Shown: one piece after another, positions 1 to 64,000 of the stretch
Position numbering within the stretch: position 1 is the stretch's first letter
How the letters are laid out: the number at the start of each line of letters is the position of its first letter
NCBI GenBank assembly: GCA_021821885.1
Contig: JAKARO010000010.1
Span: forward strand, 1 to 64,000
DNA from: Pseudomonadota bacterium
GTDB lineage: Bacteria > Pseudomonadota > Gammaproteobacteria > Acidithiobacillales > Acidithiobacillaceae
Direction of reading: 5' to 3'
Length of the DNA: 64,000 nt
Notes under the pieces: model-generated
The model's database searches: none
Seen by the model: the letters and a program-made list of their open reading frames with translations, nothing else
What the model was told of the DNA's origin: nothing
Made by a program: the position numbers and the translations under genes

Positions 1-2
1 GA

Positions 3-971
3 ATCGCTGCGGTCCAGTACCAGACCCAGATGTACAACAATGGCAGCCAGGTCTTTACCAACCTCCCCGCCGGCGCAAGCAACCAGACGCTGATCGGCAG
101 TTCTGCGGACACCATTTCGGCGATCGAGCCCTCGATCGGCATCCGGTATGCCCCGGTCCACTGGGCTGCGGTTTACGGCAGTTTCTCCAAGGCCTACCAG
201 AATCCGACAGACAACAATTTTGGTGCCTACAACAGCAATGGCGGCACCATCAATTTCGGAAGCCTGAAGCCTGTAAAAAGCACGGATTACGAGTTTGGCG
301 CGAAATTTCTGGTACACAACTGGGCTTTCCTGCACAATTTCAGCGTCAACGTAAACTACTATTTTGACCGGCTTTCCAATGAAACGATCGCCACCTATCT
401 GACCAACATTGCACAGACAAAGTTCGCTTCTGCAGATGCGGTTGTAAATGGCGTAAACATTTCCATGGCGGACAATCCTTCATGGAACTGGCACCTGTTT
501 GCCAACCTGTCCCTGAACCATTCGTACTACACAAAATACCTTCCCCAGGGTGGCGGAACTGCCATGGGCGGGATCAACGTGTCCTACAGTCCGGCCGTTG
601 CCCTGAGCGCCGGCATTGACTACCGTTACTACTACGATGGCTTTCTATTTACGCCGGAATTCCTGGACCAGTACACGGGATCACAGTATCTCTTCAACAA
701 CCTGACGGGAGCCCCGTCGCACCAGAAACAGCCGGGATTCAACATTGCCAACCTGATTCTGGGCGTGAAAACCACCCGTTTCAATCCCTATATCCCGACG
801 CTGAAATACGTGAAGCTTTCCTTCGGGATCTACAACCTCTTTGGCGAGCAGTACAACCCCATCGAGTACATCACGAGTGGCGGCTATTTTGGTGGAAACA
901 GTGCTGGTGCCATCCTCGCGGATCCCGGCGCACCGAGACAGTACTTCGCAACGCTCAGTGCCGGTTTCTAG
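3..971 (+). CDS. TonB-dependent receptor, C-terminal part (5' end outside window)
   Basis: The reading frame is open from base 3, before the first ATG at 30, so the gene enters from the left. The visible ~322 residues are alternating aromatic-rich amphipathic strands typical of the receptor beta-barrel. They end in LSAGF with a terminal Phe, the usual outer-membrane barrel signal. The end (YITSGGYFGGNSAG near the C-terminus) closely resembles the end of the complete receptor at 2171-4558, so the two are paralogues. Such proteins import ferric chelates or other large ligands using ExbBD-TonB energy; the substrate cannot be told. A strong terminator follows. Confidence 0.85.
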   Translation: MAAVQYQTQMYNNGSQVFTNLPAGASNQTLIGSSADTISAIEPSIGIRYAPVHWAAVYGSFSKAYQNPTDNNFGAYNSNGGTINFGSLKPVKSTDYEFGAKFLVHNWAFLHNFSVNVNYYFDRLSNETIATYLTNIAQTKFASADAVVNGVNISMADNPSWNWHLFANLSLNHSYYTKYLPQGGGTAMGGINVSYSPAVALSAGIDYRYYYDGFLFTPEFLDQYTGSQYLFNNLTGAPSHQKQPGFNIANLILGVKTTRFNPYIPTLKYVKLSFGIYNLFGEQYNPIEYITSGGYFGGNSAGAILADPGAPRQYFATLSAGF

Positions 972-1019
972 GGATAACGCCATTTCCCTGTCACTCTGAA
1001 TTTTTCAGTGCATTTTCTG

Positions 1020-1054
1020 ACGGGTTCCGGAAATTTCCGGAACCCGTTTTTTTT
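1020..1054 (+). terminator. Rho-independent terminator after TonB receptor
   Basis: A perfect palindrome (arms CGGGTTCCGGAAA / TTTCCGGAACCCG, 1021-1046) is followed directly by eight T residues (1047-1054). It lies about 50 bp after the receptor stop codon. Confidence 0.9.
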
Positions 1055-1146
1055 GGGTCCACTGCCAGCCGGACACCGCGGAAGAACGGCTGCACGGCAC
1101 CGGCATACCAGGCCCGGGCAACCGCCGGCCTGGAGTCTGGACCGGC

Positions 1147-1842
1147 TCACGGCGGATCCAGGGGATCCGCCGGTTCTACAGGCCGGCCATTCCCGGTCCG
1201 GGAAACTTCCCCGGAAACGGCGAGAAAACTGCCCCAGGAGCATTGGCACCTACGGCCCAGAAACGGCTCCACAAACCGGGCGGTGCGGGATCCCCCGGGC
1301 AGCAGCACAGCCGTGCGCATCCGGACACCGGCTACCGGCTGGCCGGCCAGGAAATCCAGAATTTCCCGGTGCGTATGCCAGTGGGCCCCCTGGTATCCGC
1401 CCTGCCGGCTCCGCCCCTTTTCCAGCCACAGGAGGCTGTGCCGGTTCAGCAGGCCAACAGCAAACCGCGACCGGCACACCCGGAGGATTTCCGCAAAGGC
1501 CAGCTCCCAGTCGGGGAGAAAGCACAGGGCAGCGATCGAAAGCACCCGCTCAAACTGGCCATCGCCAAAGGGGAGATGCCGTGCATCCGCCTGCAGGTAG
1601 GCGGCCGACGGATCGCGCCGGCGGGCCAGGCCGAGGACATTCCGGTCCTGGTCAACGCCCATTACCTGCAGTTCCCCGGACCGGGAGAAACGCCGCGTAA
1701 ACCACCCCGTTCCACAGCCAACATCCAGAACCCGTTCACCTTCCCGGGCTCCCAGCAGATCCCGGATGAGCCGGAATTCCAGTTCACCAATCCATTGGCC
1801 ACGCCCGGTTGCATACCAGGCCTCATAGTCTTCAGGCAGCAT
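1147..1842 (-). CDS. Class I SAM-dependent methyltransferase
   Basis: A 231-aa protein with the Rossmann SAM-binding motif I (VLDVGCGTGWFTRRF, ~res 40-54), the acidic motif II (VMGVDQ) and a motif near ADARHLPFGDGQFERV, typical of the Methyltransf_11 (UbiE/BioC-like) family. The substrate cannot be deduced. The ATG at 1842 is preceded by AGGGAGG eight bases upstream. It lies convergent to the upstream receptor and divergent from the receptor at 2171. A small-molecule methyltransferase is most likely. Confidence 0.8.
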   Translation of the reverse strand: MLPEDYEAWYATGRGQWIGELEFRLIRDLLGAREGERVLDVGCGTGWFTRRFSRSGELQVMGVDQDRNVLGLARRRDPSAAYLQADARHLPFGDGQFERVLSIAALCFLPDWELAFAEILRVCRSRFAVGLLNRHSLLWLEKGRSRQGGYQGAHWHTHREILDFLAGQPVAGVRMRTAVLLPGGSRTARFVEPFLGRRCQCSWGSFLAVSGEVSRTGNGRPVEPADPLDPP

Positions 1843-2170
1843 CTCCCGGCCCTCCCTGGCAGATACCCGGAACGCGCGGCCGGGAACCGGAAAGTACCCC
1901 GGGAAACCCTTCCTGGCAGCACACCGGCCCTACAGGCCCCAGAAATCCCCGGTTTCCGGAACTCCAGGGCATTATCATTATTATGTCATCATTCTTTCAT
2001 TATGGTGTCACATACAACTGCTATTGTGCTTCTACAACAGAAGGCAGGACAGCACCACCAAAGTGGAGTAGCAGTCCAGGGGAGCCTGGCTGGACATTTG
2101 GCCTTACCCCGGATGGTGGCCCTGCATCTGACAGGTTTTACGGACGAACCACCACTTTTGGAGACACCAG
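1843..2170. other. Divergent intergenic region, methyltransferase / TonB receptor
   Basis: This 328-bp spacer holds no convincing gene. It is notably A/T-rich around 1970-2010 in an otherwise G/C-rich background and contains a Fur-like word (1970-1989). Confidence 0.6.
1970..1989. promoter_or_regulatory. Candidate Fur-like operator
   Basis: CATTATCATTATTATGTCAT. Its reverse complement contains AATAATGATAAT, one mismatch from the first 12 bases of the Fur consensus (GATAATGATAAT). A similar word (ATGACAT-ATTATGA core) lies upstream of exbB at 18698-18712. Placement upstream of a TonB receptor fits metal-responsive control; binding itself is inference. Confidence 0.5.
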
Positions 2171-4558
2171 ATGCCGATCCTGAACATCCAGGCCCACAAC
2201 CGTTCCCGGTGGAATAGCCGCATTCCAGCCCTTTCCCCCCTGCATGTCGCCCTGCTGTCTGCAGGACTGCTTTCCTTCGGCCAGGCCCATGCGGGCGTAA
2301 CCGCCGCTACCCGTTCCACCGTCGCCGTTGGGGAGGTCCAGGCCAAGGCTGGAGAGATTTCTCCTTCCGGGTCTTCCAGGGAGACAAAGGCCCTTTCCCA
2401 CCGGTCTGTCTTCCATTCCGGCCAGTCTGTCAAGGTTCTGGACAGGACACAGATTGCCGCCGCCGGCCCGCTTGGTGGCAGCGCCCAGGCACTCAGCTAT
2501 GCGCCCGGGGTGGGCGTTTCCGGGTACGGATCCACAGGGGCGACGAAAACCTCCATCAGCATCAACGGGATCAAGCAGGGCTGGGCGGGATTTTCCGGTG
2601 GCACCATCGATAACGGAAGCATCTCCGTCACCTTTGATGGCGTGCCCATGGTCAATCCCTCCACCGGACTCTGGGAATCTCCGCAGGTGCCCCAGACCGG
2701 ACTGCTCCAGGGGATCGGCGTCACCTATGGACCGGGGAATCCCCTCGACCGCTGGTACAACAATATAGGTGGCCAGATCAGCTTTGTCCCACTCCAGCCC
2801 ACGGACAGGGCCGGCGCAGACATCAAGCTGACTTACGGCAGCTACAACGCCAAAAATATCGTCTTCAATATCCGTACGGGAAAAATTGATGGCTGGTCGA
2901 CCATTCTTGCCGGAGGCGCGGGGTCGTCCGACAGCTACCGGCAGAGCATTGGCGGATTCAGCAACCCGGGCTACAGCTATGCCTGGTTCCTGAAAACCCG
3001 GAAAACTTTCCGCAATGGCGATTTTTCCGTGGGTGCCTATCTCGCCAAAGGGAGCGGATACCGCCCCGTATCGATTCCTGTCAGTCCCATCGCGGGTGTT
3101 ACCCTGGACGGAACGGCCAATACCCCGTTCTACAGCGAGGCAACTTCCGGCTTCTATTCCTCCATACCCAGCAGCGTCTGGTTCAAGCAGGACACCAATT
3201 CCACGTGGCTCCTGTACAGCAAGCTCAACGTGAAACTGGATTCCCTTTCGACCATCCACAACATGGTCTGGTACCGCAATGGCCACCGTCTCCACTTTCA
3301 CTACAACAATTATGGCCTTTCCAATCCTTCCAACCTCTACGAGTACAACAATCCCCACACTGGCGTCTTTGGAGACAAGCTCTGGCTGACTCTTGCCCTT
3401 CCCTACAACCGCGTGAATCTGGGTGGTTTTTTCCTGACCAGCCGGTACAACTCCCACAATGCCTTCTATAACACCCTGGCTCCCTATTACGGCTCCCGGT
3501 TCGCGCCAAACCACTCCTACCGCAGCGACTATTTCGACCAGACAGACCTCGCCCTGTTTCTCCAGGACCGGATCAGCCCCCTGCGTTCCCTGCACATCAC
3601 GCCGGGTGTAAGGGTCATCAATTACCAGACCCGCTATACCTCCAATGGCGCCGCAGACTTCCCCAATGCCACGGGAACCAACCAGGGCGGCATCTTCAGC
3701 CCAGGCAACACCAGCTTTACCAAAGTCGAGCCCTCCGTGGACTTTAACTGGACTCCCCTCCACTGGCTCGCGGTCTTCGCAAGCTATTCCCAGGCCTACA
3801 AGGAACCCCAGGTGGGTGGCGGCGGCGGACTGTTCCAGGCAACCCCTGGACTGTACAGCCTGGAGAAAAGCGCAGATTACAATGCCGGCGTAAAAATCCA
3901 TATCCGCCAGGCCGCCTATCTGCACCATTTCCTCTTTACCGCCAGTTTCTACCACCTGCACTACAGCAACCAGTACATCCCTCTCTACGATGCCAATGGC
4001 AACCCCATCGGCACCGGGGATGCCAATGGAGACTCCATCTACCAGGGTGTCAATCTGACCCTGGACGACGATCTCCTCTACAGCCTGCATCTTTTTGCCA
4101 ACGCAAATTTTGAAAAGGCCTATTTCAACCATTACACAACCGGGGGAACCAGCTATAACGGAATGCCGGTATCCAGTGTTCCGGACCGGACCTTCAACAT
4201 TGGTCTCCGGTACCGGCATTTCCTGTACGGTACGCTGCTCGAGCCTTCCATCTGGTACCAGTACGTCGGCCCGCAGCCCATCTTCAATGACCTTCTGGGC
4301 GCCCCCAGCGCCCAGAAGGCGCCTGCCTACGGGACGCTCAACCTTGGACTGGACGACAAGATCCCCACGCACGGCAGCGTTGCAATGCTGAAGCATGTCG
4401 ACCTGGGCCTGACTGTCCTGAACGTGACCAACAGCCACTACAACCTTTTCGAGTACATTACCGGCGGTGGCCTGCTGGGTGGCAACTCGGCGGGCCAGGT
4501 CCTGGCTCTTCCGGGCGCTCCGCTGACCATATACGGAAGCCTCTCGGCCCATTTCTGA
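2171..4558 (+). CDS. TonB-dependent outer-membrane receptor
   Basis: A complete 795-aa receptor. A signal peptide is visible (hydrophobic LSPLHVALLSAGLLSFG, cleavage likely after AHA). A plug domain follows (~res 75-215) with features such as VKVLDRTQI and FDGVPMVNP, then a barrel of aromatic strands ending in LSAHF with terminal Phe. The ATG has GGAG seven bases upstream. It is paralogous to the partial receptor at the window start. Energy probably comes from the ExbB-ExbD-TonB set at 16.8-18.6 kb. The ligand is unknown; the Fur-like site upstream points to iron or another metal chelate. A G/C stem-loop follows at 4568-4588. Confidence 0.9.
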   Translation: MPILNIQAHNRSRWNSRIPALSPLHVALLSAGLLSFGQAHAGVTAATRSTVAVGEVQAKAGEISPSGSSRETKALSHRSVFHSGQSVKVLDRTQIAAAGPLGGSAQALSYAPGVGVSGYGSTGATKTSISINGIKQGWAGFSGGTIDNGSISVTFDGVPMVNPSTGLWESPQVPQTGLLQGIGVTYGPGNPLDRWYNNIGGQISFVPLQPTDRAGADIKLTYGSYNAKNIVFNIRTGKIDGWSTILAGGAGSSDSYRQSIGGFSNPGYSYAWFLKTRKTFRNGDFSVGAYLAKGSGYRPVSIPVSPIAGVTLDGTANTPFYSEATSGFYSSIPSSVWFKQDTNSTWLLYSKLNVKLDSLSTIHNMVWYRNGHRLHFHYNNYGLSNPSNLYEYNNPHTGVFGDKLWLTLALPYNRVNLGGFFLTSRYNSHNAFYNTLAPYYGSRFAPNHSYRSDYFDQTDLALFLQDRISPLRSLHITPGVRVINYQTRYTSNGAADFPNATGTNQGGIFSPGNTSFTKVEPSVDFNWTPLHWLAVFASYSQAYKEPQVGGGGGLFQATPGLYSLEKSADYNAGVKIHIRQAAYLHHFLFTASFYHLHYSNQYIPLYDANGNPIGTGDANGDSIYQGVNLTLDDDLLYSLHLFANANFEKAYFNHYTTGGTSYNGMPVSSVPDRTFNIGLRYRHFLYGTLLEPSIWYQYVGPQPIFNDLLGAPSAQKAPAYGTLNLGLDDKIPTHGSVAMLKHVDLGLTVLNVTNSHYNLFEYITGGGLLGGNSAGQVLALPGAPLTIYGSLSAHF

Positions 4559-4567
4559 GCCGCCACC

Positions 4568-4588
4568 GGGGGGCGCTCCACGCCCCCC
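4568..4588 (+). terminator. Possible terminator after TonB receptor
   Basis: Stem GGGGGGCG / CGCCCCCC with a five-base loop, ten bases after the stop codon. The following T-tract is poor (CATTT), so termination may be weak. Confidence 0.4.
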
Positions 4589-4709
4589 CATTTCTCCTCC
4601 GGCCTCCGGATTCCCCGCCTGAACATGGGAGATTCCGGGCGCCATCCTCACGCTTCCGGTCCCTGCCGGGAGCGTTTTTTCTGGACCGGTGGGCTGCGCT
4701 TCCTTCCCA

Positions 4710-4739
4710 TTGAAAGCCCGGGTTCCGCACGACTATAAT
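4710..4739 (+). promoter_or_regulatory. Sigma-70-type promoter for DUF202-like pair
   Basis: TTGAAA (4710-4715) and a perfect TATAAT (4734-4739) are separated by 18 bp. They lie about 35 bp upstream of the start codon at 4775. Confidence 0.6.
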
Positions 4740-4774
4740 AGAAAAGGAATATACTGGAAGTCCGGAGTTCTGCC

Positions 4775-5095
4775 ATGCGGCGCATGCCCTACGATGACTA
4801 CAGCCGTCACGAGCTGATCCTTCGGGACTGGCTGGCCATGGACCGGACCACCTACGCCGGTGCCCGCACCTTTATGGGCTATCTGCGAACCTTTCTGACC
4901 ATCGTCATTGCCAGCATCATCTTCGTTCACGTCTTCCACGGAGACGCTTTTGACGATCTTTTCTATTTTGGATTCCTGCTGGGGCTCGTGGTGCTCGCAG
5001 CCGGCACCAGCATTTACATGGACATCCGCAGCCACCACCGCGACCTTCTGCGGCTGGACGCCGAGGAGCCCAATCCGCCCAAAACGGAAAAATAG
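4775..5095 (+). CDS. Small DUF202-like inner-membrane protein
   Basis: A 106-aa protein with an N-terminal ILRDWLAMDRT segment followed by a YLRTFL motif and two hydrophobic segments (~res 34-48 and 60-80). This arrangement (L-RDWLA-DRT ... R-T, then membrane hairpin) matches the DUF202/YidH-like family of short membrane proteins of unknown function. GGAG lies upstream of the ATG. The next gene, 15 bp on, is its paralogue, so they form a two-gene operon from the promoter at 4710-4739. Confidence 0.65.
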   Translation: MRRMPYDDYSRHELILRDWLAMDRTTYAGARTFMGYLRTFLTIVIASIIFVHVFHGDAFDDLFYFGFLLGLVVLAAGTSIYMDIRSHHRDLLRLDAEEPNPPKTEK

Positions 5096-5110
5096 CGTCC
5101 CCCGCCCTCC

Positions 5111-5481
5111 ATGATATCCAAATACTTTTTCCACCATCTGGATGCCCACCGGCACCATTTTCACGTGTACCCCAAAAGCAAGCTGGTCCTCCGGGACTGG
5201 CTGGCCCTGGACCGGACCGCTGCCGCCAACCGGAGGGTGTTCTATTCCTTCATGCGGACTACCCTCGACCTGGCCATCGGCGGTCTCATCCTGATCCGGT
5301 TTTTTCACTACCACTGGGTTATCGTTGTGGGCATCCTGTTTCTGCTGCTCGCAGGCATCCTTGCCGTTTTCAGCTACCGCCGCTACGTGGGGGTCCGGTC
5401 GCACTACCACCGTCTCGCACGGGAAGCCGCAGAGCATTTCCCGCAGGTCCTGGCGCGCCGGCCGGTCTCCTCCAGAAAGAA

Positions 5482-5506
<25 letters not shown>
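5111..5506 (+). CDS. Small DUF202-like inner-membrane protein (paralogue)
   Basis: A 131-aa protein sharing the LVLRDWLALDRTAAANRR segment, the FMRTTLDLAIGG segment and two membrane segments with the preceding gene; the pair looks like a tandem duplication. The N-terminus is rich in His (HHLDAHRHHFH). No strong ribosome-binding site is seen, so translation may be coupled to the upstream gene. Its 3' end overlaps the convergent atpC-like gene by 25 bp. Function unknown. Confidence 0.6.
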
Positions 5507-8047
<2,541 letters not shown>

Positions 8048-8242
8048 CTACGGTATGGGAGCATAGCGCAAAGCGGATGCCTGCGGGATACCTTCTTTCC
8101 CGGGATCCGGAGGACCACAGCCTCTGCCGGCGGTCCCGGGCCCTACCCTTCAGGCTCCGGCGGGCGGGAAAGGTCTCCCCGCGGAATCGCCCCGACTTTC
8201 TGGTACAATACGCGGTCGTGTATGCGCACTGCAGGAGTTTTC

Positions 8243-8980
8243 ATGGCGCTGGCCATCTTTGATCTCGACAACACCCTTCTGGCGGGCGACTCGGACCATG
8301 CCTGGCTCGATTTTCTGGCCTCCCTTGGCGCCGTCGAAGGGGACGCGCTCCGGGAAGCCAACGACCGCTATTACCGGGAGTATCTGGAAGGAACCCTGGA
8401 CATCCACGAGTTTCTGCGTTTTGTACTCGCTCCCCTGGCCAGGCATTCCCGGAGCGAGCTGGACGCCTGGCACAGGCAGTACATGGCCCGCAAGATTCTG
8501 CCCATGATTACGCCCCAGTCCCGTGCCCTGCTGGAAGGGCACGCCCGGGAAGGGGACACCCGGCTGATCATCACGGCGACCAACCGCTTTGTGACGGGTC
8601 CGATTGCCCGGGAACTGGGGGTGGACGAGCTTCTGGCAACCGAAGTGGAGGAAGACGGAAACGGAAATTATACGGGCCGGAGTACCGGCATCCCCTGTTT
8701 CCGGGAAGGCAAGGTGGAGCGGCTGCGCCTGTGGCTTGCCGGGCGGGATCTTCCCTGGGAAAGCACCCTGGCCGGCGCCTCCTTCTACAGTGATTCCCAC
8801 AACGATCTCCCCCTGCTGGAGCTGGTCGGCCGGCCCGTTGCGGTGGATCCGGACACAACCCTTGCGGACATCGCCCGGGAACGGGGATGGCCCGTCCTAA
8901 GCCTGCACGGGAAGCGCACAGGCCCTGAATCGGCCCACAGCCACAGCAGGGGTTCTGGTGCCGGTCAGGCCCCGGCCTGA
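8243..8980 (+). CDS. HAD-IB family phosphatase (SerB/CicA-like)
   Basis: A 245-aa protein with HAD motif I FDLDNTLL (Asp7, Asp9), motif II around IITATN, a motif III Lys (EGKVERL) and motif IV YSDSHNDLPLLE. The cap position and length match the HAD-IB subfamily related to phosphoserine phosphatase and CicA. The physiological substrate (phosphoserine, glycerol- or lipid-phosphate) cannot be decided. The ATG at 8243 follows GCAGGAG; TACAAT at 8204-8209 may be its -10 box. The last 16 bp overlap the convergent smc gene. Confidence 0.8.
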   Translation: MALAIFDLDNTLLAGDSDHAWLDFLASLGAVEGDALREANDRYYREYLEGTLDIHEFLRFVLAPLARHSRSELDAWHRQYMARKILPMITPQSRALLEGHAREGDTRLIITATNRFVTGPIARELGVDELLATEVEEDGNGNYTGRSTGIPCFREGKVERLRLWLAGRDLPWESTLAGASFYSDSHNDLPLLELVGRPVAVDPDTTLADIARERGWPVLSLHGKRTGPESAHSHSRGSGAGQAPA

Positions 8981-11900
8981 TTCCGTTCTGCCCTGCCGGC
9001 GGCAGCCAGCAGGGTTTCCGCCACGGTTACGGGAACGACACGGGAAACCCCCGGCTCAGGCATGGTTACCCCCACCAGCTGCTCGGCCACCTGCAGGGTC
9101 AGATGGCGGTGACTGACCAGCAGGAACTGGGTTCTCTGCGCCAGCTGGCGTAGCAGGGCGCAAAACCGGCCCACGTTGGCATCGTCCAGGGGGGCATCCA
9201 CCTCGTCCAGCACACAGAACGGAGCCGGGTTCAGCTGGAACAGGGCAAACACCAGGGCAATGGCGGCAAGCGCCTTTTCGCCTCCGGACAGCTGCTGGAG
9301 CGCCGTGTTCCGTTTTCCCGGCGGCTGGACCCGCAGAACCAGGCCGGCCTCCAGTGGGTCGTCACCGCTCGGCTGCAGCACCGCCTCCCCTCCGCCGAAC
9401 AGCACGGAAAAATGCTCCCGCAGGGAGCCATTGACCAGACGCAGGGTTTCCCGGAAACGGGTTGCCGTCTCGGTGTCCATGGACGCCATCGCATTTCCGA
9501 GGCTGGCAAGTGCCGATTCCACATCGTCCACCTGCGCCAGCAGACTGCCGCGGCGGTTTTCCAGCTCCTGCAGCTCTTCTTCCGCGGCAAGGTTGACATT
9601 GCCCAGGCGCTCTACCGCATTCTGTATTCGCTGCAGCTCCCGGTGGGGATCCTTCCCGTCCGGCAGGGGCCCGGGGTCACAGGGCAGCTGCCGGACGAGT
9701 TCCAGGGCCCGGGTCTCCCATTCCTGCCGCCTCGCTTCCAGCGTGGCCTGACGGAGCTGCGCGGACGCTTCCTCGTGCTCCAGCTGCCTGCGCTCCTGCT
9801 CACGCTGGCTGCGCAGTCCGTCTGCCTCCCGGATCCGGATCTGGTCCATATCCCACGCCTGCTGGAGACCACGCAGGTGTGTGCCGGCACGTTCCCGCCG
9901 CTCCCGCAGATCCGCACGCTGTTTCTCCAGGTCCGGCATCTGCAGATCCTGAAAATCAAGCGCCTGCCGGGCCTGGTGGAGACGCTCCAGGGTCTCTTCC
10001 CGGGCACGGGCCAGCTCTTCCAGCCGCTCCCGTGCCGCCTGGTCTTCGCTCCCGATCCGCTGCAGCTCCAGCGCCTGCCTCTGCTGCCGGTCCCGGAGCC
10101 GGGCCAGGCTTCCCCGGAGATCCCCAAGCCTTTTCTGGATTTGCTGATATGCGGCGCCGGCTTCACGTTCGGATTCCCGCAGGACATTTTCCTGGGCGGT
10201 GTCCCGCTTTTTGGCGGAATCCAGGTCCTGGCGCCGCTCTTCCAGCTGGGCAAGCTCGGTTTCTACCCGCTCCCGTTCCTGGCAGGCTTCCTGCAGTCTC
10301 CGGGTTTCCTCTTCTACCCGGCTGGACAGACGGGCGAGACTCTCCTTTTCCCGGCCAAGCCGCCGTTCGGCATCCCGGACTGACCGCTCCCGTTCCTGGC
10401 ACTGTTCCCCCAGCACCCGGACATGGCTTTCCTCGGCCTGGAGGCTTTTCTGCGCGCTCTCCGCCGCCACGGCTACCGCCGCAAGCTCGCCCGCCAGAAA
10501 TTCCAGTTCCTTCTGGCACTGTAGCAGGCTACCGGATTCCGCATCCGTTCCTGGCCGTTCCAGGGCCAGGGGATACACCCGCTCTCCGACCGGCGTAATC
10601 CAGGATTCCCCCGCACCCAGTTCCCCGGTCCGCTGCAGGGCTTCCTGCAGATCCTGTACGCAGCGCACACCCCAGAGCCAGTGGCTGAGGGGCTCCCAGA
10701 GGCCAGAACCGGCGGAAATCCGGTGTACCAGGGCATCGGCGGGCACGGCCTCTGGCTCCGGTTCCCTGCCACCCGGGAAAAGCCAGTACCCGCCGCCACC
10801 CTCCGCCGGGGCGGGGCGCTCATGGGTGGCCATCACGGCATGAAGACGGTCTCCGAGCGCCCGTTCCACCGCCCACTCCCAGCCAGGGACCACGGCCATA
10901 TTCCGGGACAGCCTTTCGCCTTCCCCGGAACTGCAGGACCGTTCCAGTCCCCGGCGCAGCCGTTCCAGGGCTTCGGAACGGGTCCGGAGTCCCTGATGCT
11001 GCTGGCGCAGGCCCTGGAACCGCTCACGGGATTGCTGCAGAATCTGCTGCCGTTCCTGAAACTGGCCCTGGAGGCCCTGCAGGGCCACCAGCTCCGCACC
11101 GGTCTGCTGCCGGAGCTGTTCTACCAGACCTTCCTGGATCCGCATCTCCGGAACGCTGGATCCGGTATCGGCCGCAAGACGCTGCCGCCGTTTCTCAAGA
11201 GCCTCGATACGGGGAATGATCTCATTCCACTGGGCATGGCGGACATCCGCCCCGCGACGCCACTCGTTCAGGCGCTGCTGGGCGTCCCGATGGCGGCTCT
11301 CCGATGCGGCCAGATCCTTCTCGGTCCGGTCACGTTCATGGCGCAGAACCGAGATTTCCCTCTCCACATTCTCCTGGTCCGCCTGCAGCCGGAGGCCCTG
11401 TTTCTGCCGCTCTTCCGTGAGCGACCGGCGGGCTTCCGCTTCCTGTTCCAGGCGGACACTTCTCCCGTGTTCCAGGTCCAGCTGCCCGGCAAGCCTTGTC
11501 CGCTCCGCCTGGGCATGCTGCCAGACCTGTTCCAGCCGGCTGTGCTCCGCCTGGAGGGCGTAAGCGGTTTCCTGGGCCAGACTTACGGCTTTCTGGTGTC
11601 CACCCAGCGCCTCCCGCAGACGGGAAACCTGGTCTTCCAGTCCGGAAACCGCCGACTGTACTTCCTGCAGCCTTTTGGCCCGTGTTTCGCGTTCTTCCTG
11701 TACAGCCCCATGTTCTGCATCCAGAAGCGCGATTTTCTGCCCCAGCCCCCACCACTGCCACTGGCGCTCTTCAAGGCGGAGAACCCGGAGTTTTCTGGCC
11801 GCGGCCGCCTGGTCCTGCAGCCGGGCAGACCGGGTTTCCATTTCTCCGTGAATGTCCTTCAGACGGGACAGATGTTCCCGGGTTTCGGTGATGCGCTGCA

Positions 11901-12441
11901 GGGTTTCCCGGCGCCGTTCCTTGTACCGGCTTATGCCTCCAGCCTCTTCCAGGAGGGCCCGAAGCTCTTCTGGGCGGCCCTCGACAATGCGGCCGATCAT
12001 CCCCTGTTCGATGATCGCATAGGGACTCGCACCGAGACCGGTCCCCAGAAACAGGTCGCCCACATCCCGCTTCCGGCAGCGGGCGTCGTTGATACGGTAC
12101 TGGGAATCCCCATCCCGCTGGAGGCTTCGCCGTACGCGGATTTCCGCCGTGGCCGTCCAGGGAGCGGGGGCCTGGCCCTGGCCATTGTCAAAAATGAGAT
12201 CGACGGCGGCATGGTCGGCCGGCGACCTGCCCGTGCCGCCATTGGAAATGACATCTCCGAGGGAGCTTCCGCGGAGCTGGCGGGCCGAGGATTCTCCGAG
12301 CACCCAGCGGACCGCATCGACAATGTTGGATTTTCCGCACCCGTTCGGTCCCACGATGACCACCGGATTGGCCGCAAGGAAAATGCGGGTTGCGTCGCGG
12401 AAAGACTTGAATCCATGCAGATGGATGGCTGACAGACGCAT
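8965..12441 (-). CDS. smc: Chromosome segregation protein Smc
   Basis: A 1158-aa protein with an N-terminal ATPase half (Walker A GPNGCGKSN, ~res 33-41), two very long Gln/Glu/Arg-rich coiled coils (~170-490 and ~640-970), a central hinge (~500-620), and a C-terminal half with the ABC signature LSGGEKALAAIAL and Walker B FCVLDEVDAPLDD. Smc dimers organise and separate the nucleoid with ScpAB. The gene starts 55 bp from the divergent queF. Confidence 0.96.
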   Translation of the reverse strand: MRLSAIHLHGFKSFRDATRIFLAANPVVIVGPNGCGKSNIVDAVRWVLGESSARQLRGSSLGDVISNGGTGRSPADHAAVDLIFDNGQGQAPAPWTATAEIRVRRSLQRDGDSQYRINDARCRKRDVGDLFLGTGLGASPYAIIEQGMIGRIVEGRPEELRALLEEAGGISRYKERRRETLQRITETREHLSRLKDIHGEMETRSARLQDQAAAARKLRVLRLEERQWQWWGLGQKIALLDAEHGAVQEERETRAKRLQEVQSAVSGLEDQVSRLREALGGHQKAVSLAQETAYALQAEHSRLEQVWQHAQAERTRLAGQLDLEHGRSVRLEQEAEARRSLTEERQKQGLRLQADQENVEREISVLRHERDRTEKDLAASESRHRDAQQRLNEWRRGADVRHAQWNEIIPRIEALEKRRQRLAADTGSSVPEMRIQEGLVEQLRQQTGAELVALQGLQGQFQERQQILQQSRERFQGLRQQHQGLRTRSEALERLRRGLERSCSSGEGERLSRNMAVVPGWEWAVERALGDRLHAVMATHERPAPAEGGGGYWLFPGGREPEPEAVPADALVHRISAGSGLWEPLSHWLWGVRCVQDLQEALQRTGELGAGESWITPVGERVYPLALERPGTDAESGSLLQCQKELEFLAGELAAVAVAAESAQKSLQAEESHVRVLGEQCQERERSVRDAERRLGREKESLARLSSRVEEETRRLQEACQERERVETELAQLEERRQDLDSAKKRDTAQENVLRESEREAGAAYQQIQKRLGDLRGSLARLRDRQQRQALELQRIGSEDQAARERLEELARAREETLERLHQARQALDFQDLQMPDLEKQRADLRERRERAGTHLRGLQQAWDMDQIRIREADGLRSQREQERRQLEHEEASAQLRQATLEARRQEWETRALELVRQLPCDPGPLPDGKDPHRELQRIQNAVERLGNVNLAAEEELQELENRRGSLLAQVDDVESALASLGNAMASMDTETATRFRETLRLVNGSLREHFSVLFGGGEAVLQPSGDDPLEAGLVLRVQPPGKRNTALQQLSGGEKALAAIALVFALFQLNPAPFCVLDEVDAPLDDANVGRFCALLRQLAQRTQFLLVSHRHLTLQVAEQLVGVTMPEPGVSRVVPVTVAETLLAAAGRAERNQAGA

Positions 12442-12496
12442 AGGCGCGCTTTTTGCTATAATCTTCCGCCGAAAATCCCATATTGAGGAGAACCCG

Positions 12497-12922
12497 GTGC
12501 CCAGTCAACCCAGCAAGGACCTGCAGAATTTCCCCAATCCCCACCCCCAGCGGGATTACGTCGTCCACATGGACCTGCCAGAATTTACCTGCCTCTGCCC
12601 TCTCACCGGCCAGCCGGACTTTGCCCACTTTCTGCTGGATTTTGTCCCGGACCAGCTCTGTGTCGAACTCAAGTCCCTGAAACTGTACCTCTGGAGTTTC
12701 CGCGATGAGGGGGGCTTCCACGAAGACATGACCAACCGGATAGCAGACACCGTCATCGCCCTGATCCAGCCCAGATACCTGCGTTTTCTGGCGCGCTGGT
12801 ATGTACGCGGCGGCCTTGTCACCGATGTGCTTGTGGAACACCGCCAGCCAGGCTGGGATAATGGCTCTCTCCTCGCCCAGCTCCCGCCCGTGGCCTGGAG
12901 CCGGCACCAGCCCGGATTCTGA
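12497..12922 (+). CDS. queF: NADPH-dependent 7-cyano-7-deazaguanine reductase QueF
   Basis: A 141-aa, single-domain (YkvM-type) QueF. It contains the catalytic Cys segment FTCLCPLTGQPDFA and the QueF signature ELKSLKLYLWSFRDEGGFHED. It reduces preQ0 to preQ1 in queuosine synthesis. The GTG start at 12497 is chosen because TTGAGGAG lies just upstream and the product then begins at the family's usual place. A TATAAT is present at 12457-12462 in the smc/queF spacer, but no matching -35 box is obvious. The gene is convergent with the dipeptidase gene. Confidence 0.93.
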   Translation: MPSQPSKDLQNFPNPHPQRDYVVHMDLPEFTCLCPLTGQPDFAHFLLDFVPDQLCVELKSLKLYLWSFRDEGGFHEDMTNRIADTVIALIQPRYLRFLARWYVRGGLVTDVLVEHRQPGWDNGSLLAQLPPVAWSRHQPGF

Positions 12923-12954
12923 GCGCTGCGCGTCCCCGGACGGGGCACCCCAGG

Positions 12955-13731
12955 TCAGGGCAGGTCGGCCCGTCCGTAGCGGGCTTCGGGATGGCCCGCA
13001 CGCCAGGCCCAGAGCTGGTCTCCGAGGGAAAAATGCCACCATTCGCCGGGATGCTGCCGGAAGCCGGATGCCGCCATCGCTTCCGCAAGCTTCTGCCGGT
13101 GGACGTGATAGCCGGCCTCCGGGCTTCCTGGCCGGCCCTTCCGGAAAAAATCCGGCACGGCCCGGGCGGTAAAATCGTCTACCGGTCCGCCCATCGCAAC
13201 CAGGTGTCCTTCTCCATCGACCAGGGTACAGTCCAGCGCCGCACCCGTGCTGTGGGGCGGCGGTCTGGCCGGGTCCGGATCGGCCAGGCCCCAGAACCGG
13301 TATACGGCCGGTGCCAGCGTGCGGTAGAGATCCGGCCATTCTTCCCTAAGCGCCACGGGATCCGCAACGGTCCGCAGATCCGCCAGACAGCCCAGAAGGG
13401 CGGCTTCCTGATGGAACTGCCGCCAGACCATGAAGGCCTGGACGGCGAGGGGCCGGTACGCATCAAACACCGCAATCCGCCAGCCGGGGCAGTAGCAGTG
13501 AAGGTGGGCCTGGGCGTCCTCCAGGGCCGCCACCACACCTTCCCGCAGCTGCCAGGGAGAAACCCCCCCATAGGGCGCTCCAGCCGCCAGATAGGGATGC
13601 GGGAGCAGGCGGGGAAACACCGCCGGAATTTCCTGGAGCGGCTCGCCGCATTCTGCAATGGGCAGATCGCGGTAGAGAGGGTGGATCCCTTCAGTGGACA
13701 GGGAAACGCTCCGGACGGTACGGATGGACAC
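12955..13731 (-). CDS. D-alanyl-D-alanine dipeptidase (VanX/DdpX family)
   Basis: A 258-aa zinc peptidase with the VanX hallmarks: RIAVFDAYRP, HSTGAALDCTL (SxHxxGxAxD-like zinc motif) and EWWHFSL (ExxH). Such enzymes hydrolyse D-Ala-D-Ala. No signal peptide is seen, so it is probably cytoplasmic and recycles the dipeptide rather than giving glycopeptide resistance. The start is a GTG at 13731, inside the end of the upstream dehydrogenase gene (41-bp overlap). Pairing with a D-amino-acid dehydrogenase suggests joint D-Ala catabolism (inference). Confidence 0.87.
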   Translation of the reverse strand: MSIRTVRSVSLSTEGIHPLYRDLPIAECGEPLQEIPAVFPRLLPHPYLAAGAPYGGVSPWQLREGVVAALEDAQAHLHCYCPGWRIAVFDAYRPLAVQAFMVWRQFHQEAALLGCLADLRTVADPVALREEWPDLYRTLAPAVYRFWGLADPDPARPPPHSTGAALDCTLVDGEGHLVAMGGPVDDFTARAVPDFFRKGRPGSPEAGYHVHRQKLAEAMAASGFRQHPGEWWHFSLGDQLWAWRAGHPEARYGRADLP

Positions 13732-14944
13732 CGGTAAAGGGGGATTCTCCCTCCATCAGCTGGGCCAGCAGGCGGCCGGTACCAGGGCCCAGGGTCAGCC
13801 CCTGGTGACAGTGCCCAAAAGCCAGCCACAGGCCGGAATGGGCGGCCAGAGGACCAATGACCGGCAGCATGTCCGCCGTACAGGGACGGGAGCCAAGCCA
13901 GGGAGCCGGGTCGAGGCGCGCTCCCAGCCCCGGGCAGAAACGCCGGGCCGCCGCTTCTGCCCGGTCCAGCGGAACCGGCGAGGGCGGATCATCCCGGCGT
14001 GCGAACTCCGCGCCAGTGGTCAGCCGGATTCCCTGCCGCATGGGCGCAAGCACGTAGCCACCTTCGGTGTCCAGTACCGGGCACTCCAGGGCAGGCGCCT
14101 CCGGCCGGGCATAGTGCATGTGATAGCCCCTTTTGACAAAGACCGGGGGACGGTATCCCAGGGGAGCAGTAAAATCCGCACTCCAGGGCCCGAGCGCCAG
14201 GACCACATGGGGACTCACCTCCTTTCCTGCGCTCGTACGGATCTCCCATCCCGGCTTTCCCGGAACCAGGGAGAGCAGTGTCCCGGTCTGGAAGCGGCCG
14301 CCGAGATGCAGAAAAGCGTCCAGATATTTTCGGCTGAGGGCAAGCGGATCCTGCAGGGAAAGCGGCTGGGTCCAGTGAATCGCCCCGGCCAGACCCCTGC
14401 GGAGAGCCGGCAGACGTGCGGCAAGCACGTCCGGCTCCCAGAGCCGGTATTCCACGTCAAAATGGAGTTTGCGGTAGGCGGCCTGCAGGCTTTCCCGGTG
14501 GAAACGTGGGCCTTCCCGGAACACCTGGACCCATCCGCCAGGATGGTACAGGTGCTCGGCACCTGCCACGGCGGCCAGGGAAAGATGGTCTTCCAGGCAG
14601 TGGCGGATAAGGGCCCCATAGTGCCGGGCCACAGCGTGGTACCGGCCGGCCTCCGAATTCTTCCAGTACTGGTGGAACGGCGCGATCATGGATGGCAGGG
14701 CAGACAGGCGGTAGCGGGCGCGGGGATCCCGGTTTCCGGCATACCTCAGCAGTTCCTTCCAGTCCCGGGGGAAGGGCTGGGGAAAGACCGCCTCCCGCTG
14801 GACAAGACCCGCATTCCCGCTGGACGTCTCCTCTCCGGCCCCCCGGCGGTCGAGGAGCAGCACCTGCCAGCCACGAAGCTGCAGGTGCAGGGCGGCAGAC
14901 AGGCCCACAATCCCGGCTCCCAGGACTACCGCCTCCTTTCCCAT
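13691..14944 (-). CDS. FAD-dependent D-amino-acid dehydrogenase (DadA-like)
   Basis: A 417-aa DAO-superfamily flavoprotein beginning MGKEAVVLGAGIVGLSAALHL, with the GxGxxG dinucleotide motif. ALGPWS and the C-terminal LAFGHCHQGLTLGPGTG are typical of DadA-type D-amino-acid dehydrogenases, which feed electrons to quinones. The ATG at 14944 is preferred over an upstream start at 14980 because the FAD motif then sits at residues 8-13. It overlaps the dipeptidase gene, giving a two-step route from D-Ala-D-Ala to pyruvate, ammonia and electrons (inference). Confidence 0.82.
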   Translation of the reverse strand: MGKEAVVLGAGIVGLSAALHLQLRGWQVLLLDRRGAGEETSSGNAGLVQREAVFPQPFPRDWKELLRYAGNRDPRARYRLSALPSMIAPFHQYWKNSEAGRYHAVARHYGALIRHCLEDHLSLAAVAGAEHLYHPGGWVQVFREGPRFHRESLQAAYRKLHFDVEYRLWEPDVLAARLPALRRGLAGAIHWTQPLSLQDPLALSRKYLDAFLHLGGRFQTGTLLSLVPGKPGWEIRTSAGKEVSPHVVLALGPWSADFTAPLGYRPPVFVKRGYHMHYARPEAPALECPVLDTEGGYVLAPMRQGIRLTTGAEFARRDDPPSPVPLDRAEAAARRFCPGLGARLDPAPWLGSRPCTADMLPVIGPLAAHSGLWLAFGHCHQGLTLGPGTGRLLAQLMEGESPFTGVHPYRPERFPVH

Positions 14945-15066
14945 CCCTGCCTCCACCGGTCCAGCGCAGCCCCTGTCCATTCAAGGATAGCCCCTGCTGA
15001 GGAGAAAAAACAGCCGGATCTTTCCGGAAAACCGCTGCAGAAGCGTCCCCTGGCCGGGCGTGGAAG

Positions 15067-16638
15067 TCAGACGTGGAAAGCCCCGGGGCGCTGGTCCCAG
15101 TCAAACGCCCCAAGCAGGTCGTAGGCGTTACGGTCCCGGTGGTTGAGCGGCTCCAGCGCAAACCGGGTCCCGATAAACCTCAGGATGCTCGCCGTACTGG
15201 CCAGATGGTGGTCTACCAGCCCCTGCCGGGCCCACGGAGAAACCAGAAGGGCCGGAATCCGGGTGCCAAAGCCGTAATGGTCCACCACTTTCGGAGGACG
15301 GGAATCCCAGAACCCGCCGCCCTCGTCGTAGGTTATGAAGATCGCCGTCCTTTCCCAGGCCGGGCCTTCCGCAACGGCGCGGACCAGGCGCTCGACCCAG
15401 CGCATGCCCTGGAACGGGGCGCTGTCTGCAGGATGCTCATCGTGGGCAGCGCTGGCCTTGAGGAAGGAGACACCAGGCAGGGTTCCCTGCCGGGCATCTT
15501 CCAGAAAATCGTCCGCGTCCCGGATATGGCCGGACCGCACGTACTCCTTCCAGCGGGGGTAATACTGGAACGGATTGTGGTGCGCAACGTACAGCTTGCC
15601 GGTATCCACAACCGCCGACCCGTCCCCCGGACCAAACGCCGTCTTGAGCGCCCAGGGCTTGACCCGGTTCCAGTTCTCATTGTACCAGGCCCAGTCCACG
15701 CGGGCCTGGTCCAGGCGGTCCCCAATATTGTCGTACGTCTGGGCATGCGGAGGCGGAGAAATCCGGAGCGCATCCGCCTCTCCTGCACCGGTGGGTCCCT
15801 GGACGGGGGGAAGGTCGTTCACCATCACCCGTTCACTGTCGTACGGAAGGTCAAAAAAGGCGCCACCAAACCCGGCTTTCCAGGGATCCAGGGGGGCCAC
15901 ATGCCGGTCTGCCACCCCCGGATTCACACAGGAACGGCAGGCCACCAGATACAGGGCATTGCCCGTGCTTCCCCCGCTCATGGCCTGGAAAAAATTGTCA
16001 AACAGGACATAGCGGTGGGCCAGATGATGGTAAAAGGGAAGGTCTTCCCCATTGTAGTAGCCAAGCACCGGTCCGCTCGGGCGCGCGAGGTCAAAGGCCA
16101 TTTCCTCGGGGTCTATTTTCAGGAAATCGTCACGGCTGAGGTGCTTCCGCCCTCCTCCGGCCAGCGCCACAAACCGGTCCATCCTGCCCCGGTTGATCTC
16201 CGCCATCATGCGAAAAAAACGGTGCCGGGGATCCCAGTGCACGTCACTGTCAGCCGGCAGGTAGGGTGCCATGTGAAAAGGCTGGTTGGGCAGTTCGGCC
16301 GTACTGAATCCCGGAATTTCTGCGGGCAGGGGGAGGACACTGTAGGGGATGCCAGCCGGGTTTTTCTGCAGGCCAACAAAGGCGCCGTCCAGCTGGCCAT
16401 TCCCGTCGAGAAGGTTCAGGACCTGCTGCCCGTTTCTGGGCCGGAATGTCCCGAAATAATGGTCAAAGCTCCGGTTTTCCTGAAAGATGACAACCACATG
16501 GTCAATCCGGTGCCGCAACTTCTGGAGGGAGGACATCCCCGAGGCACCAGCAATTCCGGTCAGACCGGGGGCGACAGCCGCAGAGCCGGCCATCAGCCCC
16601 AGATGTTTCAGAAACCGTCTTCGGTCAATTCCACGCAT
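15067..16638 (-). CDS. Tat-exported phosphoesterase (phospholipase C / acid phosphatase family)
   Basis: A 523-aa protein starting MRGIDRRRFLKHLGLMAG, a twin-arginine signal peptide with hydrophobic core and AGA cleavage region. The mature part begins HVVVIFQENRSFDHYFGTF, the metal-site signature of the phosphoesterase family that includes phospholipase C and AcpA, and ends with FITYDEGGGFWD and a late DHHLASTASILRFI motif. The ATG at 16638 has GGAGAG seven bases upstream. It probably releases phosphate from phosphomonoesters or phospholipids in the periplasm or outside the cell. Confidence 0.85.
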   Translation of the reverse strand: MRGIDRRRFLKHLGLMAGSAAVAPGLTGIAGASGMSSLQKLRHRIDHVVVIFQENRSFDHYFGTFRPRNGQQVLNLLDGNGQLDGAFVGLQKNPAGIPYSVLPLPAEIPGFSTAELPNQPFHMAPYLPADSDVHWDPRHRFFRMMAEINRGRMDRFVALAGGGRKHLSRDDFLKIDPEEMAFDLARPSGPVLGYYNGEDLPFYHHLAHRYVLFDNFFQAMSGGSTGNALYLVACRSCVNPGVADRHVAPLDPWKAGFGGAFFDLPYDSERVMVNDLPPVQGPTGAGEADALRISPPPHAQTYDNIGDRLDQARVDWAWYNENWNRVKPWALKTAFGPGDGSAVVDTGKLYVAHHNPFQYYPRWKEYVRSGHIRDADDFLEDARQGTLPGVSFLKASAAHDEHPADSAPFQGMRWVERLVRAVAEGPAWERTAIFITYDEGGGFWDSRPPKVVDHYGFGTRIPALLVSPWARQGLVDHHLASTASILRFIGTRFALEPLNHRDRNAYDLLGAFDWDQRPGAFHV

Positions 16639-16794
16639 GTGCCTGCTCTCCTGGCCTTGCAGTTTTTTGGGCCGGAAACTGGCCAGAGCCGGCATGGCCA
16701 CCATTCTCTGGCGCCCTCCCGTTCCCGGCTTCTGGAACCCGGCCCTGGACCACCGCCCGGGGCCGGACCGGACCAGGTACCCGGGAAAAGGGCT

Positions 16795-17541
16795 CTAGCC
16801 ACCAGATCTGGCGGATATATGGACATCCACATCAAACCGGGTGGGCTTCCGGGGCATGTTTTTGCTAAAGGGGGGATAGTCTCCCGCTTTCACTGCCGCC
16901 AGGGCCGCCCGGTTAATGGCCCCAACGCCGCTGGACCGTTCCAGGTGCGCCCAGACCAGCTGTCCGGAAGGCTGAAGCTCAAACCGGACAACGGCAGTGC
17001 CACTCGCCCCCATCAGACGGACGGATTCCGGGACACGGGTCTGGGCCTGAACCTGTGACCGCACCAGCGCGGCATAGCGCTGGACTGCGGCCTGCTGTAC
17101 CGCCGGACTGGGTGCGGGGGGTGGAGGCGGGGGCGGAGGTGCCACCACAGGCTTCGGCGCCTGCATCACCGGTGCGGAAGGGGCAGGCGTTTTGGCCAGA
17201 AGCGGCACCGGACGCGGCTGGACGTGATGGATTACCGGCCTGGGTATGGGCCTCGGTACCGGCCTGGGAAGCGGATGGTGCTGGATCACGGGCTTTGGCT
17301 TCGGCTGCGGGGGCACCGGTTTCGGTTTCGGCTTTGGTGGAGCGGGCTGCACCAGATGCACCGCAATCGGATGGGGTTTGGGCGGCTGGGGTACGGTTTT
17401 CTGGCCCAGCAGAAACGCCATCGCCCCCAGAATCCCCGCTTCGATCAGCGCACCCACCAGGAGGGATCGCCCGAAATACCCCTTTCCGGGACCGCCGGCC
17501 GCTTCTGCAAGATCACCAGGAGAGGTCGTCATGGCAGTCAT
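16795..17541 (-). CDS. tonB: Energy-transducing protein TonB
   Basis: A 248-aa protein with a single N-terminal membrane segment (SLLVGALIEAGILGAMAFLLG), a long Pro/Lys-rich periplasm-spanning stretch (PKPKPKPVPPQPKPKP ... PPPPPPPP) and a C-terminal TonB domain (YAALVRSQVQAQTRVPESVR, GTAVVRFELQPSGQLVWAHL, SSGVGAINRAALAAV). It transmits proton-motive energy from ExbBD to outer-membrane receptors. The start at 17541 lies one base after the exbD stop; an ATG at 17532 is the alternative. Confidence 0.92.
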   Translation of the reverse strand: MTAMTTSPGDLAEAAGGPGKGYFGRSLLVGALIEAGILGAMAFLLGQKTVPQPPKPHPIAVHLVQPAPPKPKPKPVPPQPKPKPVIQHHPLPRPVPRPIPRPVIHHVQPRPVPLLAKTPAPSAPVMQAPKPVVAPPPPPPPPAPSPAVQQAAVQRYAALVRSQVQAQTRVPESVRLMGASGTAVVRFELQPSGQLVWAHLERSSGVGAINRAALAAVKAGDYPPFSKNMPRKPTRFDVDVHISARSGG

Positions 17542-17542
17542 G

Positions 17543-17944
17543 TCAGCTGCCCGGTTTCGCCGCAATCCCGATGTCACTGACACCTGCCTTCTGGCAGCTG
17601 TCCATGACACGGACAAAATCCTGGAAAGGCACGGCCTTGTCCGCGGCAATGGTAATCTGCGTTTTTGCCGGATTGCCATCCTTGTGGAGCATGTCCTGGA
17701 GGGCCGGCAGGGTATAGGAATGGTGGCCGATCATCACGCTTCCATTTTTCTGGATGTTGATGGTGAAGTGGGGATGGGGCAGCTGCTTTGCCTGGCTGGA
17801 CTGCGGCAGCTGCAGATTCAGCCCCTGGTCCGGAATCATCTGCATGGTCATCATGATAAAAAATACCAGCAGAAACAGCATGATGTCGATCATCGGGATG
17901 ATCTCTACCCGCCCTTTCCGGTGTTCAAAATACCGTCTTTCCAT
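17543..17944 (-). CDS. exbD: Biopolymer transport protein ExbD
   Basis: A 133-aa protein with one N-terminal membrane segment containing the essential Asp (IIPMIDIMLFLLVFFIMM) and a periplasmic ExbD/TolR domain (ITIAADKAVPFQDFVRVMD). It forms the proton channel motor with ExbB. The ATG overlaps the exbB stop codon by one base (TAATG), so translation is coupled. ExbD rather than TolR is preferred because tonB follows directly. Confidence 0.93.
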   Translation of the reverse strand: MERRYFEHRKGRVEIIPMIDIMLFLLVFFIMMTMQMIPDQGLNLQLPQSSQAKQLPHPHFTINIQKNGSVMIGHHSYTLPALQDMLHKDGNPAKTQITIAADKAVPFQDFVRVMDSCQKAGVSDIGIAAKPGS

Positions 17945-18633
17945 TACCGGGCCCCCGCAACCGCAAACACGCCCGCCGTCTTTTCCACTGGGCTCTCCAC
18001 TCCGGCACTCAGGACGGGCTGTCCGTCGAGGCGGTTGATCAGCATGGTCTTGACCGAATCCAGCTGGAGGAGAATCTGCCTTACCTGGTTGTTGAAACCA
18101 TTGAACGTCAGCAGGCCCAGCATGGCAATGAAAAGGCCGGAGGCCGTCGCCACCAGGGCATCGGCCACTCCGCCGGTGATCTGGGCCGGAGCATGTCCCG
18201 GAGCCGACAGGACGTGAAAGGCATGGAACATCCCGATAATGGTACCAAAGAGACCCAGAAGGGGCGCCAGGGTAATAATCGTATCCAGAAGCCACAGCCG
18301 GCGGTCCAGCTGGGGCGCGAGGCGGAGCACGGATTCTTCCAGACGGCTGGCCAGCGCTTCCCCGGTCACATGGCCGGCGTGCGCGGCCGCCATGCGCAGC
18401 AGATGGGCTTCCGGAAGTTCACCCGCCTGTTCCGAAAGCCCGTTCAGCATCTCCCGGTCCAGGCGTCCGTAGCCGGCCAGTTCGTGAACAATGGCATCTC
18501 CCCGTGCGATGGTCCGGCGGAGATACCAGAACCGGTCCACCATCACGGCCAGTTCCACCAGAAGCAGAAGCGCCAGGATGTACAGGACACCATCAGAGTA
18601 ATTGGCCAGATGCACTATATATCCAATATTCAT
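17944..18633 (-). CDS. exbB: Biopolymer transport protein ExbB
   Basis: A 229-aa MotA/TolQ/ExbB-family protein. An N-terminal membrane helix (GVLYILALLLLVELAVMVDRF) is followed by a cytoplasmic loop and two further helices (LDTIITLAPLLGLFGTIIGM and ITGGVADALVATASGLFIAM). The ATG at 18633 with GGGAG upstream is chosen; the longer open frame reads into repeats and has no homology. First gene of exbB-exbD-tonB. Confidence 0.93.
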   Translation of the reverse strand: MNIGYIVHLANYSDGVLYILALLLLVELAVMVDRFWYLRRTIARGDAIVHELAGYGRLDREMLNGLSEQAGELPEAHLLRMAAAHAGHVTGEALASRLEESVLRLAPQLDRRLWLLDTIITLAPLLGLFGTIIGMFHAFHVLSAPGHAPAQITGGVADALVATASGLFIAMLGLLTFNGFNNQVRQILLQLDSVKTMLINRLDGQPVLSAGVESPVEKTAGVFAVAGAR

Positions 18634-18697
18634 AGCAGTCTCCCTGAAAGTTCGCGGAGAGGCTATCACCGGCATATGACAGTATTTCGGGCATCGG

Positions 18698-18712
18698 ATG
18701 ACATTATTATGA
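18698..18712. promoter_or_regulatory. Candidate Fur-like operator upstream of exbB
   Basis: ATGACATTATTATGA, 65-80 bp upstream of the exbB start. It differs at only two positions from ATGACATAATAATGA, the reverse strand of 1975-1989 in front of the complete TonB receptor. Shared control of receptor and energiser is inference. Confidence 0.45.
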
Positions 18713-18813
18713 CCGGCTGGACGGCACTGGTGGCGGGCACGCCGCCCGTCCTGGCAAAAAACCCGCTCCGCTTCCCTGGCACTGCCGCGGCTGGCGGTCC
18801 GTCCGGTACCGGT

Positions 18814-18855
18814 GGCCACGGCCACGGCCACGGCCACGGCCACGGCCACGGCCAC
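18814..18855. repeat. Hexanucleotide tandem repeat (GGCCAC)x7
   Basis: Seven exact copies of GGCCAC, followed by GGTCCG and one more GTGGCCAC. It lies about 180-220 bp upstream of exbB and of the divergent gene, outside any supported gene. A candidate for copy-number variation by slippage. Confidence 0.85.
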
Positions 18856-19035
18856 GGTCCGTGGCCACAGAAACCATGAAACTTTTTTTACGGTTTTATT
18901 ACAGAAAAATTATAATTTATCCCCTGATATAAATACAGGCCAGAAAGCCGGGATTCCCCTTTGCATCGGCACCGGCAAAACTATAGAGTAAATACGCAAC
19001 CATCGGTACAAACATAGATTTCAGGTGGATTTTCC

Positions 19036-19851
19036 ATGCCTTACAGGCCGAACTGCCGGAGCATTTTTATTTCCGACGTCCACCTGGGTACCCGGGGATG
19101 CCAGGCAGATTTTCTCCTCGATTTTTTCCATCACCACCAGGCGGAATACCTGTACCTTGTGGGCGACATCATCGATTTCTGGGCGCTCAGGCGCCGGTGG
19201 TACTGGCCCGGGTCACACAGTACCGTCATCCAGAAGATTCTCCGGCAGGCCCGCAACGGTGTGCAGGTGACCTACATCCAGGGCAACCACGATCCCGTTC
19301 TCGGATTTCTGCATGGCCTGCTGGAATCCGGGAGTGGCAGCCTGCCATTTGGCAGTATCGCCATTGTACCCCACTGCGTGCACACAACCGCCGATGGGCG
19401 CCGGCTCTGGGTGACCCACGGCGACCAGTTTGACGTCAGCATCCATTATGCGGGATGGCTGGCCCGCCTGGGGGACCGCGGGTACGGGATGCTGCTTGCC
19501 CTGAACCGGTGGCACCAGGCACTGAACCGCCTTATTGGCATCCGCAGCCGCTGGTCCCTGAGCGGGTTCATAAAGCACCATATCAAGCGTGCCGTCCAGT
19601 TCGTCAGCCAGTACGAGCATTTTCTGTCCCTGCTCTGCGAGCAGGGAGGGTACGATGGCGTCGTCTGCGGACACATCCACCACGCGGAAATCCGGTCCAT
19701 CGGCCGCGTCGCATACCACAATGACGGAGACTGGGTAGAAAGCTGCACCGCCCTGATAGAAGAATTTGACGGCACCCTGCGCCTTGTCCGCTGGGATTCC
19801 ATCCCTTTCACCTCCGCCGGAGACGTGGCGGGAAGAGAGGACTTCCCTTGA
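19036..19851 (+). CDS. Metallophosphoesterase, UDP-2,3-diacylglucosamine diphosphatase-like
   Basis: A 271-aa calcineurin-like phosphoesterase with the metal motifs in order: SDVHLG, VGDIIDFW, GNHD, THGDQFD and GHIHHA. The spacing and the DVHLGTRGCQ start resemble the LpxH-like family that acts on UDP-2,3-diacylglucosamine in lipid A synthesis. The next gene, a glycosyltransferase, overlaps its stop codon. This pairing suggests a role in envelope glycolipid metabolism; the precise substrate is inferred. Confidence 0.75.
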   Translation: MPYRPNCRSIFISDVHLGTRGCQADFLLDFFHHHQAEYLYLVGDIIDFWALRRRWYWPGSHSTVIQKILRQARNGVQVTYIQGNHDPVLGFLHGLLESGSGSLPFGSIAIVPHCVHTTADGRRLWVTHGDQFDVSIHYAGWLARLGDRGYGMLLALNRWHQALNRLIGIRSRWSLSGFIKHHIKRAVQFVSQYEHFLSLLCEQGGYDGVVCGHIHHAEIRSIGRVAYHNDGDWVESCTALIEEFDGTLRLVRWDSIPFTSAGDVAGREDFP

Positions 19852-20873
19852 GAACCGCCCTGGTCACCGATGCATGGTTCCCCCAGATCAACGGGGTGGT
19901 CCGCACCCTGGACCAGACCGCAAGACACCTCCAGGAAATGGGGGACGAGGTGCTCGTGGTCAGCAGCGCGGGACAGCCTGCCATCGCCTGTCCGACCTAC
20001 CCGGAAATCCCGCTTGTACTGCACCCGTACCGGCATGTGCGGCGCATGTTCCAGGAATTCCGGCCCGATACCATCCATATTGCCACGGAAGGCCCCCTGG
20101 GACTGGCCGCCAGGTTCTGGTGCAGAAGACAGGGAGCGCGGTTTACCACCTCGCTTCATACCCGTTTTCCCGAGTACGTTTCCGCACGTTACCCGATTCC
20201 GCTTTCCTGGGGATATGCGTTCCTGCGCTGGTTCCATGCCGGGGCCACAAGGACCATGGTTTCCAGCCTTTCCCTGGCCAGCGAACTGCAGCAGCGGGGC
20301 ATCCGGAATCTCGCGGTCTGGGGCCGCGGGGTGGACACGGAGCTTTTCCGGCCCATTCCCGATTCCGAACGTCTGGCCATGCTTCCGGGTCCCCGCCCGG
20401 CCTTTGTCTATTTTGGCCGGGTAGCCGTCGAAAAAAACGTGGAGGACTTCCTCCGTCTCCCCCTGCCTGGCCGCAAGCATGTCATCGGGGATGGACCGCA
20501 GGGGGCCGGGCTGCGCCGCCGCTATCCGGATGCCAACTGGCTTGGAATGATGGAAGGGATCCGGCTGTCCCGCCATCTGGCCAGCGCGGATGTCATGGTT
20601 TTCCCGAGCCGGACAGACACCCTCGGCCTGGTCGTCCTGGAAGCCAATGCCTGCGGTGTTCCGGTTGCCGCCTATCCGGTCACCGGACCGCTGGCCACCA
20701 TAGAAAATGGCCGCAATGGCGTGATGGACCGGGATCTTGGGCATGCCTCCCTGGAAGCCCTGCAGATCTCCAGGCCGGCATGCCGCGCAGCCGCCCTTGC
20801 CTGCGGCTGGGAAAAGTGCACGGAAGTGTTCCGGAGCCATCTGACACCCGCTTTCCCTTCCGCGGGCACCTGA
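19848..20873 (+). CDS. GT4-family glycosyltransferase
   Basis: A 341-aa GT-B enzyme. The N-terminal half starts TALVTDAWFPQINGVVRTL, typical of the MgtA/SQD2-like group. The C-terminal half has VYFGRVAVEKNV, the donor-binding FPSRTDTLGLVVLEANACGVPVAAY region (EX7E-type) and a following IENGRNGVM. The start is a TTG at 19848 that overlaps the upstream stop (TTGA), implying coupled translation. It probably glycosylates a lipid or phosphatidylinositol-like acceptor. Confidence 0.8.
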   Translation: MRTALVTDAWFPQINGVVRTLDQTARHLQEMGDEVLVVSSAGQPAIACPTYPEIPLVLHPYRHVRRMFQEFRPDTIHIATEGPLGLAARFWCRRQGARFTTSLHTRFPEYVSARYPIPLSWGYAFLRWFHAGATRTMVSSLSLASELQQRGIRNLAVWGRGVDTELFRPIPDSERLAMLPGPRPAFVYFGRVAVEKNVEDFLRLPLPGRKHVIGDGPQGAGLRRRYPDANWLGMMEGIRLSRHLASADVMVFPSRTDTLGLVVLEANACGVPVAAYPVTGPLATIENGRNGVMDRDLGHASLEALQISRPACRAAALACGWEKCTEVFRSHLTPAFPSAGT

Positions 20874-21069
20874 ACGCGCCGTTCCGGACGGCGGTGCAAG
20901 GTCCGGTTGATGGCCGGGCACGCCAGGGTTACCTTTCACCATGGAACATCCAGACATGCCACTTCCGGCGGGCAGGAGTCCGGGCCGGATGCCGGGATTG
21001 GGAGTCTCCGGACTGGCCGCGCGCCATTTTCCGCAATGCACCGTTTCCGCAGGCTACAGGGAGAGACCG

Positions 21070-22323
21070 ATGGAAACCTATCTTGTCGGTGGAGCGGTCC
21101 GGGACCGTCTTCTGGGGGAACCGGAATCCGACCGGGATTATGTCCTGGTCGGGATGACTGGCACGGACGCCGAGGCGCTGGAACGCCAGGGGTACCGGAA
21201 GGTGGGCCGCGATTTTCCCATCTGGATTTCTCCCGGAGGCGAAGAGTACGCTCCGGCCAGGGCGTCGCACAGGCAGACCTGGACGCCGGAAACCACTCTT
21301 GAGGAGGATCTTGCCCGGAGGGACCTGACCATCAATGCCATGGCAGTCGCCGCGAACGGCAATCTTGTGGATCCTTTTGGCGGACAGGAAGACCTGAAAC
21401 ACCACCGTCTCCGGCATGTTTCCGATGCGGGTTTCCGGGAGGATCCGTTGCGGGTACTCCGGCTGGCACGCTTTGCCAGCCGTTTTCCCTCCTTTCACAT
21501 TGCCCGTTCTACCCTGGCGGTTGCCCGGTCCGTGGTGTCCGGGGGAGGACTGTCGCGGATCGCCCCCGAACGCATCTGGACCGAAACCCTCAGGGCCCTC
21601 ATGGAAAAACGGCCGCGCAGGTACTTCCAGGTTCTCCGGCAGACGGGCGCACTCGCAGCCACCTTCCCGGAACTGGCCGCGCTGGAGGGGGTTCCACAGC
21701 CGCCCCTCCACCATCCTGAAGGCGATGTATGGACCCATACCCTGCTGGTCCTGGACCAGGCATCCCGCATGCACCTGCCCCTGGAATCCCGGCTGGCCGC
21801 ACTGTTCCACGACATCGGCAAGGGAGCCACACCGAAAGATCTCTGGCCTGCCCATGTTGGCCATGAAAAGGCGGCCCTGCCGCTCCTGGAGAAGATCGCC
21901 GCCCGCTATCCGGTATCCCGCAGCCATCTGCGGATCATGCGCAGAATGGCGCAGTACCACACATCCATCCACCAGATCCTGCAGTTCCGGCATCCCGGAA
22001 AAATCGTGCTCCTGCTGCAGGCACTGGACGCCCTGCGCCCTGTGGAGACACTGGATGCCCTTCTTCTGGCCTGCATGGCGGATGCACGGGGGCGAACAGG
22101 CCATGAGGATGACCCCTATCCCCAGGCCATCCATCTCCGAAAGGCCCAAAGGGCCATCCTGCAGGCAAAAAACACCCCGGAATGGAAACAGCTGACCACC
22201 TCGCCCCCCCCGGGTGCCGGAATGGCCAGCGCAATCTTTGCCCTGCGCACCGAATCCTGCCGCAAATGGCTTCAGGAACAGCCGGCACAGCCAAAGTTTA
22301 CTTCTACTGTAAGGTTAGGGTAG
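21070..22323 (+). CDS. cca: CCA-adding tRNA nucleotidyltransferase
   Basis: A 417-aa class II nucleotidyltransferase: GGAVRDRLLG and the catalytic DRDYVLVG (DxD-like), the neck motif RRDLTINAMA, the DPFGGQEDL motif, FREDPLRVLRLARF, then an HD domain (HTLLVLDQ ... FHDIGKGATP). It builds or repairs the tRNA 3' CCA end; the HD domain may add phosphohydrolase activity as in E. coli. The ATG at 21070 follows AGGGAGAG; the longer frame from 20941 adds an unrelated leader. Confidence 0.95.
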   Translation: METYLVGGAVRDRLLGEPESDRDYVLVGMTGTDAEALERQGYRKVGRDFPIWISPGGEEYAPARASHRQTWTPETTLEEDLARRDLTINAMAVAANGNLVDPFGGQEDLKHHRLRHVSDAGFREDPLRVLRLARFASRFPSFHIARSTLAVARSVVSGGGLSRIAPERIWTETLRALMEKRPRRYFQVLRQTGALAATFPELAALEGVPQPPLHHPEGDVWTHTLLVLDQASRMHLPLESRLAALFHDIGKGATPKDLWPAHVGHEKAALPLLEKIAARYPVSRSHLRIMRRMAQYHTSIHQILQFRHPGKIVLLLQALDALRPVETLDALLLACMADARGRTGHEDDPYPQAIHLRKAQRAILQAKNTPEWKQLTTSPPPGAGMASAIFALRTESCRKWLQEQPAQPKFTSTVRLG

Positions 22324-22361
22324 GATCCCCCCAGCCTTGAGTGACCGGGAAAGGAGTTGCC

Positions 22362-23543
22362 ATGCATTTCCGTAATGTCCTGGCTGTACTGATGGCGGTT
22401 CCAGGGACCGCCCTGGCGGGTGTTTCGCCGGCGCCGGTGGAATGGACAGCCGATCTTCACCAGCCCATATACAGCGTTCCCCGGGTGGTGGGCGGAACGG
22501 TCTATGTGGACACCGCCCAGTCCCGTGGCCCAAATGTGTTCGCCATACAGAAAGGCCGCATCCTCTGGCGCTATGCAACGGGGGGAGCTGTGGCAATGCC
22601 GCTTACGGTGGGGGGGGAGCAGGTATTTGCGGCCTCGGATGTGGGGAATACCCATTATATGCGGGCCATCAATGCCCGCACCGGCCGGCTGGTATGGGAC
22701 TACAGGCGCCAGCAGCCGCCCCAGTGCATGTGCAGCCATATTACGCACTATGAACAGAATCTGCTGTTTGCGGAGACGGATGGTCACAGCCTGTATGCCT
22801 TCCATCCGGTCGGCAGCATGCCGGACCACCGCATCTGGCGTTTTGCCGGGGATGGTGCCCGCCTGACGGCGCCGGCAGTGGCCGGAAATACCGTCGTATT
22901 TGGCTCGGCGGACCACCGTGCCTACGGCCTGGCAGCGGCAACAGGAAAGCTCGTCTGGCAGCAGGAAACCGGGTATGCCTTTGTGGCAGAGCCTGCGGTG
23001 TGGAAGGGCCTGGTGATTCTGGGAAACCGTGGCGGCACGGTGCATGCCTATGCGGCAGCCACAGGGAAACCGGTCTGGAGTTTTTCCACCACCGGCCCCG
23101 TGGATGTCCCGGCCATCGTCTGGAGAGACCGGGTGTTTGTGGCCTCTGGTCCGGGAGACCGGGGCATATATGCGCTGTCGGCGAAGACGGGCAAACAGCT
23201 CTGGCATGCCCAAATGGCGGATTATACCCCCTGGGCGCCGGTCCTGGATGGGCACACGCTGGTGGTAGCCTCCCGGGATGGAGACCTCACGGGATTTTCC
23301 GTGCGGACGGGGAAAGCGCGATGGCGGACCCGGCTGCACGGGGAGCCCATGTCGCAGCCTGTGCTGTGGCAGCAGAAAATTGTCCTGAAAATCGGCGACC
23401 ACCGGATCGGGGCCTATTCTGCGTCCAACGGGCAGCCTGTATGGGAATACGCCGCACGGGCCGTGGTGACTGACCCGGTCGCAGGAAAACACCATCTCTA
23501 TATAGGCACCAGTGCCGGGAAGCTGCTGTCGGTTGGATCCTGA
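22362..23543 (+). CDS. Secreted PQQ-like beta-propeller repeat protein
   Basis: A 393-aa protein with a signal peptide (MHFRNVLAVLMAVPGTALAG) and at least seven propeller blades of the PQQ/BamB type, each with a core such as AINARTGRLVWDY, GLAAATGKLVWQQ, AYAAATGKPVWSF, ALSAKTGKQLWHA, GFSVRTGKARWRT and AYSASNGQPVWEY. It is probably periplasmic. A BamB-like scaffold role is possible, but there is no lipobox Cys, so the function stays open. The ATG at 22362 has AAGGAG upstream. Confidence 0.75.
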   Translation: MHFRNVLAVLMAVPGTALAGVSPAPVEWTADLHQPIYSVPRVVGGTVYVDTAQSRGPNVFAIQKGRILWRYATGGAVAMPLTVGGEQVFAASDVGNTHYMRAINARTGRLVWDYRRQQPPQCMCSHITHYEQNLLFAETDGHSLYAFHPVGSMPDHRIWRFAGDGARLTAPAVAGNTVVFGSADHRAYGLAAATGKLVWQQETGYAFVAEPAVWKGLVILGNRGGTVHAYAAATGKPVWSFSTTGPVDVPAIVWRDRVFVASGPGDRGIYALSAKTGKQLWHAQMADYTPWAPVLDGHTLVVASRDGDLTGFSVRTGKARWRTRLHGEPMSQPVLWQQKIVLKIGDHRIGAYSASNGQPVWEYAARAVVTDPVAGKHHLYIGTSAGKLLSVGS

Positions 23544-23834
23544 CAGAAGCGGCATCAATCATGTGTTCTGCGCCTCTTTACCCTCCCGAAACTTTGCGGG
23601 GGGATGCCAGATGTTGCTGGCCGCCCTCCCTGGCGGGACTTTCCCGGCCAGCCAGTAAATATGCCACCGGAACTTCAGCCAGGGCCCGGGAGACTGACCC
23701 GCATCAGCGACAAGCCTGAACCTTCTTTTTTGTAAAGGATATCCATCCCCTGGCAGGACAGGACTGCCTGTTGCCCGCTACCAGGCATGTGTCCAGACAC
23801 AGTCTGGCAGCCTGTACCCAGAAAGGACCATGAA

Positions 23835-24932
23835 ATGAGAATAGTGCGAATGACGGCAAAAATATGCGCAGCATTTCTGGCGGTTGCCGTACTGCAGAAA
23901 ATGGCTTCTGCCAATACGCTGAAGGGAATTTCGTGGAATTTCCAGATGGGTCTGGAAGGAATTGACAATTTTTCCGGGGGGATCCAGCAGGGTGCGGTAG
24001 GCAATGCTACCGAGGAAGGAGGTCTTGCATTGAACACCGGCAAGGCTGGCCTCTGGGCCGGGGGTAAATTCGCCTTTGAGTTTCTGGGCATCCAGAATGG
24101 CAATCCGGAGAATTATGTGGGGGATCTCCAGGGAGTCAGTGCCTATACTGGCCTGTCCCGCGGGGCTGTCTACAAACTGTATTACCGGCAGGCCTTTGGC
24201 CACGCCAATGTCCGGGCCGGCCTGATCAGCGCAAACGACTATTTTGACTCGACGGGGCTGGCCAGCCAGTTTCTGAATGTCTCCTACGGGTTTACACCCA
24301 CGATAGGCGTCAACGTCCCTGGAGCGTCGTCCTATCCCTATTCGAGCCTGGGGATCATGGCAGCCTATGCCGCATCTGGATGGACGGGCATGGCCGGGGT
24401 CTTCGGAGGGGATGCCATCCACCCGTTCCGCACGCCGTTTGACCGGGGCAGCATGGAATGGCTGGAACTGGACCGTGCCGGACACTTGGGCGACGGAAAG
24501 TATGTGGTAAAGCTGGGAGGCTGGGAAAACCAGCAGAAACGGCCCTACCAGGCAACACTAGGAAACAGTACCAGCGGCCTTTACTCCATCGGCGAATACC
24601 GCTGGAAAAATGGTGGCCGGGACTGGGGAGCATTTCTGGAGTTTGGGGCCGCCCCGGATCCGGTAAATGCGCTGCCGTGGTATCTGGGCGCCGGAGTGCG
24701 TGTGAAGCACCTCTGGGCATCCCGACCACAAGACAGCATAGGCATCGGTATGGCCCGTGCCTGGCTGCGCGGAGCATCCTATGCAGCAGAAACGGATCTG
24801 GAGACGTACTATTCAGCCAAACTGGCTTCACACCTGTATCTGCAGCCGGATCTGCAGTATGTGGTACACCCCAGTGGCACCTATCCAGACGCCCTGGTTG
24901 GCATTCTCAGGCTGTACGCAAACTTTTCATGA
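23835..24932 (+). CDS. OprB-like outer-membrane porin
   Basis: A 365-aa protein with a signal peptide (ICAAFLAVAVLQKMASA) and a beta-barrel rich in alternating aromatic strands. Segments NFSGGIQQGAV, GGLALNTGKAGLWAGGKF, NDYFDSTGLASQFLN and a late LETYYSAKLASHLYLQPDLQYV resemble the carbohydrate-selective porin OprB family; it ends with a terminal aromatic segment (LRLYANFS). The start at 23835 is used because GAAAGGA lies upstream and the longer frame has no signal. Substrate unknown. Confidence 0.7.
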   Translation: MRIVRMTAKICAAFLAVAVLQKMASANTLKGISWNFQMGLEGIDNFSGGIQQGAVGNATEEGGLALNTGKAGLWAGGKFAFEFLGIQNGNPENYVGDLQGVSAYTGLSRGAVYKLYYRQAFGHANVRAGLISANDYFDSTGLASQFLNVSYGFTPTIGVNVPGASSYPYSSLGIMAAYAASGWTGMAGVFGGDAIHPFRTPFDRGSMEWLELDRAGHLGDGKYVVKLGGWENQQKRPYQATLGNSTSGLYSIGEYRWKNGGRDWGAFLEFGAAPDPVNALPWYLGAGVRVKHLWASRPQDSIGIGMARAWLRGASYAAETDLETYYSAKLASHLYLQPDLQYVVHPSGTYPDALVGILRLYANFS

Positions 24933-25133
24933 ATGCGTTTTCCAGATTCCTGGAAAGCACGGCCCCATGGCCAGCCAGAGGACGTCCAGTTAACCCGGTC
25001 CGGCTGGAATGAAGAAGTCGAACCCCGTAGGATTGGCAGAATACTCAGCCGCCGGGAAACCCGGTAGCATGCAGGCCACTTCATTGAAGATGAAACTGAA
25101 GGAATCCCCAATCATACCGGAACAGGAGCAGTT

Positions 25134-25679
25134 ATGATCAAGATGTTGCAATTCGCAGCGGTTGCGTTAGGGCTGGCAGCCCCAGTGATGGCACTGGGCG
25201 CTCCTGCCCCCAGCCAGATGGAGCAGTTTTATGAATGCGTTCTGCCTCCGGCCCTGGCGGTCTATCATGATGCGACCACTGCTTCCGGCCACATTTCCAG
25301 CGACATGAATTACTTCAAAAACAAGCACCCTGGGGCATATTTCAATGAAACCAGCTGGCTGTATGCCCTATACGCAAAAAGAAAAGTATCCATGTGCACG
25401 GTTCCGGCCGGAGGGAAGGGCGCAAACAGGGCAGCCTCCATCGTCATGGAAGCGGAAAAAATTATAGATGGCTACCTGAAATTTACCTGGTCCCCCACCC
25501 GCATGGAACTGGCCAGGCAGTGGCCCAAAATCCAGTCCGGATACGACAAAATACGGACCATGACCGGCAGCGAATTCCAGGCGGTAAAAGTCCCCAAGGG
25601 CGTCATCACTTCGGACGGCAAATATGACGCAATGATCAATATGCAGATGGCCCAGATGCAGCCTGGCCAGAACGGCTGA
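25134..25679 (+). CDS. Small secreted protein of unknown function
   Basis: A 181-aa product with a clear signal peptide (MLQFAAVALGLAAPVMALGA) and two Cys in the mature part (YECVLPP and SMCTVPAG) that could form a disulfide. The rest is helical and ends with a Met/Gln-rich tail (INMQMAQMQPGQNG). AGGAGCAG precedes the ATG. I do not recognise a family. It follows the OprB-like porin by 200 bp. Confidence 0.6.
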   Translation: MIKMLQFAAVALGLAAPVMALGAPAPSQMEQFYECVLPPALAVYHDATTASGHISSDMNYFKNKHPGAYFNETSWLYALYAKRKVSMCTVPAGGKGANRAASIVMEAEKIIDGYLKFTWSPTRMELARQWPKIQSGYDKIRTMTGSEFQAVKVPKGVITSDGKYDAMINMQMAQMQPGQNG

Positions 25680-26054
25680 TTTTTCCGGGATCCTGGCCGG
25701 GCCCAGGAGCAGCGGGCCTGTCTGCCGGCATTCGGACGCGGGCAACCGGAAAGGCCTGCTCCCTGGCGGCCACAGAGCCGCCTGCACGTGCGGGCAGACC
25801 TGTCCCCGCTCACCATCATCTTCCCTTTCCAGCCCGCCGGTCCCCCGCTGGCAGCCAGATTTTGACCGGGGAATCCGGCGCATTTTGGGCGCCCCAAGCG
25901 GCGGGAACCACTTTCCGTCTGCAGGGGGCCAACAGGCCGGGGGTGACCGCGTGCGGCAGCGCCGTGCCCTCCTCCTGGCGTTGCCGGAGGCCCGCACCCG
26001 CAGCCCGCAGGAGTGGCGGTGGTGGTACGGGAACACGCCGGACGGGCGGGGAAT
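25680..26054. other. Convergent intergenic region with no supported gene
   Basis: This 375-bp spacer lies between the secreted protein and the fix operon. The open frames in it are short, G/C-biased and without recognisable motifs. No T-tailed terminator was found. It marks the left edge of the nitrogen-fixation island. Confidence 0.55.
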
Positions 26055-26552
26055 TCAGCGGGCGCCTGTAGCCGCCCCGTCCGCATAGGCCCGGATGACC
26101 GAGAACCCAACACTGTCCTGCGGGTCCAGCTCCTGGAGCTTGTCCAGAATCTGCCGGCACCCGTCAAAGGCATGCCGGCGCAACAGAATGAAGCCCAGCG
26201 CCTTGAGCGTGAAAAGGTAAAAATGTGCGGGAGACTGTACCGCAGACCAGTCCGCAGAGTGCGGGCCCAGCTGCTCCCAGCGCGGGTCAAACCCACCGAG
26301 GCGCGCGCTGCAGGACAGGGCGGAATGGGCGGCCTGTTCGGCCTCCGCCAGGCGGAATTGGCGGAACAGCAGCTTGTAGAGGGCAAAATGGGAAGCCAGG
26401 TCATCTGGCCGCCTCTGGAGGCCCTGGCGCAAGGCCTGTTCTACCACGGCCAGATCCCTGCTGCTGTGCAGGACAGTTTCCGGAAAAAAACCCGGGCTCC
26501 CTTCCGGAGAGGAAGGGAGCAGGGTCTCTTCTGGGTCGTCCTCCTCAGACAT
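26055..26552 (-). CDS. nif-associated TPR-like protein (fix operon)
   Basis: A 165-aa helical protein with tetratricopeptide-like repeats (VVEQALRQGLQRRPDDLASHFALYK, FRLAEAEQAAHSALSCSA, HAFDGCRQILDKLQELDPQD). It is clearly paralogous to the product at 40546-41058: both share FYLFTLKALGFILLRR-type (FYMFVLKAYGYLLLRT) and LDKLQELDP (LAKLLELDP) segments. It follows fixX by 100 bp, with GGAGGAATA before the ATG. A nitrogenase assembly or electron-transfer adaptor role is inference. Confidence 0.6.
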   Translation of the reverse strand: MSEEDDPEETLLPSSPEGSPGFFPETVLHSSRDLAVVEQALRQGLQRRPDDLASHFALYKLLFRQFRLAEAEQAAHSALSCSARLGGFDPRWEQLGPHSADWSAVQSPAHFYLFTLKALGFILLRRHAFDGCRQILDKLQELDPQDSVGFSVIRAYADGAATGAR

Positions 26553-26652
26553 TATTCCTCCAGGGCGAATCCGGCCCGCACGGCCCCTGCCATCTGCCGG
26601 GAGGCTGATCTGGCCCCGGACCACCGGACCGGCTGCAAGGCTCCCGGCCGCA

Positions 26653-26937
26653 TCAGCCAAACTTGAACAGGATGCCATGCCCCCCGCGGGGATAGGCCCA
26701 GTCCACATTCTGGTGCTCGGAACAGATAATCCGGCAGGTCCCGCACTCCAGGCAGCCGTCCGTTGTCAGGGTCACCGCTTTTCCCTCCAGGGTATAGCAG
26801 GCCGCCGGGCAGGCGTACGTACAGGCCTGGCTCTGGCAATCCTCAGTGCAGATTTCCGGATTGCGGATGCGGATATGGGGCCGGCCATCGTCCACCCGGT
26901 ACCGGTTCTGGAAAAGTTTCTCCTGGATATTGATCAT
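26653..26937 (-). CDS. fixX: Ferredoxin-like protein FixX
   Basis: A 94-aa protein with two Cys groups ([18 protein letters not shown], and [11 protein letters not shown]), as in FixX and the ETF-QO ferredoxin domain. It passes electrons from FixC toward quinone in the bifurcating FixABCX complex. The start at 26937 overlaps the fixC stop (ATGA) and has GGAGGG upstream; a start at 26952 would give a 99-aa form. Confidence 0.92.
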
Positions 26938-28232
26938 CTTGTCGCCCTCCACATGCGATAGGCATCTCCCATCAGGCCAAGCAGGCTTCTCTGTTCCACA
27001 AAACTCCTGCGGACGGTCTTTTCCTTGCTGTGCTTGTCTTCCCCGTCAACGGTAAGCATCGTATGGGCGGCACGGTTGAACAGTTTCGGGTACACCGAAA
27101 AGAAATGCGGATTCCCGTGCAGCACTTCCGGAAGTTCCCGGTATTTTTTCAGATCTTTCATGACAAAGCTTTCATCCAGCGCCGCCCTGTAGACCGCCAG
27201 ATTCTCCTGCGAGCACGGCAGCCCTTTCCCGTGCAGGGCAATCACCGTTTCTGCCGCAATCCGGCCACTGGTCATTGCCAGATTGGAACCTTCACGATGG
27301 GCAGCGTTGACCAGGCCAGCGCTGTCCCCCACGATCATCCAGCCTTCCCCATAAAGTTTGGGGATCGCTTTATAGCCACCCTCCGGAATCAGATGGGCCG
27401 CGTATTCCTTCATCTCCCCGCCTTCGATGAGCGGAGCAATCGCAGGATGCTGCTTGAGTTCCTCCAGCAGGGCATAGGGTGGAACCCTGGTTTTCTTGAA
27501 ATCGGAGAGGAGGCAGCCGATTCCGAGCGTAATGGATTCCCGGTTCGTATAGAGGAAGGCCGTACCCACCATACCGTGGGTTACGGCCCCGGCGATCTCG
27601 ATCACCACCCCCTCGCTGCCCTTGATATTGAAGCGGCCCTGGAGGGTCTCTTCCGGGAGGAAATGGATTTCCTTGACCGCAAGGGCGACATTCCTGGGAT
27701 CCAGTTCTCCGTGGAAACCGGCTTTTCTGGCCAGAAGGGAATTGACACCGTCCGCCAGAATGACCACATCCGCGTAGATATCGCCTTCTTCGCGGTCCGT
27801 CCGTACGCCCACCACCCTGCCCCCTTCCTGGAGCAGTTCCGTAACCGTGGTTTCGCAGATGACCAGGGCCCCGGCCGCCCGGACCTTCTCCGAAAACCAC
27901 CGGTCGAAGGGGGCACGGAGAATGGTATAACGGTTTGGCCGGTCGCTGCTGAACGCCTCGGAACGGTAACTGGTTCCAATTGCCGAGTCGTCATCCAGCA
28001 CCCACATGCGCTGCTCGATAATGTGGCGCTCCAGCGGGGCCTCGTTGCGGAAATCGGGAATGATTCTTTCAAGGGCATCGGAATACAGGATCGCTCCCTG
28101 GACATTCTTGGTTCCGGGCGTTTCCCCCCGTTCCAGCTGCAGCACCTTCAGTCCGGCACTCGCAAGCGTATAGGCGGCGGCATTCCCGGCCGGTCCGGCC
28201 CCAACCACGATGGCATCAAATTTTTCGGTCAT
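26934..28232 (-). CDS. fixC: FixC, ETF-quinone oxidoreductase-like flavoprotein
   Basis: A 432-aa flavoprotein starting [20 protein letters not shown] (FAD-binding GxGxxG) with an internal [17 protein letters not shown] motif and a [27 protein letters not shown] segment, standard in FixC. It takes electrons from FixAB and reduces quinone through FixX while the low-potential branch supplies ferredoxin or flavodoxin for nitrogenase. AAGGAG precedes the ATG. Confidence 0.95.
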
Positions 28233-28252
28233 TTTTGTGGCTCCTTGCTGCT

Positions 28253-29350
28253 TTATCCTGCGCGCCGGCGGACTGCAAGCCGGCTGCGCAGGGCTTCCGT
28301 GAGAGCGGGCACAATCTGCATTGCGTCGCCAACGATGCCATAGGTGGCAAAGTCAAAAATGGGGGCATTGGGGTCGTTATTGATGGCCAGGATGATATCC
28401 GAGGATTCCATGCCGACCCGGTGCTGGACGGCACCGGAAATCCCGGCGGCGATATAGAGCCTCGGCCGCACGGTTTTCCCGGACTGTCCGATCTGGCGTT
28501 CTGCCGAAATCCAGCCGGCATGGGTAACGGGCCTCGACCCGCCCACTTCCGCGCCAATTACCCCGGCCAGATCCCAGAGAACCTGGAAGTTTTCCGCCCT
28601 GCCCATGCCCCGCCCGCCCGCGACAATAATGTCGGCATAGGCAAGCTGGGCCTTTTCCTGGTTCTGGTCGGGAATGAACGCCAGCACTTTGGCCAGGATG
28701 TCTTCTTCGGCCAGATCCAGGGTTTCCTGGGTGACCTGTCCCGTCCGGCCGGGCTGGGCATCGGGCATGGCCATGACCCTGGGCCGTACCGTCGCCATCT
28801 GCGGACGGAAATTCAGGGTCTGGATGGTACAGAGCAGGCTCCCGCCAAAAGTGGGACGGGTTGCCAGCAGGCCCCGGTTGTCCGGATCAATAGCGAGCTC
28901 CGTGCAGTCTGCCGTCAGTCCGGTCAGCAGGGTTGTCGCCACGCTGCCGGCCAGATCCCGCCCCAGGGTCGTGGCGCCCAGCAGAAGAATCTCTGGCTGG
29001 TGGCGGTTGACCAGATCGGTCAGCGCCCGGGTATAGGGCTGGTTCCGGTAGTCGGCCAGCACCGGGTCTGCCACAAGATAGGCCCGGTCGGCTCCATAGG
29101 TGAAGGCTTCGGCCGCCACCTCTCCGAGCCGGGCACCGTCGGCGCCCAGGATGACGGCGCCCAGTTCTACCTGCAGCACGTCCGCAAGCTTCCGGCCTTC
29201 TCCCATCAGTTCCCAGGAGACAGGGTGGACCTGGCCACGCTCGATTTCCACGAACACCCAGACTCCACGGTAGGCGGCCAGCCGCGGATCAAGTTCGAGA
29301 CGTTTCTTTCCCCTGGCTTTTGACGGGGCTGTGGGGTTGCTGTCTGTCAT
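28253..29350 (-). CDS. fixB: Electron-transfer flavoprotein alpha subunit FixB
   Basis: A 365-aa protein with [29 protein letters not shown] at its N-terminus. The C-terminal FAD domain holds [45 protein letters not shown] and [21 protein letters not shown]. Forms the bifurcating ETF with FixA. The ATG at 29350 with AAGGAGAGG upstream is chosen; 29374 overlaps the fixA stop (ATGA) and is possible but lacks a ribosome-binding site. Confidence 0.94.
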
Positions 29351-29370
29351 CGGGGTCCTCTCCTTGCCAA

Positions 29371-30216
29371 TCACGGGGCTGCCAGCCCGAGTTCACGGGC
29401 AAAACGCGGATGTTCGCTGCCGAGGAGATCCAGCACGGCGCTGGCCACCTCGCCGGCAGATCCCATCTCCGCTCCTATCATTTTTGCCCGCCGGTTTCCC
29501 GCCCTGGGCGTAAAAATTTTGCTGACCACAGTCGGCGAACCCTTCAGTCCAATCTTGCCCACATCGTCAATGCCGGCCTGTTCCCGGTTCCACTGCTGGA
29601 CAGGCTGGCGCTCAGCGCGGAACATGTTGGGCATCGTCGCAAAACGGATCGTGCTGCCGCCTTCCAGAACCGTCACCAGTGCGGGGAGTCTGGTCCGGAT
29701 TACCTGCACACCCCCCTCCGAACGCCTCTGTACCTCGATGGTTTTCCCCCCGGGATCCAGATCCGTGATCGCCGAAACATAGGTGAGCAGCTGCAGGTCG
29801 AGACGCCTGGCGATGCCCGGGCCCACCTGTGCCGTATCCCCGTCAATGGTCTGCTTGCCGGTCAGGACCAGGTCGACCGGTTCTTCCTCGCCAAGCTTGC
29901 GGATTGCCTGTGCCAGGGCGTAGGACGTTGCCAGGGTATCGGCGCCGGCAAATGCCCGGTCGGTGAGCAGTACCATTTCATCGGCGCCATAGGCCACCGC
30001 CTTGCGCAGGGCCACCTCGGCCTGGGGTGGACCCATGGTCAGAACCGTCACCCTCGCGCCATAACGGTCCTTGAGCTGCAGCGCCTCCTCAATCGCAAAC
30101 AGGTCGAAGGGGTTGATAATCGCAGGTACGCCCTGACGCATGATGGTATTGGTAACCGGATGCACACGGATCTGGGCGCTATCGGGAACCTGCTTGATGC
30201 AAACGACGATATGCAT
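29371..30216 (-). CDS. fixA: Electron-transfer flavoprotein beta subunit FixA
   Basis: A 281-aa protein starting [12 protein letters not shown], with [58 protein letters not shown] and RFATMPNM, all typical of FixA/EtfB. First gene of fixABCX. It is preceded by a NifA-type site and a sigma-54 promoter on the same strand. GGAG lies ten bases before the ATG. Confidence 0.95.
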
Positions 30217-30276
30217 GGCTGGGGAACTCCATCTGGGCCGGCCAGGGACGCGGCGGAAAACTCCTGCCTGCAGTCA

Positions 30277-30292
30277 AGCAAAGTCCATTCCA
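30277..30292 (-). promoter_or_regulatory. Sigma-54 promoter of fixABCX
   Basis: On the minus strand it reads TGGAATGGACTTTGCT: GG and GC are separated by exactly ten bases, with the -12 TTGCT intact. It lies about 60 bp upstream of the fixA start and 75 bp from the activator site at 30368-30383. Confidence 0.75.
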
Positions 30293-30367
30293 GCCCCGGA
30301 GAAATGTGGCATGCCCGGAAAAACGGCGGAGTCCGGCGCGGACGGCCGTCCTTCTTCCCGCAAGATT

Positions 30368-30383
30368 TGTCGCATTTGCGACA
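30368..30383. promoter_or_regulatory. NifA upstream activator site (fixA / small orf)
   Basis: TGTCGCATTTGCGACA fits TGT-N10-ACA and is an almost perfect palindrome. It lies about 75 bp from the fixA -24 box and 90 bp from the -24 box of the rightward promoter, so it could serve both. Confidence 0.85.
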
Positions 30384-30473
30384 AAATGATCCGTTTTATA
30401 CGTCGCCGTGGCGGATTCTCCGATACGGACAGCGGGGTTGCCCGGCTTCAGGGCAAAAAGAGGTCCAGATAAA

Positions 30474-30489
30474 TGGCACGAATGGTGCT
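30474..30489 (+). promoter_or_regulatory. Sigma-54 promoter of small nif orf
   Basis: TGGCACGAATGGTGCT: the full -24 TGGCACG and a -12 GTGCT with correct spacing. It lies about 160 bp upstream of the start at 30651. Confidence 0.75.
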
Positions 30490-30650
30490 TGGCTAAAATG
30501 TCGCGGAACGTGGCACCAGCTCTGGAGCCTGCGACGACAGGGGTCCGGGTGGATACCGGGCGGTTTGGAAACAAGGGCGGGATGCAACCGGCAGGAACCA
30601 GCAACTGGCATCCTGCACCATTATAATATCTGAAAGGGAGACTTCTGGTG

Positions 30651-30938
30651 ATGCAGGCGAAAATTACCCTATCTGGAACAGACAGGAAAATGGTGGAGGA
30701 GCGTGATTATATCCTCGCCATCGAAGCGGCGGCCCTGGTGTTCGCCCGGCATGGCGCGGATCCGGTGGCCTGTGAGGCCGCCAACCAGAAATTTTGTGAG
30801 GACGCGGAGCTCGACCACTCGGAAGCCCTGCAGTGCGGTATCTGGGAGGAAGCCAACCATGCGGCCGTCAATGTGGCCACCGTTGGCTGGATGAGCCGCG
30901 AGATCGACCTGTACATTCTGGTACGGATGGAACGGTAA
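30651..30938 (+). CDS. Small protein under apparent NifA control, unknown function
   Basis: A 95-aa acidic, Ala-rich protein (core LAIEAAALVFARHGADPVACEAANQKFCEDAEL) with three Cys. No known family was recognised. AAGGGAG precedes two possible starts, GTG at 30648 and ATG at 30651. Its own sigma-54 promoter upstream and a terminator 13 bp after the stop make it a one-gene unit, which supports expression under nitrogen-fixing conditions. Confidence 0.65.
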   Translation: MQAKITLSGTDRKMVEERDYILAIEAAALVFARHGADPVACEAANQKFCEDAELDHSEALQCGIWEEANHAAVNVATVGWMSREIDLYILVRMER

Positions 30939-30950
30939 CCGGCTGCGGGG

Positions 30951-30976
30951 AACCCCGGACACGGCCCGGGGTTTTT
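30951..30976 (+). terminator. Rho-independent terminator after small nif orf
   Basis: AACCCCGG / CCGGGGTT stem with a seven-base loop, followed by TTTTT, 13 bp after the stop codon. Confidence 0.8.
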
Positions 30977-31272
30977 GGGGTCCGGAAGGACAGGCATGGC
31001 CTCTTTCCCCGCACAGCGGGTTTGCGCGGATGGGCCTCACCACAAGGAAAGGCGGGAACGGTGACCTGGTCCCAGGGCGAGGCATCGCCTCCCTGGCCTC
31101 CGGAGCAGCGGTTTACAACCGGGAATGTGCCCGGCATGATGCCTTCCGGGGCCACAGGAACGGCCAGACGCCGCCGCAGAAATGCCGGCAGGACGGGGCG
31201 CGGCTGCCGGCCGGGCGTACTGCTGGCAGAAGGGGAACCATTCAGAGTGCAGGAAAACATGGATTTATCAGC
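30977..31272. other. Intergenic region upstream of globin-EAL gene
   Basis: No gene or clear promoter was recognised. The reading frame of the downstream gene stays open upstream to 31030, but the extra 81 residues look non-coding (Arg/Gly/Pro-rich, no motif). Confidence 0.45.
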
Positions 31273-33393
31273 ATGACAGCCCTATCCCGGATGGACTGGT
31301 CCGATGCCTATGGAGAACAGGTCAAATCCCTTTTCTCGGCAATACAGGGCCTCCTTCTCCCGATGGCATCCGCCTTTGTCCAGGACTTTTATGACGGACT
31401 GCTGCAGGCCGGAAGGGCGCATACGGTCCTGAACCGTCTGGACAGGACAGAATTCGAAAATCTTCAGCGAAAACAGTCCCTCTATTTCCAGTGGCTTATG
31501 CAACCGGACCTGACGGTGGAGGAGCACCTGGCGGGCGCCCGCCAGACGGGGAGGATCCATGCCCTTGTCGGGATAGAGATCCTGATGCTCACGGAGGCCT
31601 ACAACCTGTACCAGGTCCGGGTGCGGCAGGCCATACGCCGCCAGGTGGTCTCCCGGCGGCAGAGGGATATCCTCCTGTGGGCGATTTCGCGGCGCCTGAC
31701 GCTGGATCTTGAGGCGCAGCTGGAGAGCTACGGACAGATAGAAGAGCAGAACCGGCAGGCCCTGGCGAAAATCGACCAGCTGATCTCCAGCTCGAACAGC
31801 CTGGCAGACCTGTTCACCCATTCCATGGAAATTCTCTGTGAACTGGACGGCATTGATGGTGCCCTTGTCGCGCGGCCCGATGCGAAAGGCCGCTTCCAGA
31901 TTGAGGCAGCAACACCCGGAGCCGTTCAGGCCTATGCGGACGAGATCAGCCGGAGCGCCACCCCTCCGTTCAGCGTATCCGCCCACGAGGCGACCGGAAC
32001 GGGCCCCGCAGGAAGGGCCTGGCGAAGCGGAAAGGTGGAATGGACCGACACCTACCACCAGGAACCCGCCATGGAGGCCTGGAAAGCCGCTGCCAGCCGG
32101 GCCGGAATCCGCTCCAGCGCGGCGGTTCCCCTTCTTGACCAGGTGGACCAGCCCATGGCCATACTCGGGCTGTACAGCAGCCGGATGGGCTTTTTCTCCT
32201 CGGGGAGGCAGCAGGCGGTCAGCAGCCTTCTGCAGCAGATCCTGAGCCGGGCGATTCTCCGCTTCCGCCGGCTGCGGGTGGTTCCTTACCGGGAACGCCA
32301 GTCCTACCGTTCCCTCCTCCTCGAAAAGCGCATGGAAATGCTCTACCAGCCGATCGTGGATCTGCGCAGTGGCAGACTGCTCAAGGTCGAAGCGCTGGCC
32401 CGCCTCAGGGATGAGGCCGGACGCCTTCTTACCCCCGGACTTTTCCTGCCGGCCTTTGGCCAGACCGATCTGCTGTACCTGTTCGAGCAGGGCATCCGCC
32501 GGGCCTGCCAGGACTTTGCCGACTGGCAGGCCCGGGGTCTCAGCATCGACATCTCGATCAATTTCCCGCCCGAGGGCCTCTCCGACAGCCGCTACCACAG
32601 CATCCTGACCAATGCCATGGCCCTCGGAAAGATGCCTCCCCAGCGGCTTTGTCTGGAAATTCTGGAACATGAGGAAATCACCGATCCGCCCCTCCGGGAC
32701 CGTTTTCTGTCCCAGATGCAGGACATGGGGATCCGGCTGGCACTGGATGATCTGGGAGCCGGGCACAGCACCCTCCTGCGGATGCGGAACCTCCCCTTCG
32801 ACGAAATCAAGATCGACCGGGGATTTGTGCGGAGCGGCCTGTACTCCCCCCAGGTGGGTCTTGGTTTCATCCAGCACCTGACGCGCCTGGCGCACGACAT
32901 GGGAAAAACGGTCACGGTAGAAGGCATCGAAAACGCGGGCCTCCATGAGGCCGTAGCCATCCTTGGCGCCGACGCGGCCCAGGGCTACGCGATTGCGCAC
33001 CCGATGCCGGCAGGCGCCCTGGCCGGCTGGAGGCAGAACTTCTCCCCGGAAACAGGCCGCGGACCGATCCGGACTCCTCTGGGGGCCATCGCCGGGTTTC
33101 TCCTGTGGGATGTCCACCTGGATTCCATGGAGCATCTGCCCCAGTTTCTGGAAGCCTTTCTTCACGCACCCTGTGCCGTTGGGCAGTTTCTGGCGAACCA
33201 CCAGCCCAGAAACCTCCGGCTGGAAGAGCTTCTGGCCGAGGTGAAACTGGCGGCGAAACAGGGACAGGCCAGTCCAGGCTACCAGAGCGCCAGGCAGCTG
33301 CTGGTCTGGGAGCTGATCGGGTCCATGGCCAGGGAGATGGAACACGAACCGGAAGTCCCGCGTGCCGGGAACAGCCTGGCCGGGGCGGGCTAG
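31273..33393 (+). CDS. Globin-coupled c-di-GMP phosphodiesterase (globin-GAF-EAL)
   Basis: A 706-aa protein. Residues ~10-150 resemble a globin-coupled sensor with candidate proximal His96 (GRIHALVGIEILMLTEAYNLY). Residues ~175-335 look like a GAF domain. Residues ~345-590 are an EAL domain with catalytic features intact: VEALARL, LEILEHEE, LDDLGAGHS, IKIDRGFV and VEGIE. No GGDEF domain is present. The C-terminal ~100 residues are unassigned. It would hydrolyse c-di-GMP in response to a gas such as oxygen. The start lacks a strong ribosome-binding site. Confidence 0.82.
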   Translation: MTALSRMDWSDAYGEQVKSLFSAIQGLLLPMASAFVQDFYDGLLQAGRAHTVLNRLDRTEFENLQRKQSLYFQWLMQPDLTVEEHLAGARQTGRIHALVGIEILMLTEAYNLYQVRVRQAIRRQVVSRRQRDILLWAISRRLTLDLEAQLESYGQIEEQNRQALAKIDQLISSSNSLADLFTHSMEILCELDGIDGALVARPDAKGRFQIEAATPGAVQAYADEISRSATPPFSVSAHEATGTGPAGRAWRSGKVEWTDTYHQEPAMEAWKAAASRAGIRSSAAVPLLDQVDQPMAILGLYSSRMGFFSSGRQQAVSSLLQQILSRAILRFRRLRVVPYRERQSYRSLLLEKRMEMLYQPIVDLRSGRLLKVEALARLRDEAGRLLTPGLFLPAFGQTDLLYLFEQGIRRACQDFADWQARGLSIDISINFPPEGLSDSRYHSILTNAMALGKMPPQRLCLEILEHEEITDPPLRDRFLSQMQDMGIRLALDDLGAGHSTLLRMRNLPFDEIKIDRGFVRSGLYSPQVGLGFIQHLTRLAHDMGKTVTVEGIENAGLHEAVAILGADAAQGYAIAHPMPAGALAGWRQNFSPETGRGPIRTPLGAIAGFLLWDVHLDSMEHLPQFLEAFLHAPCAVGQFLANHQPRNLRLEELLAEVKLAAKQGQASPGYQSARQLLVWELIGSMAREMEHEPEVPRAGNSLAGAG

Positions 33394-33507
33394 ACCCGCT
33401 ACGGCCAGAGGGCCAGTCAGGCCCGTAACCACAGGCCTGGCGTAACGTGCCACAGCCAAGGGAAACATGGGTACTCCCTTCCGGGGCCATCCGGCCCAGG
33501 AAGCCAC

Positions 33508-34389
33508 CTACCCGCCGCAGGAGTTCCCGGTTTCCATCGGCAGGATCCTGGCGCCAATATCCGCTGGCGGCGCATGGTATATGGCACTGGTGACCAGGAC
33601 GTCCACCCCGGTGGCCGCGTACTCGGCAACATTGTCCTCGCCAATCCCGCCTGCGGCAAACACCGTTATCCCGGGGGCCGCGCTGCGCAGGGCACCGGTC
33701 ATGTCGCGCAGCGAATCCGGAGAGAGCTTGTCGAACTGGATTCCGTCGACACCAGCCATGGCCAGCGCCAGCGCATCAGGCAGCGCGTCCCGTGAGCGCT
33801 CCACCTCCACCAGGATCTTGACGGACGGCAGGCTTCGGCGCAGGGCGGGGAGCCGTTCCAGGAAAACCGGCAGTCCGCCCAGAAGCTCAAGATGCTGCCG
33901 GAACACCAGCATGGTTTCCGACAGCCCAAGGCGATGGGGGAAAACACCTCCGGCAAGGGCCGCCATCACCGACAGCCGGCGCGTGCCAGGATAGTGCTTG
34001 CGGGTTCCGGCGACCACGATGCCCGGGCAGTGCGCACGGGCTTCCTTGACCAGGCGGCTGGCCCTCCCGGCAATACCGCTGGAATACTCCAGGACATTGG
34101 CCGCCACTCTCCAGACCCCATGCAGGGCCGCCGCACGGCCTTCCGCCATAAGGAGGATATCGCCTGCGGCCGCAGCATGTCCGGACGGGAGAAACTGGTG
34201 CACCTGTGCCCCCTGGTATTCCAGCAGCTGCACCGCAATTTCCGTCCCGGCCACAACCGTCGGCTGCCGGCTCCGGAACGTGATCGAACCAGGTCCGTCA
34301 CGGAGACCCAGGGCCTCCGTGGTCAAATCCAGATAGGGCAGATCCTCCTGGATCAGGGACGCGATTTCCTGGGGGGACAGACGCATCAT
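33508..34389 (-). CDS. modD: ModD, quinolinate-phosphoribosyltransferase-like protein
   Basis: A 293-aa homologue of nicotinate-nucleotide pyrophosphorylase. Motifs: EDLPYLDLTTEALGL, the GTRKHYPGTRRL phosphate/PRPP region, VEVERSRDALPDALALAMAGVDGIQFDKL and VFAAGGIGEDNVAEYAATGVDVLVTSA. The ModD branch, often linked to molybdate uptake or nif genes, is favoured over NadC by context and by the HRLGLSETMLVF segment. Its reaction is not established. The ATG at 34389 follows GGAGG; it ends the nifB-operon gene run. Confidence 0.8.
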   Translation of the reverse strand: MMRLSPQEIASLIQEDLPYLDLTTEALGLRDGPGSITFRSRQPTVVAGTEIAVQLLEYQGAQVHQFLPSGHAAAAGDILLMAEGRAAALHGVWRVAANVLEYSSGIAGRASRLVKEARAHCPGIVVAGTRKHYPGTRRLSVMAALAGGVFPHRLGLSETMLVFRQHLELLGGLPVFLERLPALRRSLPSVKILVEVERSRDALPDALALAMAGVDGIQFDKLSPDSLRDMTGALRSAAPGITVFAAGGIGEDNVAEYAATGVDVLVTSAIYHAPPADIGARILPMETGNSCGG

Positions 34390-34474
34390 GTTGCGGTTTC
34401 CTCCAGCTGAAGTGCGCTGCCGCACGAAAAAACGGCCGGTTTCCCCGGGTCTCCGGGACCTTTCCGTTCCTGCC

Positions 34475-34933
34475 TTACACCGCCGGGAGGAGCCGCCGGA
34501 ACCGCTGCAGGTCATAGCTGCCATCCCGGACCTTTTCGGCAATTTCACCCAGCGTCCGGGAATCCAGCATGCCCATCATGTCCCTTTTCATGGGCTTCCA
34601 GGCATGGTGGGCCGGGCAGGGTGTTTCATCCGCACATTTTGCCAGACCCAGCACACAGGCGTCCCCGTAGCCGGAACCCTCAATGCGGCGAACCACTTCC
34701 AGGAGCCGCAGGTCCCGGACACCGGGCGCGAGGAGAAAGCCACCCCCTTTTCCCTTCTGGGAGACCAGCAGGCCATCTGCAGCAAGCCCCTGGAGTATTT
34801 TCGACAGGTAGGGAGAAGGCACGTCCTCAAGGTAGAACGCGAGGTCGTGGGCCCGGACATACTCCTTTTCCGGCAGGGCTGCAATACGGACCATGGCCTG
34901 CAGGGCATAGGCACAGGTTCTGCTCCAGAGCAT
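34475..34933 (-). CDS. Rrf2-family Fe-S transcription regulator
   Basis: A 152-aa protein with an N-terminal winged helix (CAYALQAMVRIAAL, YLSKILQGLAADGLLVSQKGKGGGFLLA) and three C-terminal Cys (ACVLGLAKCADETPC) that match the 2Fe-2S ligand layout of IscR/NsrR-type Rrf2 proteins. It sits near the end of the nifB operon, 18 bp from the SIR2-like gene. It probably senses Fe-S status, oxygen or NO; targets are unknown. Confidence 0.85.
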   Translation of the reverse strand: MLWSRTCAYALQAMVRIAALPEKEYVRAHDLAFYLEDVPSPYLSKILQGLAADGLLVSQKGKGGGFLLAPGVRDLRLLEVVRRIEGSGYGDACVLGLAKCADETPCPAHHAWKPMKRDMMGMLDSRTLGEIAEKVRDGSYDLQRFRRLLPAV

Positions 34934-34950
34934 CCTGCACCTGCTTCTCT

Positions 34951-35784
34951 CTATCCGGCCTGGGCCACCGCCGGCACCCTGCCGTCAGGCAGGGAAGCCA
35001 CGGGCCAGAACAGCGGCTGGATATTCTGCTCGGCGAGAAAACGCTGTTCATTGCGGGTCAGCGGCTGGTCGAACAGCGCCCAATGCCGGTCCGAGGAACG
35101 TTTCATGATCTGCCGTGCAAAAGCCCGCTGGAGCTGGTCGTCGAAACGGCAGCCCAGAAAGAGGAAATGCCGGTCCCGCCGGATCAACTGCACGGACTGC
35201 GGGATCGGGGTCTGGATGTCAATTTCGGTCATGACCTCGACGAAATCGCTGTCCGATACAAGATAGTTGCTGGCCGGGCTCCGTGCCCCCCAGGGTTCAT
35301 AGAGGATCGTGTCCCAGCCGGCGGCACCGTCTTCCGCCACCTTCTCACCCGAAGCCGACCAGTACCCCGTCCAGTTTCCGTAATGCTCTCCCTGGCTCAG
35401 CCCCTGGATACGGCCCCAGGTCCTCCCCGCTCCGGCCAGTGCCATGGCCACACTGTCGTCGTACCAGAGATGCACGACCAGCGGAAGAGGCATTTCCGCC
35501 AGATACCGCAGGACCGGATGGACGGGCACGGGCCCGGAAAAGGCCTCGTCCATCATCTGCACCAGCGTCTTGCGATGCCGGAAGTTTTCAACATACTGCG
35601 CCGTTGCAGTCAGATTGCGCCGTATCTTGTGGGGTACCGTCACCCGGCTGCCAAGCACGTCCGCCAGTTCCGGAAAACTGGCCGGCAGGCTCCCTTCCGC
35701 CACGGGCAGCAGTCCGGCACCCAGATAGGGAATGATCCGGCCTGCCTGCAGACCCCCAAGAATTTCCTCAAGATCCCTGTCCAT
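34951..35784 (-). CDS. SIR2-like domain protein in nif operon
   Basis: A 277-aa protein starting MDRDLEEILGGLQAGRIIPYLGAGLL, which matches the NAD-binding GAG loop of SIR2-like domains found in NAD-hydrolysing and ADP-ribose-handling proteins. Further SIR2_2-like features are LPLVVHLWYDDSVAMAL and FLFLGCRFDDQLQRAFARQIM. It lacks the zinc-ribbon Cys pairs of true deacetylases. The ATG at 35784 lies 22 bp after the stop of the small upstream orf. The role in nitrogen fixation is not established. Confidence 0.75.
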   Translation of the reverse strand: MDRDLEEILGGLQAGRIIPYLGAGLLPVAEGSLPASFPELADVLGSRVTVPHKIRRNLTATAQYVENFRHRKTLVQMMDEAFSGPVPVHPVLRYLAEMPLPLVVHLWYDDSVAMALAGAGRTWGRIQGLSQGEHYGNWTGYWSASGEKVAEDGAAGWDTILYEPWGARSPASNYLVSDSDFVEVMTEIDIQTPIPQSVQLIRRDRHFLFLGCRFDDQLQRAFARQIMKRSSDRHWALFDQPLTRNEQRFLAEQNIQPLFWPVASLPDGRVPAVAQAG

Positions 35785-35806
35785 GTTCAGCCCTCCCCTT
35801 TCCGTC

Positions 35807-36031
35807 TCAGTCCGCCGGTGCCTGCAGGCTGGTGTGGATTTTTTCCAGGGCAGTGGTCTCCACATGGAAAACCCCGCGCCCACCGGACAGGGCCTGATAG
35901 GTTTTTTCCGGATAGCGGCTGAGGGCATTGAACCAGTCCTGCGCCGGCACGCCTGGCGGGCAGGCGCCAATCTCGCGCACGCTGCCATCGTTGGCGAAGC
36001 GGGTATGAATCACGGCCATCTTCGAGTCCAT
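35807..36031 (-). CDS. Small nif-operon protein, unknown function
   Basis: A 74-aa protein starting MDSKMAVIHTRFANDGSVREI, with no recognised motif. GGAGGG lies just upstream of the ATG. It is wedged between the 2Fe-2S ferredoxin (12 bp) and the SIR2-like gene, so it is co-transcribed. Confidence 0.65.
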   Translation of the reverse strand: MDSKMAVIHTRFANDGSVREIGACPPGVPAQDWFNALSRYPEKTYQALSGGRGVFHVETTALEKIHTSLQAPAD

Positions 36032-36043
36032 GCCAGTCCCTCC

Positions 36044-36349
36044 TCATAATCCCGATGCAAAACCGAGCAGCTCGACCACGACATTTTCCCCGCCAAGCAG
36101 TGCCTGGCAGGCCAGCCTGGACTTGCTGCCCACGCCTACAATGCTGTCCAGCCGCTCATTTTCCTGGCGCTGGATTCTGGAAAGACTTTTGCGTCCCTCC
36201 TGCACAAACACATGGCAGCTTTCACACTCGCCCTTCCCCTCACACTTCAGGACCATGGCTTCGCCGGCGGCCACAATGGCGGCGGCAAGGGTCGTACCAG
36301 CAGGTACCTCGATGCTTTTCCCGCTGGGGTGGATGGTAACTGTCGGCAT
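36044..36349 (-). CDS. 2Fe-2S ferredoxin (plant/adrenodoxin fold)
   Basis: A 101-aa protein with a ferredoxin N-terminus (TVTIHPSGKSIEVPAGTTLAAAI) and Cys ligands in CEGKGECESC and a distal SRLACQ, the C-X5-C-X2-C...C pattern of 2Fe-2S ferredoxins. It probably serves nitrogenase metal-centre assembly or electron supply. GGAGG precedes the ATG; the DegT-like gene ends 37 bp upstream. Confidence 0.88.
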   Translation of the reverse strand: MPTVTIHPSGKSIEVPAGTTLAAAIVAAGEAMVLKCEGKGECESCHVFVQEGRKSLSRIQRQENERLDSIVGVGSKSRLACQALLGGENVVVELLGFASGL

Positions 36350-36386
36350 TTACATTTCCTCCTTTTTTCCAGAAAACCGGACGTGA

Positions 36387-37535
36387 TTACAGGTATATGC
36401 TGCTTCCAGCCCCGACATTGACCGAGGCATCCTTCAGCGCTTCCACAATGAAGGCGATTTCTTCCCGGGCGAGATGGGGATGGAAAGGCAGGACCAGAGT
36501 GCGATCGGCAACCCGGACAGCGGTGGGACAGTCTCCGCGGCCGCTTTCCCGATAGTGGAACTGGTTGTGCATGGGCACACAGTAGGCGGCAGCCTCGATG
36601 CCCTGGGTCCGCAGATCGTTCACAATCGCATCCCGGCTGCTCCGGCTGAACCGGGTGCCCAGATGGACCTCGTACACGAACCAGTGAACTTCCGTTGCGT
36701 CCGGTCCGTGATAGGGATCCTTGAGCCCCTCAAACGATTTCATGTACTCAAAATAGACGGATTCCACCGTGCGCCGGCGTTCGAGGATTCCGTCCAGCCG
36801 GCTGAGCTGGCAGCGGCCCAGTGCCGCCTGCAGGTCACTCATCTCGGCCTGCAGGGGAGGACGCGTTGCCGCCGCCACCGAATTCCGGGCGTCCAGGCCC
36901 CTGCTCCGGAACTGCCGCATGCGGCTGAACACCGCCGTGTCGTCCGTCACGAGCATGGCCCCTTCCCCGCACAGCAGTGGCGAGGGCTGGGCAAAGGCGA
37001 AAATCGCCACATCCCCAAAGCTCCCGACCCGTTTTCCATCGTACTCGGAACCAATGGCCTCAGTAGAATCTTCCAGCAGAATCAGGCTTCCGGCATCTGC
37101 GACCGCGCGCAGTTCGTCCCAGAACGCGGGATGGCCCTTGGTATTTCCAGCCAGAATTGCGCGGGTACGGGGCGTAACCCGGCTTTCCGCAATTTTGGGC
37201 GAAATGGTCCCGGAGTAGTAATCGATATCGGCAAAAACGGGGGCCACGCCATGCCAGCTCAGCGCGTGGCCAATCTGCCACCAGCTGTAGGGGGAAAGGA
37301 TGACCTCATCGCCAGCACCCAGTTCATAGGCCCGGAGACAGAGCATCAGGGCCGCCGTGGGGCTGGAGACGGCCAGTGCATGGCGGCGGCCGGCGTACCG
37401 GGCAAATTCTTCCTCAAAGGCTTCCACCTCTGCTCCGGCACCCAGTTGGGGCGAGCGCAGCACCGCTTCGACCGACGCCAGTTCCCTGGGAGAAATATCG
37501 GGATCGGAAAGAAAAATCTCGATTTCATCGTTCAT
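36387..37535 (-). CDS. DegT/DnrJ/EryC1-like protein lacking the PLP lysine
   Basis: A 382-aa fold-type I aminotransferase-like protein. Recognisable are the FEEEFARYAGRRHALAVSS N-terminal motif, GAGDEVILSPYSWW, LLEDSTEAIGSEYDGKRVGSFGD and the C-terminal LPFHPHLAREEI. At the site where family members carry the PLP-binding Lys (SF-PTK...GDGG-like), this protein reads AFAQPSPLLCGEGAM, so Ser replaces Lys. It may therefore not form a Schiff base. The ATG overlaps the stop of the preceding small orf (ATGA). Function unknown. Confidence 0.82.
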   Translation of the reverse strand: MNDEIEIFLSDPDISPRELASVEAVLRSPQLGAGAEVEAFEEEFARYAGRRHALAVSSPTAALMLCLRAYELGAGDEVILSPYSWWQIGHALSWHGVAPVFADIDYYSGTISPKIAESRVTPRTRAILAGNTKGHPAFWDELRAVADAGSLILLEDSTEAIGSEYDGKRVGSFGDVAIFAFAQPSPLLCGEGAMLVTDDTAVFSRMRQFRSRGLDARNSVAAATRPPLQAEMSDLQAALGRCQLSRLDGILERRRTVESVYFEYMKSFEGLKDPYHGPDATEVHWFVYEVHLGTRFSRSSRDAIVNDLRTQGIEAAAYCVPMHNQFHYRESGRGDCPTAVRVADRTLVLPFHPHLAREEIAFIVEALKDASVNVGAGSSIYL

Positions 37536-37804
37536 GGTGCTCTCCCGTGCAGTGCAAACAGGACTCCTGTGGCCGCCTCACGGTCGGAGGTAATCCCCCA
37601 GCAGTGTCCGCGCGTATCCAGCAGGTGCAGATCAAGGATGGAACCGGTGCGGCATGGACTCTCGACAACGTCGCTGGCAGGGCACTGGCTCAGCACCAGG
37701 CCAGGAAAGCGCGGACGCAGGGCCGGCAGCAGGGAACCCCCTTCCCGGCAGACGGTTTCCCCCATATCCAGGAGCTGGTCCAGATCTTCGTCGCTCAGTC
37801 CCAT
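37532..37804 (-). CDS. Small nif-associated protein (DUF6129-like)
   Basis: A 90-aa protein with LRPRFPGLVLSQCPASDV and LHLLDTRGHCWGITSDREAATG, features I associate with short nif-cluster proteins annotated as DUF6129; the family name is from memory. It lies between nifT (4 bp away) and the DegT-like gene (four-base overlap), so it is co-translated. Function unknown. Confidence 0.7.
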   Translation of the reverse strand: MGLSDEDLDQLLDMGETVCREGGSLLPALRPRFPGLVLSQCPASDVVESPCRTGSILDLHLLDTRGHCWGITSDREAATGVLFALHGRAP

Positions 37805-37808
37805 TTCC

Positions 37809-38018
37809 TCAGTCTCCCAGCCGCCTGGCCTCTACCGTGATGGGCAGGCGGGTTTCCGGGGGCAGATCCGGCAGTTCCAGGCGCCACCCATTGGCGAGTG
37901 TCACCACCCCTCCCCACAGATCCGGGTTTTCACTCGCCGTGATGGGTTCTTCGAGGTCTTTTTTGGGCACATAGGCGCTCAGTACACCGCTCGCATCTTT
38001 ACGGATCATGACTTTCAT
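37809..38018 (-). CDS. nifT: NifT/FixU
   Basis: A 69-aa protein with the whole NifT signature: MKVMIRKDASG, YVPKKDLEEPI, LWGGVVTLANGWRLELP and LPITVEARRL. It is a small nif protein of unclear function. GAGGTGAG precedes the ATG; nifS ends 10 bp upstream. Confidence 0.93.
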   Translation of the reverse strand: MKVMIRKDASGVLSAYVPKKDLEEPITASENPDLWGGVVTLANGWRLELPDLPPETRLPITVEARRLGD

Positions 38019-38027
38019 GGTCTCACC

Positions 38028-39224
38028 TCAGGACAGGCAGGAAACGGACGGATTCGCGGTGGCCATGGACGGCTGGGGCAGGTGCATCATGTCCAGCAGC
38101 ACTCCGCCCAGTATTGGCAGGAGATAGTCCACGTCCGGCAGCTGGTTCAGCCGGCTGAACGAGAAGCGGAGGGAGGACAGGACGGCCGTTCGGGAAAATC
38201 CCATCGCTGTCAGCACATGCGATGGCTGGTTGCTGCCCGCTGCGCAGGCGGCCCCGAGGGCCGCCACAATTCCTTCCTGTTCCAGCCGGAAGAGAAGCTC
38301 CTCGCCATCCAGGGCCAGAAACCCGATATTGCTGGTGTTGGGCAGCCTTTCCGCACCCTGGCCATGCACCCGGGCACAGGGCATGATGGCCTGCAGGCCC
38401 CTCTCAAAATGGTCCCGAAGCTGCGCGAGATGGCGGAGTTCGCCCGGCAGGTCGGAAAACTGCTCGACGGCGGTCCCGAAACCGACAATAGCGGCCACAT
38501 TTTCGGTGCCTCCCCGGCGACCCCGCTCCTGGTGCCCATGGAAGAGTGGCGGGAGCTCAATCCCCTTGCGGACACAGAGGGCGCCCACGCCTTTGGGGCC
38601 ATGGAGCTTGTGGCCCGTACAGGACAGAAAATCCACGTCTGCGGCGGCAAAACTCACATGGGTCCGCCCAACCGCCTGGGTCGCGTCACAATGGAAATAG
38701 ACGCCGGCCCCACGGGCAATTTCCGCGGCTTCCCGGACAGGAAAGATGACCCCGGTTTCGTTGTTGGCCCACATCAGGGAAACCAGCGCGGTGTCTTCCC
38801 TAAGTGCCTGCCGCAGGGTATCCAGATCCAGGCGCCCTTCCGTGTCCACCGGCAGATAGGTTACTTCCACGCCCAGCCGCTCCAGATGCTGGCAGAGGAG
38901 CAGGACCGAGGGATGCTCCACCGCACTGGTCACGATATGCCGCTTTCCCCGGGACAGGGACAGGGCCGCCAGGATTGCCGTATGGTTGCTCTCGGTGGCG
39001 CCACTGGTAAAGACTACTTCGGCCGGCCTCGCGCCCAGGAACCCGGAGACGGAAATTCTCGCCTTTTCGAGCGCATTTCTGACCTGTCTTCCCAGCATCG
39101 AACTGCTGGACGGATTGGCAAAGTGCTGCTCCATTTTCAGGAAGGGCATCATGGAATCCAGCACCTGGGGGGCCATTGCCGTTGTGGAATTATTGTCCAG
39201 ATAGATTGTCATAGGCATTTTCAT
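38028..39224 (-). CDS. nifS: Cysteine desulfurase NifS (nifB operon copy)
   Basis: A 398-aa class I cysteine desulfurase: IYLDNNSTTAMAP N-terminus, SGATESNHTAI, PLP site with Lys in SCTGHKLHGPKG, GGTENVAAIVG, and the catalytic Cys in GAACAAGSNQPSHVL. It supplies sulfur for cluster assembly. The ATG overlaps the nifZ stop (ATGA). A second, quite different NifS lies at 58968-60176 next to nifU, so this copy may serve NifB/NifZ-linked steps (inference). The C-terminal Pro/Ser-rich tail is atypical. Confidence 0.92.
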   Translation of the reverse strand: MKMPMTIYLDNNSTTAMAPQVLDSMMPFLKMEQHFANPSSSSMLGRQVRNALEKARISVSGFLGARPAEVVFTSGATESNHTAILAALSLSRGKRHIVTSAVEHPSVLLLCQHLERLGVEVTYLPVDTEGRLDLDTLRQALREDTALVSLMWANNETGVIFPVREAAEIARGAGVYFHCDATQAVGRTHVSFAAADVDFLSCTGHKLHGPKGVGALCVRKGIELPPLFHGHQERGRRGGTENVAAIVGFGTAVEQFSDLPGELRHLAQLRDHFERGLQAIMPCARVHGQGAERLPNTSNIGFLALDGEELLFRLEQEGIVAALGAACAAGSNQPSHVLTAMGFSRTAVLSSLRFSFSRLNQLPDVDYLLPILGGVLLDMMHLPQPSMATANPSVSCLS

Positions 39225-39475
39225 AGCTGCATTTCTCCCATGGGGAAAATCTCGTCTTCCAGACAGCCTATCACCTTGCCATTACCGAATTCCACGAGAT
39301 AGACGGGAACATTTATTTCTTCATGATGCCCGACGCGCACAATTTCACCAACACTTTGTGCCGGCACGAGAAGCGCATTTTCCTGTTCTCCCGGGAATGT
39401 GCCATCGTTCACAATATCTTCTTTTACCACCACACGGAGTCCCCAGTCATAACGGGCGTTTCGTCTTTCAATCAT
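39221..39475 (-). CDS. nifZ: NifZ family protein
   Basis: An 84-aa NifZ-domain protein: DWGLRVVVKEDIVNDGTFPGEQ, LLVPAQSVGEIVRVGHHEEI, VYLVEFGNGKVIGCLEDEIFP. NifZ acts in maturation of the MoFe protein P-cluster. AGGGGGAAA precedes the ATG. A second NifZ-like protein is encoded immediately upstream. Confidence 0.9.
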   Translation of the reverse strand: MIERRNARYDWGLRVVVKEDIVNDGTFPGEQENALLVPAQSVGEIVRVGHHEEINVPVYLVEFGNGKVIGCLEDEIFPMGEMQL

Positions 39476-39493
39476 CCGGATTTCCCCCTCTGG

Positions 39494-39772
39494 CTAATGG
39501 TCATCCACCATCTCCAGTTCACGTCCTTTCATCCCGACAAGATGGCCACGTTCATAAAAATCGACACCATAAATATAAAACTGCTGCAAAAAAGTTCCGA
39601 TGCTGGTAATAAAGCCGACATCTCCTTTTTTGACAATAATTTCCCCAATTTCAGCGCCCCTGAATGTTCCGTCATTCCGGACATGCTTCCGTGAACGCAC
39701 CCTGTCGCCGTAGCTAAAAACCGGTGCTGCGTCGAGTTCAACCGTCTCGCTGTCCCTGCTCATTCCCGCCAT
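39494..39772 (-). CDS. nifZ: NifZ-like protein (second copy)
   Basis: A 92-aa protein with GDRVRSRKHVRNDGTFRGAEIGEIIVKKG and GVDFYERGHLVGMKGRELEMV, the same fold signature as the neighbouring NifZ. The start at 39772 is chosen for its AGGGGG site and its position 13 bp after the LRV gene; 39763 is possible. The tandem copies may act together. Confidence 0.85.
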   Translation of the reverse strand: MAGMSRDSETVELDAAPVFSYGDRVRSRKHVRNDGTFRGAEIGEIIVKKGDVGFITSIGTFLQQFYIYGVDFYERGHLVGMKGRELEMVDDH

Positions 39773-39785
39773 TTTCCGGTACCCC

Positions 39786-40559
39786 CTATGAGCCCTGCTT
39801 CTTCTGCCCCGGGCCCGCCTGCGCCAGCCGCTGTCTGGCACAGGCACGGACCTCCTCATCCTCATCCTCCAGAAATCCCGGAACGCTTTTGAGGCTGGTC
39901 CGTGCAGCCACCGCATAGCGGACCCGCCAGTCCGGATCGACCGAAAGGGAATTGAGGAGAGACGCCGGAATTCTTTCCGCCGCAGCCAGCCGGACCATGG
40001 GATCCGCATCCTGCATCATGGAAAACAGCGCCTCTACACCAATCCGCTGGGCCACAATGCGCCGGACTACAGCGTCCGGATCGTTCCGCATCAGCAGCAG
40101 CAGGCCCGCGGGCAGGCGCCTCGCCACATGGGCCCGCACGGAGTAGTCGTCATCGGCCATCATCACCGCCAGGTTATGCTCATCCAGACGCATGGCCACC
40201 TGGATCCGGACTTCCCGGTGAGGATCATGCACCAGCCGCATCAGATAGCGCTGGGGCAGCCGCTGCGCTACCGCCCAGCGCACGGTTTCATCTTCGTCCT
40301 CAACCAGTGCCGGAAGACTGAACAGGTCTGCATACCGGGCCGCGCAGGCACGCACCTCAAAATACGGATGGTCCAGATAGCCATGGGCCATCTGCCGGTT
40401 CCAGCGGAAGAAACGGTCCACCCGCAGCGCATAGCGGTCGTGGAGGCAGGCGCGCAGGGGCTGGCACCGGACCGTATCCATCCACCCCTCCGGGCAGCCC
40501 TCGCAGGAAACGGGAAGCCCCTGCCAGTCGATGGCCTCATCCGGGTCATTCGTATTCAT
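39786..40559 (-). CDS. 4Fe-4S leucine-rich-repeat-variant (LRV) protein
   Basis: A 257-aa protein. The N-terminal region has a Cys cluster (LPVSCEGCPEGWMDTVRCQPLRACL) like the 4Fe-4S domain of the Azotobacter LRV protein. It is followed by about nine 24-residue helical LRV repeats (e.g. ALVEDEDETVRWAVAQRLP, RLVHDPHREVRIQVAMRL). It is likely a scaffold in nitrogenase assembly. AAGAAGGA precedes the ATG at 40559, which overlaps the TPR gene's end. Confidence 0.85.
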   Translation of the reverse strand: MNTNDPDEAIDWQGLPVSCEGCPEGWMDTVRCQPLRACLHDRYALRVDRFFRWNRQMAHGYLDHPYFEVRACAARYADLFSLPALVEDEDETVRWAVAQRLPQRYLMRLVHDPHREVRIQVAMRLDEHNLAVMMADDDYSVRAHVARRLPAGLLLLMRNDPDAVVRRIVAQRIGVEALFSMMQDADPMVRLAAAERIPASLLNSLSVDPDWRVRYAVAARTSLKSVPGFLEDEDEEVRACARQRLAQAGPGQKKQGS

Positions 40560-41058
40560 CGCCATCCTTCTTTTCGAGCACGGCCAGAAGAACTTTCGCC
40601 TGGATCCGGTCACCTGGATCCAGTTCCAGCAGCTTGGCCAGCACTTTCCGGCCACGGGAGAAGTTCCCCGTGCGCAGGAGGAGATAGCCATAGGCCTTGA
40701 GCACGAACATGTAAAAACGCACACCGGGAGCGTCGTAGCTGCCGAAATCGGCCTGGCTTCCCTGTACCTTCCGCCAGTCGCGGTCCAGGTTGAGGGCACT
40801 GGCGCTAAGTCCCAGGCAGATGTACGCAAGTTTCAGGGCTTCCGGGAGCCGGCCCTTGTAAAAATAGAATTTGTAGAGGCTGACATAGACAGCGATGTGC
40901 CCGGGAGCGATCGCAATGGCTTCCATCAGGTGGTGCTCGGCCGTCCCGCTGTCGCTGTAGGACCGCGCCGCAAGATGCAGATGGCGCTCGGCTGCATCGG
41001 GCAGCTGGCCATCGTAGTAGCGGCGCTGCAGCCATTCATCTTCCCAGAGTTCCACCAT
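40546..41058 (-). CDS. nif-associated TPR-like protein (nifB operon)
   Basis: A ~170-aa helical protein with TPR-like repeats (HHLMEAIAIAPGHIAVYVSLYKFYFYKG, RFYMFVLKAYGYLLLRTGNFSRGRKVLAKLLELDPGD). It is a paralogue of 26055-26552 at the end of the fix operon. The start is uncertain: 41058 has GGAG nine bases upstream, and 41073 and 41091 are alternatives in frame. Probably an assembly adaptor. Confidence 0.7.
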   Translation of the reverse strand: MVELWEDEWLQRRYYDGQLPDAAERHLHLAARSYSDSGTAEHHLMEAIAIAPGHIAVYVSLYKFYFYKGRLPEALKLAYICLGLSASALNLDRDWRKVQGSQADFGSYDAPGVRFYMFVLKAYGYLLLRTGNFSRGRKVLAKLLELDPGDRIQAKVLLAVLEKKDGDEYE

Positions 41059-41184
41059 GATACGGCTCTCCATCCGTTCCGGGCGCCACATGGCCGCCCC
41101 CTTCTGTCCTGCAGACCCTGTCCTGCCGGCAGGCCGGCAGGTCCAGTCTGCCAGGTCCACACGCCGGGCCAGGACCGTCTGCCC

Positions 41185-41520
41185 TCATTCCCTTGCCGAG
41201 AAAGAAGTACCGCAGCCGCAGCTGGCAGCGGCGTTGGGGTTCGTAAAGACCAGGCCGGTATTCATGAGGGAATCTTCACAGTCCACCACCAGCCCATCGA
41301 GCAGTGGCGCACTTTCCTTTTCCAGCAGGACGGAAATCCCGCTGCTTTCCAGCGCCACGTCGCCAGGCTCCGGGCCATCCACAATGTGGAAGTCATAGGA
41401 CAGCCCCGAACACCCGCCAGGTTTGACCGCCAGCCGAAAAAAACTGGCACTGTTTCCACCACCAAAACGGATCATGCGCTGGACAAAACGCTCGGCCTTC
41501 GGTGTAAACGTCACTTCCAT
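41185..41520 (-). CDS. A-type Fe-S carrier (HesB/IscA family)
   Basis: A 111-aa A-type carrier with the three Cys ligands: GGCSGLSY and the C-terminal CGCGTSF. Also typical are FTNPNAAASCGC and the central VDCEDSLMNTGLVF. It carries clusters or iron to nif proteins, probably NifB or NifS-linked targets given position. AGGAGG precedes the ATG; the ferredoxin ends 12 bp upstream. Confidence 0.9.
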   Translation of the reverse strand: MEVTFTPKAERFVQRMIRFGGGNSASFFRLAVKPGGCSGLSYDFHIVDGPEPGDVALESSGISVLLEKESAPLLDGLVVDCEDSLMNTGLVFTNPNAAASCGCGTSFSARE

Positions 41521-41532
41521 GGCACTTTCCTC

Positions 41533-41751
41533 CTAGGCGCTATAACGGGGATAGGCAGCATCAAGGACGCAGGTGTCGTCCACCGGGCAGACAGCCACAC
41601 ACTGTGGTTCATCAAAATAGCCGATGCATTCCGTACACTTGGCCGGGTCAATAATAAAAGTCCCGTTCTTCTCCGATATCGCCTGGTTGGGGCACTCCGG
41701 CTCGCATGCGGAACATCCGGTGCACTGCGAGGCAACGATTTTATAGGTCAT
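41533..41751 (-). CDS. fdxN: 2[4Fe-4S] ferredoxin (FdxN-like)
   Basis: A 72-aa ferredoxin with two clusters: [12 protein letters not shown] and [18 protein letters not shown] with an insert as in nif-linked FdxN. Just downstream of nifB, FdxN-type ferredoxins deliver electrons to NifB for NifB-co synthesis. AAGGAG precedes the ATG. A terminator-like hairpin lies in the 59-bp spacer from nifB. Confidence 0.9.
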
Positions 41752-41775
41752 GTTCCTGACTCCTTGTCTGTCGAG

Positions 41776-41802
41776 AAAAAACGGGGAGCACCAGACTCCC
41801 CG
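41776..41802 (-). terminator. Terminator-like hairpin between nifB and ferredoxin
   Basis: On the minus strand CGGGGAG / CTCCCCG with a seven-base loop is followed by TTTTTT. Because the downstream genes have only a 59-bp spacer and no visible promoter there, it probably works as an attenuator with partial read-through. Confidence 0.75.
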
Positions 41803-41810
41803 GCTGTAGT

Positions 41811-43382
41811 CTAGGCAGCGGTATAGGCCCCCTGACGGATCTGGGCATCCCCCCGCTGGCCGTGGGTCACGGTTCCGTTGCGGACCAGGTCGAGATATTC
41901 CCGGAAATAGGCAATGACCGACTGTTCAATATACTCATAGGCAAAGCGGTCTACCGGATCGATACCTGCCGCTTCCAGGGCCCCCCTGGGACAGCCACCA
42001 ATCTTGGCGACAAAGACCGCCGTACAGTCGTTGATCGCACGGATCACGACCGTTTCCAGGGCTTCCTCGTCACCAAACCCTCCCTGGCAATACAGGTCCA
42101 CACGGCGGTGGCCCACGAACTTCGCGCCAGAAGAACTGGCCTCATAAATCTGGAACTCTGAAGCGTGGCCGAAATGCTCATTGATCCGTCCACTGCCCTT
42201 GGTGGCCACGGCGATGAGGATTTTTACGTCGGAATACTCTCCTCCGGCGAGGGTTTCCATTTCCGCCTTCCTGGCTGCGGCGGTGGCCTCCCGCTCCTGC
42301 TCGACCAGGGCCTGGTACGACTTGCGGGTTTCCATGTCGTACTGCACGTCCATGGCCATGACCGCCTCGGTGGTAAATTCGGCGGAGCGGTCTTCTCCAA
42401 GCAGGCCCACCGCGTCCGCCCGGCACTGCCGGCAGTGCCGCATCATGTTCATTTCACCTTCGCAGCTGTCCTGCAGGGCCTTCAGTTCCTGGGCCGAGGG
42501 TCCACGCTGGCCGTTCAGGCCGAAAACTGTCCCATGTTCGGGCGCGGAAATCAGCGGCATGATATTGTGGAGGAACGCGCCACGGCTCTTGACGGCCCGG
42601 TTGACCTCCACAAGATGCCCGTCGTTGATGCCGGGGATCATGACGGAATTTACCTTGCACAGGATCCCGCGCTCGGTCAGCATTTCGAGGCCCTGCAACT
42701 GCCGTTCGGTCAGGATCCGGGCAGCCTCGCGCCCCTTGTAGCGCTTGTTCCGGAAATAGATCCAGGGATAGATTTCGGCCCCCACATCCGGGTCTACCAT
42801 ATTGATGGTAATGGTGACGTGGTCCACATTGTAGGAAGCGATCGTGTCCACATGGTCAGGAAGGGCCAGCCCGTTGGTGGAAAGACAGAGCTTGATATCC
42901 GGCGCGGTCTTTGAAATCAGCTCGAAGGTTTTGAAGGTCTTTTCCGGATTGGCCAGCGGATCGCCAGGCCCCGCAATGCCCAGAACCGTCATTTGCGGTA
43001 TGGTGGAAGCAACGGCGAGCACTTTCTTGGCGGCCTGCTCCGGCGTCAGCTTCTCACTGACGACCCCGGGACGGCTTTCGTTTGCACAGTCATATTTCCG
43101 GTTGCAGTAGTTGCACTGGATATTGCAGGCCGGCGCCACCGCCACGTGCATGCGCGCATAGTGGTGATGCGCCTCCTCACTGTAGCAGGGATGGTTTTTG
43201 ACCTTTTCCCAGATTTCCGGAGCGAGGTCACCCTGTCCGGCACTGCTGCCACAACTGGCCTTTCCGGAACCTCCCTGGGTACCACAGCCCTGGTGTTCCG
43301 CCTTCTGCTGCATGATATCTTCCAGGTTCACCCCATTTTTCGGGGTGGAAATGCTGGAGAGAGAGATGACCTGATGTTCCAT
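41811..43382 (-). CDS. nifB: NifB, nitrogenase FeMo-cofactor precursor synthase
   Basis: A 523-aa radical SAM enzyme: [24 protein letters not shown] (CxxxCxxC cluster), [18 protein letters not shown], and a C-terminal NifX-like domain ([27 protein letters not shown]). It makes NifB-co (8Fe-9S-C) from Fe-S clusters. GGAGG precedes the ATG. It is the first gene of a long leftward operon and has a sigma-54 promoter and NifA site upstream. Confidence 0.98.
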
Positions 43383-43483
43383 GTGCGTAATCCTCCATGC
43401 GGATCCTGAATAAACGATGGAAAATCGCGCGCCTCACGGATGTATCAGCTTGCTCCTAAGAAGCAGACGCTTGCCCTCAAATA

Positions 43484-43499
43484 TGCAATCCGCATGCCA
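43484..43499 (-). promoter_or_regulatory. Sigma-54 promoter of nifB
   Basis: Minus strand reads TGGCATGCGGATTGCA: GG and GC are separated by ten bases and the TTGCA -12 box is intact. It lies about 100 bp upstream of nifB. Confidence 0.85.
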
Positions 43500-43592
43500 G
43501 GCATTCACCATCTTTAAAAACAGCAGGATAGAGAAAACGTTCTGGGGAAATGTCTGGAATCCAACGCAAATTTCCCGGACAGCGCCCCAATT

Positions 43593-43608
43593 TGTCGCGA
43601 ACCGGACA
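43593..43608. promoter_or_regulatory. NifA upstream activator site (nifB)
   Basis: TGTCGCGAACCGGACA fits TGT-N10-ACA. It is about 95 bp upstream of the nifB -24 box on the minus strand. Confidence 0.8.
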
Positions 43609-43850
43609 CGGCCGGTTCAGCCGCCGTGCAGGAGGCCCGGCCCCGCGCCAGGCCGGGGAGACTGGACCTTATATGCGGTAGCCGATGGATGGACCGGAAA
43701 GACGCGGGACTGGCCGTCCGCGTACCGGCAGACTGCTGGATTTGAGGCCAGGAAGGGGTTCGGCCGCACCGGGGATGGACTGCGGGGCGGCCGAACCGCG
43801 AAAGGAGAAACGGAGGGACCGCCCGGGCACCAGAGACCCGCGGGTCCCGG

Positions 43851-45467
43851 TCAGAGTTTTTTCACCGCAATTCCGTGCTTTTGCAGGGCATACCCGAGCT
43901 TGCGGGTGGTGGTCCCCAGGAGCCGTGCCGCCTTTGCCTGCACCCAGCCACACCGCTCCATCGCCTCAACGAGCCGGTCACGTTCGCTCACGGGGCTTCC
44001 CTCCTCCTGGCCACCCTGGGAAAGGGGGGGCGCCCCCACAGCTGTGCCCGGAACAGCAGGAACATGCAGGGTCATGATGGGGTGGCTACTCTCCAGGGGT
44101 CGCAGCGCCATGGAAAAGCACTGGTTTTTCTGGCAGGGCACATCCACGTTGCGGATCACTTCGCCCCGCACCATGGTAGCCGTCCGTTCCACGCAGTTTT
44201 CCAGTTCGCGGACATTCCCGGGCCAGAAACAGGCCAGCAGGGTCTGCATGGCCTCCTGGCTGATACTCAGGGTGCGCTGGTTCTCCTCGTTATACCGGTG
44301 GAGAAAATGTTCCACCAGCATGGGGATATCTTCCCGGCGGTCCCGCAGGGGGGGAAGAAAAATGGTCGCCACGTTAATGCGAAAATACAGGTCCGCGCGA
44401 AATTCCCCCTTGTTGACCGCATCTTCCAGATTGCGGTTGGTCGCCGTCACAATCCGCACGTTCAGGCGCCGGGTCTGGCTGCCGCCGACGCGCTCAAATT
44501 CCCGTTCCTGCAGGACACGGAGCAGCTTGGCCTGAAAGGCCGGCGAGATATCCCCGATTTCATCGAGAAAAAGCGTGCCCCCGTCGGCCATCTCAAAGCG
44601 CCCCTTGCGTTCGTGGGTAGCGCCGGTAAAGGCACCCCGCTCATGGCCGAACAGCTCGGACTCCAGGATACTTTCTGGCAGGGCCGCGCAGTTGAGCGAA
44701 ACAAAAGGCTTGTCGTGCCTCGGGCTCAGGGCATGGATGGAGCGGGCAATGACTTCCTTGCCGGTTCCGGACTCCCCGCGCAGGAGTACGGTGGTCTTTG
44801 CCGGTGCCACCTGGTGGACATCGGCAAATACGGCCTGCATGGCCCGGCTGTTGCCAATCACGTTTTTGATGTTGTAGCGCTGCCTGTGCAGTTCCTTCTG
44901 CAGCTGGTGCTTGTCGGCCAGCAGCCGGTTCCGTTCCGCCGTAATGCCCTGATGCAGCTTGACCGTCTGTCCGACAAGGTTGGCCACCATCTGGAGCAGA
45001 CGAACATCGGACCGGAAACTGATTCCCCGGTGCCGTTCGCTCCGGTAGATGGCAAGGACACCGATACAGTCGTATCCAACCTTGATGGGCACCCCCACAA
45101 AGGCCCGTACCCCGCTCCCTTCTTCTTTTTCCCCGAGAATCCGGTGGAGGAAAGACGGTTCCTGGTCGATATCCGGGATGACAACGGGCATTCCGGCCCG
45201 CATGATCTTGCCCACAATGCCCTCGCCCAGGCGGTAGCGGCCACGGTCCATCTCCTCCGCGGTCATGCCTGCGGCCGCCACGACACCGACGAGCTGGTCG
45301 TCCATCCGCAGGAGAATCATCGATGGCGAGATGCGGATGTGGCTTTCCAGAAGCTTCAGCACATCGCTCAGCGTGCGTTCGAGATCCATCGAGGAGCTGA
45401 GCACCTTGCTCACCTCATAAATGGTAGTAAGTTCCTGGTAATGGCTCAGTGTGACGCGGTCCTTCAT
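43851..45467 (-). CDS. nifA: NifA, sigma-54-dependent activator of nif genes
   Basis: A 538-aa protein with an N-terminal GAF domain (~15-160), a central AAA+ domain with Walker A GESGTGKE and ESELFGHERGAFTGA (sigma-54 contact loop), and a C-terminal Fis-type HTH (VQAKAARLLGTTTRKLGYALQK). The link after the AAA+ domain has C-X11-C-X19-C-X4-C (LLACFWPGN ... CVERTAT ... VPCQKNQC). This is the motif of oxygen-sensitive NifA proteins. ATG at 45467 (AGAGGGG upstream) removes an unrelated leader. Confidence 0.97.
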   Translation of the reverse strand: MKDRVTLSHYQELTTIYEVSKVLSSSMDLERTLSDVLKLLESHIRISPSMILLRMDDQLVGVVAAAGMTAEEMDRGRYRLGEGIVGKIMRAGMPVVIPDIDQEPSFLHRILGEKEEGSGVRAFVGVPIKVGYDCIGVLAIYRSERHRGISFRSDVRLLQMVANLVGQTVKLHQGITAERNRLLADKHQLQKELHRQRYNIKNVIGNSRAMQAVFADVHQVAPAKTTVLLRGESGTGKEVIARSIHALSPRHDKPFVSLNCAALPESILESELFGHERGAFTGATHERKGRFEMADGGTLFLDEIGDISPAFQAKLLRVLQEREFERVGGSQTRRLNVRIVTATNRNLEDAVNKGEFRADLYFRINVATIFLPPLRDRREDIPMLVEHFLHRYNEENQRTLSISQEAMQTLLACFWPGNVRELENCVERTATMVRGEVIRNVDVPCQKNQCFSMALRPLESSHPIMTLHVPAVPGTAVGAPPLSQGGQEEGSPVSERDRLVEAMERCGWVQAKAARLLGTTTRKLGYALQKHGIAVKKL

Positions 45468-45608
45468 AAATACCCCTCTGGCCCGGCCGTACGGGCCATT
45501 GCAGGATGCGGCAGTTTCGCTGGCAACTTCAACCCTGTCCGCGAAAATTCCGCGGAAAGGCCCCACAGCACCCGGACCATGCGGTTCCGGACAATTCCTC
45601 TCCTAATC

Positions 45609-46415
45609 CTAGTAATGCTGGCTGGCGTAATAGGCCCCGCCAATAACCAGAAACTCATTTTCGGCATGAAGAGCCGGACACGGTACCAGACCGTTAAAGA
45701 AGAGCAGTTTGACCAGGGGCACCTCGATTTCCAGGATAATGTCACCAAACATGCCGGCAATTTCCCGGTCTCCACTAAAAGACACCAGATTGTTGAGGAG
45801 AATCACACCGTCGCGCGCACCAGACTTCCATAGCAGGGGATGCTCCAGAAAATCATTGGTTCCCCGGTACAGGCGCAGATGGCGCCGGCCGGGGGCCAGA
45901 AACCTTCTTGCCGCCCACTGGGCAAACTCGAACAGCACATCCAGCTGTTCCCAAATGGCGTTATTGTCGAACCGGGCCGACATCCTGTCCATGGTATAGC
46001 GCAACCAGCCCGTATCCCCCAACCGGCGGATGGCCTCGCCATGGAAGGTTGGGGCAAGTCCAAACCGGCTTTCGGCCCATGCCTTCATCACCGCGCCTTC
46101 CGGGGAATTGCAGTCGTATCCCCATCCGCGCAGCAGGCGAAGGTAGTAGGCCCGGAAACGGCCGGTCCGTATGGTAGCCCGGTCCCCGCCCAGAAATACC
46201 TGTTCCATATATTCCTGGAACAGCCCGCTCGCGGCTTTCAGGTTCTGCACACCTGAAAGCCGCCGGAACAGGGCGGCATGCACGGTCCGGGTTCCGCGAA
46301 TATGCACCGCCATGGGATGCCGGTGAAAACCGGCGCTGTTCACAAGGCCTGGCGGGATGCCCACCAGGCTGCTGCCCCTGGTTTCCGGGACCGGGAAATT
46401 CCGGGGCCAGTCCAT
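45609..46415 (-). CDS. draT: NAD-dinitrogen-reductase ADP-ribosyltransferase DraT
   Basis: A 268-aa protein matching DraT: NFPVPETRGSSLVGIPPGLVNSAGFHRHPMAVHIRGTR near the start, LRLYRGTNDFLEH and FSGDREIAGMFGDIILEIEVPLVKLLFFNGL near the C-terminus. It ADP-ribosylates NifH at Arg in GCAGRGV and inactivates it on energy or ammonium signals. The start is the ATG at 46415; a longer frame starts at 46487 and overlaps the receiver-like gene. No draG is visible in the window. Confidence 0.92.
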   Translation of the reverse strand: MDWPRNFPVPETRGSSLVGIPPGLVNSAGFHRHPMAVHIRGTRTVHAALFRRLSGVQNLKAASGLFQEYMEQVFLGGDRATIRTGRFRAYYLRLLRGWGYDCNSPEGAVMKAWAESRFGLAPTFHGEAIRRLGDTGWLRYTMDRMSARFDNNAIWEQLDVLFEFAQWAARRFLAPGRRHLRLYRGTNDFLEHPLLWKSGARDGVILLNNLVSFSGDREIAGMFGDIILEIEVPLVKLLFFNGLVPCPALHAENEFLVIGGAYYASQHY

Positions 46416-46443
46416 GCGCGGCGGGACCGCTGTCCCGGCCAGC

Positions 46444-48149
<1,706 letters not shown>

Positions 48150-48157
48150 ACAGGGCC

Positions 48158-48184
48158 CGGGAGTACCGGAACGTGGTACTCCCG
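48158..48184 (+). promoter_or_regulatory. Stem-loop between nifH and nifD
   Basis: CGGGAGTACC / GGTACTCCCG, a perfect 10-bp stem with a seven-base loop, nine bases after the nifH stop. No T-tract follows. Such hairpins can stabilise the nifH mRNA 3' end and raise NifH over NifDK. Confidence 0.8.
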
Positions 48185-48211
48185 TCACAGGGACGATATG
48201 GAGAGACGACA

Positions 48212-49684
48212 ATGGGCATCACTGCTGAAGAAACCGAGGAACAGATCGTTGCGGTCACAAAAGCCCGCAACCGGGCACTGATTGATGAAGTACTCAAGGT
48301 ATATCCCGAAAAAACGGCCAAAAGACGGGCCAAGCACCTGAACGTATACGAGCAGGGAAAACCCGACTGTGGCGTCAAATCCAACATCAAGTCCGTACCT
48401 GGGGTCATGACCATCCGCGGCTGCGCCTACGCCGGATCCAAGGGTGTCGTCTGGGGCCCGATCAAGGACATGATCCACATTTCCCATGGCCCGGTGGGCT
48501 GTGGCCAGTATTCCTGGGCGGCCCGGCGGAATTACTACATCGGGACCACGGGTGTCGATACCTTCGTCACCATGCAGTTCACCTCGGATTTCCAGGAAAA
48601 GGACATCGTTTTCGGTGGGGACAAAAAACTTGAAAAGATCATGGACGAAATTGAGGATCTTTTCCCGCTCAATCACGGTATCACCGTGCAATCGGAATGC
48701 CCCATCGGCCTGATCGGAGACGATATCGAAGCGGTCTCCAAAAAGAAATCGAAGGAATTTGGCGGCAAAACCATCGTTCCGGTGCGTTGCGAAGGCTTCC
48801 GTGGGGTATCCCAATCGCTCGGACACCACATCGCGAACGATGCCATCCGGGATTTCGTTTTTGAAAAACCCGACGCCAAGCCGCGCGAATTCCAGAAAAC
48901 CCCCTATGATGTCGCCATCATCGGCGACTACAACATCGGTGGTGATGCCTGGAGTTCCCGGATCCTGCTGGAGGAGATGGGTCTGCGCGTGATTGCCCAG
49001 TGGTCGGGAGACGGATCCCTGGCGGAGCTGGAAAACACCCCCAAGGCCAAGCTGAACGTTCTCCACTGCTACCGGTCGATGAACTACATCTCACGCTACA
49101 TGGAAGAAAAACACGGGGTTCCGTGGGTGGAATACAACTTCTTTGGCCCCTCCAAAATTGCGGAGTCCCTGCGCGCCATTGCCTCTTATTTCGATGACCA
49201 CATCAAGGAAGGCGCAGAACGGGTTATCGAAAAATACACCAGCCTCACCCAGAAAGTGGTGGAGAAATACCGTCCCCGTCTCGAGGGAAAAACGGTCATG
49301 CTCTACGTGGGCGGACTGCGTCCGCGGCATGTGATCGGCGCCTACGAGGATCTTGGCATGCAGGTCGTGGGTACTGGCTATGAATTCGGCCACAACGACG
49401 ACTACCAGCGGACAACCCACTACGTCAAGGATGGCACGCTGATTTATGACGACGTGACGGGATATGAATTCGAAAAAATCGTTGAGGCCATCCAGCCGGA
49501 TCTCGTGGGGTCGGGCATCAAGGAAAAATACGTCTTCCAGAAGATGGGCGTACCGTTCCGGCAGATGCACTCCTGGGACTATTCCGGTCCATACCACGGG
49601 TACGATGGCTTCGCCATTTTCGCCCGCGACATGGACATGGCCATCAACAATCCTGTCTGGGGCCTGACGAAATGCCCCTGGTAA
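48212..49684 (+). CDS. nifD: Nitrogenase MoFe protein alpha chain NifD
   Basis: A 490-aa protein. P-cluster Cys lie in TIRGCAYAG (~71) and [11 protein letters not shown] (~97). Cofactor ligands are in [11 protein letters not shown] (Cys) and [15 protein letters not shown] (His). Forms the MoFe heterotetramer with NifK and binds FeMo-co where N2 is reduced. The ATG at 48212 has GGAGAG upstream. Confidence 0.99.
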
Positions 49685-49768
49685 GCAATCCGCATGGCGG
49701 TGGCAGCAGCTGCCGCCAGTGTTCCGGCCCTTCCCGGACGGCTACCGCAACCATATGAGGACGCACAC

Positions 49769-51328
49769 ATGAGCCAGAATGCTGACAAGGTTCTTGACCA
49801 TTTCAACCTGTTCCGGGAACCGGAATATCAGGAGCTGTTCAAGAACAAGAAAGAGCAGTTTGAGTACCCGGAGCCCCAGGAGAAGCTGGTGCAGGTCCGT
49901 GAATGGACGAAAACGTGGGAGTACCGGGAAAAGAATTTTGCCCGGGAGGCGCTCACGGTCAACCCGGCCAAGGCCTGCCAGCCCCTGGGGGCGGTTTTTG
50001 CCGCTCTGGGCTTTGAGAGCACGATGCCTTTCGTGCATGGATCCCAGGGATGCGTGGCCTACTACCGCAGTCACCTGAGCCGCCATTTCAAGGAACCCAC
50101 TTCCTGCGTTTCTTCTTCCATGACTGAAGATGCCGCCGTGTTCGGTGGGCTCAACAACATGATTGACGGGCTGGCCAACACCTACAGCATGTACAAGCCC
50201 AAAATGATTGCGGTTTCCACCACCTGCATGGCCGAGGTGATTGGCGATGATCTCAACGCCTTCATCAAGACCTCCAAGGAAAAGGGCAGCGTTCCGGCAG
50301 AATACAATGTTCCCTTCGCCCACACTCCAGCTTTTGTGGGCAGCCACATCACCGGATACGACAACGCGCTCAAGGGCATCCTGTCCCATTTCTGGGATGG
50401 CAAGGCGGGTACCGTTCCGGCACTGGTCCGGGAACCCAACGAGAAAATCAACTTCATCGGCGGGTTTGACGGCTATACCGTCGGCAACACCCGGGAAGTG
50501 CAGCGCATTTTCAGCCTCATGGGGATCGACTATACGATTCTCGCCGACACCAGCGAGATTTTTGATACGCCCACCGATGGCGAGTTCCGGATGTACGATG
50601 GCGGCACCACACTGGAAGATACGGCCGCGGCACTCAACGCCAGGGCGACCATCTCCATGCAGGCCTACTGTACGGAAAAGACCCTGCCCCTAATCGCAGA
50701 TCATGGCCAGGAAGTTGTGGCCCTCAACTGTCCCATTGGTGTCAAGGCAACGGACCATTTCCTCATGGAACTTTCCCGCATCAGCGGCAAGCCCATCCCG
50801 GAGGAACTGCGCAAGGAACGTGGCCGGCTGGTCGACGCCATTGCCGATTCGACCGCCCACATTCACGGGAAGAAATTTGCCCTCTACGGGGATCCGGACC
50901 AGTGTCTCGGACTCGCAGCCTTCCTGCTCGAGCTCGGGGGAGAGCCGGTCCATGTCCTCGCCACCAATGGCAACAAGGACTGGGAAGCCAGGGTCCAGGC
51001 CCTCTTCGACAGCTCGCCCTTCGGCCGGGACTGCCACGTCTATGCCGGCAAGGATCTCTGGCACATGCGCAGCCTGCTGTTCACGGAGCCGGTGGACTTC
51101 CTGTTTGGCAACACTTACGGGAAATATCTGGAACGCGATACGGGCACGCCCCTGATCCGGTTTGGTTTCCCCATTTTTGACCGGCACCACCATCACCGCT
51201 ATCCGATCTGGGGCTACCAGGGGGGCATGAACATGCTGGTGCGCATTCTCGACAAGATTTTTGACGAAATCGACAGCAACACCAACGTCCCGGCGCAGAG
51301 CGATTACAGTTTCGACATCATCCGCTGA
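49769..51328 (+). CDS. nifK: Nitrogenase MoFe protein beta chain NifK
   Basis: A 519-aa protein beginning [25 protein letters not shown]-cluster Cys lie in [33 protein letters not shown] and [25 protein letters not shown] and [13 protein letters not shown] are typical of NifK. Completes the MoFe protein. The start at 49769 removes an Ala-rich leader of the longer frame. Confidence 0.99.
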
Positions 51329-51434
51329 CGGGAAGGGAACAGGGAAGCCCAGTGGACCGGCAGCAGCGGTCTTTCCGGGCTTCTTCCAGCAGGAGGCCGC
51401 GCATGCACACGGACAGTGGGCTTTATCTTCTGGT

Positions 51435-51474
51435 GGTGTTTCCGGGACTGGCCCTGGCCAGTCCCGGAAACACC
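51435..51474 (+). promoter_or_regulatory. Long perfect stem-loop between nifK and nifE
   Basis: GGTGTTTCCGGGACTGGCC / GGCCAGTCCCGGAAACACC: a perfect 19-bp stem with a two-base spacer in the 281-bp nifK-nifE region. There is no T-tract, so it probably protects or processes the nifHDK mRNA rather than ending it. Confidence 0.85.
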
Positions 51475-51609
51475 CAGGCCCGGGTCTCTTTCAGGTTTCG
51501 GCCATATCCCTGGGTACCCCCCCCTTTCTCCAGGCACCGGTGCAGCCGGTACCGGGTGAAACAGTAAGCATTCGTCCGTCGCATTCTGAGGGATTCCAGG
51601 AGGTGCCAG

Positions 51610-52998
51610 ATGCTGTCGAACAAGATTCAGGATGTTTTCAGTGAGCCCGGGTGCAGCAAGAACCAGGGGAAATCTGAAAAGGAACGCAAGAAAGGCTGCA
51701 CCAGGGCCCTCCAGCCGGGGGGTGCAGCCGGAGGCTGTGCGTTCGATGGCGCCAAAATCGCGCTGCAGCCCATCACGGATGTCGCGCATCTGGTCCATGG
51801 ACCGATCGCCTGTGAGGGCAACTCCTGGGACAACCGCGGCTCCCGTTCCTCCGGCTCCCAGCTATGGCGCACCGGCTTTACTACCGACATCACCGAACTG
51901 GATGTCGTATATGGCGGGGAAAAACACCTTTTCCGGTCCATCCGGGAAATCCTCGAGAAATACGACCCTCCGGCGGTTTTCGTATACCAGACCTGTGTTC
52001 CCGCGATGGTGGGAGACGACATAGAGGCCGTCTGCAAGGCCGCAAGCCAGAAATTTGGCAAACCGGTCATTCCGGTCAATTCCCCCGGGTTTGTCGGGGC
52101 CAAGAACCTCGGCAACAAGCTTGCCGGTGAGGCGCTGCTGGATTATGTGATCGGTACCGAGGAGCCGGAGCACTCTACCCCCTACGACATCAATATCATC
52201 GGGGAATACAACCTGTCCGGAGAACTCTGGCAGGTCAAGCCCCTGCTCGACCATCTGGGCATCCGCATTACCTGCTGCATCAGCGGCGATGCCCGGTATC
52301 ACGACGTAGCACAGTCCCACCGGGCCCGTGCGGCCATGATGGTCTGTTCGAAATCCATGATCAACATTGCCCGGAAAATGGAAGAACGCTACAGCATCCC
52401 CTTTTTCGAGGGCTCCTTTTACGGAATTTCCGATACCAGCGAATCTCTCCGGCAGATTTCCCGCCTGCTGGTCGGGCGGGGCGCTGCGGCGGAACTGCTG
52501 GAGCGCACAGAAGCCCTGATTGCCCGGGAAGAAGCCCGTGTCTGGGAACGGATCGGGGAATATACACCCAGGCTGCGCGGAAAACGTGTCCTCCTCTTTA
52601 CCGGCGGGGTCAAATCGTGGTCGGTGGTTTCCGCCCTGCAGGAAGCCGGCATGATCGTGGTCGGCACCAGTGTCAAGAAATCTACCAGTGAGGACAAGGA
52701 AAAAATAAAGGAAATCATGGGCCAGGATGCGCACATGATTGATGATATGACCCCCAGGGAAATGTTTTCCCTGTTCCGGGATGCCAGGGCCGACATTCTC
52801 CTCTCCGGGGGACGGTCGCAGTTCGCGGCCCTCAAAAACCTCATGCCCTGGGTGGACATCAACCAGGAACGCCACCACGCCTTTAACGGCTACGAAGGAA
52901 TGGTGGAGCTGGTCCGCCAGATTGATCTCTCCCTGCACAATCCCATGTGGCAGATCGTCCGCAAACCGGCCCCCTGGGACCTGCGGGAGGTGAGCTGA
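51610..52998 (+). CDS. nifE: FeMo-cofactor scaffold NifE
   Basis: A 462-aa NifD homologue: CAFDGAKIALQPITDVAHLVHGPIACEGNSWDNRGS, TDITELDVVYGGEKHLF and VYQTCVPAMVGDDIEAVCKAA. With NifN it forms the scaffold on which NifB-co becomes FeMo-co. AGGAGG precedes the ATG. The stop overlaps the nifN start (TGATG). Confidence 0.97.
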   Translation: MLSNKIQDVFSEPGCSKNQGKSEKERKKGCTRALQPGGAAGGCAFDGAKIALQPITDVAHLVHGPIACEGNSWDNRGSRSSGSQLWRTGFTTDITELDVVYGGEKHLFRSIREILEKYDPPAVFVYQTCVPAMVGDDIEAVCKAASQKFGKPVIPVNSPGFVGAKNLGNKLAGEALLDYVIGTEEPEHSTPYDINIIGEYNLSGELWQVKPLLDHLGIRITCCISGDARYHDVAQSHRARAAMMVCSKSMINIARKMEERYSIPFFEGSFYGISDTSESLRQISRLLVGRGAAAELLERTEALIAREEARVWERIGEYTPRLRGKRVLLFTGGVKSWSVVSALQEAGMIVVGTSVKKSTSEDKEKIKEIMGQDAHMIDDMTPREMFSLFRDARADILLSGGRSQFAALKNLMPWVDINQERHHAFNGYEGMVELVRQIDLSLHNPMWQIVRKPAPWDLREVS

Positions 52999-54368
52999 TG
53001 GCCCTCGTCCTGCGCAGCCAGAAATCCTGTACCGTCAATCCGCTGAAAATGAGCCAGCCCATTGGCGGTGCCCTGGCCTTCCTCGGAATTGACCGCTGCA
53101 TGCCTATGCTGCATGGCTCACAGGGGTGTACGGCCTTTGGGCTGGTCCTCTTCCAGCGCCATTTCAACGAAGGCATTCCCATGCAGACCACCGCGATGAG
53201 CGAAGTGGCCACGGTCATGGGCGGACTCGACAATATTGGAAGTGCCATCCTTAACATCCAGCAGCGGACCCAGCCAGCCCTCATCGGCATCTGTTCCACG
53301 GGGGTCACCGAGACCAAGGGCGACGATGTGGATGGCTATCTCAAAAACTTCCGGGCCCAGCACCCAGAGCTGGACAGCCTCGCCCTGGTATACGTCTCCA
53401 CACCGGACTTTCGGGGGGCTTTCCAGGACGGCTGGTCCAGTGCCTGCGCCAGCATGGTCGGCACACTGGTCCAGGGGGACGCCTGGACCGGTGCCGGAAG
53501 CAGGCGGATCAACGTTCTGGCCGGCTCCCACCTCACCCCGGCGGACCTCGACGAGATTCGCGACATGTGTGCGGCCTTTGGCCTCGGGGCTACCGTGTTT
53601 CCGGATATTTCGGGGTCCCTGGACGGACATGTTCCCGAGGAATTCACCCCAAATTCCCTGGGGGGCACGCCACTCGAAGCCATCGCGGGCATGGGAGGGG
53701 CTGAACTGACCATTGCCCTTGGGGAGCAGATGCGGCCGGCCGCGGATGCGCTGGCCCGGAAAACGGGGCAGGCCTACGTCCTTTTCGACCGGGTTCTGGG
53801 TCTGGAAGCCACCGACCAGCTCCTCGACTGCCTGAGCCGGGTAAGCGGGCGGCCTGTCCCGGCAAAATACCGCCGCCAGCGCAGCCAGCTGGTGGATGCC
53901 ATGCTCGACGCACATTTTTTCTTTGGTGGAAAAAAGATTGCCGTGGGAGCCGAACCGGACCTGCTCTGGGAACTGGGAAACTGGGTCCACGAGATGGGCG
54001 CGGTCCTGCAGACCGCCATCACCACCACCGACTCGCCACTGCTTTCCCGGATCCCCTGTGCGGAGGTTCTGCTGGGAGATCTCGAAGACCTGGAGTCGGG
54101 AAGTGCCAACTGCGACCTGCTGCTGACCCATTCCCACGGCCGCCAGGCTTCCGGACGCCTGGGCATTCCCCTGCACCGTATCGGCATCCCCATCTTCGAC
54201 CGTCTGGGTGCGGCCCATCGCGGCATTCTGGGCTACCGTGGCGCCATGGGCCTGACTTTTGACATCGCCAATCTGCTGGCTGGTTCGGAAACGGAAAATA
54301 CGCCCGCGAGCTGGCCATTACCTGCGGAGAGCCCAGATGCATGTGCGCCGGCTGCGCTTGCTGAATAG
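52998..54368 (+). CDS. nifN: FeMo-cofactor scaffold NifN
   Basis: A 456-aa NifK homologue starting at ATG 52998 (LRSQKSCTVNPLKMSQPIGGALAFLGI). HGSQGCTAFGLVLFQRHF, TAMSEVATVMGGLDNI and ICSTGVTETKGDDVDGYL are characteristic. Partner of NifE. The start overlaps the nifE stop by one base, so translation is coupled. Confidence 0.97.
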   Translation: MALVLRSQKSCTVNPLKMSQPIGGALAFLGIDRCMPMLHGSQGCTAFGLVLFQRHFNEGIPMQTTAMSEVATVMGGLDNIGSAILNIQQRTQPALIGICSTGVTETKGDDVDGYLKNFRAQHPELDSLALVYVSTPDFRGAFQDGWSSACASMVGTLVQGDAWTGAGSRRINVLAGSHLTPADLDEIRDMCAAFGLGATVFPDISGSLDGHVPEEFTPNSLGGTPLEAIAGMGGAELTIALGEQMRPAADALARKTGQAYVLFDRVLGLEATDQLLDCLSRVSGRPVPAKYRRQRSQLVDAMLDAHFFFGGKKIAVGAEPDLLWELGNWVHEMGAVLQTAITTTDSPLLSRIPCAEVLLGDLEDLESGSANCDLLLTHSHGRQASGRLGIPLHRIGIPIFDRLGAAHRGILGYRGAMGLTFDIANLLAGSETENTPASWPLPAESPDACAPAALAE

Positions 54369-54390
54369 TACCGATACAGGAGGAGGAGGT

Positions 54391-54804
54391 ATGAAAGTCG
54401 CTTTTTCCACTCAGGACCTGCAGCGCGTGGATGCCCACTTTGGCTGGGCAAAGAATATCGCCATTTACGAGGTCAGTGCCGATGGCTACCAGTTTCTGGA
54501 AGCCGTCCAGTTTGATGGGGAACTGGCAGAAGACGGCAATGAGGACAAGCTGGCCCCGAAACTCGAAGCCATCCGGGACTGTTCCATTCTCTATGTCGCC
54601 GCCATTGGCGGGTCCGGCGCCGCACGCGTGGTGGCACTCCGGATCCATCCCATCAAGGTCAACGAGCCAGAACCGATCACTGCCCTGCTGGAAAAACTGC
54701 AGGCCGTTCTGCAGGGCACTCCCCCACCATGGCTGCGCAAGGTAGTGAACAAGGGACAGAAGCGGGAATTTGAGATTGAAGAGGAGGAATTTACCCATGC
54801 CTGA
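54391..54804 (+). CDS. nifX: NifX, NifB-co/FeMo-co carrier
   Basis: A 137-aa protein: [67 protein letters not shown]. NifX binds cofactor precursors en route to NifEN. The start at 54391 with AGGAGGAGG upstream removes the unrelated leader of the longer frame. It overlaps the next gene by eight bases. Confidence 0.96.
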
Positions 54805-55267
54805 AGCCAGCGTTGTGGAAGTTGTCGTGACGCCCATGGAAACGCAGTTTATCCGGGAGCTGGTCAAACAGTGGCGTGCCCAGGACAGCTATGGCGCCTG
54901 GGAGAAAAAACCGGACGCCGAACTGCTGTCCCCCTACATCCTGGACAAGGAACAGCGGCGGGCAATCCCCATTATTGGCGATCCCGATCCCGAGGTGCTG
55001 TGGCGCGTCGAGCTGTTCTACAACGCGGTCGGCCTCGCCACCGAGCGGGCCTCCGGTGTCATGGTCTCGCCCATGATGAAAATGAGCCATGAGGGCTTTG
55101 GGCGCATGGTGCTCCTGGCCGGCCGTCTGGTCGTGGTCAACCGGCAGCTGCGCGATGTCCACCGTTTTGGCTTTCCTTCCATGGAAAAACTGGCGGAGGA
55201 AGGGGAAAAACTGGTGTCAGGGGCTCTGGAGATGATCGAAAAATTCCCGGAGGCTGCCCACTTCTGA
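54797..55267 (+). CDS. NifX-associated nitrogen fixation protein (DUF269)
   Basis: A 156-aa protein with [54 protein letters not shown] and the C-terminal [15 protein letters not shown]. These match the DUF269/NifX-associated family that follows nifX in most clusters. Function is not settled. The ATG at 54797 overlaps the nifX stop. Confidence 0.93.
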
Positions 55268-55319
55268 CATCTGGCCAGAGGCTGTGGCGCCGGGGAGTAC
55301 CAGAATAGGAGAAAAAGCC

Positions 55320-55580
55320 ATGGGAATGTCTGTTTACATGCTGCCAACGGAAGTGGATGCCAAACACTGGGAGACCATCATGGAAGACAAGGAAAATCTG
55401 CGGGCCGAGATCCGGCAGCTCAATGCCAGGGCTACCAAACTGAAAATGGACCTGCACGACCTCGCCGAAGAGCTCCCGCTGGGCTGGGAAAAAATCCCGG
55501 GACTCGCCCAGCAGGCTTTTACCGCCTACGAAGATCTGATGGTGGCAAAAGCCCGGCTCGCCTCCCTTCCGGGAGGATGA
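55320..55580 (+). CDS. CCE_0567-type nif-associated protein (DUF683)
   Basis: An 86-aa helical protein ([45 protein letters not shown]), matching the DUF683/CCE_0567 metalloprotein family that usually lies between the DUF269 gene and fdxB. AGGAGAAAAAGCC precedes the ATG. The exact role is not known. Confidence 0.88.
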
Positions 55581-55584
55581 CGCC

Positions 55585-55899
55585 ATGGATACGGTCGGCG
55601 GCATCACCAAAGGGGGTCTGGACTGGACGCCACACTTTGTCGAGGTCATCAACACGGAAAAATGCATTGGCTGCGGCCGCTGCTTCCGCGCCTGTGGACG
55701 CGACGTGCTCAGTCTGGTTGGCATCACGGAGGAGGGAGAGATCGTGGCTGCTGATGACGATGAGGCGGAACGGAAATTCATGACCATTGCCCATCCGGAA
55801 AAATGCATTGGCTGTGAAGCCTGTTCCCGGGTCTGTCCCAAGGACTGCTACACCCATGCGCCGCTGCCGCTGCCGGCAGCGGTCGCGGTAGCCGGGTAA
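55585..55899 (+). CDS. fdxB: Ferredoxin III, nif-specific (FdxB-type)
   Basis: A 104-aa ferredoxin with two cluster motifs: [16 protein letters not shown] and [15 protein letters not shown]. The CG in place of CP in the first motif, and the long spacer, are usual for this type. It may supply electrons to nitrogenase or cofactor assembly. Confidence 0.92.
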
Positions 55900-55919
55900 C
55901 CCGGTCTGGAACCGGATCC

Positions 55920-56594
55920 ATGCACAGCAGCGCCCTGTACCACTATCTGGTCTCGGTAGGCAGTCCGTCGGAACCCGGCGACGACGTACGGTTCTTTGCG
56001 GCCTGCATAAGCCACAAGGCGGCACTGCGCACCGGAAGTCTGGGCAGCGCCCTTGGCCTGGATCCGGCAGGACTGCGGCAGCTGCTGTCCAGATTTTTTC
56101 CGGAGTTTATGGCCGGTCTGGACGGGCGGGCGTGTCTCAGGACCGGGCTGCACGCCCGGGCCCAGCAGAATTTCCTCTGTGAATGCGCTGGAGGGGCAAA
56201 GATCCCGGAAGCCCACCGGCCGGACGAATGGCAGGACCTCTACAGCCTCCTCATGGCCAGTGCCGCGGCGCCGTCCGGGGAGGTGGCCCCGCTGATGGCC
56301 GCGGTCCTGGCCCAGGCCTGTCTCGGACAGAACCATCTCTGGCAGGATCTCGGCCTGCCCGGAAGGGAAGACCTGACCGCCGCCCTGGCGCGGCATTTCC
56401 CGGCCCTGTGCACCCGCAACCGGGATAACATGAAATGGAAAAAGTTCTTTTACCGGGAGCTGTGCAGCCTGGCAGAGGTGCGGGTCTGCCAGGCGCCCAG
56501 CTGTCAGGAATGCACTGATCACCACCTCTGCTTTGGACCCGAAGAAGGCGACGCCTGGAATTCCCTGGCTGCCTTGCGGTCCGCACGGCCGTGA
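55920..56594 (+). CDS. nifQ: NifQ, molybdenum delivery protein
   Basis: A 224-aa protein with the NifQ cluster motif C-X4-C-X2-C-X5-C (CQAPSCQECTDHHLC, near the C-terminus), preceded by MKWKKFFYRELC. NifQ provides Mo in an Fe-S cluster to NifEN/NifH. It follows ferredoxin III by about 20 bp in the nifH operon. Confidence 0.93.
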   Translation: MHSSALYHYLVSVGSPSEPGDDVRFFAACISHKAALRTGSLGSALGLDPAGLRQLLSRFFPEFMAGLDGRACLRTGLHARAQQNFLCECAGGAKIPEAHRPDEWQDLYSLLMASAAAPSGEVAPLMAAVLAQACLGQNHLWQDLGLPGREDLTAALARHFPALCTRNRDNMKWKKFFYRELCSLAEVRVCQAPSCQECTDHHLCFGPEEGDAWNSLAALRSARP

Positions 56595-56639
56595 CGGTGC
56601 CACATCCACACACCCACCCATGACCTAGGGAGAAATCCG

Positions 56640-57233
56640 ATGTCGCAATCCTTGGAAAACAGCGCATTTTCAGTTCTGGAGCAGCAGGGAAGGCTGCTAA
56701 GCCCCGTATTCAGGGGAACCATCCCCTCTTCGGGACGGGCCGGATTTCGCGGCGAACTGGCCATCCGCTTTGCCCAGAACGTGGCAGATGAGGCCCGTCC
56801 GCCGGAACTGCTGGCCCAGCAGGTGATTACCACCTCGGAAGGAAGCTCACGGAGAATCGACTTTTTCTCCTGCTACCTGCTTTCATTCGGCTACCTGGAG
56901 CCACTGGCCGAGGCCATTGGGGATACCCTCTCACCGACAGGAAAACATTTCATTTTCTGCAACAACATTGATCTCAGCCGGCGCTACCAGATGGAATACC
57001 AGGGCATTCCCTTCCACATCCTGCCCCTCGATGAGTCCACCGTCTACAACGAACTTCTGGACCTGTTCCGGATTGAACGCAACGACCTGAAAAAACTGGA
57101 TACCGCCAACAAGATCGACCGACTTGCCACCGGTGCGGCCAGCTTTACCGACCCCTTTCCGCCCATCGCCTACGCGGACTGTCTGGCGGGCATGGGTCCG
57201 GTACGGGATCCCGGGGAGAACCGGCCGGTCTAG
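56640..57233 (+). CDS. nif-operon protein of unknown function
   Basis: A 197-aa soluble protein; no motif is recognised. Segments: LRIDFFSCYLLSFGYLEPLAEAIGDTL-like core, YQGIPFHILPLDESTVYNELLDLF and a C-terminal Pro-rich tail. AGGGAG lies before the ATG. It is the last gene before the terminator at 57261-57291, so it is in the nifH operon. Confidence 0.65.
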   Translation: MSQSLENSAFSVLEQQGRLLSPVFRGTIPSSGRAGFRGELAIRFAQNVADEARPPELLAQQVITTSEGSSRRIDFFSCYLLSFGYLEPLAEAIGDTLSPTGKHFIFCNNIDLSRRYQMEYQGIPFHILPLDESTVYNELLDLFRIERNDLKKLDTANKIDRLATGAASFTDPFPPIAYADCLAGMGPVRDPGENRPV

Positions 57234-57260
57234 TTTCCGGAGGTCCTCCGCCGTGGCCAG

Positions 57261-57291
57261 GGCCCGGAACGGTCTGCCGTTCCGGGCCTTT
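57261..57291 (+). terminator. Terminator of the nifH operon
   Basis: GGCCCGGAAC / GTTCCGGGCC, a perfect 10-bp stem with an eight-base loop, followed by TTT, 27 bp after the last gene. Confidence 0.75.
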
Positions 57292-57389
57292 CCGCGCCAG
57301 CGGTGCAGAAAGGCGGCACAGGCGGGTGTCCGGTCCCCCCACCCCACGGCCCAAATTGTCCCGTTTCCTTCAAATATTCTGTCCGGAAA

Positions 57390-57405
57390 TGTAGCAAACG
57401 CGACA
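57390..57405 (+). promoter_or_regulatory. NifA upstream activator site (nifU operon)
   Basis: TGTAGCAAACGCGACA fits TGT-N10-ACA and lies 70 bp upstream of the -24 box at 57476. Confidence 0.8.
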
Positions 57406-57475
57406 AAACCGGCAGAACGCCGCCACCGGCCAGAAAATATCTTTAATAAACAGCTTCCTGAGAAAATTGCGGGTC

Positions 57476-57491
57476 TGGCCTGTGTTTTGCA
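57476..57491 (+). promoter_or_regulatory. Sigma-54 promoter of nifU operon
   Basis: TGGCCTGTGTTTTGCA: GG-N10-GC spacing and the TTGCA -12 box are intact. It lies about 45 bp upstream of the A-type carrier gene. Confidence 0.85.
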
Positions 57492-57536
57492 TATCTCAGG
57501 CTGAACGCTGTCCGTACTGATTTATTAGGAGGCCCC

Positions 57537-57902
57537 ATGCTCACCCTGACAGGCAAGGCTGTAGATGTTGTCAAAACCCTGCTTTCCGAGAATCCTGAAG
57601 CCAATGGCCTGCGCATCGCGGTCACGGGTGGCGGCTGTTCCGGCTACCAGTATGGCATGGCACTGGAACAGTCCGCACAGGCGGAGGATACCATACTCGC
57701 CATCGACGGAATCTCCGTATTTGTCGATGACGGCAGCGCTCCGCTGCTGACGGGGGTGATCGTGGACTATGTCGATGAACTGAGCGGCAGCGGGTTCCGT
57801 TTCGAAAACCCCAATGCCAAAAGCAGTTGTGGCTGTGGTTCATCGTTCAGTACCGACGACCGTCCCGCCGCCACGTCTTCTTCCTGTGGACACCGGAGCT
57901 AA
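57537..57902 (+). CDS. A-type Fe-S carrier (IscA/HesB family), nifU operon
   Basis: A 121-aa A-type carrier with ligand Cys in [13 protein letters not shown] and in CGCGSSF near the C-terminus, as in nif-specific IscA proteins. The short Ser/Cys-rich tail ([10 protein letters not shown]) is unusual. AGGAGG precedes the ATG. It leads the nifUSV operon, 4 bp before nifU. Confidence 0.9.
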
Positions 57903-57906
57903 TGCC

Positions 57907-58788
57907 ATGTGGGACTATAGCGACAAGGTAAAAGACCTCTTTTTCAACCCCAAAAACACCGGCATTCTCGAAGATGCGAATGCGGTCGGCGATGTCGGAT
58001 CCATCAGCTGTGGGGACGCGCTGCGGCTCATGCTGAAAGTCGACCCGGATACGGACATTATTCTGGACGCACGCTTCCAGACCTTTGGCTGCGGATCGGC
58101 CATTGCCTCTTCCTCGGCCCTCACCGAACTGGTCATCGGCAAAACTCTCGATGAAGCCCTCAAAATCACCAACCAGGACATAGCCGAATATCTGGGCGGC
58201 CTGCCCCCGGAAAAAATGCACTGTTCGGTCATGGGGGCCGAGGCCCTGCATGCTGCCATCGCCAGCTACCGGGGGGAGGAATGGTCGGACGATCACGAAG
58301 AGGGCGCACTTGTGTGCAAATGCTTCGCCATCGATTCCGCGCTGATCGAAAAGGTCGCGCGGGAAAACAGCCTCCGCTCGGTGGAAGAGATTACGTTCTA
58401 CACCAAGGCGGGTGGTGGCTGCCAGAGCTGTCACGAAAAAATCGAGGACATTCTGCTGGCCGTCAACGGCCCGCAGTCCACGCCCGTAAAGGTCGCCATG
58501 CCTGTGAAGGTAGCCACGCCGGCCGCGGCCACCCCGACGGGGCTTACCATGGTGCAGAAAATCCAGAAAATCTCGGCAGTCATTGACGACATGCGCCCGC
58601 AGTTCCAGATGGATGGCGGCAACATTGAGCTTGTGGACGTCGAAGGGGATACGGTCAAGCTGGCCATGAGTGGTTCCTGCATGAACTGCCAGTCTTCCGG
58701 GGTCACCCTGGCCGGTATCCAGGAACGCCTGATGCTCACCCTTGGCCGTCCCGTGCGTGTAATACCGGCCAGTTTCCCCCACAGCTGA
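57907..58788 (+). CDS. nifU: Fe-S cluster scaffold NifU
   Basis: A 293-aa modular scaffold. The N-terminal IscU domain has Cys in [15 protein letters not shown] and MHCSV. A central permanent 2Fe-2S domain has CKC and CQSC (~res 138-175). The C-terminal Nfu domain has SCMNCQSS. Supplied by NifS; it builds clusters for NifH and NifB. The ATG at 57907 is used; [17 protein letters not shown] is the family's usual start. Confidence 0.96.
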
Positions 58789-58967
58789 GGAGACCCGGCC
58801 ATGATCCGCGCCCCCAGGGAGCCGTCCCGGAGAACGGCAGACACCGCCGCAATGGCCGGCAACAGGCTCCCCAGTACCCGGCCAGAGGGAAATTCCCCGT
58901 CCGGATGCTGGCGGATTCCACCGCCGGGCACTTCCGCCAGCCCGTCACAGACCAGTGGAGACCTGCC

Positions 58968-60176
58968 ATGACCAGTGCGTATATGGACAACAATGCGACG
59001 ACCCGGGTAGATCCGGCCGTCCTGCAATCGATACTCCCGTATTTCAGCGAATACTATGGAAATCCCTCCTCCATGCACAGCTTTGGCGGCGATGTCGGGA
59101 AACGCCTGGAAGAAGCACGGGCGCACCTGCAGAGCCTGCTTGGGGCCGAACATGATTCAGAGGTCATTTTCACGTCCTGCGGGACGGAGTCGGACAATAC
59201 CGCCATCCTTTCTGCCCTCGCGGCCCAGCCAAACCGCCGGGAAATCATCACCAGTACGGTCGAGCATCCGGCGATTCTCAGTCTTTGCGACCATCTGGAA
59301 CGGCATGAAGGGTACAGGGTGTGGTACATCCCGGTAGACCGCCAGGGCCGTATTGATCTGGAGGCCTACACGGCTGCCCTGTCCGACCGGGTAGCCATCG
59401 TCTCCATGATGTACGCCAATAACGAAACCGGTACCATTTTCCCCATCGAAACCCTGGCGCGGATGGCCAAGGCGAAAGGGGCCGTATTTCATACGGATGC
59501 CGTACAGGCGGCTGGAAAAATCCCCCTGAACCTGCGCGACTCCGCCATCGACATGCTGTCCCTGTCCGGGCACAAGCTCCATGCCCCCAAGGGGGTCGGT
59601 GCGCTGTATGTCCGGCGTGGCACCCGTTTCCGGCCTCTGCTCCGTGGTGGACACCAGGAACGGGGACGGCGTGCCGGAACCGAAAACACCACCGGCATCA
59701 TCGCCCTTGGCAGGGCCGCCGAACTCGCACTGGAGCATCTGGAATATGAGAATACCGTGGTGCGCGCCCTGCGGGACCGGCTGGAGGCCGGGATTCTGGG
59801 GTGTGTTCCCCACACTTTTGTCAATGGCGACCTGGAAAGCCGCCTGCCCAATACCTCCAGCATCTCCTTTGAGTATATTGAGGGAGAGGCGATTCTCATG
59901 CTGCTCAGCCGGGCCAACATCGCCGCCTCTTCCGGGTCGGCCTGCACGTCCGGTTCGCTGGAGCCGTCCCATGTGCTGCGTGCGATGGATATTCCCTACA
60001 CGGCCGCGCACGGCACCATCCGTTTTTCCCTGTCCCGCGAAAGCACGGAGGCCGAGGTAGACTGGGTTCTGGCCCAGACACCCCCCATCATCGAACAGCT
60101 GCGCCGCCTCTCCCCCTACTGGGGCATCAACGGTCCGGTATCGAACGGGACCGGTTTTGCCCCTGTGTATGCATAG
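58968..60176 (+). CDS. nifS: Cysteine desulfurase NifS (nifU partner)
   Basis: A 402-aa Nif[39 protein letters not shown] (PLP Lys), [14 protein letters not shown], and the catalytic Cys in [20 protein letters not shown]. It is the usual nifU partner and gives S for clusters. The longer frame from 58905 adds an unrelated leader; ATG 58968 fits homologues. nifU ends 179 bp upstream. Confidence 0.95.
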
Positions 60177-60195
60177 CACGAGGCCGGTGCACGCC

Positions 60196-61329
60196 ATGTA
60201 TGCGGTCATCCATGACACCACACTGCGGGATGGAGAGCAGGCAGCCGGAGTTGCCTTCTGTCTGGAAGAAAAACTGGACATTGCCCGGCACCTCTCCCAG
60301 GCCGGTGTTCCCGAACTGGAAGTCGGCATCCCGGCCATCGGTCCCGAGGAAGAAGAAAACATCCAGGCGATCAGCCATCTCGGCCTGGACACGAGGCTCG
60401 TCGTCTGGTGCCGCATGCACGACCGGGACATTGCGGCGGCCCGGCGCTGCCGGGTGGATATGGTCAATGCCTCCGTCCCCCTCTCGGACATCCAGATTGG
60501 GAGCAAGCTCGGAAAAAGCCGCCAGTGGGTGCTGCAGGAGGTCGACCGCAGAGTCCGGGAGGTGCTGGACAGCGGCATGGATGTTTCGGTAGGGGGAGAA
60601 GATGCCTCCCGCGCGCATCCCGATTTCGTACTGCAGGTCATGGAAGTGGCGGAAAAGGCCGGTGCCCGGCGGTTCCGCTATGCGGATACCCTGGGCATCC
60701 TGGAACCGTTCCTGACCGCCCAGATTTTCCACCGGCTGCGTGCCGCTACCGATATGGAAATCGAGATCCACGCCCATGACGATCTGGGCCTGGCCACTGC
60801 CAACTCCATTGCCGCCCTCCGTTCTGGCGCCACGCACGTCAACACCACCGTAAACGGGCTGGGAGAACGGGCTGGCAATGCGGCCCTGGAAGAAGTCGTC
60901 ATGTGTCTCCACCATCTCTTCGGTCTGGAAACCGGGATTGACGCGCGCCTGTTCCAGAGCATCTCCCGCATGGTAGTCGCAGCCTCCAGGCGGCAAATCG
61001 CAGCGGGAAAAAGCATCGTCGGCGACGCAGTGTTCAGCCACGAATCTGGCATCCACGTGGATGGACTGATCAAGAACCGCCACAACTACCAGAGCATCCC
61101 CCCGGAGGAACTGGGGCGGGAGCACCAGATGGTAATCGGCAAGCACTCCGGTACCAAGGCCATCATCCGTGCCTACGCCGAACTGGGGTGCAGCATTACG
61201 GAGGCCCAGGCTGAAAGCATTCTCCGGCAGGTCCGCCAGTATGTCCTGCAGTACAAGTCCCCTCCCCCGGTCGAGGATCTTCGGCGCTTCCTCCTGGAGA
61301 GCATGGAAATCCGCCAGAAAATGTCCTGA
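60196..61329 (+). CDS. nifV: Homocitrate synthase NifV
   Basis: A 377-aa member of the HMGL-like family: [74 protein letters not shown]. It makes homocitrate, the organic part of FeMo-co. The start at 60196 is preferred; ATG at 60169 overlaps the nifS stop and would add nine residues. Confidence 0.94.
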
Positions 61330-61342
61330 AAGGAGAGCATCC

Positions 61343-62488
61343 GTGGCCACTTCCATCGCTGACAGGCAACAGCCTGAGTCCAAGCTTTCCTGGTGGGGGA
61401 TGCTGAAGGAAGACATGGACTGTGTCTTTGAACGGGACCCGGCGGCCCGTACCAAATTCGAGGTCTTCTCCACCTATCCCGGGGTTCACGCCATCGCGGC
61501 CCACCGTCTCGCCCACCAGTGGTGGAACCGGGGCCACCGCTATCCGGCCCGGTTTCTGTCCGCGCTGGCCCGTTTTCTGACCGGGATTGATATCCATCCG
61601 GGAGCCCGGATTGGCCGGCGCTTCTTCATCGACCACGGCATGGGAGTCGTCATCGGTGAAACGGCAGAAATTGGGGTGGACTGCACCCTGTATCATGGTG
61701 TCACCCTGGGGGGAACCAGCTGGAACCCTGGCAAACGCCATCCCACCCTGGGCGACCGGGTCATGGTAGGCGCCGGCGCCAAAATCCTGGGTCCGGTCTG
61801 CATCGGCCAGGACAGCCAGGTGGGTGCCAACGCCGTCGTTATCCAGGATGTTCCCCCTGGCATGACCGTGGTCGGCATCCCGGGCCGGGTCGTGGTACCC
61901 ATGGAAAAACGCCGGATTGCCCAGGGCATTGACCTCGACCATCACCTGATGCCTGACCCTGTCGGCAGGGCCATCCAGTGCCTGATGGAGCGGATCGGCG
62001 CCCTGGAATCACAGCTGCGGGCGAACCACGAGGATGGCTTCCCGCCTGTACCGCCAGACTGCAGCCAATGCAGTGACCTTGTACCCGATCTCTGTACCCT
62101 ACCGATCCGCGAAGATCCGGCCCCCCGCACACCGTCTAGAACTGGAGACCAGCAGATGAGCACATTTCGCAGCAGCCTGTCCGCCATGTCGTCTGCCGAG
62201 GATTTTCTGAATTTTCTGGAAATCCCGTATGATGAGCACGTTGTCCACGTCAACCGTCTTCACATCCTGAAGCGCTTTCATGACTATCTTCGCCATGAGA
62301 CTGGTACCGACACGCTGGACGACGACGCACTCAAGGTGCTCTACACCCGCCTGCTCACCCGGTCCTATCAGGATTTTATCCGCTCGACCCCCGTTTCGGA
62401 AAAGGTCTTCAAGGTGTTCCACCAGGCGCAGGGCGTCAGCCATGTCTCCCTCGACAGCATAGCGCGGACTGGCGAAACCAGTGCCTGA
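61343..62488 (+). CDS. cysE: Serine O-acetyltransferase fused in frame to NifW
   Basis: One frame encodes 381 residues. Residues ~25-230 are serine acetyltransferase: helical start ([23 protein letters not shown]), [38 protein letters not shown], and hexapeptide repeats. Residues ~272-381 are NifW. A Pro-rich linker with several Cys (~235-271) joins them; there is no stop between. The GTG start at 61343 follows AAGGAGAG. CysE supplies O-acetylserine for Cys synthesis and thus S for clusters. An internal start for free NifW is likely. Confidence 0.85.
62156..62488 (+). CDS. nifW: NifW, likely also made from an internal start
   Basis: From ATG 62156 the frame gives a 110-aa NifW of usual length: [35 protein letters not shown] and [23 protein letters not shown] lies eight bases upstream. 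NifW acts with NifZ in MoFe protein maturation. Free NifW and the CysE-NifW fusion could both be made. Confidence 0.85.
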
Positions 62489-62534
62489 TGGACCTGGCTT
62501 TCCGGCGGAAGATCCGGGGTACGCAGCCGTGCAG

Positions 62535-64000
62535 ATGGTGAAACACTACCATGAGCGCACCAAGCACCGTCCCGACCGCTATGCGGCCGGTCCGGATACC
62601 CTGGACTGGGACGCGCAGCCCGCTCCCTTCCGCGAATTTGCGGGTAGCCCCCGGGTCCCGCTCCCTTTCGCGCGCCCTGGAGAAAGCCCCAGTTTTGCGG
62701 CCTGTCTGGGGATGCCCGCGCAACCCGTCACCCGCCAGAGTGCCGGCCAGCTGCTACAGTGGTCCCTGGGGCTGGCCGCCTGGAAGGAGCTGGGTCCGGA
62801 CCGCTGGCCACTGCGCTGCAATCCTTCCAGCGGCAATCTCCATCCGACCGAGGCCTATGTGAGGTGCCAGGGAATTCCGGATCTGGAAAACGGCCTGTAC
62901 CATTACCTGAGCCGCGAGCATCTGCTGGAGCGGCGCCGGACAGACACCCAGGAACCTGTCCCATCGTCCCTTGCTGTCGGCCTGACCTCCATACACTGGC
63001 GGGAGGCGTGGAAATATGGGGAACGGGCCCTGCGCTACTGCTACCTGGATACCGGTCATGCCATGGGCGCCCTGCGCTACGCCGCACTTACCCTGGGATG
63101 GGGACTGCGACTGCAGCCAGAGATGGGCGGGAGGCCGCTCGAGGCGTACCTCGGCGTCGACCGGCCAGAAGATTTCGGCGACGCCGAAAAAGAACACGCA
63201 GAGGTCCTGCTGGATATTGTGACCGGCCAGCCCCAGGATCTCCCGGCACTATCCCCTTCCCCTGCCAGCACACACTGGTGGGGAACTGCCACCCGCCTGG
63301 ATCCACGGCCCCTCTATCACTGGCCGGTTATCCAGGAGACCGCCCGGGCCGCCATGGGGCCAGGAAATGCCGACCCTCTGGCGTCCACCCCGGACCCGTG
63401 GCCCGGGAGGACCTGGAACGCCCCGGACATCCCTGCCGGCACGCTGATCCTGCGCCGGCGCAGCACCCAGCGCTTCCAGCGCGGCGATGCCCTTCCCGCG
63501 CCGGATTTTTTTGCCATGCTGGACGCACTCCTACCACGGCCCCAGAGCGCCCTGGATTTCTGGCCATGGGCCCCGCGGGTCCATCTGCTGCTGCTGGTCC
63601 ACCGTGTGCATGGACTGGAGCCAGGACTGTTTGCCCTGCCCAGGCGCATGGAGGCCGGGGCCGCACTGCAGGAAGCCCTGGATCCGGCCTTTTCCTGGAG
63701 CCCGGTCGCCGGAGCACCGGAACATCTTCCCATCCGGCTCCTTTACAGCGGCGACCTGCGCAGGCAGGCCCATACACTCTGCTGTTACCAGTCCATTGCA
63801 GCGGATGGGCATTTTACCGTGATCTTCCTGGCCGAATACGATGGACCCCTCCAGTCCGGCGCCTGGCAGTATCCCCGCCTGTTCCATGAAGCGGGGCTGC
63901 TCGGCCAGATCCTGTACATGGAGGCCGAAATGCACGGGGTAAATGGCACCGGGATTGGCTGCTTCTTTGATGACGCGGTGCACGGCATGCTCGGTCTCAA
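62535..64000 (+). CDS. SagB-type nitroreductase/dehydrogenase (3' end outside window)
   Basis: The frame is open from before 62535 to the window end (at least 488 residues). It starts KHYHERTKHRPDRYAAGPDTLDW, the SagB/ThcOx entry motif, and has two nitroreductase-like halves (LRCNPSSGNLHPTEAYV; RYCYLDTGHAMGALRYAALTLGW; then RRRSTQRFQRGDALP; HEAGLLGQILYMEAEMHGVNGTGIGCFFDD). FMN-dependent oxidation is likely; the substrate is unknown. ATG 62535, GTG 62529 or GTG 62481 could start it. Confidence 0.85.
   Translation, partial: MVKHYHERTKHRPDRYAAGPDTLDWDAQPAPFREFAGSPRVPLPFARPGESPSFAACLGMPAQPVTRQSAGQLLQWSLGLAAWKELGPDRWPLRCNPSSGNLHPTEAYVRCQGIPDLENGLYHYLSREHLLERRRTDTQEPVPSSLAVGLTSIHWREAWKYGERALRYCYLDTGHAMGALRYAALTLGWGLRLQPEMGGRPLEAYLGVDRPEDFGDAEKEHAEVLLDIVTGQPQDLPALSPSPASTHWWGTATRLDPRPLYHWPVIQETARAAMGPGNADPLASTPDPWPGRTWNAPDIPAGTLILRRRSTQRFQRGDALPAPDFFAMLDALLPRPQSALDFWPWAPRVHLLLLVHRVHGLEPGLFALPRRMEAGAALQEALDPAFSWSPVAGAPEHLPIRLLYSGDLRRQAHTLCCYQSIAADGHFTVIFLAEYDGPLQSGAWQYPRLFHEAGLLGQILYMEAEMHGVNGTGIGCFFDDAVHGMLGL

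Follow-up and report, generated by a model that had tools for sequence, protein, structure and literature searches.

The window, the 64,000-nucleotide stretch of DNA analysed here as a whole, carries on its minus strand an operon led by nifB and including a gene for a DegT-fold protein. The first part of the operon encodes, in order, NifB, a 4Fe-4S protein, an IscA-type protein, a TPR protein, an LRV protein with a 4Fe-4S domain and two NifZ-domain proteins; the second part encodes a cysteine desulfurase (NifS2), NifT, a DUF6129-like protein, the DegT-fold protein, a 2Fe-2S ferredoxin, a 74-residue open reading frame (ORF) and a SIR2-like protein. The features are placed as follows.

43593..43608, palindromic: NifA-type upstream activator sequence, TGT-N10-ACA, some 95 bp ahead of the sigma-54 type site
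43485..43499, minus strand: sigma-54 type -24/-12 site, TGGCATGCGGATTGC, one mismatch, upstream of nifB
41811..43382, minus strand: nifB, first gene of the operon
39786..40559, minus strand: LRV protein with 4Fe-4S domain, start uncertain
39494..40009, minus strand: NifZ-domain protein, ORF as listed, domain at residues 96-166
39221..39475, minus strand: NifZ-domain protein
38028..39224, minus strand: NifS2, a divergent NifS-type cysteine desulfurase with Lys and Cys retained
37809..38018, minus strand: NifT/FixU
37532..37804, minus strand: DUF6129-like protein, 20.8 bits against a Pfam cut-off of 23.6
36387..37535, minus strand: DegT-fold protein, 382 residues, Ser185 at the PLP lysine site (from ORF, Pfam, alignments and model)
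36981..36983, minus strand: codon of Ser185, the Schiff-base lysine column, computed from the ORF start at 37535
36390..36434, minus strand: clade-specific C-terminal tail, residues 368-382, KDASVNVGAGSSIYL (from the clade against outgroup alignment and entropy)
36044..36349, minus strand: 2Fe-2S ferredoxin, fdx_isc-like, under the cut-off of that model
35807..36031, minus strand: 74-residue ORF with no Pfam match
34951..35784, minus strand: SIR2-like protein, Trp107 in place of the Asn of the TTNYD motif

The nif operon and its DegT-fold gene

The DegT-fold gene begins within the end of the DUF6129-like gene before it, the two sharing four bases (ATGA), which bears out the tight coupling to neighbouring nif genes proposed in the initial annotation. 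Both promoter motifs lie ahead of nifB. Their numbers in the window are close to chance (93 sigma-54 type sites against 81 expected, and 8 NifA-type sites against 6.7), so that neither is enriched and it is the position before nifB alone that speaks for them. The same two kinds of motif occur within nifH in its long listed form (46923-48149), where two TGT-N10-ACA sequences and an exact TGGCAC-N5-TTGC lie at 47031-47170 on the plus strand; this suggests that nifH actually starts after these sites. The longer NifZ-domain ORF, too, probably starts later than listed, since its domain lies at residues 96-166.

The NifS-type protein scores 460 bits, compared with a cut-off of 530.75 for the NifS equivalog model, and may be a second, specialised desulfurase. 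The place of the 74-residue ORF is taken in Methylococcus sp. EFPC2 by a hypothetical protein. After the operon come an Rrf2-type regulator (34475-34933, minus strand) and a ModD-like phosphoribosyltransferase (33508-34389, minus strand), with possible iron-sulfur and molybdenum links.

Membership of the DegT/DnrJ/EryC1/StrS family is established by a full-length profile match (Pfam DegT_DnrJ_EryC1, residues 13-367, E 6.8e-86) and by the fold of a structure model, made for the monomer; the expectation that the fold would otherwise be kept is thereby borne out. The protein is far under the cut-off of every one of the seven NCBIfam models listed (for PseC, 207 bits against 423.5). Its closest named relatives, at up to 82% identity, are from Acidithiobacillus, and public records annotate members of the lineage as DegT/DnrJ/EryC1/StrS aminotransferase.

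Loss of the Schiff-base lysine and the state of the pocket

The motif AFAQPSPLLCGEG had been read as placing a serine where the Schiff-base lysine belongs, and this reading is confirmed. A MAFFT alignment with DegT homologues puts Ser185 in the lysine column, and a profile alignment with solved structures pairs it with the lysine of GDP-perosamine synthase 3bn1 and with the engineered alanine of 3dr4, the K186A mutant of GDP-perosamine synthase. The window protein thus has serine where an enzyme of this family carries the lysine of its FSFxxxK loop.

Relatives were collected from overlapping genome samples. The class sample gave 8 of 274 genomes with a relative at 50% identity or more, the genome of the window included; the phylum sample gave 6 of 398 above 560 bits, with one lysine-bearing paralogue at 270; and an order sample (G136) gave 19 of 151 above 550 bits, with one paralogue at 256. 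Three more order samples yielded 2 of 160, 2 of 150 and 2 of 147 (plus one paralogue), and a further sample 1 of 8. One family, that of genome G207, supplied long frames from 7 of 18 genomes, one of them cut by a contig end, together with a remnant in G207 itself. Another 13 loci came from named genome contigs and four from plasmid records (48-56% identity). Removal of duplicates left 55 distinct clade sequences, which represent far fewer than 55 independent lineages, since four of them (L035, L037, L041 and L044) belong to one metagenome bin and many of the Acidithiobacillus and Methylococcales sequences are closely related. The window's own protein (L001), the short frame of a broken Bradyrhizobium copy, L122 (which duplicates the frame of L120) and the remnant in G207, which has no residue at the site, are left out of this number.

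Is the lysine always lost from DegT homologues linked to nif genes? This question accompanied the initial annotation, and for every such homologue found the answer is yes: the column holds Ser in 31 of the 55 sequences, Gly in 19, Ala in 2, Leu in 2 and Gln in 1, and in none of them Lys, compared with Lys in all 26 outgroup DegT sequences. A substitute lysine elsewhere in the site would have spoken against the loss, but no lysine lies within 10 residues on either side in any of the 55. Two lysines are invariant in the clade (45 aligned rows), K272 towards the beginning of the C-terminal domain and K368 in the last helix; both are outside the lysine loop and were rejected as replacements. The operon's own NifS-type protein keeps its PLP lysine and catalytic cysteine, both in the window and in all 20 matches, drawn from 25 loci; this, with the uniform absence in the 55 clade sequences and the uniform presence in the outgroup, rules out chance or sequencing error as the source of the loss. 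Three lysine-bearing paralogues (G610, G756 and G1029; 255-270 bits) were considered as clade members and fall outside the clade in the trees; no operon neighbour was found within about 4 kb of them.

The changes in the pocket go beyond the lysine. We take the FSF serine and the GYNYR-type asparagine, the latter from the partner chain, to be the ligands of the PLP phosphate, as in ArnB and GDP-perosamine synthase, and neither is preserved in the clade. At the serine position (180), the 55 sequences have Asp in 40, Ala in 13 and Gly and Glu in one each (32, 11, 1 and 1 of the 45 aligned rows), compared with Ser in 22 and Ala in 2 of 24 outgroup rows; an aspartate at the phosphate site would be unfavourable. 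At the asparagine position (229), the clade has Gln in 21, Arg in 20, Ala in 7, Gly in 5 and Pro in 1, with one fragment lacking the residue, and the outgroup has Asn in 18 and Lys in 6 of 24 rows. The glycine that precedes this asparagine in all 24 outgroup rows is proline in 41 of 45 clade rows. With the lysine and two further pocket columns gone, aminotransferase function has probably been lost, and the non-aminotransferase role foreseen in the initial annotation is the most economical reading; from the sequences, we infer that the clade proteins would carry out no transamination.

Erosion of the pocket is nevertheless incomplete, and something may still bind there, since D156 (presumably the aspartate that pairs with the PLP pyridine nitrogen) occurs in all 45 clade rows and all 24 outgroup rows and E159 is likewise invariant in the 45 clade rows. 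Four other residues are fixed in all 45 rows and depart from the outgroup: N131 (His in 16 and Asp in 8 outgroup rows), W139 and S163 (each shared by 2 of 24) and Y106, which differs from the usual outgroup residue. Together these six invariants speak against a simple 'dead pocket'. They also favour the main rival to the adaptor reading set out below, namely that the ancestral pocket, which these residues would face, has been re-purposed for a small ligand, perhaps a nucleotide sugar, homocitrate or some other organic acid, or a different metabolite, making the protein a sensor, a carrier or a non-PLP enzyme of nif metabolism. We consider this rather unlikely, although some of the most conserved stretches of the body would suit it, because the C-terminal tail is better conserved than the pocket loops, the lysine and asparagine loops are altered further still in the most divergent members, and no ligand is indicated.

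Loss of the lysine is by itself no proof of lost cofactor binding, since five Lys-to-Ala mutants of DegT proteins (3dr4, 4oca, 3nys, 4ztc and 5u21) carry PLP, aldimine or sugar ligands according to their PDB titles. There is also a natural precedent for lysine loss within the family. In ColD and E1, the CDP-6-deoxy-L-threo-D-glycero-4-hexulose-3-dehydrases, His replaces Lys and the chemistry depends on PMP; E1 3bcx and ColD 3gr9 appear in the same family list of solved structures, and the title of E1 entry 3bb8 describes an H220K mutant. Non-covalent use of PLP or PMP in similar lysine-independent chemistry would fit these cases and the retention of D156 in all 45 rows. It is improbable here, however: the site holds Ser, Gly, Ala, Leu or Gln, with the histidine of ColD and E1 in none of the 55 sequences and no other base conserved in its place, and the presumed phosphate ligands are lost, the serine mostly to aspartate. 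From typical family members (GDP-perosamine synthase, ArnB and PseC; PF01041) the clade differs in the lack of the lysine, the FSF serine and the GYNYR-type asparagine, and also in having an additional conserved C-terminal tail and a nif operon setting.

Linkage, origin and maintenance of the clade

At least one other protein of the nif operon is encoded beside every one of the 55 clade sequences, and all 40 of the larger loci contain at least two, as judged by tblastn. The SIR2-like protein is found in 39 of these 40, the first NifZ-domain protein in 38, NifB, the ferredoxin and the LRV protein in 36 each, and the second NifZ-domain protein in 35; the NifS-type protein is also found in 35, a count that includes some housekeeping-type copies. 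For the DUF6129-like protein the count of 29 is too low, since neighbouring hits (starts within 250 bases) were combined, and it was found in more on re-check. Some of the misses reflect the ends of contigs or fetched regions and others are real absences, and two loci (L054 and L097) represent a single plasmid. Seven loci of the G207 family carry the SIR2-like gene, and four short contigs carry the DUF6129-like gene and more. No operon neighbour was found at the 26 lysine-bearing outgroup loci in searches over about 4 kb each, extended for two of them to about 19 kb. Gene order on a plasmid of Methylococcus sp. EFPC2 is nearly that of the window, and a plasmid of Paraburkholderia aromaticivorans has nearly the same order with the SIR2-like and ferredoxin genes swapped. 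The clade is thus physically linked to nif genes across lineages.

Two other nif regions may be mentioned. On the plasmid of Paraburkholderia sprentiae WSM5005 (L056), the class V aminotransferase coding sequence is only 420 bp, the SIR2-like gene is unannotated but was found by tblastn, and nifA is in two pieces with no listed gene; this region looks partly degraded. In the published nif table for the acid mine drainage fosmid DX-1A-14, a 1629 bp rhodanese-domain gene follows nifS and a small ORF, roughly in the place that DegT occupies in other clusters (PMC3912193).

In a tree of 72 rows, all 46 lysine-less sequences lie beyond one branch with an SH-aLRT support of 100, and a second tree of 78 rows (52 lysine-less) likewise places them on a single branch with support of 100. 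At the level of sequence, the trees show one origin for the lysine loss. The clade has a long stem (1.1-1.2 changes per column). L010 and L011, the nearest lysine-bearing rows, share 34-39% identity, and their placement has weak support (75). Parsimony on the first tree requires 10 changes in all at the lysine column, the loss of the lysine included, implying that the column drifted once the lysine had gone.

NifB is encoded in 26 of the 274 gammaproteobacterial genomes, and the DegT clade in 8 of these 26 as against none of the other 248 (Fisher 2e-9, on genomes that are not independent). The clade was found in three proteobacterial classes, and its dN/dS, where computable, is 0.04-0.11, showing purifying selection. 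That the gene might be a sugar aminotransferase relic, decaying within the operon that carries it, is therefore very improbable. Such decay would be in keeping with the broken Bradyrhizobium plasmid copy and with the genome that keeps a remnant only, but it agrees poorly with the low dN/dS, the spread over three classes, the nearly invariant tail and the translational overlap kept both in the window and in the remnant. The broken copy, on a plasmid of Bradyrhizobium sp. BWA-3-5 (L057, about 9800-10920), is unannotated and is not a single open frame; it has Leu at the lysine site and many nif genes around it.

The C-terminal tail, the SIR2-like neighbour and a possible role

The strongest conservation in the clade lies at the very C-terminus. 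Of 369 windows, that of residues 368-381, tied with 369-382, is lowest in mean entropy, at 0.37 bits, compared with 1.16 overall, 1.01 for the lysine loop and 1.39 for the asparagine loop (computed on 26 non-redundant rows of less than 90% identity); the next most conserved windows, starting near 284-291 and 151-153, are in the body of the protein. Eight tail residues (K368, D369, N373, G375, A376, G377, I380 and Y381) are each present in 45 of 45 clade rows, giving the consensus KD[AST][SAT]xNxGAGx[AS]IY. Columns 379-381 are gaps in 23 of 24 outgroup rows, so that the clade extends past the usual end of the family.

Divergent members of the G207 family (42-47% identity for the six full-length copies) have Gly at the lysine site and a short asparagine loop, and their tail is intact. 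In G207 itself the body is gone:

L109:7948-8262, minus strand: DegT remnant of G207, a 105-residue frame

This remnant ends in KDASIHAGAGSAIYL, with the tail kept, and retains the ATGA overlap with the upstream DUF6129 gene; around it are matches to DUF6129, SIR2, NifS2, NifB and NifHDK. It is known from a single genome, and the loss of the body could be recent.

The SIR2-like protein is assigned to its fold by Pfam and by Foldseek, which relates its model to the NADase domains of ThsA, KomC and DSR2 (best E 2.1e-12, TM 0.67, rmsd 4.8). Sequence matches to solved structures are at chance level (E 0.18-1.1) and do not enter into this assignment; the alignment to KomC served only to place the TTNYD motif, which reads LWYDD here. 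The asparagine of this motif is catalytic in SIR2 proteins. Its column was compared between the window and 28 loci. All 25 relatives from DegT-type clusters have Trp there, as the window does (L093 being irregular at this point, and L109 carrying the remnant of DegT), and the 3 relatives from another cluster type all have Asn. Strong matches (246-636 bits) occur in the 8 DegT-clade genomes and G207, and weak ones (42-64 bits) in 11 more, all NifB-positive, making 20 of 26 nifB-positive and none of 248 nifB-negative gammaproteobacterial genomes. The nif SIR2-like proteins therefore differ from the DegT clade in fold and in their broader spread (20 as against 8 of the 26). A phage tblastn search matched 75 records, with 27-33% identity in the 5 of the 75 that were listed.

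What, then, might a DegT-fold protein without its lysine do in this operon? The scaffold role suggested at the outset is plausible in the light of the sequences. A DegT-type sugar aminotransferase ancestor would have joined a nifB-led operon, and one lineage lost the Schiff-base lysine and two more pocket residues while keeping the fold, as sequence, tree and model show. Its product is predicted to be non-catalytic and probably dimeric, encoded together with NifB, two NifZ-domain proteins, NifS2, NifT, the ferredoxin and the SIR2-like protein, and would act as an adaptor through its conserved surfaces, above all the tail. The tail may dock one partner, whether the SIR2-like protein, the ferredoxin or one of NifZ, NifS2 and NifB, during maturation of nitrogenase or its cofactor. 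We think it fairly probable that the clade protein is such a nif-specific pseudo-aminotransferase, docking a partner from the operon via its tail in nitrogenase maturation. Besides the ligand-bearing Lys-to-Ala mutants, the invariant D156 and E159 and the chance-level frequency of the promoter motifs, two observations count against an adaptor: confidence in the model drops in the tail (pLDDT 74, then 45), and a full copy is missing from 18 of the 26 nifB-positive gammaproteobacterial genomes sampled. The latter, with the G207 remnant beside nifHDK, nifB and SIR2 genes, implies that the gene is not universally needed.

There is a known parallel in serine palmitoyltransferase, whose LCB1/SPTLC1 subunit is a lysine-less protein of fold type I that serves as a structural partner. 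The clade protein is also of fold type I and without the lysine, but it differs in that no catalytic DegT partner is seen in the operon, NifS2 belonging to another fold-I family. A bolder proposal, possible but doubtful, is that the function resides in the tail, with the body a dimeric carrier of two tails, that the protein forms with the SIR2-fold protein (Asn to Trp) a pair of dead-enzyme folds, and that the G207 remnant is the minimal form. If true, such a pair would be a new type of nitrogenase-maturation adaptor, derived from repurposed metabolic enzymes.

Among the titles listed from the open-licence PMC literature we found no paper on a nif-linked DegT gene (with nifB, nifZ, nitrogenase or nif cluster). 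No such gene is named in the accessible part of an Azoarcus Tn-Seq study (PMC9769520), nor can one be identified in the NifA table for Paraburkholderia phymatum, in the portion available (PMC8305402). SIR2-like proteins of nif clusters have been recorded. Rcc03262, a nif-cluster SIR2 family protein of Rhodobacter capsulatus, is listed as missing in a nifA1-nifA2 double mutant (PMC6925177 Table 1); others on record are PST_1325, a nif SIR2-like protein of Pseudomonas stutzeri (PMC11332353), and ZMO1821, a SIR2-like hypothetical protein of Zymomonas mobilis (PMC8594446). The three resemble the DegT protein in being listed as uncharacterised nif-cluster accessory genes; their likeness to the SIR2-like protein of the window is one of description, and does not imply the same SIR2 subgroup.

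On the sequences sampled, the clade appears to be a branch of pseudoenzymes within the DegT family, restricted to nif clusters, which extends the observation from a single protein to a family. Since aminotransferase function has probably been lost, the public label would mislead metabolic models of diazotrophs. The analysis names a discrete nif accessory factor, with the nif SIR2-like protein as candidate partner and the tail as a handle, and bears on the full gene set for moving nitrogenase to new hosts.
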